A stretch of DNA of 64,000 bases, taken from positions 248,001 to 312,000 of the forward strand of contig NZ_WBOL01000001.1 of the NCBI RefSeq assembly GCF_008973715.1, in the 5' to 3' direction. Each line of letters starts with the position of its first letter. Position 1 is the stretch's first letter. The notes under the pieces are model-generated. The model did no database searches. It saw only the letters and a program-made list of their open reading frames with translations, and had not been told where the DNA came from. Source of the stretch: Nitrincola schmidtii (lineage in GTDB: Bacteria; Pseudomonadota; Gammaproteobacteria; Pseudomonadales; Balneatricaceae). Both the position numbers and the translations under genes were made by a program. Shown piece after piece: positions 1 through 64,000 of this stretch.

Positions 1-2
1 TT

Positions 3-494
3 CTGGATGGTATGTATGTTCAGATGAAGGACGGAGCATCCGCAACACAGGGACCACAAACCGTTGATGCCAACTTAACAATGGATTTAACAACCCTGAT
101 GCTCGCTGGACAATACCGCATCTCTCAAACACCCACTAGCTATGCTGATCTAATGCTTGGGGTGCGAGGTTGGTCTGTCAAAACAGATATCACCATTGAA
201 CCTTTCAATCTCCAAGACAAACGATCAAAGCAATGGGCCGATCTGATGGTCGGTGCCAAAGGGATATATGATCTGAACCAAGAGTGGTTTGCATCTTGGT
301 CAGCAATGGTGGGAGGCTTTGATATTTCATCTAACTGGGTAAATGATCTTCACCTAGGTGTGGGTTATCGCATTAGTGAAAACTCTGCCGTGCAATTAGG
401 TTACCGCTATTTAGATGTTGACTATAGTCAGGGGAATTTCGATATCGATACCAAACTGGGTGGTTTAATACTGGGAATCGATTACCGTTTCTAA
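3..494 (+). CDS. Outer-membrane beta-barrel protein, 5' end cut by window
   Basis: The reading frame is open from the first bases of the window, so the N terminus and any signal peptide lie outside it. The visible ~163 residues show alternating polar and hydrophobic strands with repeated aromatic girdle patterns (GVGYRISENSAVQLGYRY) and end in ...GIDYRF. A terminal phenylalanine is the usual BAM recognition signal of outer-membrane barrels. Probably an OmpW/OmpA-barrel-like small porin or surface protein; no substrate can be inferred. It is followed after 95 bp by a secreted hydrolase gene with its own ribosome binding site, so co-transcription is possible but not shown. Confidence 0.75.
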   Translation: MDGMYVQMKDGASATQGPQTVDANLTMDLTTLMLAGQYRISQTPTSYADLMLGVRGWSVKTDITIEPFNLQDKRSKQWADLMVGAKGIYDLNQEWFASWSAMVGGFDISSNWVNDLHLGVGYRISENSAVQLGYRYLDVDYSQGNFDIDTKLGGLILGIDYRF

Positions 495-589
495 AAGAAT
501 AGGCGATTCATTTGGTTATTTTTGCTGTTTACTTAACCATTGCATCCGTTCCTTAATTAAAAATAATTTCAATTTTGTCAGAGGTATTT

Positions 590-1642
590 ATGAAAAAAAT
601 CTCTACCGCCCTTCTTTCCGGCGTATTTGCCGCGTCTGTTGTTTTAGCGAGTCAAACGCATGCGTGTACACGCATGGTTTATCACGGTCCCGATGATATG
701 GTCATTACCGGTCGAAGTATGGATTTTTCCTTAGATATCCCAGCTAATATCTGGGCTTTTCCCCAAGGTATGCAGCGCGAAGGTATGGTCGGTGCTAATT
801 CGGTTGAGTGGACGTCGAAATATGGCAGCGTGATTACCAGCTCATGGGATATCGCCACGACGGATGGTATGAATGAAAAAGGCTTAGTCGCCAATTTATT
901 GTGGCTGGTGGAGTCAGAATATCCAGCCTTTGAAAAAGATGGAGACCGTCCAGGCATTGCGGTGTCTTTATGGGCTCAGTTCGCCTTGGATAATTTTGCC
1001 ACCGTTGAGGAGGCGGTCAATTTCTTTAAGGACGAACCTTTTGCCGTAGTATCTGACTACATACCTGGCACTAATAAGTTTACCACTGTGCATCTGTCTA
1101 TGTCGGACAGCTCCGGTGACAGCGCCATCCTGGAATACATTGAAGGAAAGTTAGTGATTCACCATAACCGTGACTATCAGGTGATGACTAATGACCCACC
1201 GTTTGAGCAACAGTTAGCCATTAAAGGTTATTGGGAAGGCATTCCCGGTACGATTTTCTTACCGGGCAGTAATCGCGCTCAAGACCGTTTTGTCAGAGCG
1301 TCGTATTATATTGATCGTATTCCACAAACCAGTGACCCTCGTATTGCTGCTGCCAGTGTGATGAGTATCGTACGCAATGTCTCTGTACCTTATGGAATTT
1401 CTGCTGAAGACCAACCTCACCTATCCAATACACGCTGGCGTGTTGTTTCTGATCAGAAAAATCGTATTTATTACTACGAAAATGTTCTTACACCCAATGC
1501 CATCTGGGTTGATTTTAACAACATTAATTTTAGTGAAGGGGCAAGCGTTAAGAAATTGGCGTTAGCGGAAGAACAGATCTATGCAGGTGAGGCGAGCCAA
1601 TACTTTGTTGAATCTGAACCTTTCCAATTTATGGGCCTGTAA
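590..1642 (+). CDS. Secreted linear amide C-N hydrolase (choloylglycine hydrolase family)
   Basis: 350-residue Ntn-hydrolase of the choloylglycine hydrolase/penicillin V acylase family, which cleaves linear amide bonds (bile-salt conjugates, penicillin V, acyl-homoserine lactones in different members). The start at 590 is preferred over a TTG 15 bases upstream because GAGG sits just before it and a clean signal peptide follows (MKKISTALLSGVFAASVVLA). Cleavage after ...SQTHA would leave CTRMVYHG, putting the nucleophilic cysteine at the mature N terminus as the family needs. Other family-like segments are GRSMDF (Arg and Asp near the active site) and NEKGLVANLLWL. Periplasmic or exported. The substrate is unknown; acylase activity on signalling lactones is possible but unproven. 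Confidence 0.85.
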   Translation: MKKISTALLSGVFAASVVLASQTHACTRMVYHGPDDMVITGRSMDFSLDIPANIWAFPQGMQREGMVGANSVEWTSKYGSVITSSWDIATTDGMNEKGLVANLLWLVESEYPAFEKDGDRPGIAVSLWAQFALDNFATVEEAVNFFKDEPFAVVSDYIPGTNKFTTVHLSMSDSSGDSAILEYIEGKLVIHHNRDYQVMTNDPPFEQQLAIKGYWEGIPGTIFLPGSNRAQDRFVRASYYIDRIPQTSDPRIAAASVMSIVRNVSVPYGISAEDQPHLSNTRWRVVSDQKNRIYYYENVLTPNAIWVDFNNINFSEGASVKKLALAEEQIYAGEASQYFVESEPFQFMGL

Positions 1643-1708
1643 AAACGTATCAGCGGATCTGCAATACAGGTTACAATAGCGCGACATGACAAAAATAGGA
1701 CGATCTCA

Positions 1709-2290
1709 ATGACTGCCACAGGTTTGATTACAGAAGCTGAACTCGATCAGCTAGAAGCTTTTCTATTTTCATCAGCGGTTTCGGAGGATTCTTTAGATCT
1801 GATTGGAACACATGGATTGTTATGCGCGCTAAATATCAGTCCAACGAAAGTGCCTGAACAAGAATGGCTGGATCTGTTATTTGACTCAGAGCCTAAGTGG
1901 GAATCAGCAGAGCAAAAGGAACTGATCATCGGTCTATTGCGCAAACTGCACTTTACCATTGGTCAAGATCTGTACAATGATCAGGAAACCCTACTTCCTT
2001 GTGAATTGACGCTGGATACTGACGAAGATGAAGACGAAGATGAACCAGAACTGACGATCTGGGCACAGTCCTTTATGGAAGGTGTATTTATGCGTGAGGA
2101 AGACTGGTTTGGTAATGATGAAGAGACTGTGGCAGGTCTTCTATTACCGATCATGGTAGCTTCTGAACTTTTTGATGATCCTGAGATTCTTGAAATTAGA
2201 CAGGACAGAGCACTAAGTGAAGAAATGGCAGAGCAGATTCCAGAGCTATTGGTGGATCTATATCTGTATTACCACGCACCAGATAAATAA
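1709..2290 (+). CDS. YecA/YgfB (UPF0149) family protein
   Basis: 193-residue acidic, all-helical protein matching the YecA/YgfB family. The pattern HGLLCAL in the N-terminal half and the paired WAQSFMEGV...EEDWF segment are characteristic. A run of Asp/Glu (about residues 107-117) links the two halves. There is no C-terminal SEC-C zinc motif, so it resembles the short YgfB type rather than long YecA. The molecular role of the family is poorly defined. The start is supported by AGGA eight bases upstream. A strong bidirectional hairpin follows the stop. Confidence 0.8.
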   Translation: MTATGLITEAELDQLEAFLFSSAVSEDSLDLIGTHGLLCALNISPTKVPEQEWLDLLFDSEPKWESAEQKELIIGLLRKLHFTIGQDLYNDQETLLPCELTLDTDEDEDEDEPELTIWAQSFMEGVFMREEDWFGNDEETVAGLLLPIMVASELFDDPEILEIRQDRALSEEMAEQIPELLVDLYLYYHAPDK

Positions 2291-2310
2291 TTGATTTGAG
2301 ATCTTACAAT

Positions 2311-2340
2311 AGAAACGCCCGCTATGCGGGCGTTTCTATT
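2311..2340. terminator. Bidirectional intrinsic terminator
   Basis: A 12-bp perfect stem AGAAACGCCCGC / GCGGGCGTTTCT with a 3-base loop lies between the convergent yecA-like and slyB genes. T-rich sequence follows on the + strand and an A-rich stem end gives T on the other, so it can serve both genes. Confidence 0.85.
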
Positions 2341-2361
2341 TGATCAGTGAAAACTTATGGG

Positions 2362-2832
2362 TTAGTAGGTTACACGCATGGTGCTACCTTGACCTAACAC
2401 ACGTACGCGATCACCTGGGCTGAATATTTGGTTAGGATCAACCTCTTGCACTACGGAAACGAGTGAACCGTTGTCCAAGCGAACAGTGACTTCAACGCCT
2501 TGACGACGACTGGTCATCTCTTCAACACGTTGACCACCGACACCACCGGCAACCGCACCAATAACGGTAGCAATTTGACGACCACTGCCACCACCAACTT
2601 GGTTACCTGCGATACCACCAATAATGGCACCAGCACCGGCTCCAACAACGCCATCTGTACGACCTTCAATCACGATGGGTACGACAGACTCTACACGACC
2701 CATTTGTACCGTCTGAGCCTGACGAGCTTCACCACGGCTGTAGCTGGTTCCAGTCAGCGTCGACTGAGCACAGCCGGTTAGTACCGCACCACTGAGCAGA
2801 AGAGTCAATGCAACTGCGGTTTTCTTCATCAT
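2362..2832 (-). CDS. slyB: SlyB-type glycine-zipper outer-membrane lipoprotein
   Basis: 156-residue lipoprotein. The N terminus is a type II signal peptide ending in the lipobox LTGC (Cys about residue 21). The middle, about residues 63-100, is a glycine zipper (GAGAGAIIGGIAGNQ ... GAVAGGVGG), as in SlyB/PcpY/Rickettsia 17-kDa antigens, followed by a small beta domain with a GDRVRVLG segment. Such lipoproteins sit in the outer membrane and in enterics are induced by PhoPQ and envelope stress. AGGAG lies upstream of two adjacent ATG codons; the first is annotated. Confidence 0.85.
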   Translation of the reverse strand: MMKKTAVALTLLLSGAVLTGCAQSTLTGTSYSRGEARQAQTVQMGRVESVVPIVIEGRTDGVVGAGAGAIIGGIAGNQVGGGSGRQIATVIGAVAGGVGGQRVEEMTSRRQGVEVTVRLDNGSLVSVVQEVDPNQIFSPGDRVRVLGQGSTMRVTY

Positions 2833-2927
2833 ACGTTTTCTCCTAGCATTAAAAGCAACTATACATTCTATTATAGACCATTATACCGACCTGAAACTTA
2901 ACCGAATCTTAGCAACCGATCATTTTT

Positions 2928-4739
2928 TCAAACATGTTGTGGATCACCATAGAGTTTATGATAAAGCCCCTTCTCTTCTATCAACTTATCATGGCTACCC
3001 TGCTCTGCAATTTGTCCATCTTCAAATACATAGACCTTATCCGCTTGCTTCACCGCGCTTAAACGGTGCGCAACAATCAAGGTGGTACGATTTTTTAAGA
3101 ACTCATGCATCGCCTGATGCAAGCGCGTTTCTGTCGTTGTATCCAGTGCTGAGGTGGCTTCATCCAAAATAACGATGGCCGGATCACTTAACACCATTCT
3201 AGCAATAGCAAGCCGTTGTCGTTGCCCGCCTGATAAACGAACACCTTGACGTCCAACCAATGTATCCAGTTGATTAGACAACTCATCACGAACGAAGTCA
3301 TCTAACTGCGCGACTTTTAGCGCATCCCAGCACTGCTCGTCTGTGTAGGACTGCCCCATTAGTAAATTATCACGGACGGTACCGTTAAACAGTGCCGGCT
3401 GCTGAAGCACTGTTGCTACTTTCTCTCTGACGCGGGCAAAACCTATCTCTTTAACAGAGATACCATTAAAACGCACATCACCTTCTTCAGCTGGATATAA
3501 ACCCAAAATCACTTGAATCAAGGTGGATTTGCCACCGCCACTGGCACCCACTAGGGCCACTTTTTCGCCCGCGTTAATATGTAATGAAATACCTCGAAGC
3601 ACTTCCTGCCCTTCACTGTAACTAAAATGAATATTTTCAACGACAACATCCACACCGGCATGTTGTGCAAAAGGATCTTTTAAGGCGGGATAATGTGGTT
3701 CTTCTTTCAAGGCAATCAGGTTATTAACTCGCGCCAATGCTGCCTTGGCACCAAACCAAGCATATTGAATCCCTAAAATCTCTTGTACTGGCCCCATCAT
3801 AAACCAAAGGTAGCCAAATACTGCCATCATTTGCCCCACACTTAAGTCTGAAAACAGCACCATCATCATGGCGACAGATCGGAATAGATCAAATCCTATG
3901 AGAAACACCAAAAAGCTAAAGCGATTGGCCGCATCGGATTGCCATTCAAAACGACTGGAGTGATCTCTTACATCTCGCGCACTGTCGACTAAACGCATTA
4001 GATAATGGCGTTCACGGTTACTGGCACGAATCTGTTGAATGGCATCAAGCGTTTCGGTTAAGGCACCTTGAAACACCTCATAAGAAAGGTTTTCTTGCTT
4101 TTTAAGGTCTTTAACCCGCGTACCTATCACCATCGTTAACCAGATGACAAAAGGATTCAGAAACAGAATAAAGAGAGCCAACTGCCAGTGCATCAACAGC
4201 AGAATGATGGCCGTACCAATGATGGATAACACAGCCACTAACAGGCGACTGATGGAACTACCGACAAACCGATCAACGGTATCCAGGTCTGTGACAAAAT
4301 GTGATGCCACTCGTCCGCTGCCAATGGTTTCATATTCGGCCATTGATATTCTCTGCAAGTGCGATAACAGAGAGGAACGTATTTTGAAAATCAGATCTTT
4401 AGAGATAATAGTAAATTGACGTGCCTGCCAAACGTTCAAAATAATTGCAATTACACGTAACACAACGGTTAAGGCAAACACAGAAAAAATATACAAGGCG
4501 GGCCCATGCCAAGATGCAGGAAACAGCTGATTAACAGCCGCCACAATTGCGCCCGGCTGATCAAGCAGCACTTCATCGACAAGTAAAGGCATTAACAACG
4601 GAACAGGTACCGAGGCAATCGCCGCTAATAACGCCACAACATTAGCGATGATCAGTTCACGACGATGCTTTAACGCAACACGCCATATCGAGTGCCATGT
4701 AAACTGCTGCGGCCCATCGCGCTGGGGTTCAATCGACAA
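2928..4739 (-). CDS. ABC exporter, fused permease-ATPase (MsbA-like half transporter)
   Basis: 603 residues, the usual size of a half-exporter that works as a homodimer. About six membrane helices lie in residues 30-320, including ASVPVPLLMPLLVDEVLL. The nucleotide-binding domain follows: Walker A GASGGGKST (about 395), Q-loop QQPALFNG, signature LSGGQRQRLA, Walker B IVILDEATSALD and H-loop VAHRL. Exporters of this type move lipids, peptides or drugs out of the cytoplasm. MsbA itself is usually followed by lpxK, which is absent here, so this may be a paralogue. It is divergent from aroA across a short gap. Confidence 0.85.
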   Translation of the reverse strand: MSIEPQRDGPQQFTWHSIWRVALKHRRELIIANVVALLAAIASVPVPLLMPLLVDEVLLDQPGAIVAAVNQLFPASWHGPALYIFSVFALTVVLRVIAIILNVWQARQFTIISKDLIFKIRSSLLSHLQRISMAEYETIGSGRVASHFVTDLDTVDRFVGSSISRLLVAVLSIIGTAIILLLMHWQLALFILFLNPFVIWLTMVIGTRVKDLKKQENLSYEVFQGALTETLDAIQQIRASNRERHYLMRLVDSARDVRDHSSRFEWQSDAANRFSFLVFLIGFDLFRSVAMMMVLFSDLSVGQMMAVFGYLWFMMGPVQEILGIQYAWFGAKAALARVNNLIALKEEPHYPALKDPFAQHAGVDVVVENIHFSYSEGQEVLRGISLHINAGEKVALVGASGGGKSTLIQVILGLYPAEEGDVRFNGISVKEIGFARVREKVATVLQQPALFNGTVRDNLLMGQSYTDEQCWDALKVAQLDDFVRDELSNQLDTLVGRQGVRLSGGQRQRLAIARMVLSDPAIVILDEATSALDTTTETRLHQAMHEFLKNRTTLIVAHRLSAVKQADKVYVFEDGQIAEQGSHDKLIEEKGLYHKLYGDPQHV

Positions 4740-4853
4740 AACACGCTCCTTGATCCCAATCTAAGCGGTTCAAATCCTCGCTCCTTGGGGTAAATAATGA
4801 TAGTTTATGCGCTTCCAATTTTTCATTCCAACGAGAAGAAACAGATCATCACC

Positions 4854-6137
4854 ATGGACAGTTTGACACTCAATCCACTTTGCCATGCAAAAGGCGAAGT
4901 ACAGCTTCCAGGCTCTAAAAGCCTTTCGAACCGTTTATTGTTGCTTGCAGCACTGGCGGAGGGTGAAACACGCATCACCAACCTACTCGACAGTGATGAT
5001 GTCAAACATATGCTGAACGCGCTACAGAAGCTTGGCGTTCAGTATCAACTCTCTGATGACCGAAAGAGCTGCACTGTGCAAGGTACGGGCAAACCCTTTC
5101 AGGCAGATCAACCTTTAGAACTGTTTCTCGGCAATGCTGGAACTGCCATGCGCCCCTTGTGTGCAGCGCTTTGCTTGGGTCAAGGTGAATTTACCTTAAC
5201 CGGAGAACCGCGCATGTCAGAGCGCCCTATTCGTGACTTGGTAGACGCTTTGCTTCCTCTAGGTGCTCAGGTGACCTACTTAAAAGAAGAGGGCTATCCA
5301 CCACTCACACTTCACGCGAAAGGCCTAAGTGGAGGAACCGTTAGTATTCGCGGTAATATCTCCAGTCAGTTTTTAACCGCATTACTGATGGCAGCACCAC
5401 TCGCCAAAGATGATTTAGTCATACAAGTTGAAGGTGAACTCGTTTCTAAACCTTATATTGATATCACTCTACACAGTATGGAATTGTTCGGCGTCAAAGT
5501 CGAGAATGAGAATTATACGCGTTTTGTTATTAAAGGAAACCAATGTTATCGCTCTCCAGGTGAAGTGATGGTTGAGGGAGACGCCTCTTCTGCGTCTTAC
5601 TTCTTGGCCGCTGCAGCGATTGCAGGTGGAACCGTTCGTGTCTATGGTGTGGGGTCAGACAGTGTGCAAGGCGACAAAGCCTTTGCAGAAGTGTTAGGTA
5701 AAATGGGTGCCAACGTGACCTATGGACCGACGTGGATCGAAGTGACGCGTGGAGATGAGCTAAAGGGTGTCGATTTAGACCTAAACGCGATTCCTGATGC
5801 CGCCATGACGATTGCTACCACCGCCCTGTTTGCCAAAGGGCCAACAGCCATTCGTAATGTGTATAACTGGCGAGTTAAAGAAACTGATCGGTTAAGTGCA
5901 ATGGCAACTGAATTGCGTAAAGTCGGTGCCGAAGTGATCGAAGGTGAAGACTTTATCGAAATCACTCCGCCTACTGAACTCATAGCGGCGAGTATCGATA
6001 CCTATGATGATCATCGCATGGCGATGTGTTTTTCCTTAGCTGCCTTTGGCAACGCACCCATCACGATTAATGATCCGGGGTGTACTCGTAAGACCTTTCC
6101 GGAATATTTTGATCTGTTTGGAAAGATTACCCAGTAA
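4854..6137 (+). CDS. aroA: 3-phosphoshikimate 1-carboxyvinyltransferase (EPSP synthase)
   Basis: Transfers enolpyruvyl from PEP to shikimate-3-phosphate, the sixth step of the shikimate pathway, in the cytoplasm. 427 residues from the ATG at 4854. That start aligns with the E. coli N terminus (MDSLTLNPL), whereas an upstream ATG at 4797 would add 19 unrelated residues. Landmarks are [65 protein letters not shown] and [13 protein letters not shown]. The glycine and alanine of the GNAGTAMRP loop mark a class I (glyphosate-sensitive type) enzyme. It stands alone rather than next to serC or tyrA. A hairpin terminator follows at 6148. Confidence 0.97.
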
Positions 6138-6147
6138 CTGGATTAGG

Positions 6148-6171
6148 AATTCGCCCACATCTGGGCGAATT
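6148..6171. terminator. Intrinsic terminator between aroA and bolA
   Basis: Perfect 10-bp stem AATTCGCCCA / TGGGCGAATT with a 4-base loop lies between convergent aroA and bolA. The AT ends could serve in both directions. Confidence 0.75.
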
Positions 6172-6184
6172 AAACATCGGTTGA

Positions 6185-6493
6185 CTACTTCCCACCACCT
6201 TTACAGTTAGGTGAAGCAGGAACCAAACCTTGTAAGGACTGCCATTCGTCTGGCGTATAGAGATGCAGCGCCAGCGCATGAATGGGATTTTGCATCAACT
6301 CTGCGACTAAGCCATACACTTTTTGATGACGACGAACCTTGGGCATAGCGTCAAAATCTGAACTAACCAAGGCTAGCTTGAAGTGGCTTTCCGTAGCGGG
6401 TCCTGAGTGCATGTGACTTTCATTTTCAAGGGCAAACACGTCAACATTCACCCCTTCACGGACTAAAGATTCTAATTTTTCAGCAACGTTCAT
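6185..6493 (-). CDS. bolA: BolA family protein
   Basis: 102 residues. BolA proteins pair with monothiol glutaredoxins and help handle Fe-S clusters; E. coli BolA also acts as a morphology and stress regulator. Seen here are the BolA core ENESHMHSGPATESHFKLALVS, with the conserved histidines, and the helix-turn segment KVRRHQKVYGLVAELM followed by IHALALHLYTPDEW. The start codon overlaps the stop of the upstream DUF3422 gene in an ATGA junction, so the two are translationally coupled. Confidence 0.93.
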   Translation of the reverse strand: MNVAEKLESLVREGVNVDVFALENESHMHSGPATESHFKLALVSSDFDAMPKVRRHQKVYGLVAELMQNPIHALALHLYTPDEWQSLQGLVPASPNCKGGGK

Positions 6494-7815
6494 GATAGGT
6501 TCTGCTTCTTTTCTGCTAATTTCATAAAATGATGGTGTATACGTCTGACACTAAACCACACTAAAAACACCACCAGCGGAATCATTGCACCCGTCACAAT
6601 GGATTTATCGAAAGGCACACCGAAGTTGTAAACGGCATCGATCAAATATTTGAGTAATCCAACCAAGTAATAACTGATTGCAACCACTGATAAGCCTTCC
6701 ACGGTATGCTGCATCATTAATTGAACTTGAGAACGCTTATCCATTGAGGTTAACAAGGTTTGATTTTGATGCTGAATGGATAGCTCTACACGTGTACGCA
6801 TCATATCAGATGCGCGGTCAACACGGCGCGAAATATCTTCTAATCGATAGGCAACCGATTCACAGGTCTTAACCGCTGGTGTTAGTCGGCGCGTCATGAA
6901 TTCACGGATGGTTAAATGCCCTGATACTTCATCTTCCCGTAGTTCTTCTAATCGTGTTAACACTAGCTGATGATACGCACGAGTTGCAGAGAATCGGAAA
7001 GTGGATTTGGCTCTAAAGGCTTCAATACGAGCAGCCATATCGGTCAACTCTGCCAGTATCGCTCGCTCATCAACATGATTGTGATCGGCCAAGTCCTGTG
7101 TAATCCGAGCCAGTTGTTGATCCATCTCAGTTAGATCTGGGGTAATTTCTCGTGCTAAGCTAACGGAAAGTAACGACATCAGACGATAAGTTTCGATTTC
7201 CAGTAATCGCTGTGTTAACCGACCTAACTGACTATTCGACATACGATGATTCAGTACCAAAAAACGCCCAAAACCATCGCTATGCATTCTGAAAGTACCC
7301 CATACGCGAGCACTCCCATTATGAGGGCAACTCCCCACCAAACGCATTCCCTCAAATGCGGGACGAATCAATTGAATATCCGTTTCTAAACCTTTTTCTG
7401 ATGATTCTAACTGCAAATGGAAAGCGGCAACCACCTGTCCTTTTAACCCTGCTAACCAACCTTCGGGTAAAGGACTGATGCCCGTCGTTACAAAAGGGAT
7501 TTCTCCATCATCTACGGGTGCTAAATTAATAAAGGTATAGGAAGCAAACTCCATGTGCTGTTCGCGGCGAATTCGGAAGTGACCAAAATCTTTCTCATAA
7601 CAGCGAACTTCTTTATCGGGTTGAGGTAAACCCATTAATTGATGCAATTCACATAGATGGTCAAACTGTTCTTGGCTTTGCTCTGGCGTCGTCAGTAATG
7701 CTAGATGTGTAATTCGTGCTGGACAGGGAATAACCTGAAATGGACGCGAGTGTAACTCATCATACAATGCAGATCGTAATGGATGCTGCTCCATCGGAAA
7801 GGCGGTGTCCATCAT
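6490..7815 (-). CDS. DUF3422 family inner-membrane protein
   Basis: 441 residues matching DUF3422, a family of unknown function. The N-terminal motif LYDELHSRPFQ is diagnostic. A soluble region runs to about residue 360, including a helical stretch (about 215-345) likely to form coiled coil. The last 80 residues hold two membrane helices (LSVVAISYYLVGLLKYL and MIPLVVFLVWFSV). This resembles CorA/RmuC-like topologies with a large cytoplasmic domain, but no function should be claimed. It is first in an operon with bolA (4-base overlap). An alternative start lies seven codons further in at MEQHPLRS. Confidence 0.8.
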   Translation of the reverse strand: MMDTAFPMEQHPLRSALYDELHSRPFQVIPCPARITHLALLTTPEQSQEQFDHLCELHQLMGLPQPDKEVRCYEKDFGHFRIRREQHMEFASYTFINLAPVDDGEIPFVTTGISPLPEGWLAGLKGQVVAAFHLQLESSEKGLETDIQLIRPAFEGMRLVGSCPHNGSARVWGTFRMHSDGFGRFLVLNHRMSNSQLGRLTQRLLEIETYRLMSLLSVSLAREITPDLTEMDQQLARITQDLADHNHVDERAILAELTDMAARIEAFRAKSTFRFSATRAYHQLVLTRLEELREDEVSGHLTIREFMTRRLTPAVKTCESVAYRLEDISRRVDRASDMMRTRVELSIQHQNQTLLTSMDKRSQVQLMMQHTVEGLSVVAISYYLVGLLKYLIDAVYNFGVPFDKSIVTGAMIPLVVFLVWFSVRRIHHHFMKLAEKKQNLS

Positions 7816-7897
7816 CGGGAAAGTCTCTTAGATAAAAGTCTTTTAAATAGAAAAGTCTTTTGGTTTTATGTATTCACATTATATCGTTATACGAATT

Positions 7898-8455
7898 CTA
7901 TCTAAATACATATCCTATGTTAAACATAACCCCTGCAGTCCCAAAAGGTATCATTTCCAGATTGACACGATGATGCTCAACACCAAAAGCAGGTAAAATG
8001 GCAGGTGCTACACCAAAACGGTTAAAGGGAATCTTGTCTCGATATTCACCCCGATAACCGTGTAACAGTCCAGCAGTCAATTTGGCATAGGCCCGAGTGG
8101 TTTCATTTTCAAAATAGTTGTAACGACCACCAGCATATAGATAGGTGCTTTGCTGATTAAACGAGTTTTTAAACGTTGCTCCGCCAACTAGCCAGCGAAT
8201 TTCGTCCCGCCAATCACTTCCCGCTGGTCGTTGAATATTGATGTTATCTTTTTCTGCGAAGGTCCATTCAAGATTAATTAAACGCTGCTTTTCATGATGA
8301 TCTGGGTCATTACTATAATGAGTTGTAAACAATGATGTTTGCAACAATAGCTCTCCACCCTGTTGAAAGAGGGGCTGAGTATCGGCATGAGAAGTGATCG
8401 ACAAGCCTGTTGCCAAAACTCCTAAGGCAGTTAAGGCTGTAATACGTTTAATCAT
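7898..8455 (-). CDS. Exported small outer-membrane beta-barrel protein
   Basis: 185 residues from the ATG at 8455, chosen because AGGAG precedes it and a signal peptide follows (MIKRITALTALGVLATGL...SHA). The mature part is beta-rich with conserved-looking blocks WLVGGATFKNSF, QSTYLYAGG, KLTAGLLHGYRGEYRDKIP and NRFGVAPAILPAFGV, ending in ...NIGYVFR. Homologues in pseudomonads have been labelled 'sn-glycerol-3-phosphate transporter', a name with no support in this sequence. The pattern fits a small PagP-like barrel; the penultimate F with a terminal R is a slightly unusual barrel end. Single gene, divergent from the hypothetical gene at 8573. Confidence 0.65.
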   Translation of the reverse strand: MIKRITALTALGVLATGLSITSHADTQPLFQQGGELLLQTSLFTTHYSNDPDHHEKQRLINLEWTFAEKDNINIQRPAGSDWRDEIRWLVGGATFKNSFNQQSTYLYAGGRYNYFENETTRAYAKLTAGLLHGYRGEYRDKIPFNRFGVAPAILPAFGVEHHRVNLEMIPFGTAGVMFNIGYVFR

Positions 8456-8572
8456 GGTGCTCTCCTTATGAACATTCGACACTAGTATACCCTGCAAGGC
8501 CAAAATTGGACAAAAAGGGATGGCTAGAGTTTCATCCTGCTCATTTTGAAAACTTTAGGTTACAATCTATGG

Positions 8573-9211
8573 ATGAATATTGCGGTGTATCCTTGCCTAG
8601 AGTCAAAAGAAGACTGGCTGATTTTTTTCAGACGGGAGCATCCCTATTGCCTGATAGATACACCATCGACCCTAGTCGACTTTCAAAGTACGTTTTTACA
8701 ATTAACCTGCTTTAAGCCTAATGAAGAAGACGCTGCTCGCTACACCTTGGGCTCTCGATCGAGCTTGGAACCTGCTTGGCAATTGATAAAAGGATGCGGT
8801 TGGAGTTTACGGTCTGTGATAGAGGGTCTGGAGAGCCTCAACTTCAATACCAATGTGCGTGATAACTCAGCCTTCAAAATTCCCAGTGAGCTCAGCGTTC
8901 GTAAGAGTTTCGCAAAGGAGCCTCGACTTTGTCGCTTTATCAAACCCACTGTTTCGAAAACCCTTAGTGCGGAGCAACTGGCACAGTATCTTTACGCTGA
9001 GCAGTATGACCAACTTGAGATGCTGTCAAAATCCTTCACTCCAAGCCTTCACAGCATGATTCTTTCGTTGAGCACAGAACCACTCAAGTGGCAAGTTACT
9101 GAAGAAAATTCCTATTTAATAGCTATATTTAACTCTCAAGCTGTCTGTCAATTGCGGCTGAAAGCTACTCCTGCTAAACGTCACCTTTTGTCTGATAAAA
9201 TACCCTTTTGA
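8573..9211 (+). CDS. Hypothetical protein, no family recognised
   Basis: About 212 residues from the ATG at 8573; a TTG at 8546 would add nine codons, and neither start has a strong ribosome site. No signal peptide, membrane helix or catalytic motif was seen. Cysteines are scattered rather than paired. The C-terminal third (EENSYLIAIFNSQAVCQLRL) looks like a small alpha/beta fold. It lies between the exported barrel (divergent) and the HD-GYP gene (same strand, 106 bp on). Its length and lack of an overlapping better candidate favour a real gene, though it could be lineage-specific. Confidence 0.55.
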   Translation: MNIAVYPCLESKEDWLIFFRREHPYCLIDTPSTLVDFQSTFLQLTCFKPNEEDAARYTLGSRSSLEPAWQLIKGCGWSLRSVIEGLESLNFNTNVRDNSAFKIPSELSVRKSFAKEPRLCRFIKPTVSKTLSAEQLAQYLYAEQYDQLEMLSKSFTPSLHSMILSLSTEPLKWQVTEENSYLIAIFNSQAVCQLRLKATPAKRHLLSDKIPF

Positions 9212-9317
9212 AAATAATGGTTTCTTAACAAAAACATCTATACTCTGATAAGAAATAAATGAATAAAATTAACTCTGCAGAATCAAACAAAATGACTCTG
9301 CCCCGAGGCCAAACCTA

Positions 9318-12011
9318 ATGCATTACGGCTTTAATTGTGCAGATAGACGTAAGAGAACCTCTCTACTAAGCAGACTTTTTTTACTTCTGTGCCTAGTGTT
9401 TTCTGCTTGTGTTAGTTTGCCTGTTTTTGCAGCAAGTGAAACCGTTAAAATCGGTGTATTAAGTCTTCGTGGTCATCAAATGGCGGAACTGTCATGGGAA
9501 GGCATGGTTAATCACCTAAATCGCTCTTTACCTGATTACGAGTTTATCTTGGTTCCGCTAGCCTTCGATGAGATTAACTTAGCAACCCGACAGCGCAGCG
9601 TTGACTTTATTATTGCCAACTCATCGATCTTTATCACGCTGGAATCTCGTTACAACGCCAGTGCCATCGCTACACTCTACACCCGAACCGCTTCAGGTAC
9701 TCCGGTTAACAGTTTTGGTGGTGTGATCATTTCACGAGTCGATAATCAGTCTGTGACGTTAATCAATGACCTGAAAGGCAAACGTATTGCCGCTGTCGAT
9801 GAAACGTCATTTGGCGGTTGGCAAACAGGTTTAAGAGAAATCCTTAATCAAGGAATTACACCGTCTCAGTTTAGATCCCTAACCTTTATGGGCACACACG
9901 ACGCTGTCGTCGAAGCAGTGATCGCACAAGAAGCGGATGCGGGCTTTGTCAGAACGGGCACGCTTGAAAAAATGGCCGGTGAAGGAAAACTGCAATTAAG
10001 CGATATTTATGTCATTGCAGAAAGGCATTTAAGCTATTTCCCTTACAGAGTGAGTACTCGACTCTACCCCGAATGGCCGCTAGCCAAACTTGCTCATGTA
10101 TCTGAAGATTTAGCGTTAGAGGTTGCTTTGGCTTTATTTACCATGCCTGAAGCAAACATGCTGTATCACTCACCTTATGGCGCAGGCTGGGGATTACCAC
10201 AAAATTATCAGCCCATACATGGACTTTTACGCGAACTAAAACTTGAGCCTTATGATGATGTAGCCCATCAACCCTTCCCTGAAGCACTGAAAGCCTACTG
10301 GCATTATCTGTTAATTACCTTGTTATCCTTCATTACCGGTATGATGTTTATTGCCTACGTGATACGAATTAATCGTCGACTTCATCATCATCAACAGAAA
10401 CTCAGTCATTTAAATACCGAACTTGAGGATCGTGTTAGTAAACGTACGTTACAAATTGAATCCTTACTCGAACACGAGCAATACCTTAGAGGGATTGTGC
10501 AAACCGTAGCGGATGTTAACCAAATCATTATCACCTCAACGCATCGAATGGAGATGTTAAAGTCTGCCTGTGACCGGCTGGTGTCTCATCCTGAGTATCG
10601 TTTCGCATGGGTTGCTAGCCTTCGTCATACCGAACAAGGTGACTATATTGAGCGCTTAGTCAGCTCTTATGGCTCTACAGAGCAGTTGATAGCCTTAACG
10701 CAATCACCCGAGATGCTGGCTAAAATTCACCAAGCCATTTTACAGAACCAATTAATACAGATCTCTTCAAACGAACTGTCAGATGAGCGGATTGCTCCAC
10801 TGGGTTTAAGTGCTGCCGCGTTTTTACCACTGCGTTCAGATGCCTTTTCTCAACCTATCGGCATGCTCTGTGTCTATACCCATCGTAAAGAGGGCTTTGA
10901 ACAAGACGAAATCAGCATGTTAGACCAACTGGCAGGCGATCTTGGTTTTGCCATGCATGCATTTATCCGTCGTGAAGAAAGTGAACAATCAGAAGCCTCT
11001 CGTATCAGTAATTATGAAGAAACCATCCAAGCGATGGTCGATATGATTGAGAAACGTGATACTTATACCGCGGGCCACACTCGTCGTGTCGCTAAATACT
11101 CTGAGCTGATTGCCCGTAAAATGCAGCTTCCTGAGAATAAAATTCAGTGCTTAGTGAAAGCATCAACACTTCATGATATCGGCAAAATCATTATTCCTGA
11201 TGCAGTGTTGTTAAAGCCCGGTCAACTGACACCCTTGGAGTATGAACTGATCAAACAGCACGTGGTAGTGGGTTATGAAACGCTGTCTGGTATAAAAATG
11301 TACCAAGATCTGGCTGAATTAATGCGACATCATCATGAGCGTTTAGATGGCAGCGGTTATCCTCAGGGACTAAAAGATGGTGATATTCCGTTATTATCTA
11401 GAATCATGGCAGTTGCTGATTCCTTTGATGCCATGACGTCTAACAGAATTTACAAACCCAGAAAAACCATTGAAGAAGCTATGAAAGAGTTACAAGCACT
11501 TGCTGGAAAGCATTATGATGTCGCTGTCGTTGCTGCTGCCGTCGATGTTTTGGCTAATGAAGACCTAAGTGATGTATCCAAGGAGGAACAACTCCCCGCT
11601 TCGGACCTAGAGAAACAACGTTTCGCTTACTTTTTCAATGACCAGTTAACAGGCTTACATAACGCCGAGTATCTTCACTTTATGCTACAACGGGGATTGC
11701 ATGTGCACTTTCACTCGTTGCAGATGCTGCTGTTGAAAAACTTTGCTGAATACAACAGCAAGTATGGCTGGCATGCCGGCAATCAACTGTTGAAAGACTT
11801 CGCAGATTGGTTAGAAGTGAAGTGTCCAGGCGCTATGCTGTTCCGAGTGATGGGGGATGATTTTGTCATCATCAATCCACCAGATGGTTGGTTAAACGAT
11901 TTTGATCTTGTCTCTAGCTCACCGCTGACAGGAACTCAAGTGGAAGCCAATATTCAACATTTCAACTGTGATGATGCAGGGCTATCCGCCCTGCAAGCTT
12001 ATTTAAAATAA
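9318..12011 (+). CDS. Membrane sensor: PhnD-like domain, GAF, HD-GYP phosphodiesterase, degenerate GGDEF
   Basis: 897 residues. After a signal/TM segment (about 15-40), residues 45-300 resemble a PhnD-type periplasmic phosphonate-binding domain (VKIGVLSLRG, LKGKRIAAVDETSFGGW, EAVIAQEADAGFVRTGTLE). A membrane helix follows at about 333-353, then coiled coil and a GAF-like region (390-550). HD-GYP spans about 560-740, with HD at 619-620 (TLHDIGKIIIPD) and HHERLDGSGYP ending at 682, so c-di-GMP hydrolysis is expected. A C-terminal GGDEF-like domain (760-880) has MGDDF at 845-849 instead of GGDEF and is probably inactive or regulatory. It likely converts a periplasmic ligand signal into lower c-di-GMP. 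The ligand is unknown. Confidence 0.85.
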   Translation: MHYGFNCADRRKRTSLLSRLFLLLCLVFSACVSLPVFAASETVKIGVLSLRGHQMAELSWEGMVNHLNRSLPDYEFILVPLAFDEINLATRQRSVDFIIANSSIFITLESRYNASAIATLYTRTASGTPVNSFGGVIISRVDNQSVTLINDLKGKRIAAVDETSFGGWQTGLREILNQGITPSQFRSLTFMGTHDAVVEAVIAQEADAGFVRTGTLEKMAGEGKLQLSDIYVIAERHLSYFPYRVSTRLYPEWPLAKLAHVSEDLALEVALALFTMPEANMLYHSPYGAGWGLPQNYQPIHGLLRELKLEPYDDVAHQPFPEALKAYWHYLLITLLSFITGMMFIAYVIRINRRLHHHQQKLSHLNTELEDRVSKRTLQIESLLEHEQYLRGIVQTVADVNQIIITSTHRMEMLKSACDRLVSHPEYRFAWVASLRHTEQGDYIERLVSSYGSTEQLIALTQSPEMLAKIHQAILQNQLIQISSNELSDERIAPLGLSAAAFLPLRSDAFSQPIGMLCVYTHRKEGFEQDEISMLDQLAGDLGFAMHAFIRREESEQSEASRISNYEETIQAMVDMIEKRDTYTAGHTRRVAKYSELIARKMQLPENKIQCLVKASTLHDIGKIIIPDAVLLKPGQLTPLEYELIKQHVVVGYETLSGIKMYQDLAELMRHHHERLDGSGYPQGLKDGDIPLLSRIMAVADSFDAMTSNRIYKPRKTIEEAMKELQALAGKHYDVAVVAAAVDVLANEDLSDVSKEEQLPASDLEKQRFAYFFNDQLTGLHNAEYLHFMLQRGLHVHFHSLQMLLLKNFAEYNSKYGWHAGNQLLKDFADWLEVKCPGAMLFRVMGDDFVIINPPDGWLNDFDLVSSSPLTGTQVEANIQHFNCDDAGLSALQAYLK

Positions 12012-12021
12012 AGCCGATGTA

Positions 12022-15000
12022 TCAACTCAACGCTTCCATTTCATCCTCATCAGCGGTATCCATATCGATCATTTTATAAGGGTGATCAGATGCTAATAGT
12101 TCCTTACCCTTCTCGGTTGGGAACTCAACATCAATATCCACCACACGTCCATCACGACAGACGTTGATGATGGTATCCATACACGAACTTAGCAAAGAGT
12201 ATTTTTCATCCGGTGCCGCAATAATGGTTTGCAAACCTAAGTCGGTCATAAAACCAAGAGAGGTCACCGTGTTCTCTGAGTCCAGTTTGTTAAAGGCTTC
12301 ATCGAATACCGACAAACTGAAACCACCCACAGGCTTACCATCACTGCCCTCTTTCAAGCGATAGGTCGCCCCCAACGCCGCTGCCATGGCAACATAGAAA
12401 GGCACTTGGTGCTCACCACCTGAACCGGTCTTGATACGCTGAGTCAGTGTGGTTTTGCGATTACCCTGTAGATCTTTCACCACCAACTCAAAGTTGTAGA
12501 AGTTACGGTAATCCTGAAGCAGTGTACTTTCACCTTCGTTCTTCAACACTTCATGAATCTTAGCCAAGGCATCACGGTGCCCTGAATCTTGCTCATGATT
12601 GATATCAAACAGTGAACCCACGTTTGCCTGATCCATGCGGGTGTATGCTTCTACCAGTTCCAGAATATCTTTCAATTCAGGGTTAGGCATCATCTCGAAG
12701 CTATACATCTCTTTGTGGAACGGACGATTTTTCAAGTGACTGTTAAGCTCACGGATCAACTCTTTAATCTTATCGATCTGATCGTTCAAGTGCGCCACGA
12801 AGTCAGAGCGGAACGCGGTTTCCGCTTCTAGGCGAGCACGTTCAGCCTTCTTGGTGTAAAGCGCAAGTTCAGATTCTTGCAGGGCCGTGACGGTTTCATT
12901 GACATACTTTTCTAAATCTTCATGGGTCGAGTCAGCACTGATATTGTCTAAACCACCGTGCGTCATGCCACCGCCATGATAGCGTGCTTTATATTGTGCT
13001 ACGGCGTCACGAACACCGTTTTTCTTCTTCTCGTGTAACTGCAATTCGCTTTGTGCTTTTTTGGCGGCTTCAAAAATGACACGCTCCAGTTCGCCACCAC
13101 AGCTCTCATCCAGATAATCACGCTTTTCTTGAGCAGATTGAGCATCGAAATTCGGATTTTCTTCACAGCGACTTCGCGATTGAGCATGTTCCGATAACTC
13201 TCTTTCCAACAATTCAAGTGAAGAGTGGTCTTTAATCATGCCGGTACGTACTTTCTGCAGCTTGTCCATTAAGGACTTTTGACGCGCTTCGGTATTCTTT
13301 TGTTGTTCAGCCAATTCTGCAATTCGATTTTGAATGCCGGAGTCATCATGGTTACGCAGGTCAACAATCGCTTGATGATAGCCTTCAATTTCACTGTTCA
13401 ACTGATCGCGCTGGTTAGCTAAATCAAACACACGCTCGTTGACTTGTAACAAGCCTGAACCCAGTTGAATAAGCGCATCACGCAGTTTTTCCAGAGTTTC
13501 ATGCTGTTTACCCAAGGTGGCAAATTCAGCAATCATCTCATCTACTTGTTTGCCTTGCAGTGCTAACTGATCACCTCGACGACGAATCCCCATAATGGCG
13601 CTGAGTTCGTTGATTGCGGTGGTCGAACCTTCAGACTGCAGCATGCAGTCATAAGTTAAGGCACGTTCATGGCGTAACAGATCGTTTTCCGTTTCTACCG
13701 CCATGACACCACCCAGGGCACGGTTCATGTACGCACGGGCATGCTCGTTGTCGGTTTCAACAAACTCAACCAAGGTGCCACGCTTCGAGCGGTTCAGCCA
13801 CTCATCGGTCTTAGTGGTGTTGATAATACGACAGCCTTTAAGGTGACGACCTTTGCGGCGGTAAAGTGTAATGGCTTCTTTAACACGATCAGGTGAAACC
13901 ACTAAGGCTTCACGACGAGCACCTAAAAAGGACTCTATGGCGATACGCCATTTATCTTCGGTGATGTCCACTAGCTCACAAATGGGCGTGGACTCTATAC
14001 CATACTCTTTGAGCAAACCGATCAATTCACGCGTGGCGTGACGCACGGGGGCACGTCCCTGCTGCAACTGTTCGACGGCACTTTTTTGATTTTGAATCTG
14101 GGTGCGAATGTCATTAATGCGAATAACTGACTCTTCGTAACGACGGGCTATCGCTTTACGAACGGGATCAACCATCTCACGAAGTTTAGTCAGGGTGTTA
14201 TCTACCTCTACAGGTGATTCCGGCCACATGCCACTTAGGGTGTTTTCACCGGTTCGCCATAATTGCACCGACTGCTGCACCACAGGACGGAAGTTTTCGG
14301 GTAACAACTCCAGTTGCTCTGAAAAACCGACCGTGGTGCGCATCAGGTTATAGACCTGCTGAATCTTTTCACGCACCACCGATACTTCGTGCTGGCGAGC
14401 AGAAATTCGAGATTCGAGTGCATTCACCTTGTGAGCTGAATCGGTATTATTTAACTCAGCACGCGCGTTGGCTAGATCTTGCAGGGTGTTATTCAGCGCT
14501 TCACTGTTTGCTTCTAGGTCTGCTTGAAGTGTTGCTTCCTGATCGGTGTAACTTTCTAATCGTTCAGCAGCTTCCTCTTTTTTCAGGTCAGCATGTTCAA
14601 AACGACTTTCGTGAACCACCCACTCATATTCAACCGAGTTTTTCACATTTCGAGCAATACCCTGACAAAGCTCCTGAACCTTCTCCAATTCTGCAATGCG
14701 ATTGGCAACTTCTTGAGTTTTCTGCTCCATCGCTCGATACTCATCCAGCGATTTACGAAAGGCACCGACGTGGACAATGTTTTCGTCCAATACGAATTCA
14801 CGAATAAAGCGCGTTGGACTGTCGATAGGGACGAACTTCAGCGCGTTTTTGAAGTTTTTAACGAACTTTTCATCATCATTCGGCATTTGTGCATCATGAC
14901 TCAGATGCGTGACCATTTCTTTCACGAAACGGCTCGCGCGTTTCTCCAACACCATCTCTGGACACTGTTTAAGCAAGCTTTCACGCACTTCTGGCCAGGG

Positions 15001-15453
15001 TTTTGGCAAACGCCCACCACCCTGTTTGATGGAGAAATCATCAAGCGTGACAGAAAAGTCCGGCAAGATAAAACGACCGAGAATGTCCTCATCGGCACTG
15101 GCAGTCGAGGCACTGATCGCAATGCCGACACAACTTTCTTTGGCGGTTTCGGTATCAAAGAAACTCAAAGCCATATAGGTTAATGAGTCTTCACGAGCGT
15201 TCACTTTTTTGCCTAAGTCATCCAAGAAACCTAAACAGTAGGTACGCAATGAACGTTCAGACTTTTCACCCGCAGAGGCGTTAAAGCTAAGATTGCGCTT
15301 ATGCCCTCCCATCAATACAGTTTGTATCGCGTCCAACAGTGATGATTTACCGGAGCCGTTTGGACCAACAATAGCAACGTTCCCCTTGATAGGAATCTCT
15401 ATCGCACCCAATACATACCAGTTAACAAGGACAATACGGTTAAGCTGTTTCAT
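12022..15453 (-). CDS. mksB: MksB/JetC-like condensin SMC ATPase
   Basis: 1143 residues with split ATPase halves around long coiled coils. Walker [10 protein letters not shown] lies at residues 30-38. Near the C terminus are the ABC signature region ([17 protein letters not shown]) and Walker [14 protein letters not shown]. Coiled coil fills about 230-450 and 650-940, with a hinge-like domain near 480-620. This is the SMC subunit of MksBEF bacterial condensins, and JetC of Wadjet plasmid-defence systems is the same family. It is last in the operon mksF-mksE-mksB, and its start overlaps mksE by 14 bases with AGGAGA upstream. The next gene is convergent, so no jetD/mksG nuclease follows. Names follow P. 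aeruginosa usage and are by family resemblance. Confidence 0.85.
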
Positions 15454-16069
15454 CGGTATTCTCCTGTTCGGTCACATCGTCACCAGAATCAATATCGCAC
15501 AGAGCTTCTAGCTGACCGATGTAGTCTTCAACCACCACCTGACGTATGACAGGGCTTATCTTTAATGGAATATTCTTGGGATCAGTTTCATCTGCTTTGC
15601 CACGCTCGACTAAACCATGACGGGTAAACAGTGACAAAATCTCTTTTAAGCGGGTTTCGTTAGGGATTTCTTTTCCGGTCAGGTTTTCATAAAGACGTAA
15701 CAAACTATCGGTAGTGATGTAAGCCTTACCATCTTGGATCTCGAAGTTTTCTAGAGTTTGCTCATAAAGCTGACGTAAGCATAACAGCAGCAACGACTCA
15801 TCCAAGCGTAACTTAAGCACGCGCTCATCACCCTGCGGAACCACGCCAATGTAGGCTTCATCCGGTTGATATATTAATGTCCAACCGATGGCTTCAAACA
15901 GGTTACGAAAGTAATCCACATGCGCAGAGATCAAAAAATAACTATCGCGATGCACAGGGCGATCAGCGTATAAAAATTGACTGACTAACAATAAGTTGGC
16001 TGCACGGGTAAAGTCTTCGGCCTCATATTTTTCGGCACGGGATAAGGCTTTTTGCAGATCTCCTAGCAT
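15440..16069 (-). CDS. mksE: MksE/JetB-like condensin accessory subunit (DUF4194 type)
   Basis: 209 residues, the typical MksE/JetB size. These proteins bind the kleisin MksF as winged-helix (KITE-like) dimers. Seen are the N-terminal helical segment with [17 protein letters not shown], the block [28 protein letters not shown] and the acidic C-terminal tail. It overlaps mksF by 7 bases and mksB by 14 bases, so the three proteins are almost certainly made together in a fixed ratio. AGGA precedes the start codon. Confidence 0.82.
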
Positions 16070-17463
16070 GATGTATTCCTGTGAATTTCAAAACCACGAC
16101 ACTCCACCACATCATCGACACAAATATAGGTGTCATCAAATTCGATGCGATACTGACTGGCCACTTGCTTAGCTTTTTTGCCTAAGGATTGTAAGTGGCG
16201 GATGTAACTAAAACAGATGTAATCTTCCACTGATTCAATGGTGAACTCAGTAGCTTTAAGCGTTTGTCGATCACCAAAATGACGCGCAAGATAGGCTTCA
16301 ATGCGATCAATTTTGACTTCGCGACGCTCTTTGTACTCTTTAAATAAACGACGTAATTCCAATACTTTGGGGTCAATTTCGATACGTGTAATCACTCGCG
16401 GTTTTGCTTCGACACGCTTACGCATCGGAGAACGAATACTGACCGGTGAAATAAACGCCACTTCATCCAGCGTTTTGGGCAATGGAATCCGAGTGCCTTT
16501 TTTCTGACCTAATTCGGCAATTAAACGTGATAAGCGTGCAGCCATACCTGGCGTAGTTTTATCCATGTAACGCACAGTATCCGCAACACGTTTTTCCAAT
16601 TGGTAGCGAAAATCATCAATCGCAGCTAAGCGTTGATCAACCGATTCAAAGATACGAATAATTCGATTGATATGCTGATGAACCATGGCTTCAGCGCTGT
16701 CATAATCCAATTCATACTGTAATTGATAATGGTGGCTTAACTGTTCAATGCGCAACAAATCAAACTGCAAATCACGCAACATAGCGATAATTTGGCGACG
16801 ATAGCGGAAAGGGTTGTTTCGTGTTTTGAGGGTTTTATAGTCAGAAACCAGAATTTGTTCTACGAAACGATCAAAAAAGCCACGAACAATTTCTTGTGGA
16901 TTCTTGCTTTCAGATAGGGAGATTTTCATCTCACGCAATCCAAGCAGCATATCGGTCAAGTGAGCACTGAACTCAGCCGCCGTTTGAGCTGCCTCAGACA
17001 GCGTAATACCTCGACCCACTGGATCATTCACTGCCGCTTCTAACGAACTCAGGACGTTAAGTACCGCACCACCGTAGCTACGTTTTTCTAGGCGGGCAAT
17101 CGAGACAAGTGCACGCAGCATATAGCTAACCGATGGGGTCAGTAACACATACTGGCGATAGATACGCTGTTCTTCTTCTAACCAGCCACACTCAACCAAG
17201 CGGCGATAAATACGATTGGTGTAATCGGCACTGGAGCGAGGCGGCTCAGCATCATCATCCCCTTCCGCTTCCCAACGACGCACACCGATACGCACCACAG
17301 CATTCTCTATGGTTGAGCGTACCAAGTCTCTGGGAATAAAAGGATCGATAAGATCTTCATCAAAAAAAAGATCTGCCAATTCCAGCAAAACCACCTGATA
17401 GATTTGGCGGTTTTGACCTGATAAGGGAAGAAAGATTGTATCCGGTAATTTATTGAAGAGCAT
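16063..17463 (-). CDS. mksF: MksF/JetA-like kleisin subunit
   Basis: 466 residues from the ATG at 17463 ([14 protein letters not shown]). AGGGA precedes it, whereas the longer frame to 17496 adds only an unlikely leader. The family (DUF5716/JetA, MukF-like) has an N-terminal winged helix ([22 protein letters not shown]), a central helical bundle (about 150-330) and a C-terminal winged helix that touches the SMC head. It is the first gene of the condensin operon. The complex should load on DNA and extrude loops. It works either in chromosome organisation (MksBEF) or, when a JetD nuclease is available, in plasmid cleavage (Wadjet). Confidence 0.82.
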
Positions 17464-17588
17464 GCAGATCCCTGATTTACGGTGCAGACAACCCAAACGC
17501 AGATTCTAGCGGAAATTTAACTGGGTTCATAACCTTTCATGGCAGAACCCTAAGATCCGTCAATTAAATGTTAAGCCTGCTTAGCTTG

Positions 17589-19313
17589 TTACAGTTTTGC
17601 CTGTTGTAGCTTTGAGTAGGTATCTAGCATTTTATGATGTGTAACAAAGCCTTTAAGGGATTCATCATGGGTACCAAAGTCATCAAACAGGCCTTCCCCT
17701 TTCAAGAAACCAGAGACCATTCTGATCATATCAGCGCCATAAATACGCTCTAAGACCGGTAAAAAGTCTTTTAGATCGCGCGACTCGTCCAATTCGATGG
17801 ATAACAACTGATGTAAGCAACGATAGGTTTTATGCGCTTTAGGCGGCACTTGGGCAAATTCAAGCACCCATTCGCACAACTCTCGGCCCAGTGGAAGATC
17901 ACCAGAGGCTAGCGCTAGGCGCATTTTCAGTTCACCCATTCTTAACCAAGACCAGACGGTTCCAGCATCGGGAGCCACTCCAATCAAATCTGCGACCAAA
18001 TGCGTTTCTTCAAAATGTGCATCTTCTAGCGCATCTAACAGGTCAGCACACCCCTCTTGATCCAAATCACTTAACGCCAACAAGGCAGGACGCAACGCCA
18101 TCGCTGCACTGTTATTTCGCCAAATGAGCTTATCGACTGGATAAACCTCTGACATACCTGGAACAATAATACGACAGGTATAGATTCCCATGTGCTCATA
18201 GTCCGCTATGTAGATATCCATATCGACGCGATGAATTTTAAAGCACAACTCTTCAAATTCAGCTTGGGTGTCGCCTTCGATATTCCATGGTGTATAAGGG
18301 TAATCGGTGGTGGCCGAGAACATATCCCAAGCCACCAACCCACTAGAGTCAATGAAATGAGTTAATAGATTTTCCGGATCAGCGGCGGCCTCGATGTCCA
18401 GTGTTGGAATCGGGAAATTCTTTAAATCATCCAGTTCGCGACCCTGTAACATCTGCGTGACGGCACGCTCAAGTGCCATGGCAAACTTAGGATGGGAACC
18501 GAAAGATGCGTAACAACCACCGTCATCCGGATTAATAAGGTTGACATTGACCAAGGGGAACTTCCCACCCAACGACGCATCACGCACTTCAATGGTATAG
18601 CCTTTATTTCTGAGTGCTCGGATAGACGCTTTAACTCTTGGGTGCTTAGCAATTTCAGATTCAGGAATCAATGGCAAGCTAATACCTGATGAGATAATGG
18701 TATTTTTAATGTGACGTTCAAAAATTTCAGATAACGCCTGAACCCTGGCTTCCCAAATCGTATTACCCGCAGCCATGCCATTACAGTCATACAGATTGCC
18801 AATGATATTGACGGGAAACCAGACAGTTTCACGCGTGCGTTGCATCACAAAGGGCAAGGCACAGATGCCTCGTGATGCATTGCTGGAGTTAATATCTATA
18901 AGCGCTTCTGGGTGTATCTCGTTGTTTAGGTCGTAGTGATTTCGTGTTGCTTCATCCAGTAAACCATCTGGCCATTCAGAGGATTTCACGGTAAACCATC
19001 GTTCTTGCGGGTAATGCACAAACTCAGACTTAGCAACCGCCGATCCCCAAAAGTAATCAGCAAAGAAATAGTTGGTACTTAAACGTTCGACCATTTCTCC
19101 CAACGCACTGACTAAAGCAGCCTCTCTGGTCGCGCCTTTACCACTGGTGTAAAAAAGCGGGCAATGACGATCATGAATATGCACAGACCAGACATGCGGA
19201 ACAGGGTTTAACCATCGTGTTTCTTCCACTTCTAACCCAAACGCCAACAATGCAGCACTTAGGCGTTCAATGGACTCCTCAAGCGGCGCATCTTTTCCCA
19301 AAATCTGCGTCAT
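17589..19313 (-). CDS. ycaO: YcaO-type ATP-dependent cyclodehydratase-family protein (RimO accessory)
   Basis: 574 residues, close to E. coli YcaO (586), the factor that helps RimO methylthiolate ribosomal protein S12. The YcaO ATP-binding pattern is seen in ALGEMVERLSTNYFFADYFWG and in ALSEIFERHIKN (S-E-x-x-E-R). The region from about 430 is helical and TPR-like, as in the E. coli protein. It lacks the proline-rich C terminus (PxPxP) of azoline-forming YcaO enzymes, and no precursor peptide or cyclase partner lies nearby, so a RiPP role is unlikely. Single gene with GGGAGA before the start; rimO is not in the window. Confidence 0.9.
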   Translation of the reverse strand: MTQILGKDAPLEESIERLSAALLAFGLEVEETRWLNPVPHVWSVHIHDRHCPLFYTSGKGATREAALVSALGEMVERLSTNYFFADYFWGSAVAKSEFVHYPQERWFTVKSSEWPDGLLDEATRNHYDLNNEIHPEALIDINSSNASRGICALPFVMQRTRETVWFPVNIIGNLYDCNGMAAGNTIWEARVQALSEIFERHIKNTIISSGISLPLIPESEIAKHPRVKASIRALRNKGYTIEVRDASLGGKFPLVNVNLINPDDGGCYASFGSHPKFAMALERAVTQMLQGRELDDLKNFPIPTLDIEAAADPENLLTHFIDSSGLVAWDMFSATTDYPYTPWNIEGDTQAEFEELCFKIHRVDMDIYIADYEHMGIYTCRIIVPGMSEVYPVDKLIWRNNSAAMALRPALLALSDLDQEGCADLLDALEDAHFEETHLVADLIGVAPDAGTVWSWLRMGELKMRLALASGDLPLGRELCEWVLEFAQVPPKAHKTYRCLHQLLSIELDESRDLKDFLPVLERIYGADMIRMVSGFLKGEGLFDDFGTHDESLKGFVTHHKMLDTYSKLQQAKL

Positions 19314-19447
19314 TCATTATCTCCCAACTGCAAACCTGGCTGTATATAACATCAATAAAGTCACTACAGCTTCATCTTATTGATTGATCAAAGATTATAC
19401 TTCAGACAACCAAAACAAAAAAATTTATATTTTTTTCAACAACAGTG

Positions 19448-19476
19448 TTGACGACCCCCGCCAAGATCATTAATAT
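19448..19476 (+). promoter_or_regulatory. Sigma70 promoter of the tRNA-Asn/tRNA-Pro unit
   Basis: TTGACG at 19448-19453, a 17-base spacer and TAATAT at 19471-19476 lie 22 bases before the first tRNA. The GC-rich stretch just after the -10 box (ACGCGGCC) looks like the discriminator of a stringently controlled stable-RNA promoter. Confidence 0.8.
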
Positions 19477-19497
19477 ACGCGGCCTGAGTTGAGCGAT

Positions 19498-19573
19498 TCC
19501 CTGATAGCTCAGTTGGTAGAGCAGTAGACTGTTAATCTATTGGTCGCTGGTTCGAGTCCAGCTCGGGGAGCCA
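19498..19573 (+). tRNA. tRNA-Asn (anticodon GTT)
   Basis: A 76-base cloverleaf. The acceptor stem TCCCTGA pairs with TCGGGGA (one G-T pair), followed by discriminator G and an encoded CCA. The D arm contains AGTTGGTAGA, the anticodon loop CTGTTAA carries GTT, and the T arm is GCTGG TTCGAGT CCAGC. Confidence 0.97.
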
Positions 19574-19586
19574 AAACTTAGAAAGT

Positions 19587-19663
<77 letters not shown>

Positions 19664-19759
19664 CTATCCTTTCTTAGCAGTTCGCAAGCATTTTCACATC
19701 CCGTGTAATACACAGCCTCAAAGCTTATTTATTTTTACGACTTCTCATTAAACTTCACC

Positions 19760-20070
19760 TATGGTGGGGCACAATTAGGGGCATTTCGTCACATATGCCT
19801 ATCCCCCTATCCAGTACCCCCAAGCCGATTAAGTGCCCAGCTATGCGCGAGATGGATTGCATCTCACGGCTATCACTTACGACATACAACTACGAAGCGC
19901 AGAACCTCGCGACAAAACATACCGCTTAACGATTGGTCAGTTGCTAACTTCCTGAAAGGGTCATCCAGAACTTGAAATTCAGATAAATAAAGTCTTAACT
20001 TTAGCAAGGTGATGAGGGCAAGCAGAAAGTTAAAAACAGGTATGCCCAACAACATATTACCTTAGCGCTA
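19760..20070 (+). pseudogene. Possible relic of a tyrosine integrase next to tRNA-Pro
   Basis: The 511 bases between tRNA-Pro and the BLUF gene hold no intact gene. By reading across frames, fragments resemble the N-terminal arm-binding domain of DUF4102-type (P4-like) integrases. They are MPIPLSSTPKPIK at 19796, then RDGLHL in another frame at about 19850, then DKTYRLTIGQ near 19910-19940, followed by stops. The upstream text with two GGGGCA repeats (19766-19782) is like the leader often found before such integrases at tRNA genes. Stops and frameshifts make it non-functional. This call rests on short matches and may be chance. Confidence 0.35.
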
Positions 20071-20175
20071 ATAGAAATATTGGCATAAGGTATGGATCTG
20101 AAGAATGACCACCTCAATAGGCATCATCGAAACTAACGTAATCAATCATGTAATTGTATTAATGAGAACTTAAAT

Positions 20176-20586
20176 ATGTACCTAATTAAGCTGATTTATG
20201 CAAGTCGATGTAAAAACAATCTTAACGATAAAGTTATTGATGATATTTTAGCATCAGCTTCACGATATAACTCGGCAAAGGGTATTTCGGGTATGCTTTG
20301 CTATGACACCAATTTCTTTTTGCAATGCCTAGAAGGGTCTCGTAGGACGGTAAACGAGCTTTACTCTCGCATACTGCATGATCCCCGTCATGAGTCGCCG
20401 GTCATTTTACAGTATGAAGTAATCTCGGTTAGAGATTTCTCTGAATGGGAGATGGCATACGTAGAACTGACCGAAGATAACAAAGAAAAACTATATAAAT
20501 TTGGTCTAACGGATGTTTTTGATCCTTATTCGTTAAGCGGAGATTCTGCCAACCAATTACTCATTTCTCTTAAACATGATTTGTAA
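20176..20586 (+). CDS. BLUF-domain blue-light sensor protein
   Basis: 136 residues, essentially a lone BLUF domain, which binds FAD and responds to blue light. The key residues are recognisable: Tyr in LIYASR (about residue 8), Asn in SRYNSAKGISGMLCY (about 32), Gln in FFLQCLEGSR (about 50) and Trp in FSEWEMAYV. There is no output domain, so it must act through a partner protein, as the short BLUF proteins PixD and BlrB do. The ribosome site is weak. It is convergent with the cytochrome b561 gene; the partner is not evident. Confidence 0.9.
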   Translation: MYLIKLIYASRCKNNLNDKVIDDILASASRYNSAKGISGMLCYDTNFFLQCLEGSRRTVNELYSRILHDPRHESPVILQYEVISVRDFSEWEMAYVELTEDNKEKLYKFGLTDVFDPYSLSGDSANQLLISLKHDL

Positions 20587-20611
20587 AATGGCGTGGAATG
20601 GTATTTTTCAC

Positions 20612-21115
20612 TTAATCGCCGGATGTTGTCATGCGTTTCATAATCGGACTTTTCAAAACTATATGATGAAAAGGAACCGCCAGAATATGCATCGCTATTA
20701 ATGCTAACAGAACGACCTTGAGAATATTGTGAGCTTGGGCCGCCAAGACCACATCACCAAACCAAGCCGCTAGGCCCGAAAGTGACATTAGAATCAGCAC
20801 AACATAGAAGGCCACATGCACAATACGGCTGATCACTTTAAAAATGGCATGATCGTTTTCAGGTGACGCTGGTACTCCATAACGAACTCGTAACACCAAT
20901 CTCCAGACCATAAAGATAAGAATTAGACTTCCACCGACAACATGAAGCAAGATTAATGGATGAAATGCAAAGTCTTCACCAGAGCGAATGGTATCCCAAG
21001 CACTGGCAATGGTATTTTTAAACAGGTATTGACTCCCGATCAAAATTACCACAATCCAGTGAAGGATAATTTGCACTTTTAAGTATCCTTGAGGGATGGT
21101 CTTCACATTCGACAT
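20612..21115 (-). CDS. Cytochrome b561 family membrane protein
   Basis: 167 residues from the ATG at 21115 (a GTG lies two codons upstream). Four membrane helices carry the histidine pattern of bacterial b561: LHWIVVILIGSQY, LILLHVVGGSLILIFMVWRLVLR, IVHVAFYVVLILMSLSGLAAWF and ALIAMHILAVPFHHIVL. These histidines should ligate two b haems, moving electrons between quinol and a periplasmic or cytoplasmic partner. It is on the same strand as the DUF411 gene but 69 bp after it. It probably belongs to the redox patch that runs to 24 kb. Confidence 0.87.
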   Translation of the reverse strand: MSNVKTIPQGYLKVQIILHWIVVILIGSQYLFKNTIASAWDTIRSGEDFAFHPLILLHVVGGSLILIFMVWRLVLRVRYGVPASPENDHAIFKVISRIVHVAFYVVLILMSLSGLAAWFGDVVLAAQAHNILKVVLLALIAMHILAVPFHHIVLKSPIMKRMTTSGD

Positions 21116-21183
21116 AAACACACCAGCATTATAAATAATTAAAATAAATGAATCAGTTAATAATATTTAAATATTATTAACAC

Positions 21184-21639
21184 TTAAGGATAGCTTGCCC
21201 AAATTCGTGTTTTATCGCTACCTTTTTCAAAAGTGAGAACATCAAAAGAGTCAACTCGGCCAGTTTCCATACCAGGCGAACCATGAGGCATCCCAGGAAC
21301 TGTTAAACCGGTTACATCGGGTTTTAGATTCAATAACTTTTGTATGTCTGAAGCAGGTACATGGCCTTCAATTACGTAACCATCAATGACAGCGGTATGG
21401 CAGGAAGCAAGAATAGCTGGGATACCTAATTCAATTTTTTTAGTGTGTAACTGTGCTAAATTTGTTGACTCAACTTTAAAACCCGCCGCTTCAATATGAT
21501 CAATCCAATCATTGCAACAACCACAGGTCTCTGTCTTGTATACTTTCATAACATTTGGGTCTGACAAACTATATTGGCTAAATATAATCACTGCTGTGAC
21601 TATCAACAGCATAGAACCTGATAACAGAAATTTTTTCAT
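21184..21639 (-). CDS. DUF411 metal-binding exported protein
   Basis: 151 residues from MKKFLLSG at 21639; an ATG seven codons upstream (21660) is also possible. The N-terminal hydrophobic segment is a signal peptide or anchor. DUF411 motifs are clear: KVYKTETCGCCNDWIDH (paired cysteines), ASCHTAVIDGYVIEGHVP and PGMPHGSPGME. DUF411 proteins are periplasmic, often found with copper-handling genes, and thought to bind metal, but no reaction is established. It follows the small regulator-like gene at 21671 and likely shares its transcript. Confidence 0.85.
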   Translation of the reverse strand: MKKFLLSGSMLLIVTAVIIFSQYSLSDPNVMKVYKTETCGCCNDWIDHIEAAGFKVESTNLAQLHTKKIELGIPAILASCHTAVIDGYVIEGHVPASDIQKLLNLKPDVTGLTVPGMPHGSPGMETGRVDSFDVLTFEKGSDKTRIWASYP

Positions 21640-21670
21640 GCTAGTCGACCTTTTACTCATGGTTGCTTCG

Positions 21671-21844
21671 TTAACAATGCTTAGTCTGAACTAGACTCCG
21701 AAAATTATCATTACTGACAAAATCTTCAATCAGACTTCTTGCAACTTCTGATGGTTTTAACCCTTCAGAAGCACATATTTTCTCAAACGTGTTTTTAACA
21801 GATGGTTCAATTAAAAAAGTTAATCGTGCGCTTTTGACTTCCAT
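21671..21844 (-). CDS. Small ribbon-helix-helix-like protein
   Basis: 57 residues from the ATG at 21844, chosen because GGAG lies five bases upstream; the longer frame to 21901 has no such signal. The sequence begins with a strand-like KSARLTFLIEP, then two helices KNTFEKICASEGLKPSEVARSLIEDFV. This is the MetJ/Arc/CopG fold pattern of small DNA-binding proteins. It lies directly upstream of the DUF411 gene and may autoregulate this unit or control the divergent haem-protein operon. No toxin partner is seen, so an antitoxin role is unlikely. Confidence 0.6.
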   Translation of the reverse strand: MEVKSARLTFLIEPSVKNTFEKICASEGLKPSEVARSLIEDFVSNDNFRSLVQTKHC

Positions 21845-22103
21845 ATAGCTCCAAACCTGAACAAAGACAGAATTAATTAATTCACCCTTAATTACCATCA
21901 AATATTACTGTAAATTGTCTGACATACAGATGACCTGAAGATTACATTTTTGTCATTTCGTCTTCACTACACTTCATAATTCACCTTCTATTTGCGCCAC
22001 ACATGTCACCGTGATTGAAATATAGCCAATAAGAGTCTATACATAGAGGGGTCGATACAATCAGTTTTGTATGGCTGTCCTTAAAACTTACAAGGAAATA
22101 ATA

Positions 22104-23525
22104 ATGATAAAAAAACGCCATGTAGGTGTGATCGCACCTGCATTATTTTTTATAGGACTTGCTGCACTTTGGGTCAGTAACGGTAAGGGAGTTATCAAAA
22201 ATGATCCAGAAAACCACATTGCTATTCCCTCAGAACTGTTAATGCCCCTTCAAGTTCGTGCAAGCTATAACCATGAACGAATCTTTTTTCAATATCGTTG
22301 GCCAGCCGAACAACCTTCCTATTTGCATGATGTGTTCAAGTTTGAAGGTGGAAGCTGGAAACGTTATGGAGATGCAGTACCCGGTTCTGAACCTCATGGA
22401 CTTCATGAAGATCGAGTTGCCATGATGATCGATGATGGAAGCATTCCTGATTTTGCCCGTTACGGTGGATACATTACGATTGGCACAGGATTGGCTGAAA
22501 TGAGTGATGAGGCATCCAGTGATGAGGTTAAAAATCATCCCTACCTTGGCCAACAACGAGGACAAGACGGCGTTACAAAATATCTTCCCCAAACACGCAA
22601 TTCTCCTGAATGGGCAGATACAGCAGATGCAGATCGCATCAAGCAACTCCGTGCTGCAGGTTACTTTTTAGATCTGTGGCATTGGCGCTCAGCCCGAGGC
22701 AATCCTCTGAATATTTCAGATGATCAACTTGTACATGATGTACGTGATGGCGATTCAGGGCGCAGTGCCTGGTTTACCAATTGGGATGCTGAAAACAACC
22801 AACCCCTTGTTATGTTCAATCCCGATGTTGCTGGTCATGCCGCGTTGAACTGGGACGTTATTCAATCAGGGCAACTGGATCCAAACTCTATCTATTACTT
22901 ACATGAAAGCACCATGCAGCCTTTTGATCCTGATCATGAATGGCAAGAGGGTGATGTGCTTCCTCGCAGAGCACTGAGAACACCAGAAGGATCACGTAGC
23001 GACATTGCTGCCAATGCCTACTGGGCAGATGGCTACTGGAACGTATCACTTTCCCGAATGATGGATACCCAGGCACCTCTTGATGACAAAATTTTCGTTG
23101 ATGGTGGTAAGTATTCAATTGCCTTCTCCGTTCACAAAGATGCAACCGGGGGACGCTGGCACTATATTTCTATGCCAATCTCTCTCGGATTAGGTCGTGA
23201 TGCGAAGCTTTCTGCTTACAAAGAAACAGGCGAAGATCCACTATGGCTGCAGGATTGGCATGACGTAACGCTGTTTTATCCGGGTCAAGTGACATGGTCT
23301 CATCTGACGAGTAAAGCTCATGCAGGTAACGATGATATCGCTAAAAAAGTTCCTGCGATGGCATTTCATAATGAGGAGCAACTGGCTATTTATGGTGTAG
23401 AAAGTGAATTTAGGAAACCAATTCAACAGCAGTGGTATTTAACATTGTTCTCTGGATTGTTTTTATTCGCAGCCATTGGCCTGTTTTTATATCGCGGTGT
23501 TACACCTACGAAAGGAGTGAACTAA
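22104..23525 (+). CDS. Membrane-anchored haem-b binding protein (ethylbenzene dehydrogenase gamma-like domain)
   Basis: 473 residues from the ATG at 22104 with AGGA upstream. It has an N-terminal membrane segment (VGVIAPALFFIGLAALWV), a large exported domain and a C-terminal membrane helix (WYLTLFSGLFLFAAIGLFLY). The exported part resembles the EB_dh / cytochrome c-552-DMSO-reductase-like haem-binding domain: VRASYNHERIFFQYRW, HEDRVAMMIDDGS, LDLWHWRSARGNP, YWADGYWNVSLSR and KYSIAFSVHKDATGGRWHYIS. No CXXCH is present, so haem would be b-type. It forms a two-gene operon with the membrane protein at 23527 (one base apart). Likely an electron-transfer subunit; the partner enzyme is unknown. Confidence 0.78.
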   Translation: MIKKRHVGVIAPALFFIGLAALWVSNGKGVIKNDPENHIAIPSELLMPLQVRASYNHERIFFQYRWPAEQPSYLHDVFKFEGGSWKRYGDAVPGSEPHGLHEDRVAMMIDDGSIPDFARYGGYITIGTGLAEMSDEASSDEVKNHPYLGQQRGQDGVTKYLPQTRNSPEWADTADADRIKQLRAAGYFLDLWHWRSARGNPLNISDDQLVHDVRDGDSGRSAWFTNWDAENNQPLVMFNPDVAGHAALNWDVIQSGQLDPNSIYYLHESTMQPFDPDHEWQEGDVLPRRALRTPEGSRSDIAANAYWADGYWNVSLSRMMDTQAPLDDKIFVDGGKYSIAFSVHKDATGGRWHYISMPISLGLGRDAKLSAYKETGEDPLWLQDWHDVTLFYPGQVTWSHLTSKAHAGNDDIAKKVPAMAFHNEEQLAIYGVESEFRKPIQQQWYLTLFSGLFLFAAIGLFLYRGVTPTKGVN

Positions 23526-23526
23526 G

Positions 23527-24072
23527 ATGACTGCTTATCATCATATCATGGCGCACTTTCCTATTGCCTTGCTTCTAATTTCAACACTATTCATGTTGTT
23601 AAGAATCATCAGTAACCATTCAACCCTTGTATCCCTTGAAAAGTCGGTTCCTGGTTTATTAGTTTTTGGGTTATTGGGCAGCATTGCCGCTTTTATAACC
23701 GGTATGATTTTGTGGCCTTTAGAGGCTTCTTTATCATCGCCTATGGCTAAAAATAAAATATTATTTTCGGCGTGGGCTATGATGGCATGGTTAAGCGTAG
23801 CAGTTGTTCGGATTCGCGCAGGGAGCGACTTATGGCAGAGTCAGCTGAAATGGCCTGTGATGTTATTAGCGATCATTGCTGCAGGGTTACTGAGCGTATC
23901 AGGGGCACTGGGTGGATACCTAATGGGGTCACCCTCTGATTTCTCTACACTGTTAAACCTTCTGGGTTGGAATGTTTATCAAACCTTTTACTCAGCAACT
24001 TGGGCAATCATCTTTGCAACGCTCGTTGGAATTATACTTATCGTGACGGGAATCGTTCGAAAAGAGCAATAA
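23527..24072 (+). CDS. DUF2231-like multi-spanning membrane protein
   Basis: 181 residues, mostly membrane: about four or five helices, with HIMAHFPIALLLISTLFML at the N terminus. The HFPIALL pattern and helix spacing match DUF2231, predicted membrane redox proteins whose early histidine could bind haem. AAGGAG precedes the start inside the end of the upstream haem-protein gene, so the two are tightly co-expressed. It could be the membrane electron carrier for that protein. Function is inferred from context only. Confidence 0.7.
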   Translation: MTAYHHIMAHFPIALLLISTLFMLLRIISNHSTLVSLEKSVPGLLVFGLLGSIAAFITGMILWPLEASLSSPMAKNKILFSAWAMMAWLSVAVVRIRAGSDLWQSQLKWPVMLLAIIAAGLLSVSGALGGYLMGSPSDFSTLLNLLGWNVYQTFYSATWAIIFATLVGIILIVTGIVRKEQ

Positions 24073-24093
24073 CTGAGGGCGTCAAACTTGAGG

Positions 24094-24131
24094 GTCATCT
24101 CTATCTGGAACCCCTTTCGGATAGAGATGAC
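24094..24131. terminator. Bidirectional hairpin terminator
   Basis: A perfect 12-bp stem GTCATCTCTATC / GATAGAGATGAC with a 14-base loop, followed by TTCTTT, sits between the DUF2231-like gene and the convergent chemoreceptor gene. Confidence 0.7.
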
Positions 24132-24195
24132 TTCTTTAAAGATTAAACTAAATCGATACTTCGTCCGATTTCACAAAGATCATCGATAATTCCTA

Positions 24196-26430
24196 TTAAT
24201 ATTCGTGCTCATTATGAGAAGCACTCGGTAAAGCTGGAACCCCTGTATTCGTTGATGATGAATGAGAACTCACCCTGTTATCATAGCCAAGGTGCCTAAA
24301 ATTATTAGCCGATTTTAACCTAAATATTGAAACGGCTTGCGACAGATTACCTGCCTGCTCTTCCAATGACTCTGCCGCAGCCGCTGCTTCCTCTACCAAG
24401 GCTGCATTCTGCTGAGTGACATCGTCCATTTGGGTGATGGCTTGATTGACTTGCTCTATTCCTTGGCTTTGCTCGTCTGAAGCGGCAGATATCTCGCCCA
24501 TCAAGTCCGTAACATGCTTAACTGAATTCAAAATCTCCCTCATTGAGTCTCCAGCTTCGCTCACCAATTTACTACCTTGTTCAACAATGGCACCTTCCTG
24601 TTTTATGAGGACTTGTATCTCTTTGGCTGCAGCTGCTGATCGTTGTGCTAACGTCCTGACTTCTCCAGCGACCACCGCAAATCCTCTTCCTTGCTCTCCA
24701 GCTCTTGCTGCTTCAACAGCCGCATTCAAGGCTAAAATATTCGTTTGGAAAGCAATGCCATCAATCACGCTGATAATATTGGTGATCTTTTCAGAGCTTT
24801 TAGTCAACTCAAGCATTGAACTGACTGCTTCTTGGACTTTGCTTCCCCCTGCTTCGGCAACATTATTGGCTTGAACCGCTAAATGGTTAGCTTGACGGGC
24901 ATTTTCAGCATTTTGGCGAACGGTGCTGGTGAGCTCTTCCATACTAGAAGCCGTTTCTTCAAGGCTGGATGCCTGCTCTTCGGTACGCTGCGAAAGATCT
25001 GTATTACCGGCAGAAATCTCTGTGGCTGCGGTATTTACGTTTTCTACTGCTGTATTAATCCGTTCTATCACATCTGAAAGTTGCTCTGTTGTGCGGTTAG
25101 CTGCAGCCGCTAAAACACCCAAATCACCCGGATAATTGCCTTTAACCTGTTCCGTTAAATCGCTTTCTGACAAGGCTTTCATAACATGAAGGATTTCACC
25201 AAAAGCGGTTTCTAACGCCTTCAATGTTTCGTTAATCATATTTTTTAAGAGCAGCATCTCACCGGTTGCTTCAGCTACAACACGATTAGAGAAGTTCCCC
25301 TTGGAGACATGCAACATCACATCAATGATTCCCGCCACACTGCCGTTAAGCTGCTGCATACCCATTGATGCATTTTTTAACATCCGTTGGTACTCACCCT
25401 TAACCTGACCTTGATTGATGGTGATACTAAATTCACACTCTTTGATGGCTTGCATGACTTTGGATAACTCACCCATCGTCTGACCTATCGACTCTGCACT
25501 CTGATTAATCCCTGCTTTCAGCAGTTGTAGATCACCTTTATAGTCGCCTTCAACACGAGAACCAAAATCACCATCGGCTAATGCTTTAACGGTTCTATTC
25601 GCTTCATCAAGTGCATTTTTCTGAGACTCAAGCAATGCGTTAAACGATTGAATAACTTGCCCTATCTCGTCTTTCTTTAGATAGTTAATGCGAATACTAA
25701 AATCACCTGTATTGGCAACGTTTTCGACAGACTGAACCAATACAGACAAAGGCCTGGTGATCCCACGTGTAATTAAAATACCTAGTGCAGCAGCCAATAC
25801 CACGCCAATAAACATCGCAACTAAACTGACCACCTCTAATAAAACAGCATCTCCAATACTCTCCTCCACCTGCTGATTAGTGGCGTTAACATTAAGCGCA
25901 ACTAATTCATCCAGTGCATTAAGCACAGCTTCTTGATAGCGACGCGTCTCCCCCATGGTTGCATCTGAAATACGCCTATGTAGGTCGGTCAAATACGCAT
26001 TTGGGTTTTCACGCAGACGACTATCAAGCTCTTCATGTATTGCGGAAATCCTATTATTAGCTTCTACCCAAGCTGGAATTGTCTCTTTAAATACATTCCA
26101 TGCTTGTTGCTCAGCAGGAGACTTGGGAAGTAATTCAAACTGTTCAGCAATGCTGCGATAGGTTTGCCGACTAGTTTGAATTAACTCATATTGTTCTTGC
26201 CGGGCAGATAAGTCTGCAACGGGATCCAATAACGTTCGATAGGCTCGAACGAGCTGATTCAGCGCAATTTGGATGTCGTAAACGCTTTGCACGGCAGGTA
26301 GACGTTGCTCACCAAAGTCACGGATAGTATTTTCGCTTTTTACGGCTCCAAAATACCCTAATCCTCCTAGAAAAAGAGCGATGATAGCGACGGCAGCAAA
26401 GCCAGCTGATATTTTTGCTTTTATGGTCAT
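24196..26430 (-). CDS. Methyl-accepting chemotaxis protein with four-helix-type sensor
   Basis: 744 residues. TM1 lies at about 8-30, a helical periplasmic domain (31-195, four-helix-bundle type) follows, then TM2 (197-221) and HAMP (222-275). Further HAMP-like repeats run from about 275 to 480 ([47 protein letters not shown]). The signalling helices carry the conserved tip [25 protein letters not shown]..., which binds CheA/CheW. The C terminus (SHNEHEY) lacks the WxxF tether for CheR/CheB, unlike its neighbour. It is last in the cheA-cheW-mcp-mcp run, 17 bases after the other receptor. The ligand is unknown. Confidence 0.92.
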
Positions 26431-26447
26431 TTAATTACCTATGATGA

Positions 26448-29027
26448 TTAGAATTCTTCCCACTCGTCTTCACTCGGTTTAGATCCTGGTGAATTTAGTC
26501 GAGATATTTTACGACTTGTGGGATGAGATGTTGGTGTTTTGGGAGCAGGATGACTCACCCTAGGTTGAGCAACCATTTTAGGTGCACGCTGTTGCACTAA
26601 TGATTGCTGATCCAGCTTAAACACGGAAACGGAAGCAGACAGCGAGGCTGCTTGCTCTTCCAGTGATTCAGCGGCAGCTGCTGCTTCTTCAACCAATGCA
26701 GCGTTCTGCTGAGTCACATCATCCATCTGAGTAACCGCTTGGTTGACTTGTTCAATACCCTGACTTTGTTCTTCAGATGCAGCGGATATCTCACCCATTA
26801 AGTCAGTAACACGTTTTATAGAGTTCACAATACTCAGAATCGTGTCACCCGTTTCCTCTACCAAACGATTACCTTCTGCAACGATTGAAGTCGATTGATG
26901 AATAAGATCTTTAATCTCTTTAGCTGCTGCAGCCGAACGTTGGGCTAATGTTCTGACCTCACCCGCAACGACAGCAAACCCTCGACCTTGCTCCCCTGCA
27001 CGAGCTGCCTCAACAGCTGCATTAAGTGCCAATATATTGGTTTGAAATGCAATGCCGTCAATTAAGGATGTAATATCTGAAATACGTTTAGAACTGTTTG
27101 CGATATCGGCCATGGTTTGAATGGTTTGCTGTGCTTTTAATCCTCCGCCTTCTGCCATTTGACTGGTACTGAGTGCTAATTGATTCGCTTGACGCGCATT
27201 ATCTGCATTTTGTCGAACTGTTGACGTTAACTCTTCTAGGCTTGATGCGGTTTCTTCAAGACTAGATGCCTGCTCCTCAGTTCGCTGTGACAGATCGGTA
27301 TTGCCCGCAGCTATTTCCTGTGCTGCAGTGTTGATTGCTTCCACAGAGGTTTTGATCTCTGAGATAAGTGAGTGTAGATCACCTACGGTGGTGTTGATCG
27401 CTTCTCTAAGAATTCCAAGCTGGCCTGGATAAGATCGTGTGATGGATTGAGTCAGGTCCCCTTTAGACTGCGCGACGACAACACGCATAATGTCTTCCAT
27501 TGCACTGGCAAGTGATTGTATCGACATATTGATATTGTCTTTCATCAACAACATCTCACCACGGGCATCCACGTCAACACGGTGACTAAAATCACCTTCC
27601 GCCATTTTCTGCATAACTAAATTAATGGCAGAAACAACACGATCGATGCTAACTAGAGCAGACTCTACTAGATTGCGGAAATTTTCAGGCACACGTTCAT
27701 CCATGCGTATATCAAACTGCCCTTCATTTAAAGAGCGCATCACCTTCCCTAACTCGTCCATCATAAACGATACACTAATAGCACTGGCATTGACGCCCTC
27801 ACTCAGTGTTTTTAAATCACCTTGGTATTCACCCTGCATACGCTGACTAAAATCTGCCGCTGCGATAGCCGCAACTGTTGTGTTAGCTTCCTTCAATGCA
27901 CTATCCGTTTGTTTGAATAGGGTATTGAGCGCACGTGAGACATCATCAATTTCATCACGTTTATGATCAGGTAACGAAACATTAAATTGTGCTTTTTCAG
28001 ACACTTCCGTGACGCGTTGCACAATAGACTTCAATGGCTGAGAAACACCTTTACGTACGATAAATTGCATAACAAAGATGACCGCACCCAATACAACGAT
28101 AGCCAGAATCACCCAGAAAATAATTGCACTGGTAGCCGACTTAACAGAGGCTTGTCCCATATCAGCGAGGTAATCTGAAACCGTGTTTTCAAGGTCTCGA
28201 AGTGCATCAATGCGCTGTGTAGTCAATGAAAACCATTCAGTTGAGGTAACTGTCATCTGTTGATTAGCACCGTACCGCTCTTGAGCATGATTACGCATCT
28301 CTTGCACACGGTTGAACAGGTTAGAACCTTGGATCTGATTTAATTGATCACGAATTTCAGCCGGAACAATGCGTTGAAACTCTTTAATTTTACTATTTTG
28401 CTCTGCACCTAGTTCAATAAAGCGCGTAAAGCCAGCAACACTAAACCGACCTGATGCAAACCCAAGATTTCCCGTTGCACGTTCAAGACCTGCGGCTTCT
28501 TTTACTTCTGCGATTAAATGCAGTGCTCTTGAAACCGTTACAATGTCCTCTACTCGAATAGTGCCATCAAGGTATGAAATACCATGACCAATCGTACTGG
28601 TGTAGTAACCAAGCATGGAAGGAGGTTCGATTGTCAGGTTGGTCACCTGACCTCGAATAGCACCTAATTGTTGCAGTTGAGTAGAAAGTTGCTGTAGTTG
28701 AGTGACTTGATGTTCAGGAAGATTACTGAGATTGACCTGGTTAAGTGCACCCTGATAGACGTCTATCACTCTATCACTGTCGATTCGTTGCTGATCTAAT
28801 GCCTGCCTGTTACCACCCCGAGAACCTATATATCCAGCACTTAAGCCACGCTCTTTTTGTAACTCATGAGCAACAGCCGATACGCTTTCACCCAATATAA
28901 GGGTCTGCTGCATCGACAACATGGATGATCGAGTATTGTTAGCATTGAAGACTTGCGCAGCTATACCTAGAGCAATGAGCAGTACCAGCAATCCGAAGGA
29001 CAGGTTAAGTTTTTTAGTTATATTCAT
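26448..29027 (-). CDS. Methyl-accepting chemotaxis protein with NIT (nitrate/nitrite sensor) domain
   Basis: 859 residues. TM1 lies at about 9-27. The periplasmic region 45-290 matches the NIT domain: HELQKERGLSAGYIGSRG near 55-70 is its hallmark, and NIT domains in other proteins respond to nitrate or nitrite. TM2 lies at about 300-325, then HAMP and several HAMP-like repeats, then the standard signalling hairpin with [20 protein letters not shown]. The last residues are DEWEEF; the xWxxF ending is the tether used by CheR and CheB in enteric receptors. It follows cheW by about 150 bp and may have its own promoter. Confidence 0.92.
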   Translation of the reverse strand: MNITKKLNLSFGLLVLLIALGIAAQVFNANNTRSSMLSMQQTLILGESVSAVAHELQKERGLSAGYIGSRGGNRQALDQQRIDSDRVIDVYQGALNQVNLSNLPEHQVTQLQQLSTQLQQLGAIRGQVTNLTIEPPSMLGYYTSTIGHGISYLDGTIRVEDIVTVSRALHLIAEVKEAAGLERATGNLGFASGRFSVAGFTRFIELGAEQNSKIKEFQRIVPAEIRDQLNQIQGSNLFNRVQEMRNHAQERYGANQQMTVTSTEWFSLTTQRIDALRDLENTVSDYLADMGQASVKSATSAIIFWVILAIVVLGAVIFVMQFIVRKGVSQPLKSIVQRVTEVSEKAQFNVSLPDHKRDEIDDVSRALNTLFKQTDSALKEANTTVAAIAAADFSQRMQGEYQGDLKTLSEGVNASAISVSFMMDELGKVMRSLNEGQFDIRMDERVPENFRNLVESALVSIDRVVSAINLVMQKMAEGDFSHRVDVDARGEMLLMKDNINMSIQSLASAMEDIMRVVVAQSKGDLTQSITRSYPGQLGILREAINTTVGDLHSLISEIKTSVEAINTAAQEIAAGNTDLSQRTEEQASSLEETASSLEELTSTVRQNADNARQANQLALSTSQMAEGGGLKAQQTIQTMADIANSSKRISDITSLIDGIAFQTNILALNAAVEAARAGEQGRGFAVVAGEVRTLAQRSAAAAKEIKDLIHQSTSIVAEGNRLVEETGDTILSIVNSIKRVTDLMGEISAASEEQSQGIEQVNQAVTQMDDVTQQNAALVEEAAAAAESLEEQAASLSASVSVFKLDQQSLVQQRAPKMVAQPRVSHPAPKTPTSHPTSRKISRLNSPGSKPSEDEWEEF

Positions 29028-29174
29028 CTTTATTGCCTTAATAACTCACAGCTATTTTGTTTAAAACATATTTGATCATTTACAAAGTAAAGCACACTTG
29101 TCAAAAAATGGATCTGTCAGATTGAGAAAAATTAATTTCCAACACGACTGAATCTAAGCTTTATTTCATCTCAC

Positions 29175-29666
29175 TCAACTTACTATTATTTGGTCTATCA
29201 GCCCCATTTCTTGACTGGTCATCAATTTTTCAATATCGACAACAATGGCCATGCGCTCCCCAACACTCGCCAAACCAATCAGGTATTGAGTATCAAACGT
29301 CGAACCAAAATCAGGAGCAGGTCTTATTTCTTCTGGATTCAGGGCGATAACATCAGAAACTGAGTCGACAACCATACCCACAATACGCTGACCCAAATTT
29401 AAAATAATCATCACCGTAAATTGATCATAGGTTGCATTACCCAGATGAAATTTAAGTCGCATATCGACTACCGGTACAATGACACCGCGCATGTTAATCA
29501 CGCCCTTAATGTAATCCGGCGTATTAGCTATTTTTGTAACAGCATCGTAACCTCGAATCTCCTGAACTTTTAAGATATCTATGGCATATTCTTCTGAGCC
29601 AAGTGTAAACGTTAAAAACTCTTCTGTTTCTGTTTGCTTTGTCGTACTTTCTTCTACTCTTGTCAT
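29175..29666 (-). CDS. cheW: Chemotaxis coupling protein CheW
   Basis: 163 residues, a normal CheW. It couples receptors to the kinase CheA in the cytoplasmic array. Typical blocks are [54 protein letters not shown] and [13 protein letters not shown]. It is 9 bases downstream of cheA and certainly in one operon with it. Confidence 0.96.
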
Positions 29667-29675
29667 ACCCCTACC

Positions 29676-31475
29676 TCAGCCAGTTCTTTCTGAAGATGCA
29701 ACTTGGCTATTCATTTTAGCCAGTTTGTCTATATCCAGTATCAATGCCACACGACCATCACCCATAATGGTAGCGCCAGAAATACCCTCCACTTTGCGAT
29801 AGTGGGTTTCTAAACTTTTGATCACTACCTGTTGCTGTGCAATGAGTTCATCTACAAACAACGCCACCTTTCCACTGCTAGATTCAACTACCACTAAAAT
29901 ACCCTTCTCAGGATCAATCACCTCTGGTTCTAAATTCAGAATTTGATACAACGCAATTAAAGGCAGATACTCACCACGAATCTGCACCACTCGGCCTTGA
30001 CCAGAAACTGTTTTGAGTTGATCGTGAGTAGGTTGAAGCGATTCTAAAATGCGAGTCAATGGCATGATAAAGATCTCACTACCAACTCTGAGCGTCATGC
30101 CATCAAGTATTGCCAGTGTCAGTGGTAGCCTTAACCCTATAGTTGTTCCCTGACCTGCAACTGATTCGATCTCTACTTGCCCTTTCATTTCGGCAATGTT
30201 TTTCTGAACAACATCCATTCCCACGCCCCGACCAGATACATCCGTCACTTGCTGTGCAGTTGAAAATCCTGCCGCAAATATCAGCTGCCATACCTCTTTA
30301 TCAGAAGGGTTGTCTGACAATGGAATGTTTTTCTCACGCGCTTTTGCTAGAAGTTTTTCTCGGTTGAGTCCAGCACCATCATCAATGATCTGAACCAAAA
30401 TGCTACCACCCTGATGGCTAGCACTCATCGTTATCGTACCCTCTTCTGCTTTCCCTGCAGCTGATCGAACCTCTGGAGTTTCGATGCCATGATCAATACT
30501 GTTGCGTAAAAGATGCGTAAGTGGGTCTGAAAGCTTTTCAATCAGTCCTTTATCAAGCTCAGTCTCTTCACCGACTAACTTGAGGCGCACTTTTTTGTTC
30601 ATTTTCTGTGTCAGATCTCGAACTAGGCGAGGAAAACGACCGAATACAAAATTGATCGGCAACATCCGGATCGACATTACAGACTCTTGAAGATCGCGAG
30701 AATTTCGCTCTAAATTTACTAAGCCTTCATGAATTGCTTCAAACTGAACAGGATCAAGGTGAGAAGCAGATTGGGCTAACATCGATCGAGTGATGACCAG
30801 TTCACCCACCAGATTGATCAGCTGATCAACTTTTTCAACACCAACACGAATGGAACTTTCAGCAGGCGCTTTAGCATTCTCTTGCTTCGTGCTTGACTTG
30901 ACTGTGTTAGTTTTCTGCGCTGGAAGTTCTGACTCGTCTACGAAAAACCCAAAACCATCAGCTTCTTCCTTTATAGATTTTTCTTGCGCAGCAGGAAGAG
31001 TCTTCTCATCAACAAAAAAGCCAAAACCTTCGTTCTCTTCAGAAGATTCTATTGATGATATAAAGGCGCTTTCATCAGAAGTGGCATCAGAATCAGCTAA
31101 TTCTAATAGGCGTAGACGCATTGTTTGAATTGAAGATTCATCAACCTCGTTTCCACTTTGATGAGCTTGAAGCATGTCATTAAGAAGATCGCAACACTCC
31201 AGAAATGCAGAAACCATTTGCTCTGTAGGATCTAGAATTTGTTTTCTTAACTTATCAAGAAGCGTTTCCAGAGCATGGGTTAACTCAGCGATATCACTAA
31301 AACCAAACGTACCACTTCCTCCTTTTATAGAGTGTGCAGCCCTAAAAATAGCGTTTAGCTCTTCAAGATTTGCATTCTTGATATCTAATGCAAGGAGAAG
31401 TTGCTCCATGTTACCGAGGTGCTCGTGGGCTTCATCAATGAAGACCTTATGGAATTGATTCAGGTCGATAGTCAT
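29676..31475 (-). CDS. cheA: Chemotaxis histidine kinase CheA
   Basis: 599 residues from the ATG at 31475 (GGGG six bases upstream; the longer frame would need a TTG). The P1 Hpt domain has the phosphorylated His48 in FRAAHSIKGGSGTFGF. Residues about 130-215 form a flexible acidic linker with no clear P2 domain but two copies of GFGFFVDE (150-157 and 174-181). P3 dimerisation is about 215-275. The P4 kinase has an N box (HLLRNSIDHGIETP), IDDGAGL and GVGMDVV. The P5 CheW-like domain ends the protein. P2 normally binds CheY/CheB, so the duplicated motif may replace it. It is first in the operon. No cheY, cheZ, cheB or cheR is in the window. Confidence 0.96.
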   Translation of the reverse strand: MTIDLNQFHKVFIDEAHEHLGNMEQLLLALDIKNANLEELNAIFRAAHSIKGGSGTFGFSDIAELTHALETLLDKLRKQILDPTEQMVSAFLECCDLLNDMLQAHQSGNEVDESSIQTMRLRLLELADSDATSDESAFISSIESSEENEGFGFFVDEKTLPAAQEKSIKEEADGFGFFVDESELPAQKTNTVKSSTKQENAKAPAESSIRVGVEKVDQLINLVGELVITRSMLAQSASHLDPVQFEAIHEGLVNLERNSRDLQESVMSIRMLPINFVFGRFPRLVRDLTQKMNKKVRLKLVGEETELDKGLIEKLSDPLTHLLRNSIDHGIETPEVRSAAGKAEEGTITMSASHQGGSILVQIIDDGAGLNREKLLAKAREKNIPLSDNPSDKEVWQLIFAAGFSTAQQVTDVSGRGVGMDVVQKNIAEMKGQVEIESVAGQGTTIGLRLPLTLAILDGMTLRVGSEIFIMPLTRILESLQPTHDQLKTVSGQGRVVQIRGEYLPLIALYQILNLEPEVIDPEKGILVVVESSSGKVALFVDELIAQQQVVIKSLETHYRKVEGISGATIMGDGRVALILDIDKLAKMNSQVASSERTG

Positions 31476-31946
31476 TAACAGCCCCAGGGATGGAAATTCT
31501 GCACCTTTCAATGTAAATCAGACCATTTGTCGAATTGAACCAGAATCAACAACGGTTAGTGTAGATTTACTCATTTATAGTCATCTATAGTTTGAAACTA
31601 GACCACATCAATAACTGTATCTTAAGTAAGGCTTATCGTGTTGAAGTAATACACAAAAAATGGTTTTATTTTAGAATTTTTTCGAATAAGCTTATTCACA
31701 TATTAAACATTAAAAAAGCTGATGCAACTGGATAAAACCATGCGGATACGCGTCATATAGGATTATGTAATTCGAGCATGTTTACATAACGATGTTGGCG
31801 CGAACACATTCTTAACTGACCTGAAGTCTAGGTCACATTTCTATGCACACAGATTTGATAGAGTTCCGTTTAAAATTAGCCTAAGATTAATCAACTAACT
31901 GGCTAAATTTATTTTTGGCGTCAATACACGTCATTTTGGAACCTTA
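31476..31946. other. Divergent intergenic region between cheA and a GGDEF/EAL gene
   Basis: 471 AT-rich bases with no convincing gene. It must hold the promoters of both divergent genes. A perfect 14-base palindrome GAATAAGCTTATTC at 31684-31697 could be an operator. I saw no clear sigma28-type promoter box. Confidence 0.4.
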
Positions 31947-34526
31947 ATGATCGATAAAAGCGCCTGTAAGTCACATCTGTTTACTGGAATGCTTGTATTC
32001 TTGATTTCGCTTCTGTTCGGAAGCTATATCGCTTGGCAAATTCATGAGCACCACAAAAAGTCTGAAATGAGTGCCATAGAAGCGTTGTTAACAAGACATG
32101 GTATCCAGATAGAGCAACAAATACTCCAAGGTATGGCGGTAAATGAACTACTTGGTGTATTGATACGTTCTGATATAAGTCAGTTAGATAATTTTGAGAC
32201 CATTGCAGAAAACCTACTGAGGATATCACCTAGCCTTTCTCACTTCAGTTTAGCCCCTAATGGTTTAATTGAAAGAGTTTTTCCTTTAACAGGGAATGAA
32301 GCAACCATAGGGTTTAACTTCCTTCAAGATCCAGAGCAAGGCCCAGATGCACTTAGAGCTAAAGAATTAAATCAACAATATATCAGCGGCCCTTTAAATC
32401 TAGTCCAGGGCGGCCAAGCCTACATACTCAGATACCCTATTTTTTTACATAATAAAATCAACACTGAACCAGATGGTTTTTGGGGCTACAGCAGTATCAT
32501 TATAAAATTAGACACACTGATTGAGGTCTCTGGTTTTGATCTACTTGCTCAAGAAGGCATCAATTTTCATTTTTACCATCAGGCACCTGAAGCAAAGCCA
32601 AAACTGATATTTGCATCTCAAGGAGATCTTTTAAACGAGGTTGTCAAACATGATTTGCAATTGCCTAATGGCGAATGGTATCTCGTTGCATCTCCTGAAA
32701 ATAGTTGGGTATCCAAAGGACATATCGTAATTGAATCCATTCCTATCTTAATTGTATCTGTTTTACTGGGCTTGTTTGCCATCCAACTACAACGTATTAA
32801 AGCCATGAACAATGGGCTTGAGAGAGCTGTAATTGATAGGACAAGAGAGTTACAGGTTGCGGCCATTGCTTTTCAATCTCAGAACGGCATCTTAGTGACT
32901 GACAAATACTATCGAATTATTAAAGTCAATCGGGCCTTCGAAAACATCACTGGATATAATGAAGCTGAAGTCATTGGTAAGAACCCTTCTATTCTTAACT
33001 CAGGTCGGCATGACAACGCTTTTTATAAAAAAATGTACACTGAATTACGAGACAAGGGCTATTGGCAAGGAGAAATATGGAATCGTCGCAAATCGGAAGA
33101 AATATACCCCGAACATCTCACCATTACAGCCATTAGAGATCAGGACGATCTGATAACGCACTTCGTTGCCAGTCTAGTCGATTTAACTGAATTAAAAGCT
33201 ACTCAAGAAAAAGTCCACCAGCTCAAATACTTTGATTCACTGACCAATCTACCTAATCGCAATCAACTTAAAGAGATTCTGATCGAGGTCGTCAATGATA
33301 GCTATACAGATAGTGACCAAATCTGTGGTTTTATTTTGTTTCTGGATCTTGATCACTTCAAGCAACTCAATGATGCGCTTGGTCAAGCTACCGGAGACCA
33401 ACTTCTTCTTCAACTTTCACAACGATTGAATGATTTCTTGCCATCAGTGGCGACACTGGCAAGACTTGGTAGTGATGAGTTTGTTATTTTAATACAGTTA
33501 ACTGATAGTCATGAAAAACAAGCAGCTTCAGCGGCTGAAGAAATGTCAGAATCAATCATTCTCCAAGTGACTGAGCCTTTTATACTTGCCAATCAATCAC
33601 ATCGTATCACTGCATCTATTGGAGTCACCCTAATTAGATCTCAAAGTGATCCTGATGAAGTGTTAAAAGAATCTGAATTGGCAATGTTCCAAGCAAAATC
33701 GAAGGGTAGAAACTGCATTTACTTTTATGAACAAAGTATGCAGTCAAAGGCTATTCAACGATTAGAACTAAAGACGGAAATGTATGAAGCCATTCAGAAT
33801 CAATCATTTGAACTTTACTACCAACCGCAGTTTGATGGCGCCTTTCAAATAAAAGGAGTAGAAGCGCTTATTCGCTGGCCACATCCAGCTAAAGGTATGA
33901 TACCGCCAAATGAATTTATACCACTTGCTGAAGAGACAGATTTGATTTTGAAAATCGGCAAATGGGTGTTAGATACATCGTTTAGCCAATCAGTAAAATG
34001 GTCTGAAAACCCTCGCACGCAAGACGTTACTATATCTGTCAATGTCAGTGCGAAGCAATTTGCGCAGCCTGATTTTGTGAAGCTTGTTGAAGAAACCCTT
34101 CACTCAACGGGGGCAAATCCAAATAAAATACAGCTTGAATTGACTGAAAGTATGTTAGTCAATGATACGCAAGATATCATCGACAAGATGATTCAACTAA
34201 AACGACTTGGTCTTTTAATATCACTAGATGACTTTGGTACGGGTTACTCTTCACTCAGTTATTTACAAAAACTCCCAATAGACCAACTTAAAGTCGATCA
34301 AGCATTTGTATGGGATATAAATCCGCATGACCCACAACGATCATTAGCATCAACCATTGTTGCTATGGGTCTCAGTTTGGACTTAGAGGTTATCGCTGAA
34401 GGTATAGAAACAGCCGAGCAACTAGAATTCTTAAAAGGAATAGGTTGCGAGCTTTTCCAAGGATACTTGCTAGGTAAACCGATGAGTATTCAGGATATTG
34501 AAAACCTAGTCTTAACATCTATTTAA
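31947..34526 (+). CDS. Membrane CHASE-like/PAS sensor with GGDEF and EAL domains
   Basis: 859 residues. TM1 lies at about 11-30, a CHASE-type periplasmic region (about 35-265) follows, then TM2 (268-288). A PAS domain follows (about 300-420; TDKYYRIIKVNRAFENITGY). GGDEF (about 430-590) carries GSDEF at 508-512, one residue off consensus, so cyclase activity is doubtful and GTP-sensing is possible. EAL (about 605-855) has intact EALIRW (639), ELTES, DDFGTGYSS, and QGYLLGKP, predicting c-di-GMP hydrolysis. It is divergent from cheA, which hints at a motility link, though this is only positional. Confidence 0.9.
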   Translation: MIDKSACKSHLFTGMLVFLISLLFGSYIAWQIHEHHKKSEMSAIEALLTRHGIQIEQQILQGMAVNELLGVLIRSDISQLDNFETIAENLLRISPSLSHFSLAPNGLIERVFPLTGNEATIGFNFLQDPEQGPDALRAKELNQQYISGPLNLVQGGQAYILRYPIFLHNKINTEPDGFWGYSSIIIKLDTLIEVSGFDLLAQEGINFHFYHQAPEAKPKLIFASQGDLLNEVVKHDLQLPNGEWYLVASPENSWVSKGHIVIESIPILIVSVLLGLFAIQLQRIKAMNNGLERAVIDRTRELQVAAIAFQSQNGILVTDKYYRIIKVNRAFENITGYNEAEVIGKNPSILNSGRHDNAFYKKMYTELRDKGYWQGEIWNRRKSEEIYPEHLTITAIRDQDDLITHFVASLVDLTELKATQEKVHQLKYFDSLTNLPNRNQLKEILIEVVNDSYTDSDQICGFILFLDLDHFKQLNDALGQATGDQLLLQLSQRLNDFLPSVATLARLGSDEFVILIQLTDSHEKQAASAAEEMSESIILQVTEPFILANQSHRITASIGVTLIRSQSDPDEVLKESELAMFQAKSKGRNCIYFYEQSMQSKAIQRLELKTEMYEAIQNQSFELYYQPQFDGAFQIKGVEALIRWPHPAKGMIPPNEFIPLAEETDLILKIGKWVLDTSFSQSVKWSENPRTQDVTISVNVSAKQFAQPDFVKLVEETLHSTGANPNKIQLELTESMLVNDTQDIIDKMIQLKRLGLLISLDDFGTGYSSLSYLQKLPIDQLKVDQAFVWDINPHDPQRSLASTIVAMGLSLDLEVIAEGIETAEQLEFLKGIGCELFQGYLLGKPMSIQDIENLVLTSI

Positions 34527-34568
34527 ACGCCATTATAGATCAATAAATTGATTGATGGATAAGCACAG

Positions 34569-35495
34569 ATGCAAACCTTTCTAAACGATCTAGTTAATTC
34601 ACTTGCAAACGAGCAGCATCGCGGTAAGGTTGCTGATTATATTCCACAATTAGCGCATGTTAATCCCAATCGATTCGGAATTGCTGTTTGCACACCGTCG
34701 GGCGAAACCTTTACAGCAGGTGACGCCAACACGCTCTTTTCCATTCAAAGTATCTCTAAGGTGTTTACCTTAACGCTGGCACTTGGAAAGATCGGTGATG
34801 GCCTTTGGCAGCATGTGGGTCGAGAACCCTCCGGCAACCCTTTCAATTCTATTGTGCAGCTTGAACATGAGATGGGAAAACCTCGTAATCCATTTATCAA
34901 TGCCGGTGCGATAGCGGTGGTAGATGCGATTATGATGGGTCATGAACCAAAGGAATGCCTCGGTGAGATTCTTAGTTTTGTGCGCTACCTTGCGAAAGAC
35001 GAGAGCATCTGTTTTGACCATTTGGTTGCCGCATCTGAAATGCAACATCGTGATCGTAACGCATCGCTAGCTCACTTCATGAAATCGTTTGGACGATTAA
35101 GACACGACGTCGATAAAGTCTTAGGTACCTATTTTCACCAATGCTCTATTGCGATGAACTGCGTTCAACTCGCACAATCGGGATTATTTTTAGCCTCTGA
35201 CGGTATCGATAAAACGACCGGACATAGAATTGTATCTGCCCAACGCGCCCGACGCATTAATTCGTTAATGATGATGTGTGGCCATTATGATGGCTCTGGA
35301 GAATTTGCCTTTAGGGTAGGTTTACCAGGAAAAAGTGGCGTGGGTGGCGGTATTCTTGCCATAGCACCCGGTAAGGCATCGATTGCCGTATGGTCGCCAG
35401 GTCTAGATCAACAAGGCAATAGCCATCTTGGCACACTTGCACTTGAACGTTTGGCACAGCATACGGGCTGGTCTGTATTTGGACAGAGACTTTGA
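34569..35495 (+). CDS. glsA: Glutaminase (serine beta-lactamase-fold)
   Basis: Hydrolyses glutamine to glutamate and ammonia. 308 residues, the same length as E. coli YneH/GlsB. Characteristic blocks are [34 protein letters not shown] with the catalytic Ser and Lys (S-x-x-K), [17 protein letters not shown] and [16 protein letters not shown]. Cytoplasmic. The ribosome site is poor. It follows the GGDEF/EAL gene by 42 bp with no visible terminator and is followed by the ParA-like gene. The choice between glsA and glsB names is conventional. Confidence 0.95.
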
Positions 35496-35616
35496 TTTCA
35501 TAACCTTAGTGTCATCAACCTCATTTATCGTTACTATAAGGTCAAAAAATTATACAACTGACTTAATAACCCAACACAGCCCCGTGTTAACACTGATCAA
35601 ATATATGGAGCGTAAA

Positions 35617-36303
35617 ATGAAATACATACACTTAGTAGGCGGTGAAAAAGGCGGGGTGGGTAAATCCGTTATGTCACGACTGCTAGCACAATACTGTTTG
35701 GACAATCATCAGCCTTTTATTGCACTGGATGCTGACCAGTCTCATGCAACCTTGAGCCGTTCTTATGGTGATTTTGCTCGAAACTTAAACCTAGAGCAGT
35801 TTGAAAGTGCTGATCAAATCATTGAAGTCGCTGTTGAAGAAGCGGTAAACGTCGTGATCGATCTACCCGCACAGAGTGAGCGCTTGCTGGATCGCTGGAT
35901 CGATGAAAACGGCGTGCTTGATCTGTGTGAAGAACTTAGCTTGAAATTTATTGTCTGGTATGTGGTTGATGACGGTCCTGATTCTGCCGACCTATTAATG
36001 AAGTTTTTAACCCGTTATGGCTCACAAGTGACCTGTATAGCGGTGAAAAACTTTGGTCGTGGTAGTGATTTTGGTCGAGTTGATAAGTTGCTAGCCGATT
36101 ACTCGGATGTCAACATCATGGAACTACCCAGCCTTCATTCTGCAACCATGCGTAAAATTGATAATGCAGGGTTAAGCTTTTGGGCAGCTGCAAACAATAA
36201 AGAGATCGATGGTCATTTAGGCATCATGGAACGTCAGCGCGTTCGTGTGTGGCAGAAAAAAGTATTCTCACAGATAAGCGATCGATTAAGTTATACAGAG
36301 TAA
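35617..36303 (+). CDS. Orphan ParA/MinD-like P-loop ATPase
   Basis: 228 residues from the ATG at 35617 (GGAG upstream; the longer frame runs back into the glutaminase gene). It carries the deviant Walker A GGEKGGVGKS (residues 8-17), with the signature lysine before GG, and a switch region ALDADQSHATLSRSYGDF, where DADQ replaces the usual DxDPQ. A Walker B-like NVVIDLPAQ follows. No parB-like or cargo gene is adjacent. The weak similarity to plasmid mobilisation MobD-like ATPases and to other orphan ParA proteins leaves function open (positioning of a protein cargo, or regulation). It lies 24 bp before gloA and is likely co-transcribed. Confidence 0.75.
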   Translation: MKYIHLVGGEKGGVGKSVMSRLLAQYCLDNHQPFIALDADQSHATLSRSYGDFARNLNLEQFESADQIIEVAVEEAVNVVIDLPAQSERLLDRWIDENGVLDLCEELSLKFIVWYVVDDGPDSADLLMKFLTRYGSQVTCIAVKNFGRGSDFGRVDKLLADYSDVNIMELPSLHSATMRKIDNAGLSFWAAANNKEIDGHLGIMERQRVRVWQKKVFSQISDRLSYTE

Positions 36304-36327
36304 AACAGTTCAACAACAGGAGCGGTC

Positions 36328-36885
36328 ATGAGTCGTCATTTTGAGCAAGCGAAGGGTTTATGTGAATCTAGAGATAGCGCAACGGAAGGGTTTGTTTTTA
36401 ACCAAACCATGCTGCGGATTAAAGATCCCGCTCGATCACTTGATTTCTATACTCGCGTCATGGGCATGACACTGGTGCGTAAACTAGACTTTCCGGAGAT
36501 GCAGTTTAGCCTGTATTTCTTAGCTGCCGTTGATTCTGATCAGCTGGAATCTTGGTCTAAAGACTTGAAAGCACGCACTATTGAAACCTTTAGCCGCCCT
36601 GCTCTTCTTGAGCTGACGCATAACTGGAGTACAGAATCTGATCCTGAGCAGCAGTATCACAATGGCAACCAAGATCCTCGTGGTTTTGGCCACATAGGCT
36701 TTGCAGTTCCTGATTTAGCCGCTGCCTGCGATCGTTTTGATGCCTTAGAAGTTCCTTTCGTAAAGCGTCCCAACGATGGCAAAATGAGAGATATCGCGTT
36801 TATCCAAGATCCTGACGGCTACTGGATCGAAATTTTCCAAGGGTCATTAGTACCCGACGCGTTAGCGGCTCATATCTCGGGCTAG
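36328..36885 (+). CDS. gloA: Lactoylglutathione lyase (glyoxalase I)
   Basis: Converts the methylglyoxal-glutathione hemithioacetal to S-lactoylglutathione. 185 residues, the longer eukaryote-like form. The likely metal ligands are all visible: Gln in [11 protein letters not shown], Glu in [10 protein letters not shown], His in [11 protein letters not shown] and Glu in GYWIEIFQ. Longer glyoxalases of this type usually prefer zinc. AGGAG lies upstream. A hairpin follows the stop. Confidence 0.95.
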
Positions 36886-36897
36886 TAGAGCTATTTT

Positions 36898-36924
36898 CCA
36901 AGCTCATTATCATGATGAGCTTGG
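36898..36924. terminator. Bidirectional terminator between gloA and rlmE
   Basis: A 10-bp perfect stem CCAAGCTCAT / ATGAGCTTGG with a 7-base loop lies between convergent genes. There is no strong T tract, so efficiency is uncertain. Confidence 0.6.
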
Positions 36925-36931
36925 ATTAACC

Positions 36932-37555
36932 CTAGTTGGCGATAAACTCCTTACCTACCACAAACACTTCACGCGAGCGTGGACGTGACGCATCGGGTTT
37001 ACGAATCACCACCTGTTTGAAGTGCTGTTTAACCGTTTTGATAAACTCGTCAGACCCTTCTCCCTGAAAGACTTTAGCCACAAAGCTGCCTTTCGGCTTT
37101 AATACTTGTGTCGCCATATCCAAGGCTAATTCAACCAGATACATCGATGCGGCTTGATCCGCCGTCGACACACCACTGATATTCGGTGCCATGTCAGAAA
37201 TCACTACATCAATGGGTTGACCATCAATCACTTCCATAATGGCTTCAAAGACGCTGTCTTCGGTAAAATCACCCTGAATAAAGGTTACACCGGCCATGCT
37301 ATCCATCGGCAAGATATCAGATGCAATCACTTGGCCTTTATCACCCACCAGTTTAGTGGCAACCTGCGACCAACCACCTGGTGCCGCACCCAAGTCGAGC
37401 ACACACATACCCGAACGAATGAGTTTATCTTTCTCATTAATCCCCAGTAGCTTGTAACTGGCACGTGAGCGATAACCATCCAACTGCGCCTGTTTTACAT
37501 AGGGGTCATTAACATGCTCATCCATCCAACGATTACTGCTTTTCGTACGTGCCAT
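36932..37555 (-). CDS. rlmE: 23S rRNA (uridine-2'-O-)-methyltransferase RlmE (FtsJ/RrmJ)
   Basis: Methylates U2552 in the 23S A loop with SAM. 207 residues from the ATG at 37555 ([14 protein letters not shown], the common RlmE start); an upstream ATG at 37567 is possible. The K-D-K-E catalytic set is seen: Lys in [10 protein letters not shown], Asp in [10 protein letters not shown], Lys in [10 protein letters not shown] and Glu in [11 protein letters not shown]. The SAM loop is [15 protein letters not shown]. In enterics rlmE precedes ftsH; here the neighbour is gloA, so the usual pairing is broken. Confidence 0.96.
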
Positions 37556-37862
37556 GACTCTCTTCATTCCAACCGCTTAAAAGAGTAATTGTACGTGCAA
37601 GCCCATATTTATCCAATGGCACTCAACTCAAGGAGAGAGCGGTATCTTTTTTTGGATTGGCTAGGCAGAGCGATATCTCATTTTAATGACTCGCTGTCGT
37701 CGTCCTGACGCGCTCGACTGCCGCCATCCTTGGCGGCAGACGGTCATTAAAATTAGATACCGCTCCTCCACTACTCTTCCCACACCATTTCATCCAGACT
37801 GACATTAATTCTTCTCGAAGGTATAATCGCTCATTACTACCGCATTTACCTTCGGAACATTC
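37556..37862. other. Gene-free gap with a structured element
   Basis: 307 bases between divergent rlmE and the FAD-enzyme gene. Apart from the inverted-repeat element at 37636-37765, no gene or clear promoter was identified. GGAA before 37863 is the ribosome site of the downstream gene. Confidence 0.6.
37636..37765. repeat. Nested inverted-repeat element with an inner GC hairpin
   Basis: The left arm 37668-37690 (GAGCGATATCTC then ATTTTAATGAC) and right arm 37743-37765 (GTCATTAAAAT then TAGATACCGCTC) are reverse complements over 23 bases with two mismatches. Between them a 9-bp stem CTGCCGCCA / TGGCGGCAG (37718-37739, TCCT loop) forms an inner hairpin. A second partial copy of the left tip, AGAGCGGTATCT, lies at 37636-37647 and matches the right tip perfectly. 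It looks like a mobile or REP/MITE-like intergenic element, or a strong RNA structure. No open reading frame of note lies inside. Confidence 0.6.
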
Positions 37863-39482
37863 ATGATTCGTATCACTCAGTTGTCGTTGCCACTTGATCA
37901 CCCTGAAACAGCATTACGCAAAGCACTATTGGAACGTTTATCACTAAAAGATCATCAACTGATTGATTTCACTGTTTTCAAGCGCAGCTACGATGCACGC
38001 AAAAAGAACACGGAGATCACTTATGTATACATCATTCATCTGACTACCACCGATGATGAAGCGGTTTTAGCGCGCTATAAGGATGATGCGAATGTGATGC
38101 CGGCGCCGGATACTCGTTATTATCCGGTCGCGAGCGCGCCTGAACGCTTGAATGAGCGTCCTATTATTGTCGGTTTTGGTCCTTGTGGTTTATTTGCGGC
38201 GCTGATTTTAGCGCAGATGGGTTTTAAGCCGATTGTATTAGAACGTGGGCGTAACGTTCGTCAGCGTACACAGGATACTTGGGCACTGTGGCGTAAACAT
38301 ATTCTGTCGCCAGAGTCGAATGTGCAATATGGTGAAGGGGGTGCGGGGCTGTTTTCCGATGGCAAACTTTGGAGTCAGGTGAAAGATCCTAAATTTTATG
38401 GCCGTAAAGTCATGGAAGAGTTTGTGAAAGCGGGTGCGCCGGACAATATTCTGTATGTTAGTAAGCCTCATATTGGTACGTTTCGCTTGACTACCGTGGT
38501 CGCGAATATGCGTGAGGAGATTATAAAACTGGGTGGTGAGATCCGCTTTGAATCTAAAGTCACTGAACTGCTGCTCGACAAAGAGGAGGTTCAGGGAGTT
38601 CAGCTTGAAGATGGGACTCAGCTACATAGTCGCCATGTCGTTCTGGCCTTGGGTCATAGTGCGCGTGATACGTTTAGAATGCTGCATCGTCAAGGGGTGT
38701 TTGTAGAAGCCAAGCCGTTTGCTATTGGCTTTCGGATCGAACATCCTCAAACCATGATTAATCAATCACGCCTTGGCAAATATGCAGGACACGAAGCGCT
38801 GGGTTCAGCCGATTATAAGCTAGTCTATCATGCCAGCAATGGACGTGCCGTTTATAGCTTCTGCATGTGCCCTGGAGGACAGGTAGTTGCAGCGACTTCA
38901 GAAGAGGGTCGTGTTGTGACCAACGGCATGAGTCAGTATTCGCGTAAAGAGCGCAATGCCAATGCCGGTATTGTGGTGGGCATTAATCCTGAACAGGATT
39001 TTCCGGGTGGTCCTTTAGCAGGTATTGAGTTACAAGAGAAGCTTGAGGCGTTAGCTTATGAACTCGGTGGTCGCAACTATAACGCGCCCGCTCAGCTGGT
39101 TGGCGATTTTATTAAAAACCAACCGTCGACCGAACTTGGCGAGGTACTCCCCTCTTATCAACCCGGCATCAAGCTAGGTAATTTGTCCGATGCCTTACCT
39201 GATTATGTGATTGACGCGATCAGAGAAGCACTGCCTGCGTTTGGCAAGCAGATTCGTGGATTTGATCGTGATGATGCCCTTCTCACGGGTATTGAATCAC
39301 GGACCTCGTCGCCTGTGCGTGTGACTCGTCATGCTCAAACACTGCAAAGTCTGAATATTAAAGGGCTTTATCCAGCAGGTGAAGGTGCTGGATATGCTGG
39401 TGGCATTCTGTCTGCGGGTATTGATGGTATTAAAGTTGCTGAAGCATTGGCTTTAGATATGCTTGCCAATACTGCAGGATAG
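37863..39482 (+). CDS. FAD-dependent oxidoreductase (COG2509-type)
   Basis: 539 residues. An N-terminal ~100-residue domain is followed by the FAD-binding Rossmann motif VGFGPCGLFAALILAQMGFKPIVLERG and the segment NVQYGEGGAGLFSDGKL. The C terminus has the FAD-closing block GLYPAGEGAGYAGGILSAGIDGIKVAEAL. These features match a widely distributed family of uncharacterised FAD dehydrogenases. Substrate is unknown and there is no membrane segment. It is followed by the RNA methyltransferase gene after 9 bases, so the two share a transcript. Confidence 0.85.
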   Translation: MIRITQLSLPLDHPETALRKALLERLSLKDHQLIDFTVFKRSYDARKKNTEITYVYIIHLTTTDDEAVLARYKDDANVMPAPDTRYYPVASAPERLNERPIIVGFGPCGLFAALILAQMGFKPIVLERGRNVRQRTQDTWALWRKHILSPESNVQYGEGGAGLFSDGKLWSQVKDPKFYGRKVMEEFVKAGAPDNILYVSKPHIGTFRLTTVVANMREEIIKLGGEIRFESKVTELLLDKEEVQGVQLEDGTQLHSRHVVLALGHSARDTFRMLHRQGVFVEAKPFAIGFRIEHPQTMINQSRLGKYAGHEALGSADYKLVYHASNGRAVYSFCMCPGGQVVAATSEEGRVVTNGMSQYSRKERNANAGIVVGINPEQDFPGGPLAGIELQEKLEALAYELGGRNYNAPAQLVGDFIKNQPSTELGEVLPSYQPGIKLGNLSDALPDYVIDAIREALPAFGKQIRGFDRDDALLTGIESRTSSPVRVTRHAQTLQSLNIKGLYPAGEGAGYAGGILSAGIDGIKVAEALALDMLANTAG

Positions 39483-39491
39483 GATGACACC

Positions 39492-40214
39492 ATGAAACTA
39501 GAGTTAGTCAAAAAACTTCAACAAAAGAAGTATCGTCAAGAGCTTGGCTTTTGCTTGGTTGAAGGGGAACACCTGATTCTAGAATTACAAAAGGCCTCAC
39601 AAATTAACGCTGCATTGCAAGACGCTGTAATATATACCACCGAACGTTATGTCGATTGGCAAACACCTTTCAAAACAGAGCGTGTTACTGATAAACAGAT
39701 GGCCCAACTCTCTGATACCAAAACACCTCAGGGTATTCTGGCCAGAGTGCCGCTGTCTGCTTGGGGAAACAACGCTCAAGGCGAAGAATTAGCTATCTAT
39801 CTGCATGAAGTTCAAGATCCGGGCAACTTGGGGACCATTTTACGAACACTTGGCTGGTTTGGTGGTTTTCGATGTTTGCTAAGCCCAGGCAGTGTCGACC
39901 CGTTCAACCCCAAAGTGATCCGCGCCAGTATGGGTGCAATCTTCCACGTCCCCATGGAGTTAGACGTTACACTCGAAGCACTAGCGAGTCGATTTAACTC
40001 CATTGGATGTTTAGACTTACAGGGTCACAGCATCACGGATCCATCTTTTAAAAAAGTAGATTGCTACCTGTTCGGTAATGAGGCGAGAGGCGTACCTCGA
40101 ACAGCTCTAGAGAAACTAAACGCTCAGGCATTTACCATTCAAGGTAACGGACAGATCGAATCATTAAATCTAGCGATGGCAGTCAACATCTGTGTTTACG
40201 AGCGACAGCGTTGA
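39492..40214 (+). CDS. SpoU/TrmH family RNA 2'-O-methyltransferase
   Basis: 240 residues with an N-terminal substrate-binding region (KKLQQKKYRQELGFCLVEGEHLI) and a SPOUT knot. The three SPOUT motifs are seen: LHEVQDPGNLGTILRT, LFGNEARGVP and IESLNLAMAVNICVYE. It should methylate a ribose in rRNA or tRNA using SAM, but the target base cannot be assigned. It is not the longer RlmB or TrmL type by these features. AGGA precedes the start. It is convergent with the thioesterase gene, whose stop is one base away. Confidence 0.88.
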   Translation: MKLELVKKLQQKKYRQELGFCLVEGEHLILELQKASQINAALQDAVIYTTERYVDWQTPFKTERVTDKQMAQLSDTKTPQGILARVPLSAWGNNAQGEELAIYLHEVQDPGNLGTILRTLGWFGGFRCLLSPGSVDPFNPKVIRASMGAIFHVPMELDVTLEALASRFNSIGCLDLQGHSITDPSFKKVDCYLFGNEARGVPRTALEKLNAQAFTIQGNGQIESLNLAMAVNICVYERQR

Positions 40215-40215
40215 T

Positions 40216-40650
40216 TTACTGAACCGGAATAGAATAGGTTGCCACAACATGAGCAACCGGTTCAGATTGCCCTTCAGAAAACACACTGACTTCCCCGATG
40301 ACTAATCGCTTACCTAGCTTTAATAGGGATGCTTTAGCAATAAGATCCTTGTTTGCTTCAGGTTTATTGAGAAAGTGACAGGTGAAGTCTGTCGTGACAG
40401 CTAAGGCCACCGGCCCAATCCTAGACAGTATGGCAACATAGAGAGCAACATCGGCCAATGCCATCATCGTCGGTCCAGAAACGGTACCGCCCGGACGAAG
40501 GTGACTCTCATTGATCCTTTGTTTAACCACAGCCTCATCAGCTGTCACCGCTAAGATTTCGCATTGAAATTGCGGAAACTCACGAACAAGAAACACAGAT
40601 AGTTCTTGCACGTTCATTTTTAAATTCATGTTGTCGGGCGCTTTTTTCAT
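40216..40650 (-). CDS. PaaI-like hotdog-fold thioesterase
   Basis: 144 residues. The hotdog pattern RPGGTVSGPTMMALADVALYVAIL corresponds to the central helix with its catalytic Asp, and VTTDFTCHFLNKPEANKDLIAKASLLKLGKRL... to the later strands. It likely hydrolyses an acyl- or aryl-CoA; the substrate is unknown. It is third in a compact three-gene unit with the TlpA-like and BamE-like genes (2 bases from the former), which suggests joint expression more than a joint pathway. Confidence 0.85.
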   Translation of the reverse strand: MKKAPDNMNLKMNVQELSVFLVREFPQFQCEILAVTADEAVVKQRINESHLRPGGTVSGPTMMALADVALYVAILSRIGPVALAVTTDFTCHFLNKPEANKDLIAKASLLKLGKRLVIGEVSVFSEGQSEPVAHVVATYSIPVQ

Positions 40651-40652
40651 AC

Positions 40653-41153
40653 TTACAGAGGCACATGCGCTTTAATAAACGCATCCAAATGACGGTCGTG
40701 TATCTCACCTAACTGTTCGTTAACTAAACCACCGTCAGCATTAAAAAATTGCGTTGTCGGTAGCCCTCTCACTTGCATGGCTTGATAGGCACGTTGGTGT
40801 GAATCCAACAACATATGCTCAAAATCAAGGCCAGCCTCATCAAGATAAGCCTGAATCGTAGCAGCGGATTCGGCTTGATTAATCAGAACCAGCGCAAAGC
40901 CTTCTTTCTCTGCATAGCGCGCCAGTAAAGGCATTTCACGAACACAGGGTGGACACCAAGTAGCCCAAAAGTTAATGATCACAGGCTGACCTTCAAAGTC
41001 ACTCAACTGAATCGTTTCACCCTGCATGTTGACCAGTGCTATGTCATTCGGTATCGAACGCGAAGCTTCAGACTGCTGCAGCCCCCAAAATACGATTAAG
41101 GCAAATCCTGCTAAAGCCAATAATCCAATTGGCCATTTCCACATTCGCAACAC
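40653..41153 (-). CDS. TlpA/ResA-like membrane-anchored thioredoxin
   Basis: 166 residues with an N-terminal anchor (WPIGLLALAGFALIVFWGL) and a thioredoxin fold carrying WCPPC in FWATWCPPCVREMPLL, followed by the cis-proline region GLPTTQFFNADGG. This type reduces periplasmic disulfides, often in cytochrome c maturation. The annotated GTG start overlaps the upstream stop by one base; TTG and ATG codons one and three codons later are alternatives, and AAAGGAG fits the GTG or TTG best. Confidence 0.85.
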   Translation of the reverse strand: MLRMWKWPIGLLALAGFALIVFWGLQQSEASRSIPNDIALVNMQGETIQLSDFEGQPVIINFWATWCPPCVREMPLLARYAEKEGFALVLINQAESAATIQAYLDEAGLDFEHMLLDSHQRAYQAMQVRGLPTTQFFNADGGLVNEQLGEIHDRHLDAFIKAHVPL

Positions 41154-41461
41154 TATCTCCTTTGACGATGCACAACGGCATGAAGCGCAATCTCGTACTC
41201 AAAATAAACGGTAAAGGTTTCATAAACCCAACGACTGATAGGTGGCTGCCCTACTGGCGCTAATCGTTGTTGCGGTTCACCAAAGCGAGCTAATACAGCC
41301 TGCTGCGACAACCCGTTCACAAACAGATTATCACCAGGCCGCGCTTCAGGCTGAAAAGTATTAATCGTTAACACATCCGCACTGACGGTTGCACTAGTGA
41401 GCGCCAAAAAGATCAATCCCAGAAGACCACAACGTTTAACAAGTCTAGTAATACTGTTCAT
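41153..41461 (-). CDS. Small exported protein, BamE/SmpA-like pattern
   Basis: 102 residues: a signal peptide (LLGLIFLALTSATVSA) and a short mature domain. NLFVNGLSQQAVLARFGEPQQRLAPVG and ISRWVYETFTVYFEYEIALHAVV resemble the BamE/SmpA fold, where a helix is followed by a glycine-proline turn and strands. It lacks a lipobox cysteine, so it would be soluble in the periplasm. Function is unknown. First gene of the unit with the TlpA-like and thioesterase genes (one-base overlap with the former). Confidence 0.65.
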   Translation of the reverse strand: MNSITRLVKRCGLLGLIFLALTSATVSADVLTINTFQPEARPGDNLFVNGLSQQAVLARFGEPQQRLAPVGQPPISRWVYETFTVYFEYEIALHAVVHRQRR

Positions 41462-41582
41462 ACGACAATCCTGTTTTAAATCAGCTTTCTATTATAGAAC
41501 TCTAGACTGCCTAGGTATGGATGACAACTCTTAACAGCTATTTAGAAACATTATGTTCACTGGGATTGATATAAGGCAATGT

Positions 41583-41936
41583 TTATTCTGGAAGAGCGGC
41601 AATCACCATGATTTCTACTTTCCAAGCTGGACCTGCCAAGTTTGACTCTACACAGGCACGGACAGGCGGACGCCCCTGCACTACCCAAGCATCCCAAACA
41701 GCATTCATTTCAGAGAATTCAGACATATCTGTTAACCAAATGGTTGCAGAAAGTATGTTTTCTTTAGAAGTACCCGCTTCAGCTAACAGCTTGTCGATTC
41801 CGTCGAGAATCTGTTCAGTTTGACCACGAACATCTGCAGATGGATCACTGGCAACTTGACCTGCTAAGTAAACCGTATCCTTGTGGATAGTAACTTGGCT
41901 CATACGATGATTGCTGTGAAGATATTTAATGCTCAT
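41583..41936 (-). CDS. RidA family (YjgF/YER057c/UK114) protein
   Basis: 117 residues, the usual subunit size of the trimeric family. RidA proteins hydrolyse reactive enamine/imine intermediates from PLP enzymes. Seen are DTVYLAGQVASDPSADV, QTEQILDGIDKLLAEAG and the catalytic-arginine segment GRPPVRACVESNLAGPAWKVEIMVIA. Its divergence from the canonical ridA signature near the end means it may be a paralogue (Rid2-7). Single gene with a weak ribosome site. Confidence 0.88.
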   Translation of the reverse strand: MSIKYLHSNHRMSQVTIHKDTVYLAGQVASDPSADVRGQTEQILDGIDKLLAEAGTSKENILSATIWLTDMSEFSEMNAVWDAWVVQGRPPVRACVESNLAGPAWKVEIMVIAALPE

Positions 41937-42031
41937 TATTTAACACTCATTGTTGATGGAAAATTCAGATTTGCATTTTGCCTAAAACTCATATGTAAAA
42001 CAGCTTGAATCTACAACTTTCTTAAAAGTAT

Positions 42032-42631
42032 TTACGCCGCCATCATATTGACAAAGCCATCATAGATAAACTGTATTGCCAAAGCTGCTAAGATTACGCC
42101 CAGAAAACGTCTCAGTATCTCATCACCCGTACGACCTATGACTTTTTTTACGTACTTTGATAACAGCATCAGTACCAGTGTGAGTCCATAAATACTGATG
42201 ACAGCCATGAACACTGAAACTTCCTGAGTGGTGGTTTGAGCGTTTGAGAATAGCAGGATAGAGAGTGTTAGCGCCCCCGGTCCTGCTAACAAGGGAATCG
42301 ATAATGGGTAAACAGAAATATCTTTCTTTTCATCTGACTGAGCTAACTTTACCTCACTAGTAATTAAATTAAATGCGGTAAAGAACAGCAGTAAGCCACC
42401 GGAAATGCGAAGTGCATTAATGTTAATACCGAGTCTGTTTAAAAAAGCCTCGCCAAAATTACCAAAAATGATGAGCAAGATGACACTAATTAACGTTGCT
42501 TTAACCGCCATCACAACCCGATGCCGACGATCGGTTTCTGGAACCAAGGCATGAAAAATCAACGCGGTACCGATTGGATCCACAATCACGAAAAAGCCGG
42601 TAAACGCATTTAAAAAAGCGGTGAGTTCCAT
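42032..42631 (-). CDS. MarC family inner-membrane protein
   Basis: 199 residues with six predicted membrane helices, beginning LNAFTGFFVIVDPIGTALIF and containing ISGGLLLFFTAFNLI and LSIPLLAGPGALTLSILL, all characteristic of MarC/YhgN proteins. Their function is unknown despite the old link to multiple-antibiotic-resistance loci. It is separated by 5 bases from the upstream MFS gene and so co-transcribed. Confidence 0.9.
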   Translation of the reverse strand: MELTAFLNAFTGFFVIVDPIGTALIFHALVPETDRRHRVVMAVKATLISVILLIIFGNFGEAFLNRLGININALRISGGLLLFFTAFNLITSEVKLAQSDEKKDISVYPLSIPLLAGPGALTLSILLFSNAQTTTQEVSVFMAVISIYGLTLVLMLLSKYVKKVIGRTGDEILRRFLGVILAALAIQFIYDGFVNMMAA

Positions 42632-42636
42632 AAAGT

Positions 42637-43863
42637 CTATTTCTCTTGATTCGATTGCCGAGTATCCGGTTTAACATAGACGGCGGCAGCGCCCTTCCAG
42701 CCAAACGCTAATTGTATTAACTGTAAACACATCAATAGCAGGATAGCATGTAACCAGTGTCCACTTAATTCATGAATCCAAGCCATCACCACTGGGCCGG
42801 TTGATGCCAATAGGTAACCCAAGCTTTGCGCCATGGCTGATAACGAGGTTGCCTGAATACCATCTTTTGTTCGTAACACAAAAAACGATAGTGCCAAACT
42901 CAGCGATCCTCCGGCACCCATACCGATTAATGAAGCCCATAGCATTGGAGCTTTTTCCGGGGCCAGCCACAAACCAAACAAACCACTAAAAGAAATTGCG
43001 AAAATCAGAACCACTAAGATACGCTGATTATTCATACGAGCCGCTAAAATGGGCACAAATAAATTAAATGGAATGCTGACAAGATTAATTAACGCCGTCG
43101 CAGTGCCCGCTTGAAGAGGTTCCAGACCACTTTCAATTAAAATTTTTGGTAACCAGGTCACAATCGCGTAAAAAAAGAAAGACTGAAGCCCCATATAGAA
43201 AGTGACCGCCCAGGCGGTGCTATTCTTCCATAAGGTGACTTTAGCACCCGTGACGGGTGTGACCGAAGAGCGCAAGCGCAACAGCGGCAACCACAAAAAA
43301 CAGGTCAATATTGGTAACACAGCCCAAACTAAAACGGGTGCTTTCCAATTATCAAAGGCCTGCATCATCGGCACGGCGATAAACAGTCCCATCCCTGCTC
43401 CAAGGCTGAGCATGATGGAATAAAGCCCGGTCATTAAACCGATACGTTTTGGAAAAAATACCTTTACCAGAACCGGAATCAACACATTTAACAAAGCAAT
43501 AGCAGAGCCAAGAAGCAAGGTTCCGACGATCACCCAGGCGTAATGAGGTGTCAGACGTAACAGAACACCGGCTGCAATAATTAATAATCCTGCAATCACC
43601 AGCGTGATTGATGAGAATATCCGTGTGAAAGCCGGTACCAAAATGGAAATTATGGCAAAACAGATCAAAGGCAAGGTTGTTAACAAACCAAATTCGCTAG
43701 CACTTAGCGAAAGCGCAGCACGAATCTCCAATACCAATGGCGCAAAAACAACCAAACCACCACGAAGATTAGTGGCGGCCATCAGTAACGCAAGCATGGC
43801 TAAACCTATGACCCAAGGCCTAGCGGAGATTAGTGGTGATATATTGGCTTGATGAGAAGACAT
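42637..43863 (-). CDS. MFS transporter, CynX/NimT-like
   Basis: 408 residues, twelve predicted helices. ATNLRGGLVVFAPLVLEIRAALSLSASEFGLLTTLPL is the hallmark of the CynX/NimT (CP) group, whose members carry cyanate, nitroimidazole or similar small anions. The substrate here is undetermined. First gene of a two-gene operon with the MarC-like gene. It is divergent from the branched-chain amino acid-type binding protein gene at 44059. Confidence 0.88.
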   Translation of the reverse strand: MSSHQANISPLISARPWVIGLAMLALLMAATNLRGGLVVFAPLVLEIRAALSLSASEFGLLTTLPLICFAIISILVPAFTRIFSSITLVIAGLLIIAAGVLLRLTPHYAWVIVGTLLLGSAIALLNVLIPVLVKVFFPKRIGLMTGLYSIMLSLGAGMGLFIAVPMMQAFDNWKAPVLVWAVLPILTCFLWLPLLRLRSSVTPVTGAKVTLWKNSTAWAVTFYMGLQSFFFYAIVTWLPKILIESGLEPLQAGTATALINLVSIPFNLFVPILAARMNNQRILVVLIFAISFSGLFGLWLAPEKAPMLWASLIGMGAGGSLSLALSFFVLRTKDGIQATSLSAMAQSLGYLLASTGPVVMAWIHELSGHWLHAILLLMCLQLIQLAFGWKGAAAVYVKPDTRQSNQEK

Positions 43864-44058
43864 AGACGTCCTAAAAATAATTAATGCTACCGAAAACAGC
43901 TGATTCAGCCCAGCGCTATTTTGTACTCAATACATCTTTGCTGAACGATTGATTTTAAGAGGATAAAGTGTCATAAAAGCATCAGGTCATGACTCTCTTC
44001 AGGTTACTCGAGATTCATACCCACTCACAGATCGGCATAAAAATACACGGGAGTTACA

Positions 44059-45261
44059 ATGATTAAAAAAACACTACTGTGCAGCGCCATTGTTGCAGCA
44101 ACGGCAATGACCAGCCTTGCACATGCAGAAGTTAAGTTAGGTTTCCTGGGCGGGTTCACGGGTCCGATTGAAAGTTTAGCACCCCCTATTTTCAGTGGTG
44201 CTCAGCTCGCTATCAGCCAAATCAATGAACAAGGTGGTATCTTGGGTGGTCAAACACTCAGTATCATTTCAGCCGATACCACTTGTACAGATGCATCGGC
44301 TGCTATCAACGCCGCTGACCGCATGATCAACTCCGAAAACGTGACAGCGATTGTCGGCGCTTTATGTTCAGGTGCTACGATTGCTTCTGCTAATAACGTT
44401 GCTGTACCTGCAGGTGTTCTGATGGTGTCACCTGCGTCAACTTCGCCTGCCATTGCAGAAATTGATGACAATGACTTGGTTTTCCGAACCACCCCATCCG
44501 ATGCTTATCAAGGGGAAGTATTAGCACGTCTATTGCTATCAAAAGGCATCGATGAAGTCGCCATGACCTTCGTTAATAACGACTATGGCCAAGGCCTTGC
44601 AAATGCATTTTCGTCAAATTTTGAAGCCGGTGGCGGTGTTATTGCCGGAAGAGCGGCTCATGAAGATGGCCGTGCTGATTACCGCTCTGAATTAGGTAGC
44701 CTTGCATCAAGCGGAGCTGAAACATTGCTGGTGCTTGCTTATGCTGATACATCAGGTCAAACCATTCTTCGCCAAGCTTATGAAAGTGGCATGTTTACCC
44801 AATTTATCGGTGCAGACGGAATGGTCGGTGACGCACTTGTCAACGCCGTAGGTGCTGACGTACTGGAAGGTATGATCGCCACTCGCCCTGGTAAACCGGA
44901 CATTCCAGGCACCGAGTCTTATGCTGAAGCAGCGCGCGCAGCAGGTATGGACCCTAATGCGGTATTTGCCAGCCAAGCATACGATGCGGCTTTCCTGATC
45001 GCGCTAGCAATCGAGAAGAACGGTTCAGCAGAGCGTGCCGGACTGAACGAAGCACTGCGTGCGGTTGCTCTACCTCCGGGTGAAGTGATTCTTCCTGGCG
45101 AGTGGTCAAAAGCGGTTGAACTGATTGCTCAAGGCGTAGAAATTAACTACGAAGGCGCAGCGGGAACTCAAGACTTTGATGAGCGTGGTAACGTACCCGG
45201 TGTCATTGAAGAAATGGTTGTTCGTGATGGTGCTTTCCGTACCGTAGGATTAATTGAGTAA
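44059..45261 (+). CDS. livJ: ABC importer periplasmic binding protein, branched-chain amino acid type
   Basis: 400 residues with a signal peptide (MIKKTLLCSAIVAATAMTSLAHA) and a type I periplasmic fold: VKLGFLGGFTGPIESLAPPIFSGAQLAISQINEQGGILGG, TAIVGALCSGATIA and ASQAYDAAFLIALAIE. The family binds leucine, isoleucine, valine or other amino acids or amides. GGGAG precedes the start. It faces the livGFHM genes convergently, so it has a separate promoter and can be made in excess over the membrane parts. The livJ name is by family; ligand is not proven. Confidence 0.87.
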   Translation: MIKKTLLCSAIVAATAMTSLAHAEVKLGFLGGFTGPIESLAPPIFSGAQLAISQINEQGGILGGQTLSIISADTTCTDASAAINAADRMINSENVTAIVGALCSGATIASANNVAVPAGVLMVSPASTSPAIAEIDDNDLVFRTTPSDAYQGEVLARLLLSKGIDEVAMTFVNNDYGQGLANAFSSNFEAGGGVIAGRAAHEDGRADYRSELGSLASSGAETLLVLAYADTSGQTILRQAYESGMFTQFIGADGMVGDALVNAVGADVLEGMIATRPGKPDIPGTESYAEAARAAGMDPNAVFASQAYDAAFLIALAIEKNGSAERAGLNEALRAVALPPGEVILPGEWSKAVELIAQGVEINYEGAAGTQDFDERGNVPGVIEEMVVRDGAFRTVGLIE

Positions 45262-45290
45262 TACAGCAAAGCTTAGATATGTTTAGCATC

Positions 45291-45317
45291 AAGTCTGCCG
45301 CCTTTGGCGGCAGACTT
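45291..45317. terminator. Hairpin between livJ and livM
   Basis: A perfect 12-bp stem AAGTCTGCCGCC / GGCGGCAGACTT with a TTT loop lies between the convergent livJ and livM genes. It has no T tract, so it may be a factor-dependent or weak terminator. Its core CTGCCGCC...GGCGGCAG recurs in the inner hairpin at 37718-37739. Confidence 0.55.
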
Positions 45318-45359
45318 GCAATGGCGAGCGAGGTGTAAAACTGAATTACCCCGTTTTAG

Positions 45360-46631
45360 CTATTGGTGATGTTGTACTTTCTCGGGAAACAATCCTTTCG
45401 GTGCATAACGCAGCACTAAGGTGATAATTAACCCGATACTAAATACCCTCGCCTGCAATGCCCGACTACTAAAGTCAGAAGGCGCTTCCCAGGCAAACCA
45501 CAAATCGCCTAAATAGCTGATCGAGTTCAAAATAAACAAGGCAACCGGTTCAGACATGACCCAAATCACATAGACAAACACGGCACCAAAGATCGTCCCC
45601 AAGTTATTACCCGGCCCTCCTAAGATCACCATTACCCAGATCAAGAAGGTATGATTGAGAGGCAAGTAACCATTAGGATCAAAGATACCGTTAAAGGTTG
45701 CTAACGCAGCACCACCGATCCCCATCAAGATACAACCCAGGACAAACACTTCTAAACGGCGCTGATTGACATCCTTACCCATGGCTGACGATGACAGCTC
45801 GTTATCTCGGATAGCGCGCATCATTCGACCCCAAGGGCCATTGTATGCACGATGTAACAGATAAAAGATAATCGCAATCAGGACGGCTGTGACGGACAGA
45901 TATAATGCACGTGCCATCACAAACCCCACTTCACTGGCACCAGGAACAGGCCAAGGTAGGGGTGATACCGTTAAGGTACCGCGTGTTAACCAATCAGAGT
46001 TTTTCAGGAAGGCCTTAATGATCTCAGCCACACCCAGTGTTGCGATGGCCAGATAGTCACTACGAAGACCTAAACAGATATGGCCAATAAAATAAGCAAC
46101 GGTTCCTGCCAAGATACCACCGACCAGCCATCCAGCCCACACAGGCAAACCTAGCCCACCGATAAATCCATGTTGGGAAACGATACTCTGCGTCACTGGT
46201 GCAAAACCATTCACCACCCACAGATACAAGGTAGCCATGACCATCAGAATAATTGGCAAACGGATACTGCGTGGGACTTTGATGCGGTGTAACTGCATCA
46301 CGGCAGCAACAAGTGCGACCGCAGCGACCAGCTTTAGAAAGGCAACACCTAATTCACCCGACAGTTCTGAGTCCCAAAAGCTTTGATTCACGGGGAAGGT
46401 CAACAACATGGCAGAAAATCCACCGATGGCGACAAACCCCATAATGCCGGCGTTAAATAGGCCTGCATAACCCCATTGAATGGTTAACCCCAAGGCAATG
46501 ATTGCGTAACAGCTCGCCTCAACCAGCACACGAACACCATAAGCGGTACCCATGACTTGAATAAGTAATAACACCGCAACCGCAAGTGCCACGATCATCA
46601 AGGTTTCTTTCATTGGCAGTTTCATTAGCAT
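45360..46631 (-). CDS. livM: Branched-chain amino acid ABC permease (LivM-like)
   Basis: 423 residues with about ten membrane helices. Typical features are the coupling-helix region HICLGLRSDYLAIATLGVAEIIK (the EAA-like loop), MMRAIRDNELSSSAMGKDV and GGPGNNLGTIFGAVFVYV. It forms the translocation pore with LivH. It is last in the run livG-livF-livH-livM, and its ATG overlaps the livH stop by one base. It has a longer N terminus and a wide loop relative to short LivM forms. Confidence 0.92.
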   Translation of the reverse strand: MLMKLPMKETLMIVALAVAVLLLIQVMGTAYGVRVLVEASCYAIIALGLTIQWGYAGLFNAGIMGFVAIGGFSAMLLTFPVNQSFWDSELSGELGVAFLKLVAAVALVAAVMQLHRIKVPRSIRLPIILMVMATLYLWVVNGFAPVTQSIVSQHGFIGGLGLPVWAGWLVGGILAGTVAYFIGHICLGLRSDYLAIATLGVAEIIKAFLKNSDWLTRGTLTVSPLPWPVPGASEVGFVMARALYLSVTAVLIAIIFYLLHRAYNGPWGRMMRAIRDNELSSSAMGKDVNQRRLEVFVLGCILMGIGGAALATFNGIFDPNGYLPLNHTFLIWVMVILGGPGNNLGTIFGAVFVYVIWVMSEPVALFILNSISYLGDLWFAWEAPSDFSSRALQARVFSIGLIITLVLRYAPKGLFPEKVQHHQ

Positions 46632-47629
46632 CAGAGCACCTTACCCTTAAACAGGCCGGTCGGACGCCAGACCAGAATGGCCAGCAGAATAAAGAATGGA
46701 ACAGTGATTTTATATTCGCTAGGAACAAAGGCTAAGGTAGATGGCAAATCAAACCATAGATAATCACGAAACGGTCTTAACAAAACCGCCCAATTAAAAA
46801 CGGAAAGTGTTTCTGCAAAGCCGATGACAAAACCACCTGCCAAGGCTCCATAAGGATGACCCACGCCACCGACAATAGCAGCGGCAAAGATGGGCAACAG
46901 TAAGTGGAAACTCAAATCAGGTTTTAACGATACATCCAGCGAGAGCATGGTGCCTGCGATGGCAGCTAAAGAGCCGGCAATCACCCAAGTGACTTTCACG
47001 ACTGTATCGGTATTGATGCCCGATACTCGCGCTAAATCCGGGTTATCTGACATGGCCCGCATCGCTTTACCCAAGCGGGTACGGTTTAAAAACAGATGCA
47101 GCGCAATGACGATAATGACCAATAAAACGATGATGATAATCTGCGGATCTGTTAGCACAATGGGACGACTGGCTAACTCAAAAGGCAGTTCGATACGATG
47201 TATACCTTTACGATCATCAATGTACATACTGCGCGCACTGGTTCCCATAAACATACGAATGAGACCTTGCAGCATTAAGGTCACACCCAGTGAAGCCATG
47301 ACAATGACGATCGGCTTTACACCGTGGCGTCTTAGAGGTTTGTAGAAACCTTTGTCTATATAGACAGCCGCCACTGCGGTCATCACCATCGCAAGTGGCA
47401 ACATCACAAAAGCCGTCGGTAAACCGACAGCAGGGCCGACTGCAGGAAACATCGCCGTTAAGAAAAACGCAAAGAAGGCACCTAAGGTCATTAGATCTGC
47501 ATGGGCAAAGTGGGCAAAACGCAGAATACTAAAGATCAGGGTGATACCCACTGCACCTAAAGCGTAGATAGAGCCAATCGTCAGGCCCGAGATCACTACG
47601 TTATTTATAAAAAAAACCAATTCGTTCAA
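46631..47629 (-). CDS. livH: Branched-chain amino acid ABC permease (LivH-like)
   Basis: 332 residues, eight to nine helices: ISGLTIGSIYALGAVGITLIF, RFAHFAHADLMTLGAF, KAMRAMSDNPDLARVSGINTDTVVKVTW (coupling loop) and GGVGHPYGALAGGFVIGFAETL. It is the inner-membrane partner of LivM. GAGGATA lies upstream of the start. It lies 18 bases after livF in the same operon. Confidence 0.93.
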   Translation of the reverse strand: MNELVFFINNVVISGLTIGSIYALGAVGITLIFSILRFAHFAHADLMTLGAFFAFFLTAMFPAVGPAVGLPTAFVMLPLAMVMTAVAAVYIDKGFYKPLRRHGVKPIVIVMASLGVTLMLQGLIRMFMGTSARSMYIDDRKGIHRIELPFELASRPIVLTDPQIIIIVLLVIIVIALHLFLNRTRLGKAMRAMSDNPDLARVSGINTDTVVKVTWVIAGSLAAIAGTMLSLDVSLKPDLSFHLLLPIFAAAIVGGVGHPYGALAGGFVIGFAETLSVFNWAVLLRPFRDYLWFDLPSTLAFVPSEYKITVPFFILLAILVWRPTGLFKGKVL

Positions 47630-47647
47630 TGTTGTATCCTCAACCGA

Positions 47648-48352
47648 TTAACCGCCCAAGAAGGCTTTGGCTACTTCAGGGTCATTAATCAAATTTTGGC
47701 CCGTATCTGTAAAGCGATTTTGTCCTGCCACCAGAACAAAGCCTTTATGGGCGATCTTTAATGCCTGTTTAGCATGCTGTTCAACCATTAAAACTCCCAC
47801 ACCTGCTTTATTGATGGAGATAATGCGCTCGAAAATCTCAGACATATATAAGGGTGATAAACCCGCGGTAGGTTCATCTAGCAAGATCAAACTGGGTTCT
47901 GTCATCAAGGCTCGGCCCATTGCCACCATTTGACGTTGGCCACCGGATAACTCACCTGCTGGCTGTTTTCGCTTATCCGCTAAAGGCGGGAAAAAACTGT
48001 ACACCTTGTCCAGCATGGGTTGAAAATCATCGTGACGAATAAATGCGCCCATCTCTAGATTTTCTTCCACCGTTAAGGAAGGAAAGATATTTTTTTCCTG
48101 CGGAACAAACGCCATTTTTCGTTTCACCAATTCGACCGGATCGGCGTTGGTGATCGACTCTCCACGTAACTGAATACTTCCCTCGTTAACATGAAGTAAG
48201 CCGAAAATGGCTTTTAACATGGTGGACTTACCGGCTCCATTAGGACCCACAATCACGCCAATTTCATTTGCCTCTAGTGACATATTGACGCCATTGAGGA
48301 TATTCATCCCACCATAACCGCCATGCACATTAGTCGCTTCAAATAATGCCAT
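47648..48352 (-). CDS. livF: Branched-chain amino acid ABC ATPase (LivF-like)
   Basis: 234 residues: Walker A GPNGAGKST (about residue 36), the family-specific QEKNIFPSLTVEENLEMGAF, signature LSGGQRQMVAMGRALM, Walker B LILLDEPTAGLSP and H-loop VEQH. It energises uptake with LivG. It lies 17 bases downstream of livG. Confidence 0.94.
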   Translation of the reverse strand: MALFEATNVHGGYGGMNILNGVNMSLEANEIGVIVGPNGAGKSTMLKAIFGLLHVNEGSIQLRGESITNADPVELVKRKMAFVPQEKNIFPSLTVEENLEMGAFIRHDDFQPMLDKVYSFFPPLADKRKQPAGELSGGQRQMVAMGRALMTEPSLILLDEPTAGLSPLYMSEIFERIISINKAGVGVLMVEQHAKQALKIAHKGFVLVAGQNRFTDTGQNLINDPEVAKAFLGG

Positions 48353-48369
48353 CGATTTGCTCTACTCAA

Positions 48370-49137
48370 TCAGTGGGCGTCATTGCCAAAATAGGCTTCA
48401 ATGACTTCTTCGTTTTGTTGAATCTCTTCGATCGTACCTTTCATCATGACACTGCCTTGTGCCAGCACGATAACGGGGTTACAAAGTTGTGCGATCATAT
48501 CCATATCATGTTCAATCACTAGAAAGGTATATCCCATCTCTTGGTTGAGGCGCTGAATATTGCGTATCAGATCCTGCAGCAGCGTTCTGTTAACACCCGC
48601 TGCGATTTCATCCAGCAACACCACTCGAGCATCCACCATCATGGTTCGACCTAGCTCTAATAGCTTTTTTTGACCGCCGGATAGATTACCGGCCAGCTCG
48701 TTACGAACATGCTTCAAGCCAATAAACTCGATCACATCCAGTGCTTTTTGACGCACTTGAGCTTCTTGATCTTTGACGAGCGAGGGTCTAAGCCACGTAT
48801 TAAATAAGCTTTCACCTGCTTGAGGAGGCACCATCATGAGGTTTTCGAGTGCCGTCATATGGGAGAATTCTTGTGCAATTTGGAAAGTTCGTAGTAAACC
48901 GCGATGAAACAGCTGATCCGACGGCACAGCGGTAATATCCTGACCGTCGAAGTAGATAGAACCATTATCGGGAGCAAAGGTACCGGCGATGAGATTAAAC
49001 AGCGTTGATTTACCCGCGCCGTTAGGGCCAATCAGTCCAGTAATTGAGCCCTGCTCCACTTCAATCGAGCAGTTATTGATGACTTGCAGGGTACCAAATG
49101 CTTTATTGACTTGGTCCACTTTTATTATTGATGACAT
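48370..49137 (-). CDS. livG: Branched-chain amino acid ABC ATPase (LivG-like)
   Basis: 255 residues: Walker A GPNGAGKST, the LivG-type block RGLLRTFQIAQEFSHMTALENLMM, signature NLSGGQKKLLELGRTMM, Walker B VVLLDEIAAGVN and H-loop VIEHDMD. The usual DEP after Walker B is DEI here, a common LivG variant. First gene of the transport operon. Because the cognate binding protein lies at the far end in the opposite direction, the importer is encoded by two transcripts. Confidence 0.94.
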   Translation of the reverse strand: MSSIIKVDQVNKAFGTLQVINNCSIEVEQGSITGLIGPNGAGKSTLFNLIAGTFAPDNGSIYFDGQDITAVPSDQLFHRGLLRTFQIAQEFSHMTALENLMMVPPQAGESLFNTWLRPSLVKDQEAQVRQKALDVIEFIGLKHVRNELAGNLSGGQKKLLELGRTMMVDARVVLLDEIAAGVNRTLLQDLIRNIQRLNQEMGYTFLVIEHDMDMIAQLCNPVIVLAQGSVMMKGTIEEIQQNEEVIEAYFGNDAH

Positions 49138-49212
49138 TTATCTACCAATACCCTGTTATTGAACTAACGTATCATAAGTGACTAACGATCTTTCTTAAAG
49201 TTTTTTTGATCA

Positions 49213-50436
49213 CTAAACATACTGACCCGCACACCAGCCGCTACTCCAAGCCCATTGAAAGTTAAACCCGCCCAACCAGCCAGTGACGTCCAGCACTTCA
49301 CCAATAAAATACAAGCCGGGTTCAGACTTTACTTCAAAGGTTTTCGAGGAAATGTGATCGGTACACACCCCCCCGCGAGTCACTTCGGCAGTTTTGTAAC
49401 CTTCGGTACCGGATGGAACGAGCTGCCAGCCCTGAAACATTGATACTAACGATTCGATATCTTCTCGACTGAGTTGGGCAATGGGCTTTGATTCAATGGA
49501 TTGCAATTCAGCTCGTTCAAGCCATGCGCTGACAAAGCGCTTAGGCAACAAACGACTTAACTGGGTTTTTAACTCCGCTTTTACTCCCGCCTGTTGCCAC
49601 TGACGTATTTCAGTCGCTAAATCCATTTGCGGTAAGAAGTTAATGGTCAGCGTATCGCCGGGGTACCAATAATTACTGATCTGTAACGCGGCAGGACCAC
49701 TGATGCCTTTGTGAGTAAACAACAGCGCTTCTTGGAATATTTGATCACGACACTCGATACTCACAGGCATGGAAACACCTGCTAAGGATTGAGCGAGCGA
49801 GAGCAAATCGCCCTTCAAAGTAAAAGGAACCAGCGATGCCTGAAGGTCGGTTACTTTCAAGCCAAACTGACGCGCTAATTCATAACCATAATGACTGGCT
49901 CCGAGAGTCGGGATCGACGGCCCACCGGTTGCGATAACCAGTGATTCGCACACCACTGGACCATTGCTGGTTAACAACTCAAAACGTGCCTGTTGTGGGA
50001 CTTCATCTGTCATTTCATCTTCTGATAAGCGTCGAATACGGCTAACTGCACAGCGGGTTTGAATATCTACGCCACCCAGTTCACATTCAGCCAGAAGAAT
50101 AGCGAGTAGATCTTTAGCACGATTATCACAAAACAGCTGACCGAGTGTTTTTTCGTGGTAAGCAAGCTCATATCGCTGAACCAGTTCAATAAAGTCATGT
50201 TGTGTGTAGCGTTTTAAGGCAGAAATGCAGAAGTGAGGGTTATCGGATAGGAAGTTTTTCGGCTCGACAGTGTAATTGGTAAAGTTGCAGCGCCCCCCGC
50301 CCGACATTAGGATTTTTTTGCCTACTTTATTGGCATGATCAACAACTAATACCTGCCGACCCCGCTGTCCTGCCGTAGCAGCACACATCAACCCCGCAGC
50401 GCCTGCGCCAATAATCACCGTATCTACAAATCGCAT
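49213..50436 (-). CDS. YhiN/HI0933-type flavoprotein
   Basis: 407 residues from the ATG at 50436 (five codons shorter than the open frame). FAD-binding motif IIGAGAAGLMCAATAG and the YhiN signature GKKILMSGGGRCNFTN are present; later TRGGVCTDHISSKTFE and the FAD-closing LYFIGEVLDVTGWLGGFNFQWAWSSG. The family is an NAD(P)/FAD-dependent reductase-like group with no known physiological substrate. Single gene, divergent from tctB. Confidence 0.9.
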   Translation of the reverse strand: MRFVDTVIIGAGAAGLMCAATAGQRGRQVLVVDHANKVGKKILMSGGGRCNFTNYTVEPKNFLSDNPHFCISALKRYTQHDFIELVQRYELAYHEKTLGQLFCDNRAKDLLAILLAECELGGVDIQTRCAVSRIRRLSEDEMTDEVPQQARFELLTSNGPVVCESLVIATGGPSIPTLGASHYGYELARQFGLKVTDLQASLVPFTLKGDLLSLAQSLAGVSMPVSIECRDQIFQEALLFTHKGISGPAALQISNYWYPGDTLTINFLPQMDLATEIRQWQQAGVKAELKTQLSRLLPKRFVSAWLERAELQSIESKPIAQLSREDIESLVSMFQGWQLVPSGTEGYKTAEVTRGGVCTDHISSKTFEVKSEPGLYFIGEVLDVTGWLGGFNFQWAWSSGWCAGQYV

Positions 50437-50688
50437 TGAAAACCAAGTCACGTTAAAAAAACATCATCATAACATGTGCACCTAGCCACCGGCACTGAGT
50501 ACAAGTGAAACTAAATAGCAAAAATAGCGCTACTAGATGCTTATTTAGTATCCAGAAGCATCTAATGAAACCCGATTAGCACGTTACATTTATATCAAAT
50601 GTATGTTGAAATAAATTGATAACAATAATTGAAGCGAAGCAATGTAAATCGCTTAGTGCCCATGAGTTAACTTAATTGGGAACAAAAT

Positions 50689-51138
50689 ATGCTCAGAATT
50701 AATTTCTGGTCCGGATTGGCAGTGATTATTTTTTCAATAACGCTTTTAACCTGGATTATTCCTACCTTTGGCGGAGGTGGCTTTTCGTTCGGCTTACCGC
50801 CTCAACTGGTAGCAACGATTGGCACATGGATCATGCTCTTAAGTGCAAGTTCTCTTGTCGTCTTATCTGCTGTGACAATGGTGCGTCATAAACACCCCTT
50901 TATTGTCGGTGTTAATCTTGGTGAAATATGGCATCAAGTCTGGCCCTTCTTATATGTTCTTTTCTTTATCGTGCTTGCTATTTATCTACCCCTGACTTGG
51001 ATAGCGCCATTTCTAATCGCCGGGTTGCTATTCATTTTAGACGAGCGTCGTTGGCATATTTACCTCATCTGCTCTCTTACACCCACCGCAGGACTTTATA
51101 TTCTGACCGTTTATCTTATGCGCATAGGAGTGGTGTAA
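50689..51138 (+). CDS. tctB: Tripartite tricarboxylate transporter small membrane subunit (TctB-like)
   Basis: 149 residues with four membrane helices (AVIIFSITLLTWIIPTF, ATIGTWIMLLSASSLVVL, YVLFFIVLAIYLPL, FLIAGLLFIL), the layout of TctB. It sits in the membrane with TctA. GGGA precedes the start, and its stop touches the TctA start with no gap, which supports translational coupling. Gene order B-A-C differs from the classical C-B-A. Confidence 0.87.
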   Translation: MLRINFWSGLAVIIFSITLLTWIIPTFGGGGFSFGLPPQLVATIGTWIMLLSASSLVVLSAVTMVRHKHPFIVGVNLGEIWHQVWPFLYVLFFIVLAIYLPLTWIAPFLIAGLLFILDERRWHIYLICSLTPTAGLYILTVYLMRIGVV

Positions 51139-52653
51139 ATGCCTGAATTTAGTCTTTTGTATAGTGCATTCTCAACCGCACTGAGCTGGGAATCCATTAC
51201 CGTCATTTTAGGTGGTGTTTTACTGGGGTATATAGTCGGGGTGATTCCAGGCCTCAACCGTGCAGTGGCTATCGCTATTGCCATCCCATTAACTTTTTAT
51301 ATGTCACCTTATGCAGCCATATCCTTTTTGATTGGCTTATCCAAAGGTACGGCTGCTGGCAGTGCTGTTTCCGCTATTCTTCTAAACACACCTGGCGAAA
51401 GCTCTTCTGCCGCAACCTGTTTAGATGGTTATCCTATGGCGCGAGATGGTCGGCCGCGAACCGCCTTAAAAATAGGTCTACTGGCCTCCGTTATTGGCGA
51501 TCTTCTTGCGACATTATTACTGATTGCTGTGGCAATTCCCTTCGCGTCTGTAGCTCTAAAATTTGGTCCTTATGAACTCGCTGCCATCTTAGTCTTCGCA
51601 CTCATCTTCATTGCAGGCATGGCAGGCGGTTCTTTCCTAAAAGGCATGGCAGCAGGGGGGCTAGGCATTATTCTGGGTACCGTAGGCATGGATCCTGAAA
51701 CAGGAGCTATGCGTTTGACCTTTGGTTACATTGAGTTAATGGATGGTGTGCCGATTTTACCTTTGGTCATCGGCACCTTGGCTTTGTCAGAAATGTTTGT
51801 ACAGCTAGATGAGTATCGACGCAATAAGGGACAAAAAGCCATCAACCTCTCTCAAAATAAAGATGACAATCTTAAATGGTCAGAATTTAAAACCACCTTA
51901 CCAACCATTTTCAAGGGTACGGCCATTGGCGCATTTGTCGGCGCACTCCCAGGGCTCGGTCCTTCGGTAGGCTCCTTTATGTCTTACGGTGCAGCCAAAC
52001 GTGCTGCGAAAAATCCCGATACCTTTGGTAAAGGTGACCCAAGGGGTATCGCAGCATCGGAATCTGCTGACAATGCCGTCATTCCAGCCAGTTATATTCC
52101 TCTATTTGGTTTAGGGATTCCAGGCAGTGTATCGGCTGCACTGTTGGTCGGTGCTTTTATGATTCATGGAATTACCGTGGGTCCTTTAATGCTTCGCGAA
52201 CAGCCTGAAATGCTGTTTTCCCTATTTTCAGGAATGATCGTGGCTAGCCTGTTAATGCTGGCCATCGGTTGGTACGGCTTACGGATCTTTGCCAAAATCA
52301 CTAGCATTCCATCGCACATGGTCATTCCTATCGTCATTTTCTTGTGCTTAGCCGGTATCCAAGTCCAGGGTTTTGGCACATTTGGACTCTTGGTAGTTTT
52401 TGGTTTTTCTATTCTAGGTTTCTTCTTAAAAAAGTTTGATTATTCATTCGTCACTTTTTTAGTCGCATTTATCGTCACACCGATGCTGGAGTTAAATCTC
52501 CGACAATCCATTATTTTATCTGGAGGCGATATCGCCATCTTGATTGATAGACCTATTGCAGGCTTTTTTGTCCTGCTAACCGCAGTGTTACTGATTCGCT
52601 TTGCCTGGACAGGCATACAACAACGGAAGAAATCACTTCCGAATGCTGATTGA
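51139..52653 (+). CDS. tctA: Tripartite tricarboxylate transporter large membrane subunit (TctA-like)
   Basis: 504 residues and about 11-12 helices. The family motifs are seen: GVIPGLNRAVAIAIAIPLTFY, the signature GTAAGSAVSAILLNTPGESSSAATCLDGYPMA and VGALPGLGPSVGSFMSYGAAKRA. A second copy of the motif, IPGSVSAALLVGAFM, reflects the known internal repeat. It moves its organic-acid substrate by a sodium or proton gradient after delivery by TctC. The substrate of this member is not known. Confidence 0.93.
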   Translation: MPEFSLLYSAFSTALSWESITVILGGVLLGYIVGVIPGLNRAVAIAIAIPLTFYMSPYAAISFLIGLSKGTAAGSAVSAILLNTPGESSSAATCLDGYPMARDGRPRTALKIGLLASVIGDLLATLLLIAVAIPFASVALKFGPYELAAILVFALIFIAGMAGGSFLKGMAAGGLGIILGTVGMDPETGAMRLTFGYIELMDGVPILPLVIGTLALSEMFVQLDEYRRNKGQKAINLSQNKDDNLKWSEFKTTLPTIFKGTAIGAFVGALPGLGPSVGSFMSYGAAKRAAKNPDTFGKGDPRGIAASESADNAVIPASYIPLFGLGIPGSVSAALLVGAFMIHGITVGPLMLREQPEMLFSLFSGMIVASLLMLAIGWYGLRIFAKITSIPSHMVIPIVIFLCLAGIQVQGFGTFGLLVVFGFSILGFFLKKFDYSFVTFLVAFIVTPMLELNLRQSIILSGGDIAILIDRPIAGFFVLLTAVLLIRFAWTGIQQRKKSLPNAD

Positions 52654-52698
52654 GCCACTGTCTCAATTCAGCAAAATATTAAAACTGAGGGGAACACA

Positions 52699-53658
52699 AT
52701 GAAATTGAAAAGTTTAGTTAAAACGGCACTAATCACGGGCGCTCTTGCACTAAGCAGTTCAGCTTTTGCAGATAATTTTCCATCCAAGCCACTAAGCATG
52801 GTGATCGGTTGGGGCGCAGGTGGTAGCACCGATATTCAAGGTCGTGTACTTGCCAATGTCATGAGTGAGCACCTAGGACAACCTGTGAACGTAATTAACC
52901 GCCCAGGTGCTGGCGGTGCAGTAGCCTTACAACAACTAGCCAACAGCCGTGATGAAGGCTATACGTTTGTGTTTGGCACATCCATGTCGGTAACCTTTGG
53001 CCCATTAGCGACGCCTACCAATTTCGATGTCGATAGCTTTACTTATGTGGCAGGCGTAACCCTAGGGCAGTCTGCTATTGTGACGGGTGCAGGTAAACCC
53101 TACAGCAACTGGGACGAGTTCCTTGAGTTCGCTAAAGCCAACCCAGGTACCAGCTATGCGTCTCAATTGCCATTTGATCGCATGATAGTTGATTATATTT
53201 CCAAGAAAGAAGGGCTCGATTTACGTATCGTTCCCACCTCTGGTGGCGCGGGTATGGCACCGTTAATCCTATCCGGTGATGTTGATTTCGCCTACAGCGG
53301 TGGTACGCACTCCGGCTATGCCACCACAGGAGAAATGCCTGTTCTGGCCAGCTTAGCGGATGATCGTCTGGTGGCTTTCCCTGATGCACCCACGCTCCGT
53401 GAGCTAGGATACGAAATAGATCCCGGTGAAATTCGCGTAGTCATGGTGCCTAAAAACACGCCTGATAACCAAGTGGCTCGCTTAGCCGAGGTCCTTAAAC
53501 TTGCGACTCAAGATCCACGTTTTATTGAAATTACCGAAGAGCGTATCCTGATGCCAGTAGTCTATATGGAAGGGACTGAAGTCCATGACACGCTGCGCAA
53601 TCAGGTTGAAAGCTTTAAAGCTATTCTTGAAGATATTGGCGGCCTAAACGCTGAATAA
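52699..53658 (+). CDS. tctC: Tripartite tricarboxylate transporter binding protein (TctC/Bug family)
   Basis: 319 residues with a signal peptide (LITGALALSSSAFA) and the Bug-family fold: FPSKPLSMVIGWGAGGSTDIQGRVLANVMSEHLGQPV, VINRPGAGGAVALQQLA and FPDAPTLRELGY. Bug proteins deliver carboxylates, and some bind amino acids. AGGGGA precedes the start. It is third in the tct operon, and a strong terminator follows. An asparaginase gene comes next, so the ligand might be an acidic or amide compound, which is speculation. Confidence 0.92.
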   Translation: MKLKSLVKTALITGALALSSSAFADNFPSKPLSMVIGWGAGGSTDIQGRVLANVMSEHLGQPVNVINRPGAGGAVALQQLANSRDEGYTFVFGTSMSVTFGPLATPTNFDVDSFTYVAGVTLGQSAIVTGAGKPYSNWDEFLEFAKANPGTSYASQLPFDRMIVDYISKKEGLDLRIVPTSGGAGMAPLILSGDVDFAYSGGTHSGYATTGEMPVLASLADDRLVAFPDAPTLRELGYEIDPGEIRVVMVPKNTPDNQVARLAEVLKLATQDPRFIEITEERILMPVVYMEGTEVHDTLRNQVESFKAILEDIGGLNAE

Positions 53659-53701
53659 AGATAGCAACGCTGACGCCTAAACTAACGTCGCCAAGCTCCC
53701 C

Positions 53702-53735
53702 TCACCCAGAAAGATCTGTTTCTGGGTGATTTTTT
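53702..53735 (+). terminator. Intrinsic terminator of the tct operon
   Basis: A perfect 11-bp stem TCACCCAGAAA / TTTCTGGGTGA with a 6-base loop, followed by six T, is a textbook rho-independent terminator. Confidence 0.92.
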
Positions 53736-53807
53736 AAAATGCTCAGTGTCACACTCACCCTATTTTCGATACCCTTACCTAATACTGCCATAATAGGATC
53801 AAAAACC

Positions 53808-54821
53808 ATGAAACGCCGCGTGCTAATTGTTTATGCTGGAGGAACCATAGGAATGCAACCTTCTGATAGAGGTTATATTCCTATGAAAGGCTTTCATAAG
53901 CACCTTGACAGTTTTTTTCGTGCTCGTGGTCTTAAACACCTTCCCAGCTTCGATATTATCGAGTGTCAAGAGCTCATTGACAGCTCAAACCTGCTACCCA
54001 AAGATTGGACAGCACTGTGCCAACTGTTAATGCAACATTGGGATGAATACGATGGTTTTGTATTACTTCATGGAACGGACACGATGGCCTATACCGCTTC
54101 TATGCTATCGTTTATGCTTCAGGGATTGAATAAACCTATCATTCTCACTGGCTCCCAGATACCGATGATGGAAGCCAGAAGCGATGCTTCGGAAAACTTA
54201 ATTGCCTCAATATTGGCTGCAGGAAACCTCAATATCCCTGAAGTATGCATTCTCTTTGCCAATCGAATATTGCGTGGTAATCGCAGTACTAAAATTAAAA
54301 GTGCTGGATTCGATGCCTTCGACTCTCCTAACTATCCTTGGTTAGGCAATATCGGGATTAATATCGACATTCAAGACCCGTTATTACTCAGTAAGCGAGT
54401 ACCTTGTTACCTTGCACCCAGCTTCGATCAAGATGCGGTTGCTGTGCTGCAAACCTATCCTGGCATTTCCACCAATATTCTTACCGCGGTTCTGGATCAA
54501 CCAGGCATCAAAGGTTTGATTTTACAAACCTATGGTGCGGGTAATCCTCCCGACGCTAACAAAGACTTTATAAAGGCACTTGAGGAAGCGTCAAAACGGA
54601 ATATTATCACGTTGAATATAACCCAATGCACCTATGGCGCAGTCAGCCAAGGCACGTATGCAACGGGAGCAACACTGAACAGTATTGGCGTGGTTGCGGG
54701 AGCTGATTTAACCTTAGAAGCGGCTTTTACCAAGCTACACTTCTTACTCAGCCAAAACCTCTCTGTCGATAAAATTCGACAGAAGCTTAGAACACCGTTG
54801 GCGGGTGAAATGACAGTATAA
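53808..54821 (+). CDS. ansA: L-asparaginase I (cytoplasmic type)
   Basis: Hydrolyses asparagine to aspartate and ammonia. 337 residues from the ATG at 53808 (the longer frame has a poor start). The two catalytic threonine motifs are VYAGGTIGMQP (residues 6-16) and FVLLHGTDTMAYTASMLSFML, with the type I block GSQIPMMEARSDASENL. No signal peptide, so cytoplasmic. The XRE-family regulator gene follows after only 13 bases, suggesting a dedicated unit. Confidence 0.93.
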   Translation: MKRRVLIVYAGGTIGMQPSDRGYIPMKGFHKHLDSFFRARGLKHLPSFDIIECQELIDSSNLLPKDWTALCQLLMQHWDEYDGFVLLHGTDTMAYTASMLSFMLQGLNKPIILTGSQIPMMEARSDASENLIASILAAGNLNIPEVCILFANRILRGNRSTKIKSAGFDAFDSPNYPWLGNIGINIDIQDPLLLSKRVPCYLAPSFDQDAVAVLQTYPGISTNILTAVLDQPGIKGLILQTYGAGNPPDANKDFIKALEEASKRNIITLNITQCTYGAVSQGTYATGATLNSIGVVAGADLTLEAAFTKLHFLLSQNLSVDKIRQKLRTPLAGEMTV

Positions 54822-54834
54822 GGGGAGACATTTA

Positions 54835-55650
54835 ATGACAGAGGACTTTTCACGCAATTTACGACTGCTATGCAGTTACTATAAATCGATAGCTGAAGTC
54901 TGTCGTCGAATGAAAATGAACCGACCTCAATTTAATCGCTATTTAAATGAACACGCCAAACCTTCGGCTCATACGCTTCGTCGGTTTTGTGATTTTTTTG
55001 GCGTGGAGGAACATGAGCTATTACTCCCTCATAATCAGTTTGCTCGGTTAATTCAGGTTCGACCAAGATCAGCCGAACTGGACATCAACCCACTTCCTGA
55101 TGAATGGCAGCACATCGAGCATCTACTGGATATTGGGCATCAAGGTTTAGATAAATACCTTGGCTATTATTTCGAATATCATATGTCGATGGCATACCCA
55201 GGTAAGCTGTTAAGAATGTTGACCTGCATAGAACGTCATGAAGATAAGGTGTATTACCAACGCACGGAGCGTTTACAAGAAACACCCAGTGAAAGAGTTT
55301 ATCACGGAAAATACATTGGCATTGCCACCTTCTTAATTGATCGGATTTTTATGATTGATTATGAAACCTTGACCGATCAAGAAATAACGCAAACAATTTT
55401 ATTCCCAACGTTTAAGAATCGTGTTGCACGACTGACAGGGCTCAAACTAGGCGTATCCGGGAGTGGCGAGCGGATGCCCTGCTGTGCTCGAGTTTTGTAT
55501 GAATATTTAGGTGCTTCTGTGGATATTCGAAGAGCTTTAAAGCTTTGCGGCCTATATGACTTGGATTCGCCGGAGATTGACGAGAGCATCAAACACGCTG
55601 TAACCAATGATATTCAACCCAACGAGTGGCATTTTCGAGCACGATATTAA
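54835..55650 (+). CDS. XRE-family transcriptional regulator with unknown C-terminal sensor domain
   Basis: 271 residues. An N-terminal helix-turn-helix (about residues 5-62: SIAEVCRRMKMNRPQFNRYLN...PSAHTLRRFCDFFGV) is followed by a ~200-residue domain I do not recognise (LGYYFEYHMSMAYPG, MPCCARVLYEYLGASVDI). AGGGGAGA precedes the start. It is tightly linked to ansA and likely controls asparagine use or the tct genes, by context only. Regulators of this shape, with a ligand-binding C-terminal domain, are known in many gammaproteobacteria. Confidence 0.8.
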   Translation: MTEDFSRNLRLLCSYYKSIAEVCRRMKMNRPQFNRYLNEHAKPSAHTLRRFCDFFGVEEHELLLPHNQFARLIQVRPRSAELDINPLPDEWQHIEHLLDIGHQGLDKYLGYYFEYHMSMAYPGKLLRMLTCIERHEDKVYYQRTERLQETPSERVYHGKYIGIATFLIDRIFMIDYETLTDQEITQTILFPTFKNRVARLTGLKLGVSGSGERMPCCARVLYEYLGASVDIRRALKLCGLYDLDSPEIDESIKHAVTNDIQPNEWHFRARY

Positions 55651-55659
55651 ATTGCAGAA

Positions 55660-55941
55660 CTAACTTCGTGAGCGCCAAATTTTGCACACGGCCGAATCAG
55701 ATCCAAAAATCCCCAACACCAGCGCCACAAAGCCTACCGCGAAAAAAACCACCATAGGGATGAGCGCACCCATCTCACCAGTCACGTTACCCATCCATGC
55801 AGATCCAAATGACAAACCCAAAAACAACACTCCCAAAATAATCAAAATGATTCGGTGAGATTTCTGATACCCAACTGCGTCTTCACCTGTCTCAAAGATG
55901 CGCAACAATGGCCAAAAGACCTTTTGCAAAATTTTTCTCAT
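55660..55941 (-). CDS. Small inner-membrane protein, unknown function
   Basis: 93 residues with two clear membrane helices (IILIILGVLFLGLSFGSAWMG and LIPMVVFFAVGFVALVLGIFG). The short N-terminal part (LLRIFETGEDAVGYQKSHR) is amphipathic and cytoplasmic. No motif was recognised. It lies convergent with the XRE regulator, nine bases from its stop; size, start and hydrophobic pattern make it a plausible gene. Confidence 0.6.
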   Translation of the reverse strand: MRKILQKVFWPLLRIFETGEDAVGYQKSHRIILIILGVLFLGLSFGSAWMGNVTGEMGALIPMVVFFAVGFVALVLGIFGSDSAVCKIWRSRS

Positions 55942-56039
55942 GATTAGATTCCTTGATACATTTTACCTAACGATTAGTGATTCACTAATGCCTGCACACA
56001 TCGCTAAAACCTAACCAACATCTTACTAGAAAAAACTGG

Positions 56040-56555
56040 CTAATACCTGCCCGCCCACCATAATCGCGCTTTAAGTCCCCAACCACTGGTCAAACCAACT
56101 TCAGTGAATCGAATAGTGCCTTCTCGATCTAAGATAAACATAACAGGCACTCCACGAACACCCAAGGCGTTTGCCAATTGACTTTGTGGATCATTTAAGA
56201 CGGGTAGCTGATGTAGGTCTTGCTCTTCAAGAAACTGCCTTACCTCTTCATCTGTGCCTGATTGTATCGCTATCGTCAGCACCTGATGATCTTTTGCCAG
56301 AGGTTGAATCATGGGTAACTCTATTCGACAAATTCGACACCACTCTGCCCAGACAACGATCAGCAATGGCTCTCCACGATACTCGGCTAAAGAGACGGTT
56401 TGCCCATCAAGGGTGATACCCTGAAAGTCCGGCGCACTGCCAGCTTCAATATCGGGCGCTTGATAAGCGCGAATCGCAAGAAAAATAGCCACAAACACCA
56501 GAATTTCGATAGTCCACCGCGACCAGCGCGGTAGAGATTGATAACGCTTAAACAT
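56040..56555 (-). CDS. Membrane-anchored protein disulfide oxidoreductase (TlpA/ScsD-like)
   Basis: 171 residues. One N-terminal anchor (WTIEILVFVAIFLAIRAY) is followed by a periplasmic thioredoxin fold with active site WCRIC in WAEWCRICRIELPMI and cis-Pro region GVRGVPVMFILDREG. The C-R-I-C dipeptide differs from the C-P-P-C of the TlpA-like protein at 40653, so the two likely have different redox partners; ScsD-type proteins serve copper tolerance. No ScsA-C partners lie nearby. It is 14 bases downstream of argO. Confidence 0.8.
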   Translation of the reverse strand: MFKRYQSLPRWSRWTIEILVFVAIFLAIRAYQAPDIEAGSAPDFQGITLDGQTVSLAEYRGEPLLIVVWAEWCRICRIELPMIQPLAKDHQVLTIAIQSGTDEEVRQFLEEQDLHQLPVLNDPQSQLANALGVRGVPVMFILDREGTIRFTEVGLTSGWGLKARLWWAGRY

Positions 56556-56569
56556 AGTTTGGCAATTCT

Positions 56570-57178
56570 TTATCCACTAAAAGGTATCAGTGAGAGTGCC
56601 ACAATGGATAAAAGTGCCGCCATTCCGCCATCAAATATTCGCCAATGCTTAGGAGAGCGAAGAATTTTAGCCAATTTGGGTGCAAGACCCGTCAATAATG
56701 AAAACCATGTCAGTGAGGCCAGACAAGCCCCCATCACGAACGCCAGCTTATTGGTTTGCGACGAGCCAACACTGCCAATCAACACCACGGTATCTAAGTA
56801 AACATGGGGATTAAGTAAGGTAATAGCCAATGCCGTTAAACCAATTTGCCATGCGCTTTGGATACGAACCTCTGGGTCAGCCTTTAATCCACCCGTTCCT
56901 TTGATAGCACGTTGCGCAGCGTTCCAAGCTAACCACAAGAGCAACGCAACACCCGCCCAAGTTAATACAGGCACTAAAGGAGGTAACCATTCGCGTAGAT
57001 GATGCACTGAGTAAACTCCTAGCGTAATCAACACAGAGTCACAGACAATACACACCATGGCAATAACAGCGCGATGCTGTCCCCGCATGGACTGACTCAG
57101 CACCCAAGCATTTTGCGCACCGATGGCCACGATGAGCCCTAAAGCCACCACAAACCCTGTCACAAATGCGGTCATCAC
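56570..57178 (-). CDS. argO: LysE/ArgO family amino acid exporter
   Basis: 202 residues with five to six membrane helices. VTGFVVALGLIVAIGAQNAWVLSQS and LLNPHVYLDTVVLIG are diagnostic of LysE/ArgO, which exports arginine or lysine. Its divergent neighbour is an ArgP-like regulator, the standard control arrangement. The gene name is by that context; the natural substrate (arginine or lysine) is not decided. Confidence 0.9.
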   Translation of the reverse strand: MMTAFVTGFVVALGLIVAIGAQNAWVLSQSMRGQHRAVIAMVCIVCDSVLITLGVYSVHHLREWLPPLVPVLTWAGVALLLWLAWNAAQRAIKGTGGLKADPEVRIQSAWQIGLTALAITLLNPHVYLDTVVLIGSVGSSQTNKLAFVMGACLASLTWFSLLTGLAPKLAKILRSPKHWRIFDGGMAALLSIVALSLIPFSG

Positions 57179-57276
57179 CTATCTCCCCAATATAAAACGT
57201 TATCGACTGGGCAAGACTAGCGAAAGATCGTATCATTAATCAAACGAATTATTTTAACCTATTATTAGCTGAGCTT
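57179..57276. promoter_or_regulatory. Divergent argO/argP control region
   Basis: 98 AT-rich bases between divergent argO and argP. By the known ArgP paradigm this should contain the regulator site and the argO promoter. I could not pinpoint a convincing LysR-type T-N11-A box. Confidence 0.35.
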
Positions 57277-58143
57277 ATGATTGACTATCGCCTTCTGCAA
57301 GCCATGGCCGCCGTATTAGAACAAGGTGGCTTTGAACGAGCTGCCAACACCTTACATCTCACTCAGTCTGCCGTGAGCCAACGCATTAAACAGTTGGAAC
57401 AACAACTAGGGCAGCCCGTACTGATTAGAAGCATTCCACCAAAAGCCACATCGTTGGGTCAACGCTTACACAACCATCTTCAACAAGTCAGGCAGCTAGA
57501 AGCGGGGCTTGAACTCTCTGCTAACCCGGATGATTTAATTGTTCGTATCACCGTGAACGCAGACTCATTAGACACTTGGTTACCTGCTGCTCTTGTCTTA
57601 CCTACTTATCCGTTGTTGCGATTTGAAGTCTCTGTGGAGGATCAAGCGGTGGGATTACGACGAATGAAGCAAGGGGAAGTGATGGCTTGCTTATGCGCCA
57701 GCGATGAAGTCGTCAATGGTGGCGGCGCTATTGCACTTGGCATCATGCGCTATAGAGCACTTGCTAGCCCCGAGTTTATTGCTCGATTTGAACTCAACAC
57801 GGCCGATCCCGTTAAACTGAGACAAGCACCTTGTTTGGTGTACAGTCGAGATGACCGACTTCAACATCAATTTATGGCGGAAGTTGCCGGAACCGAACCT
57901 GTTTACACGCATCACCTTCCCTCTTCAGAGGGCTTTATTCGTGCTGCTTGTGCAGGGTTAGGCTATGGCATGATGCCCGAGTTACAGGTTAAAACGGAGC
58001 TTGAAAATGGATCATTGGTCGATTTAGTACCTGGATACAGTATGGATGTACCGCTTTACTGGCACTATTGGCAGATGGAAAGTCCAGTCATGGAAAAGCT
58101 TCGCCAATCAGTGCTTGCGGCTGCTCGGCAAGCACTGTATTGA
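57277..58143 (+). CDS. argP: LysR-type regulator, ArgP/LysG-like
   Basis: 288 residues. The N-terminal winged helix (MIDYRLLQAMAAVLEQGGFERAANTLHLTQSAVSQRIKQLE) is ArgP-like, and the rest is a LysR co-inducer domain. ArgP activates argO in response to arginine and is trapped by lysine in E. coli. It lies divergent from argO. It shares the ArgP pattern of glycine after the helix-turn-helix (EQGGFERAA), but ligand specificity cannot be read by eye. Confidence 0.9.
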   Translation: MIDYRLLQAMAAVLEQGGFERAANTLHLTQSAVSQRIKQLEQQLGQPVLIRSIPPKATSLGQRLHNHLQQVRQLEAGLELSANPDDLIVRITVNADSLDTWLPAALVLPTYPLLRFEVSVEDQAVGLRRMKQGEVMACLCASDEVVNGGGAIALGIMRYRALASPEFIARFELNTADPVKLRQAPCLVYSRDDRLQHQFMAEVAGTEPVYTHHLPSSEGFIRAACAGLGYGMMPELQVKTELENGSLVDLVPGYSMDVPLYWHYWQMESPVMEKLRQSVLAAARQALY

Positions 58144-58170
58144 CGCTGAGTGGCTGAAAGTGTTGATCTG

Positions 58171-58752
58171 CTAGATACGAGGATCCGTCGCACGAACGCT
58201 TTTGCGCGCTTGGTGACGCTCATGAAATGCCTGCAGTTCAGGGTAATCAGCAAAATCATTCAGTCGTCTAAACATGACCCAATCGATTAAACAGTAAAGA
58301 CAAATGGCCGGAAAGTGCCAATACTCGAACACACCCAGTTTTAACTGATCCTCTAGTACCTGTAACGTGGTTTGAATGCGTTCACGCTGCAGATTAAAAA
58401 ACAATGTATCTTGCGTGGTATCGATGCCTGAACGAGACAAGAGAAGTAGCTCAATGAAAGAGTCACTTGCTGCATTTATTATCGTAATGGCGTTCTCATC
58501 ATCGATGGTAGTGACTTCTTTTTCGAGTTTATGATTCAGATAATTAAAAATCACTCTAGAATCAAACACCGCTTGCCAATCATCCACTAGCATAGGAATT
58601 TTCAGTGCTGGATTGATACTTCTGAGTGTGGCTCGACCTTCTTCACTGTAGATGTCGATATTAACAAACTCATGAGGCACATCTTCCAGCCAAACACGTA
58701 AACGACGCACATAAGGGGACGTAGTAGAACCATACAATTTCATAGCAGGCAT
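58171..58752 (-). CDS. Glutathione S-transferase family protein
   Basis: 193 residues. Thioredoxin-like N-terminal domain: KLYGSTTSPYVRRLRVWLED with Ser/Thr-Ser near the start, then NPALKIPMLVDDWQAVFDSRVIFNYL carrying the cis-Pro and the glutathione-binding DSR. The C-terminal helical domain follows. Its substrate is unknown. Single gene. Confidence 0.87.
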   Translation of the reverse strand: MPAMKLYGSTTSPYVRRLRVWLEDVPHEFVNIDIYSEEGRATLRSINPALKIPMLVDDWQAVFDSRVIFNYLNHKLEKEVTTIDDENAITIINAASDSFIELLLLSRSGIDTTQDTLFFNLQRERIQTTLQVLEDQLKLGVFEYWHFPAICLYCLIDWVMFRRLNDFADYPELQAFHERHQARKSVRATDPRI

Positions 58753-58935
58753 CCTTATTGTTATACCTGAGATTATTCAGTTCAGCTTAGCCGTTAACTA
58801 GGTGAATTGACAAGAGATCTTAGTGGTTCTGTTTTCCGTAATCGTGATATTGTTATCAGGCTGGAAAAAATACAAATCAATCCTAATAAAACCAGCCTGA
58901 GTTCTATTCAAGTATTAACTATCGGAGCCGCCCCC

Positions 58936-59886
58936 ATGACACAGCGCCCACTGACTCAGTGGCTTTTACTTTTTTCTTTAGCCATGATCTGGGGGAGTTC
59001 CTTTGCACTTACCAGCATTGTCCTGCGTGAACTCAGTCCAGCCTCGGTGGTGTTCTTGCGCAACCTATTTGCCTGCTGTTTGCTCTTTCCTTTGGCGCTA
59101 GTGCTTCGTCGCTCATTGCCTAAAGGTACTCGTTTATGGTTGTTTATTTTAGCCATGGCACTGATAGGTAACGCCCTTCCCTTTATGCTCATCAGTTGGG
59201 GACAACAAAGAATTGATAGTGCTCTAGCAGGTATTTTGATGGCTGTTATGCCATTGGTAACGATCATCTTGGCGCACTTTTTTATACCGGATGAACCACT
59301 CAATCGACCAAAGCTGATAGGTTTTTTTATCGGATTTTTAGGTATTTTTGTGTTGATTGGCCCAAGCGCCTTGAGCGCATTTCAGCTCAGTGGTGAAGCC
59401 TTCTGGGCTCAGCTTGCCGTACTGTTAGCAGCGATATGCTATGGCATGAATGGCATCATTACACGACGTAAACCCAAAAGTGACTCATGGAGCACAGCAG
59501 CCTCAGTACTGATGATCTCCGCGGTGATGCTATGGCCACTGGCTGCGTTCACATCCGGTTTTAGTCATCAGTTAGAGCTTCAAGGCTTACCTGGTTTTAC
59601 TAACTTAACTGACTTTTCACAGAAAACCTGGATCGCCATTACCCTATTAGGCTTTATCTGTACGGGTATCGGTACGGTGATTTATATGACTTTAATTCAC
59701 TCCGCTGGCCCTAGTTTCGTCTCGTTAATTAACTACTTGATTCCTATTTGGGCCATGATACTGGGGGTCACTTTTATGAATGAAGTCTTGTCTTGGAGTC
59801 ACTGGCTAGCACTCGCCCTGATTCTAAGCGGAATTGGAATCTCCCAAGGACGCAGTTTCAGATCTGTAGTCAAACAAGATCCATGA
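58936..59886 (+). CDS. EamA/DMT family transporter
   Basis: 316 residues from the ATG at 58936 (GGAG eight bases upstream; the long frame adds 43 unlikely residues). Ten helices in two EamA repeats: LLLFSLAMIWGSSFALTSIVL and FWAQLAVLLAAICYGMNGIITRR. The family exports amino acids, nucleotides or drugs; no substrate is assigned. Single gene, convergent with the exonuclease gene. Confidence 0.88.
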   Translation: MTQRPLTQWLLLFSLAMIWGSSFALTSIVLRELSPASVVFLRNLFACCLLFPLALVLRRSLPKGTRLWLFILAMALIGNALPFMLISWGQQRIDSALAGILMAVMPLVTIILAHFFIPDEPLNRPKLIGFFIGFLGIFVLIGPSALSAFQLSGEAFWAQLAVLLAAICYGMNGIITRRKPKSDSWSTAASVLMISAVMLWPLAAFTSGFSHQLELQGLPGFTNLTDFSQKTWIAITLLGFICTGIGTVIYMTLIHSAGPSFVSLINYLIPIWAMILGVTFMNEVLSWSHWLALALILSGIGISQGRSFRSVVKQDP

Positions 59887-59895
59887 AGTGGTTGA

Positions 59896-60627
59896 TTATT
59901 TCCATAGCTCACGAATAGGCGTGTCTTCAGAAAATCGGTGACTTACTTGCGCTAAAAAAAGCTCAGCGGTTGCCAAGGCGTCTGTGAGTGCGTGATGTTG
60001 TCGATAATAGGGTAGATGGTAACGTTCGCGACTGTCTACCAATCTGATCGAAGGTAACGTGTGACCCCGAAAGCGCTGCCAAAGTGTTAAGGGCTTGGCG
60101 CGATGAAGTCTCGCTTCCAACTCCATGGTATCAACAACGGGGAAAACAATACCTTCGTTAATACGTTTCTCTAGTGCAGCATTTAAAAAAGGCCGTTCGA
60201 TTCCACGGTGATGAACCACAACAATTCGACCTTCGAGTGCCTTGAGTAAATATTCAACGATCCGCATCATATCAGGCGCACTTTTAATGTCTGAGTGGGT
60301 AATACCGTGCACCACCACAGAGTCTTTATCTAAGGTTGTTCTTGGGCGAACGATCCAGTGTTTAGCGCCTTTGCAGTGAATTCGCTGAAGATCGAAAGGC
60401 ACTAAACCGATGCTGACGATACCATCACGCTTAGGATCAAAACCGGTAGTTTCAAAATCTACGGCAACAAATGGAATAGCCTTGATGGGGGTATCTGGAG
60501 CAAACGTACCGGCTTTATAAAAAGACGTTAAACGATCATCTTTTACAGATGCTAGGCGCTGCTGATAAAGCTGAAGCCAATCAATCTGTTGGATATCCGT
60601 CTTAATTTTTTCAGTGCTTAAGTACAT
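59896..60627 (-). CDS. DnaQ-like 3'-5' exonuclease paired with a cNMP/CBS/DUF294 protein
   Basis: 243 residues with a DEDDh exonuclease fold: ExoI FVAVDFETTGFD, ExoII region VVHHRGIERPFLNAAL and ExoIII HHALTDALATAELFL. Where E. coli DnaQ has Asp (NAAFDIGF), this protein has Glu (RGIERPF), a conservative change that may alter metal binding or be a family feature. It lies 5 bases downstream of the cNMP/CBS/DUF294 gene and is co-expressed with it. Likely acts on small RNA/DNA or nucleotides; the real substrate is unknown. Confidence 0.83.
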   Translation of the reverse strand: MYLSTEKIKTDIQQIDWLQLYQQRLASVKDDRLTSFYKAGTFAPDTPIKAIPFVAVDFETTGFDPKRDGIVSIGLVPFDLQRIHCKGAKHWIVRPRTTLDKDSVVVHGITHSDIKSAPDMMRIVEYLLKALEGRIVVVHHRGIERPFLNAALEKRINEGIVFPVVDTMELEARLHRAKPLTLWQRFRGHTLPSIRLVDSRERYHLPYYRQHHALTDALATAELFLAQVSHRFSEDTPIRELWK

Positions 60628-60632
60628 AGTAT

Positions 60633-62501
60633 TTATCGCGCACCTTGATAACGGAATTTCATGAATTTTTGTGCATTACTGAGTATCTGGAAAGCATCTT
60701 TGAGATTCTTGCGTTCAAACTCGGATAAGTTTTCCGGTGCTATGCTGTTATCGGGTGTTTCCCCTCTTTCTAACGCTAAGGCTTGGTGACGAATTCTAAC
60801 CATAGAGATCAACTCTAACGCATCACGTAAGTCCTGCCCTCGCCCCCTAGGCAATATATCCGCTTCGATAATCTCATCTAAACGCAAGAAAGAATTACGT
60901 GCTTTGGAACCAATCGCCAAGGCATGAACCCTAGCTAAATCAGCTAAAGGGGCGGTACCTCGACGTTTCATATTGATAGTATTGTTTTGGCGGCCATCCT
61001 GTTCCATGACAAAATCTTTGAAGAAGCCCAGCGGCGGCGTTCTGTTTAGTGCATTTCTCGACATCGCAGCAAGAAAACGTTTTCCCTGTCTTGCTTTACG
61101 GACAATATGGTCATTCAAGTGATCCGCCCACTCGGTTTTGCCCCACACACCTTCTAGATCAAAGAAAATGGAGCTATGCAGCAGGCCTTCCAATGATGGG
61201 TTATCAATCCATTCGGTAAAATACTGCTGCCAAACACGCTTAGGCTGACGCCACTGTGTATTGGTCGCCATAATATTGCCTGTACAGTAGGTATAACCGC
61301 AGGCATCTAAACCATCGCTAACAAATTTAGCCAAGGCAGCGAAATAGTCATCGTGAAGCTTAGGGTCAAATGAATCATCCAAAATCATGGCGTTGTCTTG
61401 ATCGGTAACGATCAACATTTCATCTCTCGCCATCGAACCTAATGCCAAGAAACAATAGGGTATCGGCGGAGGACCCAACGCCTCTTCACCTAGCTCTAAT
61501 AAACGCTGCTTAAAACTGCGACCTATGACCGCCATAGAGCTACCAATCATGCGCGAATTCGCATCTTCATTGACCATACGAATAAAGCTGGCACGCACAT
61601 CAGAGACGAGGGCTTTTAGATCGTCGACTGAGTGCTGACGGAAGATATTACTAACAACAAACAAACTGTTTTGTGACTCGTAGCGAATGATGTCAGAGAT
61701 CGCAATAACACCTACTGGACGATCTTTTTGCAATACTGGCAAATGGTGCAAATTATGGCGAAGCATGGCGAGCATGGCTTCAAAAACAAATTGGCTGGCG
61801 TCAATGGTAATCAACTCTTCCGTCATGATTTCGCCCACAGGCGTGCTATAGGGTAAACCTTCAGCAACCACGCGAGTACGTAGATCACGATCGGTAATAA
61901 TACCTGCAACACTATTGGCTTTTGGATGATCAGGAGGATTCATGATCAATAAAGAAGAGATGGATGACTCTGTCATCAGAAGCGCAGCTTCATGAACACT
62001 GGCGCTACTGATTATTGAGACAGGTTCACGTGTGATCAAGGAGGTGACTTTGGAAGTCATTAGCTCATTGGCATCTTCTCGACGCGCCACAGCTTGGCGT
62101 AATCGTGTTCTGTCTTCAATTTCAACAGCATCGGCAAACTGCTCGAACTCATCGAAGAGTTTATTAAACACAGCCACCGGAAGAAAATAGATTAAGGTAT
62201 CTTCAATCGCTTTTGCAGGAAATCGAATTTTTCCATCGCGGAGTAAGCCAAACTCGCCAAAAAAACCACCTTCAGAAAGCTTGTTATAAAGCTCGCCATT
62301 GCGACGGTAAATATCGACGGCACCCGATCTTATTACATGCAGAGCATCTACTTGTTGGCCAAGTTCCAAAATCTGAGTGTCTGCTTTGAAATAGCCCACT
62401 TCAATCTCGGTAACAACCCAACCTAAGGTCTCCTCTGGTAGGCCATTAAAAGGAGGAAAACGTCTGAGAAAATCCAGCACTTCTATTGGCTCAATCTGCA
62501 T
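60633..62501 (-). CDS. Cyclic-nucleotide-binding, CBS-pair and DUF294 nucleotidyltransferase-like protein
   Basis: 622 residues in four parts. A cyclic-nucleotide-binding fold spans about 15-130 (GGFFGEFGLLRDG). A CBS pair follows at about 150-280 (VTSLITREPVSIISSASVHEAALLM ... ITDRDLR). A DUF294 nucleotidyltransferase-like domain spans about 300-440 (LALGSMARDEMLIVTDQDNAMIL, with the GS-x9-D-x-D pattern). A C-terminal helical DUF294_C domain ends it. Proteins like this are predicted sensors of cAMP and adenylates that might modify a partner by nucleotidyl transfer. It is first in the operon with the DnaQ-like exonuclease. GAGGC precedes the start. Confidence 0.87.
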   Translation of the reverse strand: MQIEPIEVLDFLRRFPPFNGLPEETLGWVVTEIEVGYFKADTQILELGQQVDALHVIRSGAVDIYRRNGELYNKLSEGGFFGEFGLLRDGKIRFPAKAIEDTLIYFLPVAVFNKLFDEFEQFADAVEIEDRTRLRQAVARREDANELMTSKVTSLITREPVSIISSASVHEAALLMTESSISSLLIMNPPDHPKANSVAGIITDRDLRTRVVAEGLPYSTPVGEIMTEELITIDASQFVFEAMLAMLRHNLHHLPVLQKDRPVGVIAISDIIRYESQNSLFVVSNIFRQHSVDDLKALVSDVRASFIRMVNEDANSRMIGSSMAVIGRSFKQRLLELGEEALGPPPIPYCFLALGSMARDEMLIVTDQDNAMILDDSFDPKLHDDYFAALAKFVSDGLDACGYTYCTGNIMATNTQWRQPKRVWQQYFTEWIDNPSLEGLLHSSIFFDLEGVWGKTEWADHLNDHIVRKARQGKRFLAAMSRNALNRTPPLGFFKDFVMEQDGRQNNTINMKRRGTAPLADLARVHALAIGSKARNSFLRLDEIIEADILPRGRGQDLRDALELISMVRIRHQALALERGETPDNSIAPENLSEFERKNLKDAFQILSNAQKFMKFRYQGAR

Positions 62502-62525
62502 AAAGCCTCAACGATATGATTAATG

Positions 62526-62562
62526 AAAGCTCGCCACAGCCGAAACGTCTCTGGCGAGCTTT
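62526..62562 (-). terminator. Hairpin downstream of the BCCT gene
   Basis: An 11-bp perfect stem AAAGCTCGCCA / TGGCGAGCTTT with a 15-base loop follows the BCCT gene on the minus strand, before the DUF294 operon. It has only a short T tail. Confidence 0.6.
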
Positions 62563-62574
62563 GCGGGTTAAATA

Positions 62575-63999
62575 TCAACCTCGTGGTTCAGACGCCAGTC
62601 CTTTGAACAAGGCTACGCAAGCAACCAAGAGTACAATCGTAAATGGAAAGCCTGTACTCACAGCCATGGCTTGCAAGGCAACAAGACCACCGCCTAGTAA
62701 CAAAGCCACCGCTATTAAGCCTTCAAAGGTACACCAGAATACGCGTTGTGGTGTGGGCGCATTGACCTTACCACCCGCAGCAATGGTATCGATAACCAAT
62801 GAACCTGAGTCAGAAGAGGTGACAAAGAAGATTACCACTAAGATGATTGCGATGAAGGACGTAATCTGTGCCAGTGGCAATACATCCAGCATGCTAAACA
62901 ATTGCAGCGGAAGTGCAGCATCCGCGGCGCCAGAGTAGCCACCCACATATTGACTGATCGCTGTGCCACCAAATACAGTCATCCAAAGCACACAGGCCGC
63001 CGAGGGTATCAATAGCACAGAGATCATAAACTCACGCACGGTGCGTCCTCGTGACACACGCGCAATAAACATACCGACAAATGGCGACCAAGAGATCCAC
63101 CACGCCCAGTAGAAAGCAGTCCAGCCAGAAGCAAAGTTACTGTCTTCGCGGCCTATCGGATTAGCAAGTGCAGGTAAGTGTTGAAAATAAGCAGCTAGAT
63201 TGGCAAAGAAGCCCGTCAATATCGCTAACGTAGGACCAACCAGGATCACAAACAGCATGAGCAAAACAGCCAGCGTCATATTAATCTGAGACAATCGCTT
63301 AACACCGGCCTCTAAACCTGCAACCACCGACACTAATGCGATCAAGGTAATACCGAAGATCAATAGCACCTGCATGGTCGTGCCTTCAGGCAATCCAAAT
63401 AGATAATTTAAGCCTGCCGCTGCTTGAGAAGCACCAAAACCTAATGACGTCGCCAAGCCAAACAGTGTCGCAAACACCGCTAAGATATCAATAATATGAC
63501 CAGGCCAGCCCCATACTCGCTCACCCAATAGTGGGTAGAAGACTGAGCGAACCGTTAATGGCAAACCTTTATTGAAGGAAAACAAGGCTAACGCCAACGC
63601 CAAAACAGCATAGATAGCCCAAGGATGAAGTGCCCAGTGATAAATGGTCGCAGCCATGGCCAAACGTTCAGCCGCTTGTGGATCACCTGCCGCACCACCT
63701 AACGGCGCCCAGTCTGTTCTAGCGCCCGCTTCACCAGCAACACCGCCCATTGAGGATGCGAAATGAGACAGCGGTTCAGATACACCAAAGAACATCAATC
63801 CGATACCCATACCTGCGGCAAACAGCATTGAAAACCAGCCAAGGTAGGAAAAGTCAGGTGTCGCTTCAGTACCACCTAGGCGGACTTTGCCCAATGGAGA
63901 GACAATCAAAAATAAACAGATGAGTACAAAAATATTACCCGCACTGATAAAAAACCAGTCTAAGTTACCGGTTAACCAGTTTCGTAGATTATTAAACAG
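62575..63999 (-). CDS. BCCT family transporter, N terminus beyond the window
   Basis: The frame continues without a stop to the window edge (upstream of 63909 it still reads membrane sequence such as WFFISAGNIFVLICLFLIV), so about 475 residues are visible and the N terminus is cut. BCCT motifs: the glycine-rich GMGIGLMFFGVSEPLSHF in TM4 and the aromatic betaine-binding stretch YWAWWISWSPFVGMFIARVSRG in TM8. The family takes up glycine betaine, choline or carnitine with Na+ or H+. The C terminus is short (...FKGLASEPRG), without a long osmosensory tail as in BetP, so osmotic activation is not expected from sequence. Confidence 0.92.
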   Translation of the reverse strand: MFNNLRNWLTGNLDWFFISAGNIFVLICLFLIVSPLGKVRLGGTEATPDFSYLGWFSMLFAAGMGIGLMFFGVSEPLSHFASSMGGVAGEAGARTDWAPLGGAAGDPQAAERLAMAATIYHWALHPWAIYAVLALALALFSFNKGLPLTVRSVFYPLLGERVWGWPGHIIDILAVFATLFGLATSLGFGASQAAAGLNYLFGLPEGTTMQVLLIFGITLIALVSVVAGLEAGVKRLSQINMTLAVLLMLFVILVGPTLAILTGFFANLAAYFQHLPALANPIGREDSNFASGWTAFYWAWWISWSPFVGMFIARVSRGRTVREFMISVLLIPSAACVLWMTVFGGTAISQYVGGYSGAADAALPLQLFSMLDVLPLAQITSFIAIILVVIFFVTSSDSGSLVIDTIAAGGKVNAPTPQRVFWCTFEGLIAVALLLGGGLVALQAMAVSTGFPFTIVLLVACVALFKGLASEPRG

Positions 64000-64000
64000 T

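Follow-up and report, generated by a model that had tools for sequence, protein, structure and literature searches.

The operon mksF-mksE-mksB lies on the minus strand at 17463-12022 of the window, the stretch of 64,000 nucleotides of the Nitrincola schmidtii genome that was analysed here, and it raises the question of what a Wadjet-like complex does where its nuclease is not found. The sequence-only reading had left two answers side by side, a chromosome-organising MksBEF and a defence complex relying on a nuclease encoded elsewhere. The first is strengthened by the missing Smc, ScpA and MukB, and the second is disfavoured, since neither PF09983 nor PF11795 finds a match and no JetD is recognised at the relatives' loci. 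Judged by its sequence, the operon encodes a JetABC of Wadjet type I, and MksFEB is the sole SMC-type condensin found in the genome, as it is in the MksB-bearing genomes of the family as tested. We consider, with a probability of about 0.8, that MksFEB is a type I Wadjet motor without nuclease which acts as the only SMC condensin and is inherited as a core gene.

The three genes are all intact and overlap by 7 and 14 bases, and the gene past mksB (9318-12011, plus strand) is convergent with a gap of 10 bases (Table 1). ORF coordinates, Pfam and PADLOC thus bear out the overlapping kleisin, MksE and SMC genes that had been described from the sequence alone, and both the convergent neighbour and the absence of a jetD adjoining mksB hold as well. 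The longest ORF of mksF runs from a TTG (16063-17496); the ATG at 17463, whose product starts MLFNKLPD, was preferred because relatives start at the same residue. A promoter scan of 11900-17800 gave 6 sites against 9.3 expected, none of them upstream of mksF on its strand, and a DNA search in E. coli genomes gave no match.

Table 1. Genes of the mksFEB operon and motifs of MksB, in positions of the window
Feature	Position	Strand	Description
mksF / jetA	16063..17463	-	kleisin, 466 aa, ATG start at 17463
mksE / jetB	15440..16069	-	KITE subunit, 209 aa
mksB / jetC	12022..15453	-	SMC ATPase, 1143 aa
Walker A of MksB (residues 30-38)	15340..15366	-	alignment A1
SMC hinge of MksB (residues 490-588)	13690..13986	-	PF06470 26.6 bits, cut-off 22.5
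ABC signature of MksB, SGGEHQ (residues 1011-1016)	12406..12423	-	family loci 64/64 full-length, Marinomonas 21/21
Walker B of MksB, FDEAF (residues 1050-1054)	12292..12306	-	family loci 64/64 full-length, Marinomonas 21/21

All three products match Wadjet type I families. MksF is recognised as JetA by Pfam (PF18982, 325 bits) and as JetA1 by PADLOC (740 bits), MksE matches DUF4194 (82 bits), MksE PF21980 (32 bits) and JetB1 (338 bits), and MksB, in which Pfam finds Walker B, AAA_29 and SMC hinge domains, matches JetC1 (PDLC00503) with 1834 bits over residues 1-1139. Among solved structures, profile A1 of mksB matches JetC 9qxt and 8as8 (E about 1e-15) and MksE matches JetB weakly (E 0.095); a sequence search with MksF gave no match at E 1. 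The AlphaFold model of MksF (pLDDT 78, pTM 0.42) is closest to E. coli MukF (Foldseek 9gm7_D, E 3e-5; VIA 7nz2_C1, Z 13.2, 283 residues aligned, rmsd 12.8), followed by Wadjet JetA (VIA 9qe0_E, Z 12.4, rmsd 25.8; Foldseek 8q72_E, E 1e-4). An SMC ATPase with hinge, a winged-helix kleisin and a KITE protein are thus encoded in a single operon, as in MukBEF-like complexes. The Walker A pattern of MksB is kept in 60 of the 64 full-length family loci, the other four (Neptunomonas) having GPNGSGKSA, and in 21/21 Marinomonas loci, which come from 15 genomes; the family counts leave out the 5 of 69 MksB loci that are not full length (L091, L106, L107, L109, L110). Against its nearest relative mksB has a dN of 0.007 and a dS of 0.76, and this conservation at the protein level rules out a chance ORF. 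The dN/dS ratios are 0.009 for mksB, 0.014 for mksE and 0.021 for mksF, with dS near 2 in the latter two; they derive from a set of seven comparisons (L008 left out), with dS defined in three and undefined in four. Chance ORFs were rejected by this purifying selection together with the Pfam and PADLOC matches.

We found no other condensin in the genome. The top match of TIGR02168, the Smc model, is MksB itself, which scores 46.8 bits where the cut-off is 567, and neither ScpA (PF02616), MukB (PF04310) nor a second MksE was found. The same Smc model detects its target in 342/390 order genomes and in 10/14 control genomes, and a missed Smc, ScpA or MukB was rejected on these profile searches and controls. 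Since Smc, ScpA and MukB are all missing, MksFEB would be the main condensin and not an accessory one. The sole strong MukB match among relatives is a 1471-aa frame of G077; weak short matches (about 40 residues, 255-aa frames) in genus g4, and those of G040 and G052, barely above the cut-off, were read as ordinary ABC ATPases.

The same situation extends through the family. MksB occurs in 64 of 71 family genomes, N. schmidtii included (Nitrincola, Marinobacterium, Neptuniibacter, Amphritea and others), and is fragmented, with stops, in the draft genome G006, also a Nitrincola. At a threshold of 1e-60 Smc was found in none of these 64, six of which are single-contig genomes (G012, G016, G021, G024, G028, G051). 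Five genomes of one genus of the family, g2, have Smc without MksB, and G019 has neither, along with a degraded scpA, so the operon is dispensable for some family members. In Marinomonas (f27), MksB is present in 17/17 genomes listed, none of which is among the 342 with Smc in the order sample (n=390); ten other genomes of the order carry a matching JetC, and Smc is present in 10/10. Fourteen of the 390 lack both MksB and Smc at the thresholds used, G072 and G120 among them. The operon neighbours bolA in both the Nitrincola family and Marinomonas, in a neighbourhood count made without L070 and L184 and with G233 matched outside the neighbourhood set.

Regarding the nuclease, PF09983 and PF11795, the JetD profiles, match nothing in the whole N. 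schmidtii genome, which is the genome-wide search for JetD/MksG that had been proposed, and a PF09983-type nuclease elsewhere in the genome was rejected on this basis. A jetD just outside the operon in other assemblies had been named as a finding that would overturn the reading; none was recognised beside the mksFEB loci of relatives. As a control, PF09983 finds 10/10 JetDs adjoining related jetC genes, in a set chosen by a purpose-built JetD model which itself missed the L123 JetD (called JetD1 by PADLOC with 604 bits). PF09983 missed JetD2/JetD3-like genes that adjoin extra Mks loci of G005, G007, G012 and G044, where PADLOC and model hits are weak; being blind to the remotest JetD types, it may have passed over a remote nuclease in N. 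schmidtii. A contact of JetB with JetD through an 'IFDR' motif is reported in passages of PMC10586767. The loose pattern [ILVFM]F[DEN][RK] occurred in 4/45 JetB sequences, internally and among sets with and without JetD, and in neither kind of set near the N-terminus; rows L199 and L201 of this set look like misread frames.

These results bear directly on the possibility that MksFEB is still a defence complex, in which JetABC would sense small circles and recruit JetD or another endonuclease in trans. PADLOC does call this JetABC Wadjet type I, the remotest JetD types escape PF09983, and PF09983 recognises JetD at other loci of 3/71 family genomes (G020, G029, G032). In G032 no JetC is recognised beside the JetD, which could therefore in principle work with mksFEB there. 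However, the JetDs of G020 and G029 are each paired with their own, different JetC1 (PADLOC) on a contig separate from mksB, the three genomes with JetD compare with 64/71 that have MksB, and N. schmidtii itself gives no match with PF09983, which passes its control, or with PF11795. In addition, a system that is present in most of the family and accompanied by the loss of Smc does not behave as defence genes do, and we regard recruitment in trans as very unlikely. The genome-wide JetD search within Marinomonas covered G096.

Just as improbable is the idea that mksFEB is an accessory MksBEF of the P. aeruginosa kind, which would share its work with a condensin that escapes the searches. The Mks name fits, and passages of PMC7485682 describe MksBEF as typically co-occurring with SMC-ScpAB or MukBEF and P. 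aeruginosa as having SMC too, but the N. schmidtii genome has none, although the Smc model performs well elsewhere, and it also lacks ScpA, MukB and a second MksE. Moreover, the comparison with P. aeruginosa MksFEB that had been suggested yielded no orthologue: with G090 as a stand-in for P. aeruginosa (MksB of 943 aa, strong PF21980 MksE), the two MksB proteins align over 66 residues only (27%, E 0.002). The A1 profile at 1e-3 found no match in L221. Orthology with P. aeruginosa-type MksB (~940 aa) was rejected, as there is no full-length homology. Least probable of all, a nuclease-free silencing or compaction of foreign circles, as proposed for eukaryotic Smc5/6, on a chromosome without condensin would suit a Wadjet-like motor whose cutting partner was not found, and G019, which may live without any condensin detected here, but it leaves unexplained the absence of Smc in 64 MksB-bearing family genomes and 17 listed Marinomonas and its presence in g2, where MksB is absent.

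The tree is consistent with an origin of the sole condensin among Wadjet motors. MksB of the Nitrincola family and of Marinomonas forms one clade (support 100/100) placed among JetC proteins; a position of the subunits outside the Mks/Wadjet clade, which would have spoken against the sequence-only reading, was not observed. Outside this clade, 12 relatives from the searches of order and class could be read, and in 10 of them jetD is directly downstream of jetC; the loss of JetD is no single event, the tree requiring at least 5 changes. In G088 and G210 a JetC without recognised JetD shares the genome with Smc; therefore a missing JetD is by itself no proof of a condensin role. The tree on which the direction of evolution is based is unrooted and has long branches. 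Of the full set of 60 rows, the careful tree omits L174 and L198, whose JetC frames are incomplete and lie near the ends of contigs, L205, because of its very long branch, and some of the near-identical rows of f1 and Marinomonas; the IS-interrupted Vibrio JetC L204 was left out of both trees.

The operon encodes a MukBEF-like complex with MksB as ATPase arms, MksE as KITE subunits and MksF as kleisin. As sole condensin, MksFEB would load on the chromosome, which ATP-driven loop extrusion may compact and segregate; in Wadjet extrusion ends in the cutting of small circles, a step that MksFEB would not have. The chromosome role, the loop extrusion and a nuclease-bearing Wadjet ancestor are what we infer. 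On balance we favour the view that a disarmed plasmid-restriction machine displaced Smc-ScpAB as the only condensin in two marine lineages, the Nitrincola family and Marinomonas. It also seems rather probable that intermediates of this passage from defence to housekeeping are visible, in JetD beside Smc, in the genus with Smc only and in the degraded scpA of G019. Because the operon is near bolA in both groups and one genus of the Nitrincola family retains Smc, each group may have lost Smc on its own, after a time of coexistence common to both. In the literature we found no statement of JetABC/MksBEF as the sole condensin of these genera, with a mention in 2011 possible (Petrushenko et al.; Gruber), and a 2023 review describes chromosomal loop extrusion by JetABC as undocumented for any JetABCD system. 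Here a recognisable type I JetABC without JetD is present in culturable bacteria, with no other SMC condensin found that could mask its role, and this setting makes the idea of a move from defence to housekeeping directly testable.

Compared with known systems, mksFEB resembles Wadjet type I (JetABCD; MksBEFG/EptABCD) in its kleisin-KITE-SMC gene order with overlaps and in its PADLOC matches to JetA1, JetB1 and JetC1, and differs in that the defining nuclease JetD/MksG was found neither in the operon nor in the genome. Wadjet type I is sporadic, whereas mksFEB is here a core gene of a family, and Smc-ScpAB is absent. P. aeruginosa MksBEF is alike as a three-gene MukBEF-like complex with no adjoining nuclease and a presumed role on the chromosome. 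With E. coli MukBEF the operon shares a kleisin-KITE-SMC complex that replaces Smc-ScpAB, and an MksF model closest to MukF, but there is no match to the MukB family here and MksB has 1143 aa against the 1471 aa of the G077 MukB frame. Unlike those of Smc-ScpAB, which is absent here, the KITE and kleisin of MksFEB are of the MukE/MukF type, and the role of Smc-ScpAB is the one that MksFEB would fill.

The mksF-mksE-mksB operon is probably, at about four chances in five judging from sequence, a disarmed type I Wadjet JetABC motor that serves as sole SMC condensin. PADLOC JetC1 matches mksB with 1834 bits over almost its whole length, and the family profile of JetC/MksB reaches solved JetC structures at ~1e-15. 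The predicted MksF model (pLDDT 78, pTM 0.42, so that domain placement is uncertain) is similar to MukF (Foldseek E 3e-5; VIA Z 13.2, 283 residues, rmsd 12.8) and, in a structure search, also to Wadjet JetA chains. The dN/dS values were 0.009 for mksB (against locus L055), 0.014 for mksE and 0.021 for mksF (against L053).

Features of the operon region in the window and of the scpA remnant in a relative
Feature	Position	Strand	Remarks
mksF/jetA, kleisin	17463-16063	minus	ORF overlapping mksE; JetA Pfam 325 bits; PADLOC JetA1
mksE/jetB, KITE protein	16069-15440	minus	ORF overlapping mksF and mksB; DUF4194/MksE Pfam; PADLOC JetB1
mksB/jetC, SMC ATPase	15453-12022	minus	SMC/SbcC domains and hinge (Pfam); PADLOC JetC1
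ycaO	17589-19313	same as operon	upstream, gap of 125 bases; NF040716
PhnD-like periplasmic (phosphonate-binding), GAF, HD and partial GGDEF gene	9318-12011	plus	convergent, downstream of mksB
221-aa gene	8546-9211	plus	no Pfam match; the HD/GGDEF gene lies between it and mksB
bolA	6185-6493		after DUF3422
broken scpA remnant	6602-7692 of L129 (G019:C1:308000-322000)		between usual neighbours

The operon is a core locus and not an island. Among the 59 loci L053-L111, from Nitrincola, Marinobacterium, Neptuniibacter, Neptunomonas, Amphritea, Aliamphritea and Pontibacterium, MksE was found in 56 loci and MksF in 55; the exceptions lie at contig ends. The gene next after mksB lies on the opposite strand in 51/55 loci of this set and in 7/8 other loci of the family (f1), counting those with a downstream ORF. 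BolA lies a few genes past mksB in 41 of the 67 f1 loci examined and immediately 3' of it in 8/9 Marinomonas loci, and a homologue (~219 aa) of the 221-aa gene is present in 50 of those 67, mostly convergent and adjoining mksB. In the window, the PhnD-like gene, a possible c-di-GMP sensor, is placed between mksB and this usual neighbour. In the complete genome of Aliamphritea spongicola (AP025283.1; L106, 4215-9445), mksF and mksB do not read through in one frame but in several, owing either to sequencing error or to decay.

We take f1 to be the Nitrincolaceae; NCBI taxonomy places Nitrincola under Oceanospirillaceae. The own genome is an assembly of 3.14 Mb in 34 contigs (completeness 100). 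Its best match to the Smc profile was MksB itself, which scored 46.8 bits where the cut-off is 567; no match was obtained for ScpA or MukB, and the only MksE-type match was that of the window. A survey of 115 relatives, own genome included, comprised 71 f1 genomes, 64 of them with MksB. Smc was present in five, all of genus g2 and all without MksB, and neither gene was found in G019 and G064 (the latter 1.5 Mb and 90% complete); MksB is fragmented in G067 and in G006, where the pieces contain stops. None of the 64 MksB-bearing f1 genomes had ScpA above cut-off; the sub-threshold match in G041 (22.1 bits) contains a stop and has unrelated genes around it. Since six of these 64 are single contigs, gaps are not the cause of the absence. 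Among the five Smc-bearing g2 genomes, G026 likewise gave no ScpA match.

Another g2 genome (G011, locus L232) has a cluster of smc, ligA, a PHP gene, scpA, scpB and an rluB-like gene, ligA and rluB-like being our own reading. G019 (2.3 Mb), in which the searches found no condensin, keeps the PHP and rluB-like genes in g2-like order with 1.1 kb between them, a gap in which each frame carries 16 stops or more and the only trace of ScpA is a fragment with stops. The g2 cluster and this remnant suggest that Smc-ScpAB was probably present early in f1 and then decayed in place in G019.

The same pattern was found in Marinomonas. At 1e-60, 44 of 390 evenly drawn genomes of the order matched JetC/MksB (17 f1, 17 Marinomonas and 10 scattered), 342 matched Smc, including all 10 scattered JetC-bearers, and 14 had neither gene. 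Smc was found at this threshold in 0/17 f1 and 0/17 Marinomonas genomes with MksB, the Marinomonas count being of genomes with an MksB match, so that members with neither gene would go unlisted. In G096, the one Marinomonas genome searched genome-wide, ScpA, MukB and JetD gave no match. The class sample yielded JetC/MksB in 6/369 genomes, own genome counted. A different JetC type, of ~1210 aa, occurs with no recognised JetD and with Smc present in G100, G112 and G210 (L136, L137, L175).

Profile searches of the whole own assembly found neither JetD_C (PF09983) nor DUF3322 (PF11795). As a control, PF09983 recovered above cut-off 10/10 JetD proteins adjoining jetC genes of relatives, chosen by our in-house JetD model, and it misses JetD2/JetD3-like genes at extra loci of G005, G007, G012 and G044. 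When mksFEB loci of f1 and Marinomonas (L001-L030; L053-L111, flank up to 6 kb; L138-L167, flank 1.5 kb; and 19 longer stretches, L118, L131-L135 and L176-L188) were scanned with the in-house model, no JetD was recognised; the model is incomplete, since the JetD of L123 escaped it. The downstream neighbours of mksB, BolA or an opposite-strand gene, are independent of any JetD model.

Extra PF09983 JetD genes occur in three f1 genomes, G020, G029 and G032. At L122 and L123, JetD adjoins another JetC1, both PADLOC-named in a scan of JetC and JetD, and at L124 (G032:C30:18000-36000, 9129-10283) no recognised JetC lies alongside. The L124 gene adjoins a small AAA ATPase gene, and the mksFEB of G032 is on another contig. 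PF09983 is blind to remote JetD types, and the JetD of G032 has no recognised JetC next to it; both points make the rival readings that invoke a nuclease or silencing slightly more probable, and the main reading slightly less so. A second MksE match was found in 9/71 f1 genomes, and second Mks loci have weakly JetD-like neighbours at L223, L227, L228 and L229. At L223 (G012:C1:2037000-2050000, 5026-10595), a fourth gene, downstream of that for a 925-aa MksB, matches JetD2 weakly, and G012 has the window-type MksB as well; L224-L226 are further sporadic second Mks-type operons. A constant nuclease-free operon, in contrast to sporadic armed loci, is what a housekeeping role predicts.

In a careful, unrooted tree of 39 JetC/MksB proteins, f1 and Marinomonas form one clade (100/100), also recovered in a 60-row tree. 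Terminal branches within it are 0.04-0.38, to which dense sampling may contribute, and reach at least 1 in 15/23 others. Outside the clade, the order and class searches gave 15 genomes at 1e-60. Ten carry jetD directly 3' of jetC (G079, G135, G242, G310, G350, G430, G542, G560, G562, G782), and two (G088, G210) have no recognised jetD beside it; beyond these 12 readable genomes are G258 and G757, with incomplete JetC frames near a contig end, and G233, outside the set of loci read. As the tree demands at least five changes of JetD state, JetD seems to have been lost more than once, three Alphaproteobacteria included. A JetD-bearing ancestry is the likelier direction, on a tree that is unrooted and has long branches. 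JetABC-like operons with no recognised JetD downstream were seen in plasmid records of Rhizobium, Salipiger and Methylobacterium (L199, L200, L201); JetD may have been lost separately on these large replicons of Alphaproteobacteria. In a plasmid Wadjet of Vibrio nigripulchritudo (L204, 8527-9677), an IS3-family transposase interrupts jetC.

In the literature, MksBEF is described as sporadic and usually found alongside SMC-ScpAB or MukBEF (PMC7485682; likewise PMC4255302). In the ancestor of enterobacteria and their relatives, MukBEF is held to have taken the place of Smc-ScpAB. The complex of the window is not of the P. aeruginosa MksBEF type. The replacing complex here would be a JetABC, still recognisably type I Wadjet, which adds, relative to the open literature searched, another kind of Smc-ScpAB replacement.
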